From positions 22,491,501 to 22,555,500 of the forward strand of contig CM049400.1 in assembly GCA_026929865.2 (NCBI GenBank): a stretch of DNA of 64,000 nt. The letters run 5' to 3'. Positions 1-64,000 of the stretch are shown piece by piece (within the stretch, counting starts at the first letter, position 1; each line of letters opens with the position of its first letter). Below the pieces are notes generated by a model. The model saw only the letters and a list, made by a program, of their open reading frames with translations. It had not been told where the DNA came from and made no database searches. The DNA comes from Hyperoplus lanceolatus (taxonomy: Eukaryota; Chordata; Actinopteri; Uranoscopiformes; Ammodytidae). The position numbers and the translations under genes are program-made.

Positions 1-575
1 AGAAAAACTTGTTAGTCTGCAAAAGACTTGAGACTGGGTGGAGGTTCACCTTCCAGAAGGTTAAATACCCTAAACATACAGCCAGATCTACTATGGAATG
101 GTTCAAATCAAAGCATAGTCTTGTGTTAGAAAGTCAAAGTCCAGACCTCAATACAATTGAGAATATCTGGAAAGACTTGAAAATTGCTGTTGACAGACGC
201 TCTCCATCCAATCTGATGCTGAATCTGAAGCTTGAGCTATTTTGCAAAGAAGAATGGGCAAAAATATCAGTCTCTAGATGGGTAAAGCTGGCGGAGACAT
301 ACCCCAATAGACTTGCAGCTGTTATTGCAGCGATAGGTGGTTCTACAATGTATTGACTCAGGGGGGCTGAATACTTATGCAAGCCACGCTTTTCAGTTTT
401 TTATTTCTAAAAAAAAAATTAAAACCATATTTCATTTTCATTCCACTTCACAATGATGCACCACTTTGTGTTGGTCTATCACATGAAATCCCATTAAAAT
501 TAATGTACGTGTGTGGTTTTAATGTGACAAAATGTGGAAAATTCCAAGGGGTATGAATACTTTTGCAAGGCACTG
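1..575 (+). mobile_element. Tc1-like transposon, 3' part, decayed
   Basis: The conceptual translation of the first 350 bases ends in a block typical of the C-terminus of Tc1/mariner transposases: SPDLNTIENIWKDLK, then a KEEWAKI segment and TYPNRLAAVIAA near a stop. The right end is an inverted-repeat terminus reading out as GGCACTG followed by the TA target at 576-577. The left end lies outside the window. A second member of the same family is at 17712-18238. It lies in the fbxl22 intron. No intact transposase can be read, so it is an inactive relic. Confidence 0.85.
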
Positions 576-2596
576 TATCTAGAATTCCCTTTTCCCCATT
601 TAAGGTTTGAGTCATTCAACAGCATGGAGAGGCTGAGCTGAGCAGAAGCAGAACACCATGCCGCTAACCAGTAATCATCTCCGATGTAATGACCTGTTTG
701 TTTCCCTAACAGTTATTTTGCTTGGTCAAATTATCCTTTGAACTCTGAAAGGAACTAAGACCTACATTTAACATTCAGCTGCTTCGGTCTTTCAAGTGGA
801 AGGGTTTGTTTTCAAAACATGCAACACAGATTTTGAACTTCTTTAGCAGTGAATATTTATTTTGAAAAAGTGTACTTTGTGAGTATGAGTCTTAACTTAC
901 AACGTAAATGGCAACTAAAAACATCTTTGCACTCGTTTGGTGAGAGGAATCATCAATTTATACACATGGTGCTTATAAAGTATTGAACAATGTTTTTACA
1001 TGTATTAAAAAGCTTTATTCCAAAGCTTTTTATGTCGCCCACTGTGCAATCCACACATGAACCTATTAATTCAGGTTGTATAACTGTAACACCTCAAGCT
1101 AATCACATAACTAACTGCTGGATTATTGATTTTTTGTAATCATCTGGCATTAAAGGATCATTACATTGATATACACTATGGACAGGCCCAAACACAAGCT
1201 TTGTTTTATGTTTGTTTTTTTCTCCAAGGAGATAAAAAAAAGAAACATGTTCTTGGCGTCAGAGTTTACGTAGTAGAGTCCTATCCAGGAAGAGGCAGGC
1301 ATATAGACACAGACGCACATGTTCACTCCTCTGACAGCAACAAAGAGCCAATTGTAGGCTCCACCTGCCCGCCTAAATCTCCCCAGTCTGCAGCTGACTG
1401 GGAGGGTCTGGAGCCAAATCGCTCTTTATCAACCCCACAGCCTCCCTGCATCCCCTCCCACTTTGTCACGTGCACTTGCTTTCTTCTTTCACCAAGACTA
1501 TTTGGAAGGGTTTATCAGTATGCAATGAGCGTGCCTTGAGGCCGTTGATATACAGGACCCAGACAAAGTAGGTGGTGCTTTGACCGGTCTCGTGGCTTTG
1601 CGTGTCTCAAATTTCACAATACAGGAAATCCTCAAAGGGTCATACAGTGATCCAATGAGCCAGCCCCTCTCCCTCTCCTCTTGTACCGGGCCAGCTTCGG
1701 TGGCAATGGCTCCCTTGCATCAACCGTTATTACTGACTGCCTTGAAGATTTCATCCAGAGACCTCATTACCCCTATCCAGGCTGATTCCTGGATGCAGCC
1801 AGCCAGCCAGGCACACATGCACGCACGCACACACACACACACACACACACAAGGCCGAAAGCCAACAGAGCTGCGTTTCAGGGACCTGTCACATCACTCA
1901 ATAAATATAATTTGATATATCTGACCACAGTTATTTTAGTTAATAGAATCTTATGTCCCATGTGTCCCTTTTCTGTCTCAATAGGCGGCTCAGCATACAA
2001 CATCTGTTTCTAATGATTTTGGTCCCTGCTGCCTACAGCTAAACATGGCACTTTCATTGAGCCATGTGAATCTAAATGAAAACAGTTTTGTTTCTGTGGT
2101 TGCTGTGAACGACCCTCGAAAAAGTCGCATACCGCATGATTATCCTAAAGACAACAGCATTTTTAAGACAAAAGTTTAGTTTGTATCATATGGCTCTCAT
2201 AACACTTTTAGCATCACAGGTGTAAAGCAGCCACAGGGATGGACAAAATAACTACAAAACCTTAAAATACAGCGCATCCGACACAAATTAGCTACTCCCT
2301 TTTAATTGAGGGTGTGTTACAATGGTGTTAATTCAGCTCTTCGGTCCTATCTGAGGGTTTTGGTTTGTACCTTTATCAACCTAGGGGTCGGGACCCCAAC
2401 AGCAGGTCACAAGATAAAATCAGAGGGGTTGAGAAGGGTAATAATAGTTAAGCAGGAAAGGCCATGCTTTACCAACACGTTTTGCCATGTTTTGTTTTAT
2501 TAAATGATATTTTTTGTTTAAAGAAATGCACATGAAATAATAGTACGTAAACACAACAAGGCAGGTGAGAACACCACACCACACCATAACACTCAC
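576..2596. other. fbxl22 intron sequence, no gene seen
   Basis: This is the left-hand part of the intron after the fbxl22 first coding exon. I looked on the minus strand for the second exon, which should carry the leucine-rich-repeat-like part of FBXL22, and did not find it; it presumably lies left of the window. The stretch holds a short (CA)n tract at about 1829-1851 and otherwise no coding or RNA gene that I can support. Confidence 0.5.
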
Positions 2597-2934
2597 ATGT
2601 GGCAGACATGGGCGAGGAAAGTGCTGACCAGGTTTTCGTGTTTACTGCAGATGTCCTTCTGAAACGAGGTTTTCAACCAGTCCTCGATGTTGCACACCTG
2701 CAGCACCCTACTGGAGTGCCAGCAGACGGTCAAGTGGCGCAGCGAGGGTCCCAGCACAAAGTTGTCCCTCCTCAGCTGACACGGGGAGCTGAAGTGGAGT
2801 AGTTTCCAGAGGCGGGGGTCCAGGAAGACCTCGCGCAGTCGCTGACAGGTTAGGGACAAGCTCTTCCGGCTGTCCTTGTCCAAGAAGGAGAAAAGGTGGA
2901 GGAGGCATTCGCGGTTGAGCTGTGTGAGGTGCAT
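2597..2934 (-). CDS. fbxl22: FBXL22 F-box protein, first coding exon (partial gene)
   Basis: The exon encodes about 112 residues starting [20 protein letters not shown], an F-box, followed by a [21 protein letters not shown] segment and an IEDWLK motif that match vertebrate FBXL22. FBXL22 is the substrate-recognition subunit of an SCF (SKP1-CUL1-F-box) ubiquitin ligase and is known from heart and skeletal muscle, where it targets Z-disc proteins. I chose the ATG at 2934 because the family begins MH.TQLNREC; an in-frame ATG at 2949 would add only five residues. The exon ends at a clear GTGAGT donor (minus strand, 2596-2591) in phase 2. The remaining exon is outside the window. It lies downstream of usp3 in the same orientation, the order known for human 15q22. 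Confidence 0.93.
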
Positions 2935-3091
2935 GGTCAGTCGTCCCAAGACAGAAAAAGAGAGAGAGGCCTAGTTCCCTAAGGTGGTGGTAGTAGGCCT
3001 GCTGCTGGTGAGAGGCAACAATGAGCCTGCAGCCCGCATTGTGTGTCCTGGATACATGATGCCTCCACACAGGCACACGCTCGAGGCCTGC

Positions 3092-3101
3092 ACATATAAG
3101 G
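3092..3101. promoter_or_regulatory. TATA-like / CArG-like box upstream of fbxl22
   Basis: About 160 bp upstream of the fbxl22 start codon the plus strand reads ACATATAAGG. This is one mismatch from the SRF CArG consensus CC(A/T)6GG and also contains a TATA-like core. Muscle genes are commonly driven by CArG boxes, so the site is plausible, but a single 10-bp match is weak. Confidence 0.3.
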
Positions 3102-3396
3102 CCGTGGAGTGCAGGCTATTTTGGGAAGACAACTGCCGGCACGGTCAAAGATGGAAGTGTTTGGGCCATACGCTCCCTTTACCATCTGTCATGGCTCTTA
3201 ACAGGCAGCAATTGGCTGGACTGAGACGTTTGCAATGCCCTGGCCTAGTTCTCAAGATACAGATATACACTGAGTGGAGCAGAACTAAAGACAAACAAAG
3301 AGAGAGAGAGAGAAACACCTCCACAATGTACTCCAATAAAGCAGTCGTGCAGAAACCATATAAAAAAAATTAGAAATAATACATATTAAGTATATA

Positions 3397-3642
3397 TTAA
3401 AGGTGCTATGAGGAACTTTTAAATATTTCTGAAAGGGTCTAATTTTTCCTCTGATGATCATAAATGACATATAACAGCAAACGAGACTATCGGCGCAAAG
3501 AATGCAATTCTTGTATAGTTTTTCTTAATGCCTTTGTCATGGGTACTTTCACCCAGAATCTACAGCTGGCATAGAAAAACACTTCCGCTGTCCAAAGGGG
3601 GTGCAAGAAATAACACATACTTAAAGTTCCTTGGGGCACCGT
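3397..3642. repeat. TTAA-flanked inverted-repeat element, short copy 1
   Basis: The left end reads TTAAAGGTGCTATGAGGAAC and the right end AAAGTTCCTTGGGGCACC, an imperfect terminal inverted repeat. The interior shares words such as CCTCTGATGATCATAAAT and GCAAACGAGAC with copies at 14165-15022, 18292-19720 and 24200-25130. It has no coding capacity. The TTAA at the left suggests a TTAA-targeting superfamily (piggyBac or Kolobok type), but the right flank has decayed. Confidence 0.6.
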
Positions 3643-6642
3643 AACATTTTAAATGTCCAGAAGGGATATTTATGTTCTTGATTCTATGTTAGGTCCATTC
3701 TATGATAATTTTTTAGATAAGATAGAGGTGGTGCAACACACAGGAAAGTATAAACTTAAAATAGAAGGCAATCCACAACAGCATCACTGAATAAGTATCA
3801 ATAATTAACACAGGTTTAGACAAATATATTATTTAGACTGAGCATGTCACCTGTTGTACGGGATTAAATGAAGGCCTGACAATAGAACTTTAATTACCTA
3901 CTTTTTAGGAGCGTTCCTGTTCAATATCCACGCCAAATCTTTTTCAGAACCTTTTACATGAGCGAAAGGAACAGGACTTTGCCTCAAAGATCACAGTGAA
4001 CCATTACTCAGTATTTGAAGTTGCTCAATTGGACTGTTGAGGACGTACTGTAATGGAAAAAGGAAAAATGCTACTTTATATCACAAAAAAACACACATTG
4101 GGAAATGCCAGTTGGGAGGCTGATGATAGCAAATAGTACTGTGACTCAGTGTCATGATGTCCTTAACCAGACCGCTGATCTAACAAACACAACGCAATGT
4201 GAGCTCGCAGTAGTGATCTAGCCTTGGAGAGAAAAAAGGAATGGGGGGAGGGGGGTGCGGGGAAGGAAAAAAGGCCACTTGTGTCGTCAATGGGGGACAG
4301 AGTAGCGAGCCCACGGCCACCTGTGAGCGGGCGAGTTAGAGCAGCTGTTCATCATCATACAAGAGTGCTTGTTCCTGCATGAGAGAGAAGGCTGACTGGC
4401 TGGCACGTGTCCCTGTGGAGAGCTCTTACGTCTGAGTGTATGAGTGTGTGTTTGTGAGGGCGAAGATGCTGGAGGGAAAAGAAAAACAAGGAGAGAGAGT
4501 GAGAGAGAAAAACGGCATGCTTAAAAGATCTCTCTCCTAGGTTGGACTTGGATATATCAAAGAATGTTTTCTAATACAAGCCATAACAGGTGTTGGAAGA
4601 ATTATATTGAGCATATTAACACCCTTTACCTTTTGCTGTGCATGTGTTCAGGTTACAAGCTCAAAAGATAAGATGTGGGTTTTACTACTAATACAAGGTG
4701 AAAGCCCCTTCTTCAGTCTGTATTAGTACGTATCAGTGATCCATCTTGTCTCGCTTTGGATTTTGCGGTCTCAAAAAGGAGAGGGGTTCATAGCAGGGTG
4801 AGAGATCCCTACGGAAAAAAACAAACATTTGTTTAACCCTCTAGACTAGTTTAGTTGAGTAGTTTGTTCAGAATGTAAAATGAATGATGTTGACATGTGG
4901 TTCATGCTATGCTGAGTTCACACTGGCATGTGACAGGGGGAGCAAACATCGCACTGTCTGCTGATTTGTGTTTGTAGGCTATCCTTGAGAATGACTGACA
5001 AGCTGGATCTCAATTCAGGGGTTACAGCCTATGTAGGCTGCATTTGAAGATCGATTGTGTCATAGCGGCGAGCAAAGGCTTGTTCCATTTGCAACGATTT
5101 GCAAGGCTCCTTCATATGCGGCCGAGAAATGCAGCCTTCGTTTCACGGTTTTGAAGGCTGCAACAGATGGATCCTTCGCGGCCCAACATATCCCAAGATT
5201 CATTGCGTTTTTTTCCAGAGATGGCATAAAATAAAATAAAAAATAACAAAACAGCAACGTGTTGCTCCATCTTCTTAACTTTTATCTTCCTTTCTTTTTT
5301 TCCTTGTACTTTTTTTTCTTTTCGTCTGGTAGGCAACTTCTTTTTATTTTTTCCTCCGTTGACAAGGCTGTTTCCGTTGGCAGCAATCAGGGTTGCTAGG
5401 CAGCACAGGAGCGGCGAGTCGTCACGCAAGGTAGCGGCTTGTTACGCAAACCGGAAATGCTCGTAGAGACCTGCAGAGACCGTTTCGTTTAACAACGCTC
5501 GTTCGGCCTTCGAATCGGCCTTCACAGGCTATAGCCTTCATTGACCGCGTCCTTCCAAGGATGTTGTCTCTGTAATGGTATACAGCAACAGAGTTCCCCT
5601 AACCGCCCTGATGGTGTGTGATACTTTAAATTAGGACCCATTGACAACATGACCTCAATGAATAGTTCCATCTATTTAAACTGCATAGGAATTGGGCAAT
5701 TTTGACTGGGCTCAAATTGACCAAAATACATTTGTATTTTTAAAAATCACGTAAAAGGAGAATCAGAAAAACAATTATATGAGGTCACTTGGGACAAATT
5801 AACTGACAAAGTCAAGTGTGAGCAAAAAAAGAACCTGTGAAATATGAAAAAAAGTTTAACCCAGTCGGTAGGATGAGGGTTAAAAAAAAAAGAAGATGTT
5901 TCATTGAATCGTCATGCGTGTCTTGTTTACTTGGCTTGATCTTTGTTCGATTACACATTTTCAAAGGATTAACGAGATTCGAAGCCCCTTTGAGATCAAC
6001 ATAAAGCATTTAATTATACTTCAGCGTCGATACAGATAAAACAATTTGAGAATGATAATTTCTTTAACATTGGTTCTGGTCAAGAATTTAAAACAAACTT
6101 TCTAAAGCCCAATGAGCGCTTGTCAGTCAATAAATGCATTGCATTCTACTGTATATCCTAAAATCTTCCCTAATACCTGGAAACAGAATTATAAGGTTCT
6201 CATTAAGGAGTTGGAAATTACAAAATTAGAAACTTTAAAAACAATATAATAAAAATTCCAAATAATTACAATGACACAGTGTATTGACACAATCAATCTG
6301 AACAGCTTACGCTAAACATTGGACCAAGTAAGGTTATCCAAGACTACAGCTTTACTTCATAACTTTACCTTTGGAATCTATATGGAGAAGTCTACCTCAA
6401 CTGAGGGACACAACATCAAGGAAATAAATGCAAAATGTCATACTAAACAAAACTCAAGCAGCAACGTATACATGATGCTGTCATGCAGGTCATTAAAACA
6501 AAATAGTTGCACATACATTGAATGTGAAAATCAACTATTAAAATCAAGCACTGTGAGAAATGTGATTGAGGTGATGCCAAAACGGTGTGAGGAGCTGGTC
6601 TGAGGCAGTCTGACAGAATCATTGTGCAATGGCTTGTATAGC

Positions 6643-25938
<19,296 letters not shown>

Positions 25939-28169
25939 CAGTTTAAATCGGGACAAAGTCGGCTAACATTAGCCAACGCTACCGGTACCAGGTACAAGGC
26001 AGCTAACAACAGTTAGCCAATTAACCCTAACTAGCAAGCTAACGTTAGCGGAACAACTACTTCTGTTCGCGAGCACACGTTTTCCTGTCTTTGCTAACGC
26101 GAAAACGTTTAGTAGCTACTGCATTTCATGCATACTTTCAGGGTACACCAGTTCACTGGAAATAAAGGTAATGCTGTTTCCACCCTGACATACTGTTAGT
26201 TAAAATAGTAATGTTATATTTGGTTGTATAAAATAGAAGAAAACTGCTGGCGTTTGCCACAAACAAATGACAATAACTTGAGGAAGTGACGCAGTGTCTG
26301 CCGGCTTGGCCGTTTGCCAACTAAAACAAAGACGAAAAGCTTCTGAGTGTAAGTTGGAGTACTTCCTTCTTCGGTTAACCTCACGCTTAGGGTTACAGCA
26401 GTTGCCTCATATTTTGTCGGCAATCTTGTGTATTGTACATTAACCTTTTGACAAGTAGAAACTCTATTATTAACCTAATTAAACCATGTTAGGAGACTTT
26501 ACTTGCTTTTAGGTGTCACCGTGGCACGCATGCGTAGTAGGGAGCTACTTCGCTTCCGACGTATAGGTCTAGTGGCAGGGAATTGTCTTATTAATTAATT
26601 ATCAAAGTGAAATAACCACGTTTATTTTCCCTGCAAAGCGCAACAATTTGAATTAAATGTCATGTTTTAATAAATAAATAGCCTATATTAGTCGGGCCAC
26701 AATGACCAAAATTAGAATTTACATTCATCAATTAATTTTATGTAGGCTAGCTAGGTTAGAAGGCTACCCTGGCACAAGACACACATAAACAAATTTGATA
26801 AGTTGGATGCTCTGAAACCTTTATTTTCTCACATTGATTTTCATTTTATAAGCAGGCCTATATATATAACTATATTTAATCCCATCTTCGTACACATCGA
26901 CTTTAAGAATAATGTACAGCAGCTTTTAGGCTAGTGAAACAACAACCTTTATTTCCTGGACATTATTTTAATCAGCTCATCATTTTGCCAACTACAATAG
27001 GCTTATACGCCTATGAAATAGGTTTTCCAGTTATTTAAAGTTTCTCCATTAGGTCTTCAGAAATGGGTTGTGTAATAAATGTAAATTTCATCAGCAATGG
27101 TGGATATGGTATATATTTATATACTATCTATGTGGGAAACTAAAAGGCTAAATCAAGATGTACGCTATCAGCATTGGCCTACCCTAGTCTATAGACCTAA
27201 TCAAACAACACTACATGCAATCTGACATGTTTGCATTTTCAGCACTGAAACAAATCAATCAAAATCTTTTTTATAGGCCTTCTACGTTGATCAAAACAAA
27301 AAAATGCTTTATTATGAATTAGTGTATATCCTAAATACAAAAGATTATCATGGTATTACAGCCATGCATTCGTAGATAAATGTGAGAAAGAGTGTAAAAG
27401 GTGGTTTTTGACATTTTAATGTTGAAATGTTTACAGCGTAAAAAAAAATCACAAATGCTGAAAAGGAAAACATAACAACAGAGAGTGTGCAGTATGGCAT
27501 CACTTTACAAAAACAACTCTAAATATATGTGTGGGTTTTAAATTGTCAAGTGCCTACATAAGGTCCTCAGACATTTTTTTGCAAGTTATGGAGCCAGGTG
27601 ATGATGTGGTTTTGGAAACAACAAAATAATGATGAGTCCAATGTTGAAAACATTTCAGGTAATTTCTTTGCAAGCAGAAGAGTATCTGACCATTGGAATC
27701 ATGTAGGCTAGTTCTGCTCTTTTTTTATGCCAGAATGTTTGTCCAAAACCCTGACAAATTTTGAATGTACATGTTTCTTTATGGTTGCAGTTTACAATTC
27801 AATCCATTAATAAACAATGTCCCACGTTTTTTTTCTCGATTTATAACTTGGTTGAGAAAAAATTTCAGAAAATGACAAATAGACATCAAATTTTCCTCGA
27901 TTCAAAATTGCTTGATATTTCAAGCTTACAATCCAAAACCCAAATATATTCAATATAATGTCACTTAAGAGAAGGAAGGTATGCAATAAACAGAACTTTT
28001 TGCATTTTCTTGTAAAAACTATTTATAAGCTTAAGCTTAATAATGGCTATTTCACATGTCAATAAAGCAATGTGCCTCATTGTTACCATCAGATGATATG
28101 TCTGTTTGTGTTACAGTACAAAACCAAGCTGGTAAAAACTCCACATGTCATCAAGGAGGCATGAATTTC
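25939..28169. other. usp3 promoter side and AT-rich spacer
   Basis: The stretch immediately right of 25938 is the usp3 5' flank. Beyond about 26600 it is AT-rich, with no recognisable exon, RNA gene or clear repeat. The short frames near 26214-26423 and 27761-27958 show no domain. Confidence 0.4.
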
Positions 28170-31100
28170 CTATGTCATTTCAATGTCCCTCTCCTGAAGA
28201 GGTGAGTCAGACCTGGTTTCCTTACTTTTCCCTGGTGCTTTCTTTGCGGCCTCCTTTTTCCTAAAGAAGTATAAAGAAATGTTTTAGATGAGCATAGTCA
28301 TTAGCTGTACTTATGAAACTGTCCCTGCGTTCCGAATCATTTACTCTTTCTTTTTTCTATTCTACATACTACATCTAATGATAAAAATAATCTAGTTAGG
28401 ATGCAGTAGGCATACAATTGGGACATACTTTTACTTATTAATTTCATCATAACATTGCGCCTTGATCTTAACTCTTGCTTTTATATCCGTCGCATCCCTG
28501 TTTGTTTTCATATGGAGGCGCCATTGATGTGACGTCACTTCAGGTTCGCACTGGATTATGGGTCAGAATCGCCCAAATGGATGCTGTTTTCAACACTAAA
28601 AATCTCGGCCGGATGTAGTAGACATCCTATCCATCCTGAATCTGTTTTCCTACCATACTAAATAGTAGAAAGTATGCGATTCGGAACGCAGGGTACATTT
28701 TGCTTTTGAGATGTAGACTGTTATAATTCTTTATGGAGAACCAAACACAAAGAAAAACTGTCTTACTTTGACTGAACAGTCAAGACAATCACAGTGATGA
28801 AGATGGAGGCAATGATGGCAGAAAGCAAAACTCCACAAATGATCGCTGTTAGAAAAGGACAACAGTGTAACAGATGAGTAGGATGTAAATGCTAACATAA
28901 ATAACTACTACGAATAACTATTTTTTACAACCTGATAAATAATAAACATAGAAATGGTTTGGAATAAAACAAGCCCATCCAAAACAGGGTTCTATCCTGC
29001 ATATTTTGTCACTTTTAAAATAGGAAAGAATTCAAAGTATATCATAAATTAACACGGTGTTAAGTAAGTCATGGCTTTCTGCTAAATATTACACTCAACA
29101 TGCTTTCCAAATCCTATACTTTTTCCATCTACTTTACTACATAAAGCATGCTAGTTTCCATGCTACAAAATGCTATTGGATGTATTAGAGCATCCTGGTA
29201 TTTTTGGCAAACTGCATTTGACATGCGTGTATTGAGACATCCTTAATCTTTCTCTGGCATGCAAGTAAATAGTATGGAGGTCTGGGTATTTGAACATAGT
29301 GTCATTTTACTGTGTTAACTGACCAATGGGAGTGTCCGGCTCGTCCTCCTCCAGTTCATCACCATCATCTTGGAACCAAAACAAGTTACATCAACGTGTT
29401 AAAAAACATGATAATATATTTATTATCTTTACTGACTCATTAGAAAAACCATGCAACATTAAAACATGCATTGACATTATAGCGATAGATGAATATCAGC
29501 AAACATGTATAAAAGGGATGGATCTATATGCTCACCGTGGATGCCATCACAGGTCGAGTTGCAGCTTTCATAGTTGACAAATCTGTTTCCATTCCCAATG
29601 CATCCAGACCAAAGGAATTTCTTGCACTTGTCATAAACAGAATCGTAGTAGTATCTCAAATAACTGCCACTGCATTCTCCTTTGGCCTTTTTAAAGTGGC
29701 AGGCATTGGAGGCTGAGAGGAAAAAACATTATTCACATTAGAAGTTGTCACATCGGTAGGTTGCAGTTTATTAATGATACTAATATTAGAAATACACCAA
29801 CGACAAAAACGATACAGCGGATAATTAGATGATTAAAACTCAAGCAGTTTGTAAAAGCCTCAGTCGTATTCATTGCCACTTTCTTCTGTCATGAGTAGTC
29901 CTGCTCTTCCACCACTTGGTGGCATATTGCTAATACTCAATGCTGACGTGTGTCTTTCCTGTAGCCTATGGAGAAATACAGTAATTAAATATAAAAATGG
30001 TCTTATAAAATAACAGCAGCATTGATGACGTGTATTATGGAAATATCACTAACACGCTCCTCTTGATACTGTACATAACACAGGTATTCCTGATCTCAAG
30101 AGGGTCTCTTTCTCTCCCTCTCTCTCTGTTGGGATTGAAGAGGTTTGATGATAATATAGTGTTTCCTTTCATGGTCCTCTAGGCCATAAAACCTCTAGTT
30201 CATCGGGCAGCTCTTGGTCCAAAGTTCGCAGAAAATGGCCAGGGAGAAGGAGAGCATTTATTTTTTAAAGACGGTTCATTAACTTTTAGGTGGTCTCTGA
30301 AGTTACATTTGTTGTATATTTAACACTAGGTTGGTTTTAAATGATCTTACCATCCATGGGGTAGAGGTTCTCTGCATTGGTGGAACAGTTTCTTATGCAC
30401 TCTCTTTCATTTGTAAAACGGTTGGCGTTTCCTCCTTCGCCTCTGAATAGGAAAGGAGTGCACTGGTCTTTGGTGGCATCATAAAACAGAGCAAAGGTAA
30501 AGCTCGGGCCTGTGCCTTCATCTTCGGGCAATTGGCAGAAAGCTGTGGGACAATTAAAACATTTAGTTTAATTTGCAAAAAGTTATGCTCTGGTTTTCAA
30601 GACAGTATTTGGGTCGGAGTAAGCCGATAAGCTGACTGTATGATAGTTTCAGTAGAAATCCTCAACAGATACTTGTGAGCACATTACTAATGTTTAACTA
30701 ACCTCATAACCCACTCCCTCTTTTTATGACAGCCATATAAAGTGTAATTTATGATACATATTCAGTCGTCCCGCCATCCACAGATTTCACAGCAAGGAAG
30801 TGGCTTCAAACCATTCTTTTAAATTTAAAACTTTTGACCCAAAATGCACTTTGTCTTTGAAGGGAAACTAACAAACTGGCTATGCTCTAAAACATAGGCC
30901 TCCCTTATAATTTGCATGGTTGTGATGATGTGATGTGCTCAGGCTCAGACAGAAATGATCTCAGGGTTTTAAATGTTTGGAATTATACAGGAAGGAAACG
31001 TCCAGTCACTTAACACTCACTCGTAAGTTACAACATGTCATTAAAAGATGCTGAGGTGCTCAAACATTTAAGTATATTGAGTTCTTATTCAACTGAATGA

Positions 31101-31525
31101 TTGTTGCCCCCCTCACTACACAAGAGGTGTCACTCTTAAACTGTATTCAGCCTACAATTAATTTAGTGCCCCGCCAATGTCACCGCCATGTTGCTTGGAA
31201 AGGACTAAAGGTGAAGCTTTCTCTCCTCACCATTACGTAAAATATATGTAAATTGTGACAATATTTTTGCACTTATGTTTAGAAAAAGAAAGCAGTAATA
31301 CACAAGGCTAACACGGGATTTTTCATCAAAAGACAAGCCCATTTGTCCATAGCCGTGCCTTTTTGAAGAGTCAAACAAAAGAAAGAAAAAGTACCTCTCT
31401 AAGATCTATTAACCGATCTCTGGTTACAGTTTTAGATTAAGAAGAAAAAAGTTTGACTTACCTGGATTCGAATGGCCGAAGTGGAATGCAGCAAAAGCAA
31501 TCCCCAAAAGCAGCAGGTGCTTCAT
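28170..31525 (-). CDS. Two-Kunitz-domain single-pass membrane protein (6 exons, 215 aa)
   Basis: Exons: 31462-31525, 30351-30542, 29536-29712, 29324-29368, 28767-28845, 28170-28260; all phases join. The ATG at 31525 opens a signal peptide (MKHLLLLGIAFAAF). Kunitz domain 1 (residues about 23-74) has only four cysteines (24, 49, 70, 74); the positions of the second and fourth Kunitz cysteines are Gly33 and Glu57. Kunitz domain 2 (90-140) has all six (90, 99, 115, 123, 136, 140) with Ser100 at P1. An acidic linker (DDGDELEEDEPD) leads to a transmembrane helix at 160-183 and a lysine-rich cytoplasmic tail ending DIEMT. The layout resembles SPINT1/SPINT2-type inhibitors (two Kunitz domains plus anchor), but I cannot assign an ortholog. 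The 29324 exon uses a slightly weak GTCAGT donor. The gene is divergent from ca12. Confidence 0.88.
28323..28693. mobile_element. Short TIR element (CCCTGCGTTCCGAATC ends)
   Basis: CCCTGCGTTCCGAATC at the left is complementary to GATTCGGAACGCAGGG at the right, about 370 bp apart, and similarity continues weakly inward. Non-coding, in the last intron of the Kunitz gene. No clear target duplication, so the superfamily is open. Confidence 0.65.
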
Positions 31526-31904
31526 CTTGCTGCTTGTCTTTGTGCTGTCTTTCCTGGAGTGAAGGTTGTAAACTACAGTGGGAGTGGGTTGTCAGCGCTG
31601 ACCTTTGGACCGACAGTTACTAATGGTGACACCTTCAATCGAAACAGAAGTTAACGGCGAGGACAGACATCTTCCTCTTTTAATTTTCATATAATCAGAT
31701 CCATAGATCCATACGCATTAGCACAAGATAATGTTAATGTTGTTAGGTGTCATGTTATGAAACACCTCCATTTTTGAGGATTAGTTGGTCTACAGAATAT
31801 TATTTAAAGGTGAAGTAATTTACTTCCTTCTTCTTTTAACAGTTTTTTTATAACCAGGGCACAGATCCATAGTCATCAGACCAGATCTGTAGATCTCCTT
31901 CACC

Positions 31905-32364
31905 GTCAGTTTTACAGAACAAATCTTGGACAGTTTTCAATAAGGGATAGAGGTCCAGTCATTTGGAACAGTTTTCCTGTTACTCTACATAAACACTCAT
32001 CTTTAGTTACATTAAAAAAAAATCTTAAAATGTACCTCATTTTAAAAGCTTACGATAATGTGTTAAACTGAATGTATGTTATATTGTTTTTTCTTGTTAG
32101 TTACATCTTTGCATTGCTTTTTTACTATATGTACTTAAATGTATTTTATTTTTTTGTAACATGACTTTGTAGTTGTTTTAGCTCTTTAATTTTATTTTTG
32201 TTGTTTATTTCTTTACCTTATTGTATTTTAATGTCAGATGGACATCCTTCATAAGCCCTTCGGGGTTTCTTTTGTCCCACCCGTGCATTTATGTATGTCT
32301 ATGCGCATCTTCTTGCCATTTTAATCTTGTTTATGTGCACAAATAAAACTAAACTAAACTAAAC
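31905..32364 (+). mobile_element. 3'-truncated non-LTR retrotransposon (LINE) tail
   Basis: A frame starting near 31905 reads QFYRTNLGQFSIRDRGP, VIWNSFPVTL and LVTLKKNLKMYLI before a stop near 32068. This is the pattern at the C-terminus of many fish LINE reverse-transcriptase proteins. A 3' UTR follows, ending in a short (ACTAA)n-like tail at about 32343-32364, typical of LINE 3' ends. Only the 3' portion is present. Confidence 0.75.
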
Positions 32365-33047
32365 TTACATAATGTGCGCGTTTCATAAAGCCGATCTCTC
32401 AGTCAGCTGCTTTGCATGTAATCGGTTAATAAACTTATTGTAGTATCCCGAAATTTTTATCCAATCAGAAGAGAGAACTCTACAAACCGACACGTGTCTC
32501 ACTCATATATAGTATATACACTCCATGGTCTCACTGCCGGTGCACGCCAGAGCAACAGATGGGTGAATGTGTATGTGCCTACAATGGCGGAGCAGGTAAA
32601 TCCTTCCCAATGTCTGTTTTGATGGTTTTTATCATGTTTTATCACACTTATGGATCTGAGATGATGCTAGATAACTTGCTGCTTGAAGACCGCAGTGCAT
32701 TAATGTGGTGACGTAGGGACGAGCGAGGGGACTGCTAACTGCAGTAACTGACAGGAAGTTAGCTAAAAGAACCATTCCGCTTACAGCACCTTTAATGCAA
32801 CAAAGTTCACAGTTTTCCCAGCCTCATTCTGGGAACATTCATACAGTTAAACCACTTCCATCCACTCAGCCGCCACATACACTGGTCCACTAAGACACAC
32901 ATAGGTCGGCATACTGATTACTGTAAGATTATTGTAACTGTTGGTCTTACAGTAATCGGTCTAAGGAACTGGAACTGTCAGTGGTTGTTTTTCTCATAAC
33001 ACGTCCAGGCCTCATGCATGAAAACTGAGATCATCTGAGTCAATTTG

Positions 33048-33120
33048 AAAATACATCTCAAACAAGAACTGTGTAAAAGCTACCTAATCTTTTGCACAGT
33101 TCTTGTTTGAGATGTATTTT
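33048..33120. repeat. 32-bp inverted repeat with 9-bp loop
   Basis: Positions 33048-33079 pair with 33089-33120 over 32 bp, with one mismatch that would be a G-U pair in RNA. The loop is 33080-33088. Similarity stops abruptly outside the arms. Confidence 0.9.
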
Positions 33121-34323
33121 CTATCAAGTTCAAAAAGCCCTGAGGGAGATGTTCTCTCTTATTTTGTCATCTTGGCAGAATAGATAGATGGATGGTTGGA
33201 TGGATGGCTAGATAGATAGGTCAAATAAGCAAAGCATAATAAAATCAATTTCACTCTGGATTTTAAACGAATTATTAGACTACAAGATAAACTTTATTAT
33301 TTTTGAATTGTTTGTGTATGGATGAATTGTTTGTGTTGGGGCATTCTTTTTCTATTTGGGCTTTCCACCTGATTTTTACTAGCTTGCTATCAATCCTTTG
33401 GCAATATTGTTTCCATAACATTCATGCCGATAAAGCTATTGAAATTGAATTGACAAGTAGCTTAGTGTTGTAATGTAATGTAATTGTATTTGAACATGGA
33501 CAAAGTACAAAAGAAACATTAACCTTGTTTAGGGCAAGGAGAGATGTATTGTACCAGGTTTTAGCAAATTGCTTGCATGTAGTCCTTGGGCAGGTAAGTA
33601 GAATAATAAAATACTACAAAAATATACAATAATATATAAATGGGAAGAATACAAAAACAGCTTCCTGAAAAGTTACCGTTTCACTGTTGTTATTTACAGA
33701 GGCTGGGCCGCAGTTGCATTTAAAAATGTCCAGGACCCTCAAAAATATTTTTGTTTTGATAAATGTAAAATAATTATTTAATACTAAGAATTAAATGACG
33801 AGAAAATATATTTTATATATTTTGTAAACTAACTGCTGGCTCTGCAAATGTAAACAAAACCCCCTCTGAAACTGCATAGTGCGACTTTAAAAAATGTAAG
33901 GAAAATTGCATATTTTTTAAAAATGTCCCTATTCAACTCGCACTCATAAGTGTGTGCAGGATTGCTGTGTGAGTAACCAAAGTTTTGTCAGACGGGAGAA
34001 AGTTTGAAATTCATCGTTGGTTATAAGCTTTGTTGGGCTTGGGAGACTGTTCCATTGCCGTCCCACCTCACCTGTCTGTGATCCTCTCATCTGTTTCCCG
34101 AACCTTTGGCATCGCATAATCTAAAGAGGCAGGATACTTTTGTTTTGTGTAACACCCATATAGAATATGTACCACCGCGGCGCACGTGCACCACACTACC
34201 CGCATCGGTCCGCCGGCAGATCAAGCCCCAAATGAGTGACCGAAGCGTGGATGCGGCCGCCGCTGTAGAGCCGTCACTCTCTGGCCAGATGATTCCGTCC
34301 GGAGGCTGGTTATGTTGTTGCTC

Positions 34324-34331
34324 TGACGTCA
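34324..34331. promoter_or_regulatory. Perfect cAMP response element upstream of ca12
   Basis: The palindrome TGACGTCA, the full CRE consensus for CREB/ATF proteins, lies 129 bp before the ca12 start codon and about 34 bp upstream of the TATA box. Confidence 0.7.
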
Positions 34332-34364
34332 GTTGAGAGCTTCAATGGAGCCCGGCAACATGGG

Positions 34365-34371
34365 TATAAAA
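34365..34371 (+). promoter_or_regulatory. ca12 TATA box
   Basis: TATAAAA in the context GGGTATAAAAGCC, 89 bp before the ATG at 34460, which leaves room for a transcription start about 30 bp downstream and a short 5' UTR. Confidence 0.75.
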
Positions 34372-34459
34372 GCCGGTTTGAAAGCTGACGCTCCACGCTC
34401 TTGCTCTGTACCGGGTTAACAACAGGCCACCGCAAGAGGGAGGGCACAGGGGGACCAAC

Positions 34460-34935
34460 ATGCACTTCTGGAGCTTCACACTCATTGCGCTGCTAGATCT
34501 GACTTTCCTCGCTGTGCTACATGGTAAGAACTTTGAGAAGTGCACAGAGTTGCCTGTTAGGATGTACTTCAGATGCACGTTTAGACAGAGTGTGGCAAGT
34601 GGAAAGAACAAGAAGAAACATAGTTTATCTAGACATTTGATGCTATTTGCAAAATAGGTCTCGAGCAGAAAGAATGCTTCAGCTCTCCATCCACCTGCAC
34701 ATGCACTCTCTAAGGAGGAATGAGGGTGACATGGAATGTGGCCACTTATTTATAGAAATTATGACTATGATGCTTTTTCATGTAGACCATGTAATTGTAT
34801 GTCATGTAGGTTTATATATGTGTTTATGTAGTGGAACAAAACACATGTTTCTGTCTGTTGCAGGTGCCAAATGGACCTACAATGGTAAGTCTGATAATGT
34901 TTTGCTCACAGTTTGCCAATGATAGATCAGAAAAG

Positions 34936-35021
<86 letters not shown>

Positions 35022-38000
35022 CTGCTAAAATGTTATCTTGTGTTGAAATTGGCTGTCCAAGTCCATGTGCACTTGTCTTGGTCACTCACTGTGGTGTTCT
35101 CTTCAACAAGCATTAACCAGTTGAGTGTTTTGATCAAGACGTGACCCCCACCCACCATGCCGGACTACGGGCAAGCACTTCTTCAACCATGACTGTCTCT
35201 TACATAAACTTTGCTCAGAGCATGACCTCTTGTCACTGCTTCTCAAAGGGATGTTGCATTCAGGGACTAAATATTAAAACTAGTATGGCTGGTGAAGCAG
35301 TTCAGTATAATAACAACTTCTTGACAAAAGCATTTTCAACTATTGAACAGTTATGAAAACATTTTTTCATTGCTAAAATGTTGTGTGCTCTTTTAAAGTT
35401 AACTTCATAGTTTGCTCATTCTTTCACACAGGCACATCAGCAGGAAGGAATAAGGGCAGTAATTTATGTCCAAATAAATAATTATTGCAAGAGGAAAATA
35501 TACTTGCTTAATTTGGACCTCTGAGGGAGGCTGTTCCATGTATTTAAACCTAAGCGCTAAATTTGCATTAATTGCAAATAGCTGTTCATGGATTCTGTTT
35601 ACACAGCTGTTTGTCTGTGTGTGGAAAAATAAAAACAACACCTAAACAAACAATGACCAATTATACCAGGAAAATTGCTTATTGCTAATATGTTCAAGTT
35701 AGAAAATACCTTCACAAATGTGGAAATGTAAATTATTATACACCCTGTGCTGATGAAGTGCATTATCCTGTAATAATGAATACAATAGGAAATCTGTTCC
35801 CAAAGTGGAAAGTGTGCTGATGACTTCCGATCAAGGATGCAATCTAAAAGAAAACCTCAGGCATCATGGTGGACTTCATCCTCAGTTACAGTGGAACCCT
35901 CATGAAGCTTGTCATAGTAAGTCCATTATTCCAGAGGGCTGGTAGAACTTCCTCTTGACAGGGTCACAGCTGAGTCATACAATTTATCTCCACCTTGACA
36001 CTCCACCCTGAGGCGGGGGCCGAACAGTGAACATAACATGGGAATAGAAGGAATAATGATGACTGTTGAAGTTTTCTCACTGTGCTCTACCAATGATGTT
36101 ATGGTAAACAATTGACTGTCATGCATATTTGACCAAGAACTGCCAAGGCCACTGAATGCCCTTGTTGAAGGATAGGCTGGGTCTAATTAAAACAGCAAAT
36201 TAAGTGGACACTGGGTAATTATTGCCATAAGAGTAACTTTAATTTCTTATTATAGTGGGGCGTTGCCTAGATTGAACATTGAGTTTTGCTTTACACATGT
36301 ATTCAGTGAGTTCACGGCTTCACTGGATGCCCTTTGGCTTGATTTGTCCAATCAATCCACATTTGTTTGGGAGCTGACAGTTGAGTCTGGGGCAGGCCTC
36401 CTGCTGCTTCATGCATATTTAACCATAGTCATCTGGCATATGGTGAATGGTGGATTTTTTAGATTCATTCTGGACAAATAATTATTAGATGAGTGCTTTG
36501 CTGCATTCAGGTCCTATCATGGCATTTTCTATGGTTGCTCCCGATTTGATAGGACACAATACTGATGATACTGAGATGCATCATGTTAAAAAAAACTCAG
36601 CATGGATCCTTACACTTCAGTCAATCCAATGAGTTTAAAAAATCAGATATTCATTTTTGCACAATTTTCCATTAAGATTTATTTAATTTTATTTGCATGG
36701 CCATTGTGCCTCATTGTCTCTGCAGACACTCTGTAGAGAGGCACCCCTTATACAGCTGTGGTCACTGAAAACTGCCTGCCTGATCTGTAAATGTGGCAAT
36801 TTTCGGTGTCCTGTGCTGTATTGAAACCTCTCATTTGGAGAAAGACAGCATTCTCACTGGCTCTCCCCGCAAACAGCAGCCCGGTTCTCATTTCTCCACT
36901 AGCCAAGCCAAGGGCCAAGAGCTGGGCCAGGGGCCTCTCCCATGCCGCCTTGAGTATAGATAATAATATTTCACTTCGATTACCTATAGAATGTTTCTTT
37001 GGAGCCTATTCAACTTCATTTTGGGACACGCTCTGCTCATTAACACTTTTGAAAAGAAATGCAGTATATCCCTGTAGTGTTCTCAGGTGAAATATGCTTT
37101 TTTGCCTTGGCATATACTGTATGTAGTATCACTGTAGCATAAGAAAGCATTGAGAATAAGGTGTGGGCCACATTGTGGTGCAGACATCTCCTAAAGCTGT
37201 TTTATAGGTAACAAAAGAGTCTTCGGACTCAATGGGATTTACCTGTATAAATAAAGGTTAGAACAATTTACATTGATGCTGTTGCAGGGCCGGAGGGGGA
37301 GCACCACTGGTCCAAGCATTATCCATACTGTGGTGGAGCTTTCCAGTCTCCAATAGACATCCAGTCAAAGCTGCTGAGGTTCGACCCAACCCTGCTTCCA
37401 ATCGAGCTTCAAAACTACAACCTGTCGCCCAATGAGCAACTTACTCTTGGAAATAATGGGCATTCTGGTGAGTATATCATCAGCGATATCGTCAAAAACA
37501 TACAGTGCTATATGTTGCATATTACACCTGTATATATTTTGTTCCTGCTGATAATCTTGTGCCCGGGTCTGTCGTTATTCGGTTGTTCATTGTGATGTTT
37601 TGTCTCGTGGTGTATTTACTGTTAATATGTTGAAAACTGAATAAAAATAATATAAAGAAAGTACAGTGCTTACAATTAAATGCCTATTTTCTACTCATTT
37701 CATCTATGTTACAAACTAAGCAAATATTTAAGAACAGATACATTTTACGCTGTATTTTGTTTTCTCTTGGGATCTGGAAAGTCTTTAAAGTATGCATTTA
37801 AATGAAATGGTTCCCTCGTTATTTTGGAGGTGTGTGTTCTTGCCGAAATTACGTACATTCTGGGTCAATTTATGAAAATGAAACGTGGATCCTGAGCAAT
37901 TTTCAAAAATAACTCTCTTATTATCTTAACTCTCCTTTCACCCAGAGCTCCACGTTTAGTCTGGGTATAACACAGTCTTAAATTTCTTTGTTAAATATAG

Positions 38001-41000
38001 CAATCAATACATAGAAAACCAACAATCTGTAAGGAGGAGGAATATGATTATTCCCACAAAATTACAGTTTTGATGAATGACTTTTCCTTCTTTGAAGGTA
38101 AGAAATGGTTTCAGAGAAAATTAGCTGAACTGTGGCAGTAAAGAGCTTGCAACTGGACTAGAGTTCATATTTGTTTGTTTGTTTTTCTAACATTTAAGCA
38201 TATTACTTTAGATGAGAAACTTCAGTGACACACTCTGTACAGCCAAACATGTACGTAGTGTCTGCCCTTTGTTGATGGCCATTCATTTTCTGTAATTTGT
38301 ATGTAAGTAAACTGTAAGCCACAGTCTCAGTTCAAAGACCAGACCAATGCTTATGTGTTCATGCCTGATGAGCCTCAACGCCACAAGTGTGAGTAACCTC
38401 ATGAGGGTGACGTGTGTTTGAAATGAGCTAACAGAGGTTTTTCCTCATTGGTCGTAGATTGACGGACATGTGGAACGAGCTCTGCGTCACTCCAACCATA
38501 GATAATCCAATATATCTCAAATATAGCTACCCATGTTCCGCAAAAGGACTGAAAAGGGTCAAGCTAATTTCCTCATTTAAGATAAAGTTGATGTCTCTTG
38601 ATCCCCTAAAGTAACGTGTGGTGTGTCTCTCAATCCGCAGTACAAATATCACTGCCTTCCAAGATGTACATCTCCAGCCTGCCTCATCGCTACACCGCAG
38701 CTCAACTCCATTTCCACTGGGGCTCCTATGGCCGAGCTGCCGGCTCAGAGCACACAGTGAACAGTAGGCAGTATGCAGCAGAGGTAAACTAAGCTAACAG
38801 CGCTTTATTCCCCCTCACTTTCGATGGTTTAAACCTTAGTATTTGTACTCTACTTGAGTATTTCCATTTCTGCTCCCACACAGTTTAAGTGCACTACATT
38901 TATCTGATGAATATCCATAGATACTTTGCAGATTGAAAATGTTGTATCAAACATTCTTTTTTTACAATATGATGCATTGTTATATTACCTTAACAGTATA
39001 TAAAGTTGATAAAATCAGCTCCACCAACGTAATGCATTATATAAAATATCTATAAAAAATATACGCAGTATGATAGACAGATACTCTGAATGGTGCTATT
39101 TTGCATAAGTACTTTTACCTTTGTATACTTTCAGGACATGTTGGTGTCAATACTTACTATACTTTCTACAGTGTGTGATTTTAGAGGGGTTTTTGTACTC
39201 TTACTTAGGTAGACTGGAAAAGGGTCGATGAGTGGCTAGTTATCAGCAAACAAGCTATTCATTTAGTCTTTTACTCATGTGCAGTATAAGGCAACAGCAC
39301 CTCTGGCACCAGTCAAATAATGTAATACTACTAAGTAAGACTTAACAACATTTGACTGGCAGAGGAATCTGGATGCCCCGACACCCTCAAAGTAACAGAC
39401 GCTGCTCAAGCTGCAGAAAGTCTCAAAAGCTCGGCGTCTGCATTTTACTGTTCCAGTTTCTTGGCCCTGCGGCAGTTATTTATTTGACATCTACTCGGCC
39501 ATCAGCTTGTTGTGCATCTTCCACTTTATTGTCTGCTTGACTGTAAAGTACAATTAAATGCTCGTACAAACCACGTTCTAATTAAAGAGAAGTAGAAGTT
39601 TTTAGCTATAAACAACTTGTGAGCCTTTAAAATCTTGACTACTGGGCTTATAAAGAGAGGACATTTGAAGTTTTAATTTTTTCCAAATATCTCTGATCAA
39701 TTTAGCATATCTGATCACATAGACATAGACACAAGACATCAGTTGAGTCAGCTTGAGTATTTACAGTATGACAGCATGTCTTATTTCTGCAGGGTTTGAA
39801 GGGATTAGAGTACCCGACTATTATGTGCTTTGGTTTTCATCCACTTTTGAAAAGAGGAGTGGCTGTCTGTGCTATTTAATGTGTCGAGCCCTGTAAGCAG
39901 TTTTCACACACTTTATATACTCTGCCACTTTAGTAAAGCAGACAGTACATTCTAAAAGTAAGATTCCCTTTTATGACATAAACAAAAGTGGGAAACTTTT
40001 TAAATATAATTTGATATCATTTGAATTACAGTTGGAGGAAGCTGAAATGGTTCGAAACCTGTGTGCACTTATGCGACCATGTGACCGGCTGCAGCACAGC
40101 CACATGTAAGGTGCTGCGGTTTGACCTGGCTTTCTGAGTGGACACGTTGAGAACTTGCATCTTTTCAAGTCTCTCCAGGCTCCCACAACCACAGTCCCTT
40201 GATGACAGGTTGTCTTGGAGGGATGGAATGATGGGAAATTGAACAATTCCCAGAAATAGTGCAAATGTCTACCTTAATTGCCAGACAGAACAAAGTCCGT
40301 AAATACAATGTTAAGCATATTTTCACAGAACATGCCTTTGGGTTGCACGGAATACACAACACAATACTGTCAGCAAAACAACTGACAGTCTGGTAGATAT
40401 TTATGGGCAATAATATAGACCCCCTACTGTAAAACATCTCCAGAGTTTCTCATAGGTGGCAATCAAACTGTACTAGAGATGATATGAACGTAATTCTTTA
40501 CATGCTCCCTAAAACTATACTGCCTGGCGTTCATACGAAGTATATACAGTATAACAGTTTTAACCTATCATATAACAAATTGATGCATTTAAATTGTTTT
40601 TATTCATGCAGTTGTTTTGAGGATTTGAGAATGATATAGATGTTTCCGATTTTCTTGTTATCTCAACATATGCATCGCTCTTTCCGTTGAGACCATTTCG
40701 TCAACAAGTACTAGCCAATAAAGACAGACTTAATCAATCATCTTAAGGTTTGGAGTACTTGCAACTGCACAAAACTTTTTTGGGTTGTACCACAGGGTCT
40801 TGACTGTTATTTTTCCTTTCTCCCACAGATGCATGTAGTGCACTTCAATTCAGACAAGTATCACAATATGTCCATGGCTGTAGACAAATCTGACGGCTTG
40901 GCTGTGCTGGGTGTCCTGATCGAGGTGAGACGTTGTTGCTGGGGAACAGTGAGGTGGAATTTCTGTGGAGCAGAATCATCTGACTGCGTTTGTCATACAG

Positions 41001-44000
41001 GTTGGAGAGTTCAATCAGGCTTTTGAGCAGTTTCTGAGGTTCATCAATGGTATCAAATACAAGGGTGAGTGTTAAATGGAGGATTTTCCTTGTGAACAGA
41101 ATTTCTTGTGTAGGTAACGGCATCAGCTACCTTGGTGATAAACAGGCACCTGACCTGTAAACTGTGGCAATTGAGAGTTTTTTCTTCAATATTTTATGTG
41201 TTTTGGGTCAAAATCTACAAATGACAATTTTTTTATTTCAACTGGCAGACCAGAGAATACAGATGCCTGGTTTCAACATCAGAGCGCTGCTTCCTGCACG
41301 TTTGGATGAGTATTATTGCTATGACGGGTCACTGACGACCCCTCCGTGCTATCCCAGTGTCCTGTGGACTGTGTTCAGGAATCATGTGACAATATCTCGC
41401 CAACAGGTGCTCTGACACTGTTGTACTCTTAAGCCGATTAGTTATTAGAACAAATAAGCCATTGTTAAACTGTCCTTTAAATTTCCAGACATTTTAATAT
41501 AGTCTGTACCTTACATTTAACTTTAATTGGTGTGGAAAAATCTCTTTGTTTTGTTGTGTTGTGTCTTTTTAGTTTCAGGCTTTGGCAACAACCCTCTACT
41601 CCTCCCATGCCCAGGACTCAGCCGCTGTGCCTCTAAAAGGCAACTACAGGAAACCGCAGCTCGCTGACAGCCGAGTTGTGCTTGTATCTTTTAAGGAGGG
41701 TAAGTATGGTCTTCAAAATGGGCTTGCTTTATTGTTGGAGCACGAGTGCAAAGGTAACTTGAATTGCATGGCCATTGCGCAGCTACAAACAGGACAAAAG
41801 GACAGCTTTGAGTGAAGTATGGGCATCTTTTTCTGCTGCTAAGCGAAGGGCTGTCGCTCTTGTATGGCACCACCTAGGGATGCACCGATCCACTATTTTT
41901 AGTTCCGATCCGATTCTGATATCTGGGTTTTGGATATCGGCCGATACCGATACTGTCCGATACGATATTCTAATTGTTATAAAAAAATTGTTGGTGGTGA
42001 GGTTATGTGTAAGGTTAGGATTGCTTAAGCAATTCTAATTTAAAAGAGCAAGATATATACACAAATATATATAGGTTTATCTTAAAGGCAGACTATGCAA
42101 TATTTTAATTAAAATATCAATTATAGAGTCACACAAAAATAATCCTTCTCAATGATCACTTCTGCCCCACTAGAATATGTGGTGGTGTGTTTGTCTGCAC
42201 AGTCTTCCTCTCTCTGGCTGTATTTTACATAGTATAATTTGTCACAGTGCAGAAGCCTCTCCACTTCATTGACTTGGGTTAGCTCACTGACTAACAAACT
42301 GGTACTGTATGTCTAACTAGAAAGTGGTGTCCTCTCTCCCTCCACCGAACGTCGGCCCATGCTCGCACAGGCTCGTTAGCTCTTTCATTAAATTTTTTAT
42401 TTTTATTTTTTTTTAAATATCGGAGCTGACAGTCCGATATCCGATACGCAGATTTCGGCCATATCGGACCCGATACCGATACTGGATCGGATCGCATCGG
42501 CCCCATCCCTAGCGTCACCTGCTGGCTGGTTGAGCTTTCACGTTAATGTGTTTCATAATCATCTTTAAAGGCATACCTAGTAATCTAATCTGGAAAATGT
42601 TTTGTCGTCCGCTAACGGCGATCTAAAAAGCCTGGCTCAGAACCAGCTGCTGTTATGTTTATGTTGACGTTACGGGGAAAAAGCCGGGCCGTGCACTGAG
42701 CTTCAACTATTGACGTGGTTAGTATAAACATAAACAAACGTTTGCCAAGTGTTCGCTGGAGATTACCTAGTATGCCTTTAAAGTTGATTGACTTCAATGA
42801 GCTTGTTGGAAAGTAGGCCATCGTTCAAGACACAACAAAAAAAGAAACAACATGCTCAGTCTGCAGCTTTTAATTTGTTTTTAAATGCCTACTTAAATGT
42901 GGTCTACTTGTCTACTGCACTGTATGGTATTTAAATCCATATAGTTGGGTATGAATGTGCATGTTCTCTTCACTTTCAACGCTCGCTACGCTTTTCTAAT
43001 GGCGCATGTGTTTTGACATGGCAGTGTGGAATCCACTGAGCGGCATTTGGCAGGCGACGGTTTTTGCTTTTAGTTTATCACTTCAGGCAGTGCTTGTGCA
43101 TGCTGGGCGTGAAGGGCCCATAGCCGAACCGAGGAACACCCCACACGGGCTGTGATATATTCAACAAGCTGTCATTGGCTGTGTGTCTGACGCAGGCCGA
43201 GGACTGCGCGGTATTCACACAGTCACATCTCCACTCACGAGGAGGCAAATTGTGAAGCAGCTGCTGGTGGGCGACCTAGCAGACCTGGCTGATGAAGGGC
43301 TCTACCGGCTCCTACCCAGTGGCTCAGAGAAGCTCCGTGTCAGCATGAAGGAAGACCTCAAGGACCTGCAGAGTGAGAACCGCTCCAAATCCAAACAACA
43401 AACGCTGAATCCGTCCCTGAGAAAGAAGGGCCAGACCAACCGCTCCGTGGGAAAGTCCGGGCTGGCTGAAGATGAACTGAGCTACGTCTCGCTGGAGCAC
43501 AGGGTTTTCCATCAGCTCAAACTGTCCCACAGAAAGAACCAGCTGGTCCAGGCTCTCAGAGATGCAGTTTTCCCCGAGCTCAACCTCAAGAGCTACCTGG
43601 ACTGTAAATCAGACTTGGCCCTCCCCTCCATCAGACATATCCTCCGAGGACGGCCAACGGATGAGGCGTTGGAGTTAGATCGCTCTCTGACAAAAGCCTT
43701 GATGAATCAGGGGAATATGTCCACAGCACTCAAGCACATATTGCCAATGACACACCATGGCAGTCTCTCCCCTGTCACTGTTCCCAGGAAACCACAAAGC
43801 CAGAGTTATCCACATCCTTGGGTTTTGCCAATGGAGTGGGAAGACTAGTAGAGAGAGATTCCAGACATAGCTGAGACTCACATTATGTCACTTTCTGTGG
43901 TAGACATCAGATGAAAGAGTAGTTTTGAAGCCAAGCCCTGCATTCCTTCGACGTATTGTATTTAATATTAAATAATTTCTCCATTGCGTGTATAATAATA

Positions 44001-47000
44001 CATGATACGATGTCTGAGAAAAGACTGAAGTATGAGTTAATTAACTGCAGTTATTGATTTTGCAAACATATGCATATGCATCACCATCAACTGTGCTCAG
44101 TACTGTAATATTCTGAGAGATAAAGCTAAACTCATTATGTAGATTTCTGTCAAATCTGCAAAACTTTTGCGCATTAATTTTCCAATGGGCTTTAGGCGTG
44201 CTTGCATAATGTTGCCCTGCCATACAATGCTTCAGATTGAGACAATGTTTCGTGCATATACACGTTTAATGCAGTACACACAATGTCAGGCAAAGAATAT
44301 TGATAGTGTTATACTGTATGCCAAGTGCAGTTCTATAGTAATTGTGGAGCTATGCTAGTAATTATTGTCTTGCACAATATAGAGATGCAACATAAACCAA
44401 AAGAATTTGCAAGAGCTCAAGCGCTTTAAGTCACAATCCTGTCTCATCTTCCAATTTGTTCCTCTGTTCCAAATGCCATTTACTCTATAAGTAAAGAAAC
44501 AGCGGCTGTACAGAGAAAACTATTTTCAATAAAAGCATTTTAAAATGAAGACTATGTGGAAAATGTCTCCCCTACTGCACTGGCACATTTCTCTGTGAAC
44601 TTGCACGACTGATATTACTGTTGAAAATGTATTATTTTTCAGTAACGCATTGGACTGAAGTCTCTTCCTGCACAGAGTGAGCAAAATAACCCAGAAATAA
44701 AAGTAGCATTATAATATAGACTCTCTTCATACATGTTCAGTTAGACATGTTAAGACAATAAGCTTCTGAGGTATGCGAAAGCCAGACATCAGAGAAAGGG
44801 ATTGTATGTGATTTAAAGGTTTTAAACATCGGATGTCCACAGTTCCTGTTTTGTGTAACCAGGTGGAGGAAAAGGGGAACATTCTGTACTGTGCTTTTTT
44901 TCTTATATGTCAGCAGTCCAAGAACCTGGTAGATCGAATTCACAATAGGTTGACATATAACATTTTATTTGCTACATCTTTTTCATATTAAAAGTCAGTA
45001 GTCATTCCTCAAGTTAGAATATTTCAATGAAGACTCAATAAGGGACCAACGGGGATCGTGTGGGTGTGAGAAGGAGAGAATAATTCTATACTGTCAGCTT
45101 GTGTCATGAAAAGACTTAATTTGTTCAACAAACATGAAAAAAATATTTTCTTTGTGTTGTGTTTCATAGAAACCCACTTTAACACTTTGATTCTTTTTCC
45201 CCTTGAATGGCATCATATCTGAAGTGTCTGAAGTGTTTCTCTTTGACTTTCATTTTCACCTTTCGCTCTCTCTTTTTCCCTGTCACTCAGCTGAACTATC
45301 TTGGATAGAGACTGGTATGTTCCTTCTGCATATTTTCTGACTTTTTTGTATTTCCTCTTCAATACCGTAACAGCATTGGCGGATGCTCCATTGTTAGACC
45401 TCTAACATCTCATTTGAGGTTTGAACAAATTTGCATTCTGTATGTCTGAATTAATAACAGAAAATAGTAGCTTTTCCAACATCAGAAAGCATAGCTTCAA
45501 ATGTATAGCTAATACTAGAAGACCAAACTGAACTATAAACGGAATCTTCACATAACAAATATTTCTCATACCACCTTAACAGTACCTTTACTAAAACAAG
45601 TGAGTTTTTTACACACACACATACAGTATGCAGTGTGCTTGCCCTAACACCAAATTAAAACATAGAGAAAAAGGGTAAAATTCTCTATCACACAATCCTT
45701 TACTGATTCTTTTGCTCCATGCCTTGCAGGTTTACTGGTTCCTGTACTAGTGGGCTCTGCAGTGGGACTTGTTCTTATTGTCTCTTTACTGTGCTGTTTA
45801 TTCAGGCAAAAAAGGTAAGCAAAGGGCAAAACAAAAGCAAACAAGACAAGATGAGGAGTCATATGGAGGTTATTTCAAAAGAATGGTTAACCTTAATTGA
45901 CCCTCACAACTGGGGTTAAAGTTTTTAAAAAGAATAATCAAATACTTTATAGGGGTTTCTGGGAACATTTACTCACTTATCCCACTCTTCACCCACGACA
46001 GTGTAGCTTTGCATAAATTACGAGCCCTTTTGTATAACAGTGGTTTCCTATAAAAGTTGTGCCCTGGAGTATATTTTCCTGGGCTTGCATTATGTTTTTC
46101 TTTTTGTTGTACATATTTGAGAAAGCATTTGAGAATTCCATTTTACAATGTAGAAAACCGGCTACAGTAGAAAGTGTAAAAGTCACACTTATTCATAGCA
46201 TTTTTGTTTTTTATGAAGCTGTTAATATAGCGGCATAGGCCTACATTGGATGAATGAGTGTTTGCTTTGACCGTTAACAACTGAACAAGCAAGATGATAC
46301 ACCTGCTCATCTGCTCAGGTTTTAGTATGCGAGAAACTGAATCCATAGAGGAACCTTCAGTGTTAGTGCTTTGGTAGAACCTGTAATAACTTCTACGTAC
46401 AGTGTAAAACGTGTTGAGAGGGTGAAAATGTACATCAATGTGTTATGTAACTTCGTTGGCTTAACTGCTGATTTGAAAGTAGTATAGAATGAAAGATTAG
46501 AAAATGACTTCTAAGAAAGACACGGCTGACTTTACAAAATATAGAAATAATAAAATGTTTTAAGGAGACTGGTCCATTCAGAAATAAAACAGGGGCATTT
46601 TCTTCTTTAAAAAACAAACAAATAAAAAAGGTATCCAGCATTAAAACATTACAGATTCTCTTTGGGAATAACAATAATGACTTGTCCCAATGTCATACAA
46701 CATACATGCATCTTTAGACACTACCGACAGACACCATAAATCCCTAAATTCAACAAGACGTTCTGCTTTCAAAATGTAAAGATCAGGATTATGTAATATG
46801 TAAATAAAAGGCACTCCACAGGTAAAATGTGCTTTGAAGCTCTCTCATCTGCGGGTATCACTTTGTTTAATTTCATGTCTTTTGGAAGTGAAAAGCTAAG
46901 TGACAGTCTTGTCACAGATGGGTTGTTGTCAAACGTTCCTCTTATCTTCAAATGCTCCCTCTGCATCTCTTTTTTCCAGCTTATACCATAATTAATCAAT

Positions 47001-47412
47001 TTTTCCTTACACCAGCTGCAATTCTCTGTTTGTTCATGGCCAACCTCTTGAGTGAAGGGAGATGTGTATCTGTTGTGGGAAGTGTGGATACATTAAAAAA
47101 AATTACAACCCTATAGCTTTTAATTGCATACAACACTTTAAAATGTGGCCGAATATGTCATGGAACTGAATAACAAACATTGTTGTGATGGCAAAATACA
47201 CCTCAGTAAGTTATACTCTATGGGCAGGAAATACATTTACACATTAAAGTTGAACATTTCACTTAACTCTGCTCATCACATGTAGGTTTATATAGAGGTA
47301 TAATCTAATGTTCTTTTTTTCTTTTTTCATCAGAGCTTGTGTTGAACAGGACAAAAGCAAAAGTGTGGAATACAACATTGGAGAAAGAGACGAATACGGC
47401 TCAAGAGTATAG
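34460..47412 (+). CDS. ca12: Carbonic anhydrase 12, membrane-anchored form (11 exons, 346 aa)
   Basis: CA12 catalyses reversible CO2 hydration at the cell surface. Exons: 34460-34523, 34864-34884 (21 nt), 37288-37467, 38641-38783, 40829-40924, 41001-41064, 41249-41406, 41573-41699, 45291-45314, 45730-45814, 47334-47412; phases join throughout. A signal peptide ([16 protein letters not shown]) precedes the alpha-CA domain. Zinc ligands are His112 and His114 (LHFHWGS) and His138 (MHVVHFN). His87 (NNGHSV) is the proton shuttle, SLTTPPC holds the Thr gate, and Cys43-Cys223 would form the usual disulfide. A juxtamembrane segment (AELSWIETG) leads to a helix at about 294-315 ([17 protein letters not shown], with a GSAVG motif) and a short tail ending GSRV. 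Length and order match CA12, and its place beside usp3 agrees with human synteny. CA14 is the nearest alternative. Confidence 0.9.
34938..35020. repeat. (TA)n microsatellite
   Basis: About 80 bp of TA dinucleotides with one small interruption, in ca12 intron 2 just after the 21-nt exon. The rest of that intron (to 37287) is AT-rich with no gene that I can support. Confidence 0.95.
41875..42511. mobile_element. hAT-like non-autonomous element in ca12
   Basis: The ends TAGGGATGCACCGATCC and GGCCCCATCCCTA are an inverted repeat. Flanks GCACCACC (41867-41874) and GCGTCACC (42512-42519) are an 8-bp target duplication with two changes. The interior is rich in CCGATA / TATCGG words near both ends. 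Non-coding. It lies between the last catalytic ca12 exon and the alternative terminal exon. Confidence 0.82.
43196..43848 (+). CDS. ca12: Candidate alternative terminal exon of ca12 encoding a 217-residue soluble tail
   Basis: A continuous open frame follows an acceptor (CTGACGCAG at 43187-43195) and is in phase with the donor at 41699; joined, the product would be 501 aa. The frame begins [20 protein letters not shown] and continues with a leucine-rich [19 protein letters not shown] segment, a basic Ser/Lys/Arg stretch, three N-glycosylation sequons (NRS, NRS, NMS), one Cys and a tryptophan-containing end (MEWED). There is no hydrophobic anchor, so this ending would yield a secreted enzyme. 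An AATAAA at 44525-44530 could serve its transcript. I recognise no family. The polypyrimidine tract is weak. An upstream in-frame GTG is not a plausible independent start. Confidence 0.55.
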
Positions 47413-49233
47413 CTCATCATCCTGCACCTCACTTTCAAGTCATCCACTGAAACTTAAACAAGACCATGTGACATCGTCCTTCTGCATTGCCCGTCCTGTG
47501 TGTAAAATTGGAGTCAGTTTTGACATTTGTTTAAGTAGATCACACGATTGAGTTTGCATGCAGCTCTGGGGTTTTGTGAAGCACTCTTGTTTTTTGTTTT
47601 GGTTCTCAGGTCACAGTCTGGATGTCCTTTGCTGTGCTGTGGCATGCAGGCATGGTAGGCCTCTGCGCTGGACTTTTGAAATGGTGTTTTATGCTGTAGC
47701 CTTTGACTTCTTCCTTAGGGCAAGAGGAACAGCTGTCCTCTCTAATTCCCCTTTATTTATCCGACGTGATGTGGTGAGTGTCTTAAGAAGAGCTCGACAA
47801 CAAAAAAAACACTTCCAGGCAAACACAGTCAGGCCAGAGAGCTGAACTGGTCAGAATCCTGGGTCAAGACAGATCATGGCCACCGTTCCCTTCAGCTGCC
47901 CTGGCATGGCGGAGAGACCGACCACAGTCCAAACAATAGGGGGGTAGGAGTCGACAGGCATCCCTGATGGTAGGGTGGCCTGAAAAGGATGGGCGATACC
48001 ACATTTCCACCAACCCTGTACTTAGATCTGCTCTATGGATTTCATAATAAAAGGGCGCTTTGCTCCGTACAAACACAGAAACACACAGTTCCGTCCCTGT
48101 GAATAATGCTGAGTAAAGAAAGGCTTTTGTCTTTTCAGGCTGAACGTGGGCTGACCCCTGACCCTTGTGCGCCAGCCTGATCACAAGACAAACTCCCCGG
48201 CACTCCTGAGAGCTTCTCAGTTAGACTGTAGGCCGCACAGTTATTGTAACCAAAGGACTGCTATGACATCATCACCTCATCCTCACAGGGTTTCCCTCGT
48301 CCATTTCATTATCCTCTCCTCTGCCTTTATTCTAGTCAGATGTTTCATAGGGATCGTATTAGCTGCTACATAAGTTCATGATCAGGGTTCAGTATTTGCA
48401 TTCTCACGGCATAGAAGGCGACACATTTGCCTGTAGGACCAGACTTTAGATACTGTTAGATGAATTAAGAAGTAAAAGGAGGAAATTAAATGATAACAGA
48501 AGCATAGGTTTCTTCCCAATTAAGTGTTATGGCAGTAGATGCCATTCTGCACAGGCTAGCTATCATATCAAAGTACTAATTCATTGAAACTCATGTCCTC
48601 GTTACACTGTTGGTATAGGCCTACTGTTGCCAAATTCTTTATTTTTTAAATGTGTCACTATGTGTTTCAACTGTAATTGTTAGGCTATATTTATTAGATA
48701 CATTGCATTTATGAAAGTGTTGTTACGTTGTGTATTATATGTGTAAATAATTGCTGCCTCATAATAAAAAACAAAAATAGTAATGTTTTTTTTTCTCTTT
48801 CTCGTAAAAAAGTTTTCATTGTATTTTATAATTCTTAATGGCAAATCCAAAGTCTTGTGGTGGATCCTTAGCCTTAACCAAAAAGACCTATTATGACAGT
48901 CCATAAACAAAAAAATAATTTAAAAAAAGTGCAATTCGGTTTTACATTGGCCCATTATGACACAGTTTGCACACTTCAACTGACCCCCGAGACTCAACGC
49001 ATGCTGCCTACGACCATATTCTTGTTTGCACTTTGACCGTTGGACAGTACCGCCATCTTGTGGCTGCCTACTTGAAGTCATGGACATATAAAGAACAACA
49101 ACAGTACGTTTTACTTCCGGGTCTTTAATATTTGAGTTTGTCTTACGTGGGGTTTGAGCTTTCTTTATGGGTCCATGGGTTTGAGTGCTCGCTGCAGTCC
49201 AAACCTGCAGGTGTTATACTTGTCGTTTTCGTG
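47413..49233. other. Spacer between ca12 and man2c1
   Basis: It should hold the ca12 3' UTR (an AATAAA lies at about 48763) and the man2c1 5' UTR and promoter on the right. No other exon was recognised; the short frames at 47558-47845 and 47864-48184 show no domain. Confidence 0.45.
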
Positions 49234-52200
49234 ATGTATGGGCAGCCTGTGCTGAAGAACAGGCGCACTCTCCTCGAGAGAGCAGATAAATTCATCTCTG
49301 ACATCTACTTCACTGACTGCAATTTAAGAGGACGGTAAGGCTGCTTTGTGAACTGAACGTTGAACTACAACAGCAAAGGCAACCATGCACGTAAATCACA
49401 GTGATGGCACATGATGCTGCTCACAGTTTGCTAACATATCATAGGCCTACAGTTTTCTCTCTGATATTAAATTCACACTGCCAGCTATCATATCGTTAAA
49501 ATTAATGTATGCATAAAAGCAGTCCATATATTCATCAGCCCACATGCGCTACAGTCAGTAGGCTATTTGATTGCAAACTGCAGTCAGATCTAGTCAGAAC
49601 ATCATGAACAATGTGTATTAGTTTTTGTGGGTTTGAGATTTCTTCCTGAATTCAGGGTCTAAGATTAAATGCTATTAGAAATCCCCTTTGAGGAAAAAGT
49701 TTTGCTTTTTATTTTGGGTTCTATGTAAATAAGAATGGTTTCTTCTCTGCAGGCTCTATGGAGACTCTTGCCCGCTCGAGTCCATCTCCTCCTTTTTGTC
49801 CTCCAAGCGGATCCCATTCACGGAAGCCGCGGAGCAGAACTTTGCACCTCATAAAGTGGGTGATACCTTTGGACCGACGTAAGTGATACCATCAGATTTA
49901 TTGTATCCCCTGCGGAATCTTTTGTGGCCCTTTTTAAGATCTTGGCATTAACCCCAAGCTTGATTGACAGGTGGTGGACTTGCTGGTTTAAAGTGACCCT
50001 GAAGATCCCTAATTCCTGGAGAGGGAAAGAGGTTCACCTTCTGTGGGAGAGTGATGGAGAGGCGATGGTGTGGAGAGACGGGCAGCCAGTACAGGTGACG
50101 TAGCAGCACTTTTATTTGAATCGGAGGAGCAGATTATAGTGTAAAAAACACTACCCTTAACCCATGACTGGATTTCATATCGACATTTGGATTTGTAGGG
50201 CCTGACCAAAGACGGAGAAAAGACCAGCTACATTCTATCTGACCGTCTGAAAGATGAGGAGCCACATAGGTCAGTTAACTATAACTAGAACACGTCATTG
50301 CTATTTCTGTAACCTTTACTGAGCTTTTTGGGAAGTTCTCAACTAAAATATTCATATCATATTTTCTCCTGTTCTTTTTTAGTCTCACACTTTACATAGA
50401 GTTGGCCTGCAATGGGCTTTTCGGTGCCGGCCAAGGTTCCATGATCGCAGCCCCAGATCCAAACAGGAAGTTTTCCGTACAGAAGGCTGAGCTGGTGGTA
50501 TTTAACCGGGATGTACGAGAACTGATGACAGAGTTTGAGATGCTGGTCGACATCGTAAAGGTGCAGTCACACGAAAACGCTACATGCTGCTACATACAAT
50601 GCCTTAGTTAGTTGCTTTCATTTGAAGTTAAAACGAAAGCAAACTTGAACTCTCACAGGAATTCGGAGAGGGAGAGCAACGAGGCTACCAGGCCCTCTTC
50701 ACTGTCAACGAGATGGTGAACCTCTGCGACCCCCGCGACCCCAGCTCCTTCTCCAAAGCACACCAGCTGGCTCACAAGTTCTTCAGCCAGCGGAATGGAG
50801 ACAGCCAGCACACTGTCCATGCCATGGGTCACTGCCACATAGACTCAGGTCTGTTTGATTTCTGTTGGTGAATTGGGCTGAGGGTCAATCCACAACACTT
50901 TTATGGGTATTGGACAGTGTGAAAAACAGAAGGTGTCAACTTCCTTGTCAGATTTGCAGTCTTATTAAGTTATTCATTACTCTGTTTTTTTATTTATTTA
51001 AATAATGATCTTGCCAATGTTTAGCTTATTTTGTTAAAGGCGAAATGGGGGTTTGCTGCGTGGAAATGGTAGTAGTACTGAAACAAAGAAGATAATCTGG
51101 TCTATTTCTAAAGTAGAAAAATTTATTCGAAACTAAAGAAATGCAAATCAAAAATTTCAGTATTACTATTTAGTCAAGTTAGTTATTATTTATGTATCTG
51201 CAGCCTGGCTGTGGCCGTACGAAGAGACAATTCGCAAGTGTGGCCGAAGCTGGGTGACAGTGATCCGTTTAATGGAGAAGAACCCGGAGTTTGTTTTCAC
51301 TTGCTCTCAGGTAATTCCCAGCTAATAAGAGTTTCATATGAGCTAGAAAAGGTTTTTTCTACATATCTGAACAGTCGTCTTCAGTTTTGACTTTATTTTG
51401 CTCTTGTCCAGGCCCAGCAGTTCCAGTGGGTAAAGAGCTGGTACCCTGGGCTCTACTCCCAGATTCAGCACTACGTCAAGAAAGGCCGGTTCATACCAGT
51501 TGGAGGAACGTGGGTGGAAATGGTAAACTGAAGAAAAAGAACAATACCACCAACCCCAGTCTGCAGACATAGAAACAAATGACTCACTTGTCTTGTTAAC
51601 TAAACCGAATAGTAAATCCATTATTGTCCTATGTTGAGATGACACTAATTACATTTGGCTGTCAGGATGGCAATCTGCCTTCAGGTGAGTCCATGGTCCG
51701 GCAGTTCCTGGAGGGACAGCGCTTCTTTAACCGCGAGTTTGGGATCCATTGCAATGAGGTAGGGATTCGTAAATAATCGACTATTTAACCTGAGTTGACC
51801 TCTCTGTATGTAATGTATTTTAAACCTTTTTCCACTTTCCAATCAAAATGCACAATATAAAGATATTTTCTCTGCTCTGTTAGTTCTGGCTTCCAGACAC
51901 GTTTGGCTACTCGGCTCAACTTCCTCAAATAATGCAGGGCTGCGGCATTTCTAATTTCTTGACCCAGAAGCTCAGCTGGAACCTGGTGAACACCTTCCCT
52001 GTAAGTGAGGCACCCGGGGACGAAGTGAAAAGAAAACTTGAGTCAAAAAGTTTTTTGTTTTTACTTTAAATTTCAATTTGTTTCTCTAAAGCACAACACC
52101 TTTTTCTGGGAAGGTCTGGATGGCTCCAAGGTTTTAACTCACTTCCCGCCAGGCAACTCCTACGAAATGAAAGGCAAGATCGAAGACGTGAGTTTGGTTT

Positions 52201-55200
52201 ATGATACCAACAATGGAAATGTTGAGTCAGTGATCAGCATATTTACATTCCTCACAAAGCATTCCCACTCATCTGGTGTGGTTTCTTCTGCCCACAGCTG
52301 GTGAAAACAGTGAAGAACAACAAAGACAAAGGCAGAGCCAACCACAGTGCTGCGCTGTATGGTTTTGGTGATGGGGGCGGGGGGCCCACCCAGCTGATGA
52401 TAGACCGACTGCACCTGGTCCAGGATACAGATGGACTTCCCAGGTCAGTTCCTGTTCCTCACCTAAACTCACCAGCAGTTACAGTGACCTAAAACCCAAC
52501 TGGTCCGGAAACGTTTCCCACGCATAAACCAATCATGACTTGTATGTTTCCTGCACTGTGTGGGAATTCAAAAAGGTGTGTCAGCATTACGTAGGCAGCA
52601 GACTCCTCAAAGCTAGTTAAATGCAATAGGATATGAGTGATGTCTACTGAGGTCATTCAGTAGTGTTTTTTTTACAATACTAGTCCACGCAGTCACATCT
52701 TGAGTCAAGAATGAATAACAGAGAGATGTGTACCCAGAGAAGTCATTGCACACTTCCATATCAAGTTCTTGTGTGTTTCTCAGGGTCCAGGCATCCAGTC
52801 CAGACAAGTTTTTCTCTCAGCTTCGGGCTGACTCAGCTCTGCTCTGTACGTGGACTGGAGAGCTCTTCCTGGAGCTTCACAACGGCACCTACACCACACA
52901 GGCTCAGGTAGAATAATAAATAACAAAAAATCCTCATTATTAAGAGGAGATTACATTTTGTAATGACAAAACCAATAGGATTTTTCTGAGAAAAGAGAAA
53001 AAAATCCAAGAACACAAATAGTATTCAAAAGAAGAAATAACAAGAACAGTATATATGCCAATTAAAATATCTCCATACATAATTTATGTATTATTTTGGG
53101 TCGGGAAATATAGTACAGTTTATTAACAGACCTGCTTTTACCAATCTTACTAACACTAACTTTTGTTTGTTTTTTAGATCTAAATCAATAACTATATATT
53201 GTTTATACACAAGCACATATGCAGAGAGTGTGCATGATTACCAGTAACATCCAATAGAAACTAATAGTCTCACACAACACTACAAATGAGGGAAAAGGGG
53301 TCTTACTTGTGCATAAAGTATATGTTAGAAGTATTAAAACCAGCCCAATTGAATGGAACATAAAACGCACCTAACCAGCAATGTGTTCAAATCATTTAAA
53401 ATGTTTGTACTGTTTAATCAAATGCAGTCCTTTATATCCCTCTCTGTTGTGTCCAGATTAAGCGAGGGAACCGCCAGTGCGAGACGCTGCTTCATGACAT
53501 CGAGATCGTCAGCAGCTTGGCGCTGTGTCTTGACAGGACTTTTCAGTATCCTGTGGAAAAGCTGCAGGAGTTGTGGAGGTCCAGAAGCACATGTTAACAT
53601 TGTAATGATGAGGATGACTAGAGGAATGCTCTTTGTTGTTAAAATTGGTTTCTTTGATTTTTTTACCTTACAGGCTGCTTCTTCTGAACCAGTTCCATGA
53701 CGTTATTCCGGGCAGCTGTATAGAGATGGTCGTGGAGGATGCCCTCCGGTATTATGAAGGTAAAGTTAACACTAGCTGTTTAATAAAATCAGAGCCCTAT
53801 CAATGTGTTGTTTACCAAAATAAAATAACACTGGGTTTTCAGATATCAGAAGAGATGGTACTACATTGCTGCATGATGCCTGTGAAGCCCTGGGTTCGAA
53901 GGGCAACTTGTCTGCTGTGTTCAACTCTCTGCCATGGGAGCGCCACGAAGTCATCCAGATCCAAGATGGCGCTGGTAAACCTAGTCTGGGTATGTTACAC
54001 ATTTACAATATCTATGCTGTTGCCTTTCAAAAATGACAACAGCATTTCTGATGCCCTGTGGTATCCGTCATTCTGCAGCTTTGGTGAGAGCTCCCAGCAT
54101 CGGCTTGTCTCCTGTAAAAGACACACAGCCCGCGGCTTCGGTTTCTGTCACTTCTCAAGTAAGTTCCACAAACGTAGAGATCACTTAATTCATGTAGTTT
54201 TATTATAATGTAACTTGGCCAACCGAGACGCTATGTGACGCTACAGGCCGACGGCACTGTCCTCATGGAGAACGGGATTTTACGGGCGGTCGTAAACAAA
54301 GATGGCACTTTGGCCTCGCTGAACTTGATCAACGCTAACAGGTGCTGTGCAATCACATGTGTCCGTCTGAGTGTTTTCTACTACAGCATAGACATCAATG
54401 AATTAACATCTGTCTCACCGCTCTGTTGGTTTCAGAGAAGCCATCTCCGATGGCTGTAATGGGAACCAGTTTGTCATGTTTGATGATGTCCCTCTGTACT
54501 GGGATGCTTGGGATGTAATGGACTACCACCTGCAGACAAGGTCTCAGATCATTTGTTGTTACACCAATATTTTGCCTCCTTGATACACATCGCAGGTGTA
54601 GATATACCATAACCTAACTAGGGACTAGAGATGGAAATAAGCTACTGGCTCCATATCTCGCATTTTTACATGTAAATGTTTATCAATATAAATAAATCTG
54701 AAAAGCCCAATTGACCCTATAGGAAGCCGGTGCTGGAGGTGGTGCAGCCTATCCGGGTGGTGTCCTCTGGAGGGCTCAGATGCAGTGTCAGCTTCACCCT
54801 CAGGATCAGTGATAAGAGCACCATCACCCAGGAGATCGTCATGGACGCCATGTGTCCCTACATCAAGTTCAACACAGAAGTACTTAATAACAGTTATATT
54901 TGAAGAAAGCTTGAGAATCACTGAGTATACACAGTCTTCAATACCCAACATTGCATCATCCAATTCCAGGTGAAGTGGGCAGAGTCACATAAGTTTCTTA
55001 AGGTGGAATTCCCAGTGCGAGTACGCAGCCCCAATGCCACCTATGAGATCCAGTTTGGCCATCTGCAGAGACCCACACACAGGAACACTTCATGGGACTG
55101 GGCCAGATTTGAGGTACCACACTTTACGACAACTTTGCAGGAATTGTTCGTCCTAACATACGCTGATCTCCACAAGTTTTTGGACAAAGCCCATTGGTGT

Positions 55201-56226
55201 ACTTTTTTTTGGCCCTGTTTTCTGAAAAATGTCATAACTACTGGAAAAATGCTTTTCATTGTCTAAGACACTTTTTTTTTAAATCATGGTCTCTTTCTCA
55301 GGTTTGGGGTCACAAATGGGCTGATTTGTCAGAGCACAACTTTGGAGTTGCGCTGCTGAATGACTGCAAATACGGCTATTCAGTCCACGAGAACACTATG
55401 ACACTCTCCCTGTGAGGTTCCCCGCTGTTCACATATAACTGACAAAAATAAACAGTACAATTCAGTTAAACTAAATAAATCAAAAATCGGTAGTATCTAA
55501 CAGTATATGTTTCTCTGTTTTAGGTTGAGAGCACCTAAGGCCCCAGATGCCAATGCAGACATGGGGACTCATCATTTCGCCTACGCAATCATGCCACACG
55601 CAGGTAGGATTTAATTTTTTTTTTAAAAATAGATTGTTTATAATAAACTTTAAAACTCTGACCATGGAATTTTTTATATATTTGCTATGTTGGAATAAAG
55701 GATCCTTCCAAGATGCCTCGGTCATCCAGAGTGCCTACAACCTCAACTGCCCTCTGAGGTCAATCCGGTGCTCTCCTGACACCGTGCCCTGGAGTGCTTT
55801 TTCCGTCAGCAGTGCAGCAGTCATCCTTGAGACCATTAAACAGGTATCTCATTAACTAATTAGCTTGGCATAGCTTGACCCACTCAGCCATGTTAATAGC
55901 TGTTTACTCTATTTAACATTACAGGCCGAAGATAGGAAAGGGGCAATTGTAGTGCGGCTGTATGAGTCACATGGGAGCAGCGTGACCGCAACCCTGTGCA
56001 CCACCCTTCCGATCAGGGAAGCCAGGCAGTGAGTAATTTTCTTTTTAATTGTTGTGTGTATTTGTTATTGTTTGCATTTTATTCTAAGAACAAAACTTCC
56101 CTCCCAATTTTCAGTTGCGATCTCTTGGAGAGACCCGACCCCACCCAGCCGGCACACATCACGTCAGAGGGAATAACTCTGAACTTCAAACCCTTTCAAA
56201 TCGTTTCACTTCTCCTCGTCCTGTGA
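49234..56226 (+). CDS. man2c1: Cytosolic alpha-mannosidase 2C1 (26 exons, 1,022 aa)
   Basis: A GH38 enzyme that trims mannose from free oligosaccharides in the cytosol. Exons: 49234-49334, 49753-49878, 49971-50094, 50199-50269, 50383-50560, 50659-50848, 51204-51310, 51412-51522, 51666-51758, 51884-52000, 52092-52187, 52298-52443, 52784-52907, 53457-53578, 53674-53759, 53843-53989, 54079-54158, 54247-54341, 54436-54540, 54723-54879, 54970-55113, 55302-55411, 55524-55603, 55701-55843, 55925-56028, 56115-56226; all in phase. Key sites: zinc motif GHCHIDSAW (His258, Asp262), nucleophile region [10 protein letters not shown] (Asp372), [10 protein letters not shown] (His577) and [12 protein letters not shown]. 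The start ATG ([12 protein letters not shown]) is the first in its frame. There is no signal peptide, as expected. Human MAN2C1 is 1,040 aa. Confidence 0.96.
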
Positions 56227-56426
56227 TTCATATGGCATTCTGTTTTTGTTAACCAAGCATCTGGTTATTCCCAAATTGAATATTAATACAACACTTTGGT
56301 TATAAAAAGGTAGAAACTAGTCAAATGTTATCTAATGTGGTGCTGTTCTATTGACACTTCATTCTGCATCTTTTTTTGAGCAACTCATAGATGGTTGATG
56401 ATAATGTGATTACCCTACATCAATTC

Positions 56427-56466
56427 AATAAACAGTTGGAAAACCTCTTATGAAAAATGTTTTATT
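56427..56466. terminator. Facing polyadenylation signals of man2c1 and neil1
   Basis: AATAAA for man2c1 is at 56427-56432 (plus). The minus-strand AATAAA for neil1 is at 56461-56466. Because cleavage usually follows 10-30 bp downstream, the two 3' ends should meet or overlap. Confidence 0.65.
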
Positions 56467-56522
56467 TATAAAAATAGAAACAAAGGTATTAAAACAAGCC
56501 CGTCTCATATAGTGGTTCCTCC

Positions 56523-59343
56523 CTATTTGCTGTTCTGTCTGGTCACTCTCGCACTCCGTCTCTGTGCACCTGCAAACAAGGATGACAATGAGATTAAGAA
56601 TCCTTTTTAAAATACCCGTTTCCCTTTGAGAGATCATCATGAGCTCACCTGTAGTTGTTGGCTGTGCACTACTGCCCTTCTTGCCACGTGCGGTTGATCT
56701 CTTTTCATGCTGAGGTGTGTTTGTTTCGGTCTTTGTTCTCAACTTGGATCCGGCTTCCTTCGGTCGTGCAACCTTTTCTTTCTTTGGCGTTTTGGTTTCC
56801 TGCTTGATCACCTTTTTTCCCTTTGTTTTGCTTTGGGAGCGACTTCTGGCCCCCTAATGGAATCAAGCTGGTGTTAAGAGCTATATGGAGATACATAGTT
56901 TCCCCAGCAAAAAAAACAAACATGTTCCTACCTTTTTCTTGGCCGTGTAATCATGGTCAACTTCTTTCTTTGCTCTCTTCTTTGCCTTGGGTGACTTAGA
57001 ATCTGTTGCGTGACAAAATATCAAACATCTGGTTTACGCCGATTCATCCACTCTTGTCAGATTACATTTTAGCTGAAGTTCTCAGTTTCATGGATTCAAA
57101 GTCTGACATACCTTTCGGGGCCATGGGTCCTGGATCTCCCTGAAATGAGAGAAGTGGAGCATTATTACCAGTGATATATTAAATTCCATGCCAGTAATAA
57201 ACGCATGGGGAATTTTCCTCAAACTCACAGTAAACCACATTGTTCTGCCATTGTGGTCCCGGATAGATTTCATTCCATCCACATAATAACACTGCAGCCA
57301 TGCCCGAAAGTCAGTGTAGTCAGCTTTCTCTGGGTCGTAACCCTTTCCACCTGAGTCACAAAATGTGTCCAAAAAAAGAAAACATAACAGTATTGAGTTA
57401 CCTCTAGAGTAAGATAAAAAAAAATCTTTGAGTTGAGTTTAAAGTTGGATTACACACTTGATAACCCACCTTGATTCACCACCTCCAGAGGAACTGTGTG
57501 GCACAGTCTGAGCAGGTCACCCGCCTCCTCTTTCACTCTCTCTTTTTGAGTTCTGTCAGAGGTCTAGAAGAGAAAGGCACTGTTAGATAATGCAAAGCGG
57601 TCAGGATCGAGCATGTGCTGGTCTGAAAATAGTTCTCCCACACCTTTGCGTTTGTGATCCCGTTTTTCACAGCCTTCTCATCTTCGCAGAAATCTTCTGA
57701 CTCAAGGCCTTCCAGTACGCTCCTGGCAGCCACAAAGGGCGGAATGTTCAACCTGAAAACGATAAAGGCCAATTCTTTTGTATAACAAGACGGCTCTTTT
57801 GTATTCAGTGTGCGTCTGAATCAGAATAGCATGCCTCCTCACGGGAAGTGAGAGAAGCAGAACAAACCTAGGAATGAAAGAAAGCCATTCATTTCATATC
57901 TGAGAAAAAACAAACCTTGAAACTTCTGAGGTCTTCTATTGTGCTGTGTTTCAGTCACAACATTTTTGACAAAGCAACACGTTGGTCTTTGAAAAAAAAC
58001 TTAAACCTCGAAGGATAAACTTTCCAGGAGATATCGGAGTTTGAATAGTCTTCCTTGTCTTAATTCATGAATTATTATAGGCCTTTTTTGCAAAACTTTT
58101 ATTTGTTGCCTGTTGTTCCCTAACCTTTTGTTCTTTGTAACCACAAGTTCCATCCAGAAAACAATGCAAATGCAAACTAGGCATATAAATGTTTGTTGTC
58201 TTGCTGTTAAGTGTTAACATTTAAAAAGTGTAACTGATCAGGGATGAACTAGTGATGTATAATGTTCTCTTCCCATACTGATTCCTCACCTCAGGCTATC
58301 TGCCGTAACCCAATACCAATCCAATACCAGAGCTTTCTTTACCCCAAAACTTGAGGTAAGTGTACCTCACTGCTTTGGGGTCATAACTAGTTACACAAAA
58401 TATTCTCTAATGGGATTAGTCGAACTAAAACAGTTATAGCATTTTAATAATACAATTTGAGGTTTTCCTGCAAACTAAAAGGCCACATATTCACTAGTTC
58501 TCAAACTTGAAGATATACTGCTTTGTATGTCATTTTTTTTTATAGTAAATTTGATATTGTCTTGGTGTTAGACTCTTTGCCAAACAAAACATATAGTTTT
58601 AGTTCCAGTGCATCCCTAATACATGGCCTGCATAAATTGTTATATGGATACATCGGAGTGTTTGTGCATGTATATCACCTGAAAAGGATTTCAGCCCTCA
58701 GGTAATTCCCGATACCGTTGAAGTACTTCTGATTGAGCAGGACCTCACAAATGGGCCTGTCGAAGGCCCGGTCGGACAGGTGGGACACAACGTTCTCCCT
58801 GCAAAATGATGAAGTGGTCAGTGATGATGATGATGATTTGGTTGGGCAGGGGGACACAAATTAAACTGCCAGTGTTGTCGTCACTGACCTAAATCTTTGG
58901 TACTCAAACATGATGCAGGGCCCTCGGTCTGCCTGCCACGTCCCACTGGGCTCCCACTTGCCAAACCTGCGTGCATCCACAAAGCTCAGCACTCTGCAGG
59001 GCTTCTCGGTGGAATAGAAACGCAGGTGGGCATGTTTGGGCAGCTCATCCTCTGTGGTGAAGCGGAAAAAACCTGACATCCCGAAGCGAAAGACGACGTC
59101 AACGGGCTGGTCCGCCTCTCCTGACTTCGCTCTCCGTTTCGGATCGTCACTCTTCATTGGGGTCAGCGTGAGCTTCACTTCCTTCCCCCTGGAAGTGGCT
59201 GTGATGCGATAGGCCACGCAGGTGAAGGGCACATCGGGACTCTTGCTGACCTCGGATTTTCTAACCGGTCCAGTGAACACCACTCCATCACACATCCTGT
59301 TCACGAAAAGGCTGGCGAGGTGGAGCTCTGGTCCCTCTGGCAT
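56523..59343 (-). CDS. neil1: NEIL1 DNA glycosylase / AP lyase (9 coding exons, 416 aa)
   Basis: NEIL1 excises oxidised bases in base-excision repair. Exons: 58889-59343, 58679-58798, 57644-57752, 57470-57563, 57229-57350, 57112-57139, 56932-57002, 56649-56853, 56523-56569; all junctions keep phase. MPEGPELHLA provides the catalytic Pro2 and Glu3, and Lys54 (SRGKEVK) is conserved. The Fpg/Nei catalytic core, a helix-two-turn-helix (YFNGIGNYLRAEIL) and a zincless-finger region (FRAWLQCYYVDGM) follow. From residue about 310 the tail is strongly basic and repetitive (PKAKKRAKKE, TKGKKV, TARGKKG), as in vertebrate NEIL1. The lysine at the known A-to-I recoding site (GGKGY, residue 262) is encoded as AAG. 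A 3' splice site just upstream of the ATG (about 59371) indicates a 5' UTR exon. It converges with man2c1. Confidence 0.95.
57753..58678. other. neil1 intron, no gene seen
   Basis: The sequence between the 57644-57752 and 58679-58798 exons is AT-rich. I found no exon, microRNA-like hairpin or recognisable repeat by eye. Confidence 0.4.
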
Positions 59344-60865
59344 CTTGTTGGAACAAATTGGAAGCTGTGCTGAAACAAAGTGGCAGATGAAAAGATTCAG
59401 GGCTGTTCGTTCCTGCTACCTTTAAAGTCACTGAGTAATATGTGTCAGATTTGACATTTGACTACTTTTAGTCCAAGACTTATGTTTCATGTTAATCAAA
59501 GGGTGGTAGGTTGTGTGTTGGGTGGACCTGGGTTAACACAGTATTTAAAGAATCTTAAAAAAAAGACACAAAAATCCCATTATGCATGCAGCCTCAGACC
59601 ATCATCCACTTCCTACCCAGACAGTGGTCTTATCACACCACACACCCTGCCAAGGACACACAATAAGACAGCTTTAAAACCTTCACACATCCTTCTTGTG
59701 CTAAGTGTATATTGTCAACAATTTGACTCAGTCTTAACAAGGATTTTGTGAATTGCACAGGTAAGGGGGAAAGGTAAACTGCTTAGCACACTCTGGACTG
59801 GAGTCAGAGTTGGTGTTTACATTGTTTTTCGAGGTGCATCAAGGGGATAAACCATTGTACTTACCAAAACCAGGAAATTGACCTCACCGTTGATAAACGA
59901 GTCACTGTAACATAAATAAAAGTGGTCTCACTCCTCTCTGCAGGGCTGCTGCTTTGAGCATGCACGCCACTTACCTACAGGCTTGCACAACATGAAATCG
60001 TGTTACCAAACAACTGTGTTGTGTAATCGCGACTACGGCTCAACGTGGGACCATTCGTTCATTCGCAAATGTCGCGAGATCTCCACGCTTCCCACGCTCG
60101 TATCTATTATATCAGGTATGGTACTTTCCTTTCTCATACTTCTTGATACACGCAGATTATTTTGTCATGTTTTCTAACAATATTTTGAAAACAGTGAAAA
60201 TCCAGCGCGGTTTTTTACCCTTTCAACAGACGAACTATAGAAATAACAGGAGCGTCGAGGCCCTCCCAGTGCATTTACAGATGTCAATACAGTGGTTGGC
60301 ATATGTAGGCGATATTGCATGCAAAGTTCGACTACAGGAAAATAAGTAGTACGCCTATTTATTTCAATATATTAAAGTCATATGTTGCCTTGCAAAATAG
60401 TTGACGAAAAAAAAATACTAAAATAACAAAATTAAACAATTCCATGCTTTTTTAAATTTTCTTATGCGAAATTGAAGTGTACTAATGAATCCAACTTCAC
60501 TGAATGCTACCCCCCTCCCAGTCACGAACACACTTCCTATTAGGGTAAGTAGTAGCCAAGGACTTCATGGCTTCGTGCACATATTTTATTTTGTTATATT
60601 TAAGCACATGAACGTTAAACACAAATTATAATAAAAATGTATGAATAAATATACAGCATTTCCCGAAAAAGTCCATTCACAATTCTTGTTTAGTGACAAA
60701 TCACCCAGTCTGGAAATCATTTTGAGCAATTATTACTGTAATGTGGTAGAAAAGTACAACTAAATATCAGTCAATTCAAATAAGGAATGAGCCATACACA
60801 TGACATTTGATATGACTAAATTCATACAAAAATGTAACTGTACAATGTGTAAGTATGTCCACTCT
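59344..60865. other. neil1 5' flank and commd4 3' UTR side
   Basis: Both genes point left, so this spacer carries the neil1 5' UTR and promoter on the left and the commd4 3' UTR on the right. No gene was recognised in it. Confidence 0.45.
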
Positions 60866-62512
60866 TCACTGCAGTGCATTCATCCTGGCCTGGGCCTGTT
60901 TGAGCTCTGTAGGAGCACACAAAGGGAAAGTAATTATGATAACAAATATTAAAAAGCGAGAACTATGAGTAACAAACTGCTATTTGACTTGATGCACAAC
61001 TAACCTGCCAGGAGGACTCTGAACTTGTCTGCAGAAACAGAAACAACAGTGGTCTCTGTGGAGTCTGACTCCGCTCCTTGTGTCTGCAGCTTAAGCTGAA
61101 TCATTGGTGCATTCACCTCCCTCAGTTCACTGGAGCTCAAAGTGTAATCAATGCGCCACGACACGCCCTCCAGTCGCCCCACTGAAAGTCATAACACAGC
61201 AGAATTGATGGCAGCCCTCAGTCAGCGTCCTTGCAGAAGACAGCTCTCATCATCAGTTACATTTTCCTTCCTCTTAAAAAAGGGCAAGACAGACCGAAAA
61301 TACTCACATCTCAGGCTCGTCTCTCTCAGCTTGTCTTGCAGTGCAGAGTGCTTGTCTTCATACGATTTGCAGAGCCCTGTTGTGTGTTCTGAAAGAATAT
61401 GTGTGTCGGTAATTAAGTGCAAATTCACATTATAGAATTCAACACACTGTTAGTAGAAGTGCCATAACAGTACATAAGCCAACTCATTAAGAGAGAGAAA
61501 AGAATAGCCACTTGGTAATTGATAAGTAGTTACCTTCCATCAAATAAAATCAATTTCTTTCGTCACAGCATTTGAAGGTCACAAATGATGCTCATTTTCT
61601 GGTTAAAAATCATAATTTTTGTTTTACTAGAAACTGTCTTCATGATGTAGGTTGCAAACAAACCTTTATTTTTCTCACAGTGCCTTATTGCCATACTTTA
61701 GAGGTCTCTAGTCACACAGGACCCATATTAATGTTGAAAAACAATGTAAAGATGCATTTTGCACAATTGATTACTTTAAATGGCAGGGATTCAGCTGTGA
61801 TTGTTAAGTATTACTAATGCATCTCAAACCACACACACACCACCAATCAGCGCTGTCCGCCCTGTACTTTGTCAATGTTATGTGTCCCCTTTAAGAGCCA
61901 GCTAAGTGCAGGTTTTCATTGTGCTCACAATAAACAATAGACAAGTATATGATGCGGTAACCTCCAAAAATAACAATAGGCTATGATTTGGGAAATGTAT
62001 TTCTGAACATGAGGCAATTGTATGCGTCATGACCTGTGTTTCCTTTTGTATTTAGATTTGACCTTCTTGAAATCCTCTTCTGATTCTAATCAAAAAATAA
62101 GTAAAAGTTTAATATTTAAAAAAGTGCAAACCTCTGTATTGAAGAGCCTTTGGTTGTCTGAAAGCCATGTGTATCTGCCCCACATACTGTAGTTAATGTA
62201 CGCATTGCCTTATTACAAGCAGTTTGTCCTTAGTCTTTGCACATATGTTATTACAGCCCAACATAATCATCATTTTAATACCAAACAGGTGAATCCCCAG
62301 TGGACTGACCTTTAGGCAGACCCAACTGCTGCAGCTCACTGGACAGAGATTCACTGTCGACATCATGCTTAGCTGCACTAGAGAAAATGAAGCTGAGCAC
62401 TGCCACGCTAGCTTTGATGTCTCCGCTCTCTGCAAGATGAATAGAATGGAATTCATATTATTCCGTCAATTATGAATACATTTCATATAATAAAGGATGC
62501 AAGTGAAATTAA

Positions 62513-62590
<78 letters not shown>

Positions 62591-63911
62591 TATATGAGTT
62601 AGATGTAAATGCAGTACCAACAGTAGTGGAATATAAATATATGTTTTCTGTTTTGCAGTAAGGCTGACTTTCATAACAGTTTTGTGCTCAAGGAAATTGA
62701 AGAAGCCTTATCGAACAGTTAGGATCATACCCTCTGATAGTGAGGAAATTAAGTTTTAGGGAAGTGACAGCAAGGACGAATCTATCCCAGACTCAGGTTT
62801 GACTCATTCAGCAATACAATACTAGTCTACAGCCAATGTATCACTCCTGGAGTAACTCGTAAATAGAATAACTGATATACAAATGAATTTTAAACAGAAT
62901 ATTGCAACCAAGTGTAAGTTGGAAGTAAGGAGTAGAAGAAAATAAGAAAAGTGCGATGATCCGCCAAATTAAAATATGAAGAAATTAAAAACAACCTCAG
63001 GTTAAAAATAAAACAGAAGATGTTACTCAGCTATACATACCATGATGGACAATGACAAACGATTTTGAACATTGATACATTATCAGAGAGCCTTAATCTT
63101 CCAAACAAATGAAAACTCATTAAATGTTTGGTAGAGGTAGAGTCATATTAAGCAGGCCCTTTATTTGTAATGGAGTAGCCTATATCTATACTGTGGTTTT
63201 GCTACTTTTGTAAAAGTAACAGCATTAGGGGGACTTACCAAACTTGGCATCTGCAGTAAGCTTTCCAACCTTGTCATACTAATAAAAAGAAAAGACAGCA
63301 CTGATCAGTGTGAGCGAAAACCCTATGTAACTAGAAGTAAATCTATGGGAAACGTTTCAATCTTACATCAATGCCCTCCCCGAGCAAATCCTTCAGCACT
63401 TGGGCACAGAGGAGTTTCACTTTAACGCTTGACTGATACATTAAAGAGGCAGAAGACACATGTATTACATAGTATCAAAAGCAACAACTATAGACTCACA
63501 TTGAAAAACACATACATGCATTCTTATTTAAATGTTGGACCTTTAGAAATACTCACAATCTTCGCTAATGTGCTAATTTCGGCAAGTACCCAGTCTGGGC
63601 AGTCCAAATCTCCACAGAAACGGAACCGCTACAACCGACAAGACATCACATATATTGTTTTTAGAGTACTGTAGCAATAGTCATTAAACACTGTAGTACA
63701 GCTAGCGTTTATTATAGGCTACCCATCTTTTAAAAGCTACTATAGCTTAGCCTGTTAGCTAGCCAAAATACGGACTGAAAAGCAACAACGTTTAGTTAAA
63801 TGGATACCCAAGACATTAATAAATCATGAATTTGACATGTCCTATAGTAAAGCGTGCGTCTTAATAAGTTATCGAGTGTGAAATAATACGACAATGAAAA
63901 GTGTTTACCAT
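60866..63911 (-). CDS. commd4: COMM domain-containing protein 4 (8 exons, 199 aa)
   Basis: COMMD4 belongs to the COMMD family that forms the Commander/CCC endosomal complex and modulates NF-kB. Exons: 63909-63911, 63557-63628, 63367-63432, 63239-63278, 62310-62429, 61308-61388, 61005-61181, 60866-60906; the sum is exactly 200 codons including the stop, the human length. The protein starts [20 protein letters not shown] and includes [30 protein letters not shown] and a C-terminal COMM domain (about 125-199; [31 protein letters not shown]). The first coding exon contributes only the ATG before a GTAAAC donor. A minus-strand CCAAT box lies at 63981-63985. Confidence 0.95.
62514..62588. repeat. 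(GT)n microsatellite
   Basis: About 75 bp of pure GT in the commd4 intron between the exons at 63239-63278 and 62310-62429. Confidence 0.97.
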
Positions 63912-63980
63912 GGCTGTCAGTCAGCTGAGCAGTAGCAGGAGGAGCGCGTGAACAGGAAATACTCGGCTTCCTCACATCTG

Positions 63981-63985
63981 ATTGG
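63981..63985 (-). promoter_or_regulatory. CCAAT box of commd4
   Basis: ATTGG on the plus strand (CCAAT on the gene strand), about 70 bp upstream of the ATG, in the context GTCCAATCAG that NF-Y favours. Confidence 0.5.
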
Positions 63986-64000
63986 ACGAGGCAAAGACTG

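Follow-up and report, generated by a model that had tools for sequence, protein, structure and literature searches.

Extracellular carbonic anhydrase (CA) matters in fish for the handling of CO2, pH and carbonate. Among the described systems closest to the locus reported here is CA XII of the pufferfish (Takifugu rubripes), which, according to the accessible text of its description, was cloned from brain by 5' and 3' RACE as a 490-aa protein with a 22-residue signal, a sequon at 149 and a likely Cys21/Cys201 pair; it was called transmembrane by its authors, who inferred a 22-residue cytoplasmic tail (PMC5877703). A secreted CA12 has been reported from the seminal vesicle fluid of Corydoras aeneus, zebrafish CA12 is described as having no transmembrane domain, and the published account of these secreted catfish and zebrafish enzymes is loss of the anchor in an ancestor (PMC12091868, accessible text). 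A different C-terminal arrangement is found in CA VI of fish, which carries a pentraxin domain and is secreted and pentameric (PMC5723433, PMC9032886, accessible text). Outside the carbonic anhydrases, the domesticated Ty3/gypsy (metaviral) capsid genes PNMA and SIRH/RTL are described, in the accessible part of the source, as genes of their own with a capsid region free of introns (PMC11011659).

Here we describe a ca12 gene of Hyperoplus lanceolatus in which an exon with partial homology to a Gag capsid stands upstream of intact membrane exons. The analysis covered a 64,000-nucleotide stretch of contig CM049400.1, referred to below as the window.

Organization of the ca12 locus

A fish ca12 gene was located on the + strand of the window, with eight core exons that run from 34460 to 41699 and join as an open frame (Table 1). 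The gene is carbonic anhydrase XII (CA12): PF00194 matched in both core exons scanned, and the nearest solved structure to the 263-residue core was human CA XII (320 bits), with CA XIV second (278 bits). The motifs LHFHW, SEHTV and NNGHS were read by eye in the core, and their residues are taken by us to be the CA zinc ligands and the proton-shuttle histidine. By eye, the neighbouring frames are presumably FBXL22 and USP3 on the left side and MAN2C1 and NEIL1 on the right, a neighbourhood in agreement with human synteny. The signal-peptide-like label of exon 1 comes from a hydrophobic-start scan rather than from a dedicated predictor.

Table 1. Features of the ca12 locus (window coordinates)
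Feature	Position	Strand	Basis
ca12 exon 1	34460..34523	+	Signal-peptide-like start; inferred from scan (hydrophobic start, in-phase donor)
ca12 core exons 2-8, overall	34864..41699	+	GT/AG borders, open frame
ca12 exons 2-5	34864-34884, 37288-37467, 38641-38783, 40829-40924	+	
ca12 exons 6-8	41001-41064, 41249-41406, 41573-41699	+	
Probable alternative last exon	43196..43848	+	217-residue tail and stop; frame and phase
Gag-capsid-homologous stretch, tail residues 56-168	43360..43698	+	Profile (55.6 bits), hhalign, genome matches
Putative 3' untranslated region	43849..44701	+	AATAAA at 44528, 44696
Stalk exon of membrane form	45291..45314	+	24 nt, in phase; inferred
Transmembrane exon	45730..45814	+	Hydropathy 2.77, in phase
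Last exon of membrane form, coding part	47334..47412	+	Cytoplasmic tail and stop

Exon 8 (41573-41699), the last of the catalytic exons, has a phase-1 end followed by GTAAGT. Behind an acceptor AG at 43194-43195 lies an in-phase frame of 217 residues, closed by TAG TAG at 43846-43851, and joining of the eight core exons to this exon gives a protein of 501 aa. The first-pass annotation had proposed an exon in phase with the donor at 41699, a 501-aa product without the anchor, and a basic, sequon-containing tail, and all of this was borne out: the tail has a pI of 9.74, three sequons (N346, N366 and N458, in the numbering of the 501-aa form) and no hydrophobic span, its peak 19-residue hydropathy being 0.64 against 2.77 for the exon at 45730. 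That exon had also been placed correctly downstream of the tail exon, and the membrane exons are intact and in phase. Joined to the core they add 54-62 residues, including a hydrophobic segment, and give 338 aa, or 346 aa when the 24-nt stalk exon is included. As both the tail exon and the membrane exons are in phase, the gene can encode either ending.

Several properties of the exon at 43196 were then scored. Its open frame starts at 43156 and comprises 230 codons in all; when the bases of 43001-44000 were shuffled 2000 times, a stop-free run of at least that length turned up twice (three + frames; dinucleotides not kept). G+C is ~55% across the exon versus 36-45% for most windows of the surrounding intron. 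The pyrimidine fraction of its acceptor, 0.56, is the lowest among the ten main acceptors scored (0.62-0.94 for the others; the exon 2 acceptor was left out). A home-made codon score, for which 838 codons of the window served as the training set, was 0.28 for the tail frame against 0.23 in the next frame, and so adds little on coding status; over the final ~50 codons it fell below zero. On its + strand the window holds 81 copies of AATAAA, so that the two in the putative 3' untranslated region are not above chance. Inside the exon, a donor-like site at 43373 (AGA/GTGAGA) keeps phase after 177 nt, so that residues 1-59 of the tail may be used as a cassette.

Two further observations concern other parts of the window. 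On the - strand at 6646-7110, in a frame taken to be the end of USP3, the conserved part continues into ~90 residues with a high content of Ala, Val, Asp and Thr. On the + strand, the frames at 3-353 and 17744-18019 share 'SPDLNTI/SRPQYNS'-like and 'SPSNLM' stretches, which to our eye resemble the ends of Tc1/mariner transposases.

Gag capsid homology of the tail

A search of the 807-Mb genome of the same species with the tail returned 17 other matches at 29-36% identity, all inside tail residues 44-175. These loci sit in open frames of 205-1999 residues. Five frames were examined whole (L002-L006), and a CCHC-type zinc knuckle was found in four of them (L003, L004, L005 and L006), with a DTG protease-like motif in L004 and L006; adjoining the L006 copy, a reverse transcriptase (PF00078, E 3.3e-28) and an RNase H (PF17917, E 9e-29) were detected. 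Judged from these domains, the matching loci would be Ty3/gypsy-type elements.

A gag profile was built on seven of the 17 loci, near-identical copies being excluded. It matched tail residues 56-168 with 55.6 bits, where the best of 2000 shuffles reached 5.4, and across the 1681 stop-to-stop stretches of the window the tail was its sole match. Alignment of the tail to gag by hhalign gave a probability of 97.2 over residues 72-166. By sequence comparison, tail residues ~56-168 are thus homologous to the Ty3/gypsy-type Gag capsid of the same genome, the class of capsid from which Arc, too, was domesticated. The homology ceases near a QG that presumably opens the major homology region. The tail contains neither the second capsid lobe nor a zinc knuckle and holds a partial capsid, a fragment. 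General databases were silent on both sides of the comparison: Pfam gave no credible match for the tail (E 0.16 or worse) and phmmer against the PDB none up to E 10, and for the seven gag stretches no match was credible in Pfam (best E 0.081) or among PDB chains (best E 1). The alternative ending put forward in the first-pass annotation holds in its anatomy, an alternative last exon that skips the anchor; its description of the tail as simply novel does not, about half of the tail being Gag-homologous.

Derivation of the whole tail from gag was also considered and is not supported: ~55 residues at its start and ~45 at its end have no demonstrated source. With a profile built on the N-terminal part of Gag, tail residues 1-70 reached 0.1 bits, behind 234 other sequences, nearly all of them shuffles. 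Pairwise shuffle tests of an N-terminal Gag origin with 14 loci gave 1/500 for the near-identical L006-L008, 8/500 for L004, 20/500 for L016 and 31-285/500 for the other nine; some of these scores are suggestive. Residues 1-69 had no other match in the genome search, and for the tail end, compared pairwise with 15 loci, the lowest value was 23/500. AlphaFold, run on the tail without an alignment, returned helices only in a poor model (mean pLDDT 48.7), and a scan of viral contigs found no relatives usable in structure prediction.

Copy number and age of the exon

When the genome was searched at the DNA level for copies of 43196-43848, only the self-match was obtained, and no other copy was found for the flanks (42516-43195 and 43849-44540). 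The same intron contains an interspersed repeat of ~640 bp at 41875-42515, for which at least 46 further matches were recorded (39 places and 7 shorter pieces), a lower bound given that 40 of 2004 candidates were scored; identities were 80-100%, most of them 81-93%, among the matches listed. The copy search therefore works on this intron. Over the window the profile, which covers gag only, showed no gag-like remnant besides the exon. By these searches, the partly gag-derived exon is single-copy and probably no longer mobile.

A tree built on the shared block gave the tail a branch of 1.24 substitutions per site, against 0.48 for the next longest terminal branch. In a neutral simulation that ignored indels, the share of runs with an open frame was 13% at 0.1 change per base, 2.3% at 0.2 and 0.1% at 0.5. 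Some of the 1.24 may predate the insertion, which makes the long stop-free branch an argument rather than a test. Taken together, the absence of another DNA copy from the genome search and the long stop-free branch suggest an old, retained insertion.

Comparison with pufferfish CA XII

The product of this gene has a sequon at N149 and cysteines at 43 and 223; subtraction of 22 from the latter gives the Cys21/Cys201 positions of the pufferfish protein. Of the pufferfish primers, the one for 3' RACE and the two for qPCR match in core exons, at 24/28, 16/20 and 17/20 bases, respectively; with the start primer, exon 1 was not found. When four pufferfish primers were compared with exon 43196 and the 3' end, 22, 83, 117 and 500 of 1000 shuffles were as good; the first of these values is marginal and the other three fall short even of that, although one of the three primers lies in core exon 41573-41699. 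The two records thus agree in the gene (core primer matches), in the positions of the sequon and disulfide, and in total length, which is similar. They differ in that Cys355/Cys358 of the pufferfish protein have no counterpart here and in that the latter is transmembrane by description; gag is unmentioned in the accessible text (PMC5877703). Provided that the core of the pufferfish protein has the same end point, ~206 residues lie beyond it, a number near the 217 of the tail and far above the 54-62 that the membrane exons add. A RACE clone of 490 aa makes use of such an exon likely, and given this record a tail isoform is probably in databases already.

On its accessible text, the transmembrane assignment in PMC5877703 stands beside a length of 490 aa that does not fit the 338-346-aa membrane form of the present gene, and the pufferfish record may deserve re-reading.

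Discussion

Our preferred reading, to which we give a probability of about 70%, is that exon 43196 serves ca12 as an alternative last exon, its centre derived from a Ty3/gypsy-type gag, and that its use distinguishes a secreted from an anchored CA12. Splicing to this exon, secretion, conservation and function are all parts that we infer. A gag of this type would have become fixed in the ca12 intron upstream of the membrane exons. Splicing of 41699 to 43196, with the transcript ending beyond the exon, would give a secreted CA with a helical, basic, partly capsid-derived tail, skipping of the exon would give the usual anchored CA12, and which of the two the gene makes would depend on the last exon used.

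The exon could instead be an intronic gag fragment, a fossil or a species-specific insertion, that lies outside ca12 splicing and whose open frame is left-over gag coding. The weak acceptor (0.56 pyrimidine), a codon score that is indecisive and negative at the tail end, and polyadenylation signals not above chance are all consistent with this. However, the lack of a close copy in the genome and of a gag-like remnant elsewhere in the window argues that the insertion is not recent, and stops would be expected in an old fossil, yet the frame is open; we consider this explanation unlikely. Much less probable still is use of 43196-43372 as a cassette of 177 nt (59 residues) through the donor at 43373, which would leave the gag part mostly intronic and yield a membrane CA12 with a longer stalk. 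That donor does keep phase to the stalk or membrane exon, and clear gag homology begins close to it, but it has an A at -1 and a further 158 open codons follow. Just as improbable, in our view, is that the exon forms part of an independent domesticated gag gene, which would lie within the ca12 intron, have a promoter of its own and start at an ATG near 43345. Known domesticated capsid genes do stand alone, with an intronless capsid region (PMC11011659, accessible text), but dozens of open codons precede this ATG, in phase with ca12. The pufferfish length of 490 aa, as far as the accessible text goes, bears on all three: it fits the exon and its fusion to the core, and is too long for the cassette form (PMC5877703).

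The tail form would resemble Corydoras CA12 in being a fish CA12 that is secreted (here predicted), carries a long extension at its C-terminus and lacks a membrane segment. The Corydoras extension, according to the accessible text, has an eight-residue repeat (residues 441-600), and its authors infer anchor loss (PMC12091868); no tandem repeat was found here across 40000-47500, and the anchor exons are present. As secreted fish CA12 was thus already in print, the first-pass view that a fish ending without the anchor would be new has to be modified; what would be new is the partial gag origin of the tail and a gene with two ends. With non-mammalian CA VI the predicted tail form shares the replacement of the membrane end by an added C-terminal domain, a likeness of layout alone, since that domain is a constitutive pentraxin (PMC5723433, PMC9032886, accessible text) and here a gag-derived part is present and both endings are encoded; Pfam found no pentraxin in the tail. 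Like PNMA and SIRH/RTL, the exon is a single-copy host sequence of Gag capsid descent. In the accessible account those are separate genes (PMC11011659), unlike the partial capsid here, which lies in a C-terminal exon that would belong to an enzyme whose start resembles a signal peptide. Among the titles and abstracts listed from the literature searched, with subscription papers mostly outside it, no gag-derived part was reported in a carbonic anhydrase.

The most likely role of the tail would be retention or clustering of the soluble enzyme in the extracellular space, either through self-association of the capsid-like helices or through binding of its positive charge to acidic matrix. Such clustering would be comparable to that of secreted fish CA VI, whose pentraxin tail makes the pentamer. 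A broader scenario is offered tentatively, as one we doubt more than we believe: in an early teleost, ca12 would have gained an alternative last exon by capture of a gag capsid region, the capsid helices would multimerise the secreted enzyme, and otophysans would later have lost the anchor exons and retained just a tail form. A gene with both ends suggests, against the accessible account of the catfish and zebrafish enzymes (PMC12091868), an alternative-exon stage before their anchor loss. In the broader scenario, a metabolic enzyme would contain a capsid-derived domain that acts in the secretory pathway. On the preferred reading, the capture would have moved the workplace of an ancient enzyme by swapping a membrane end for a tail partly of viral type.
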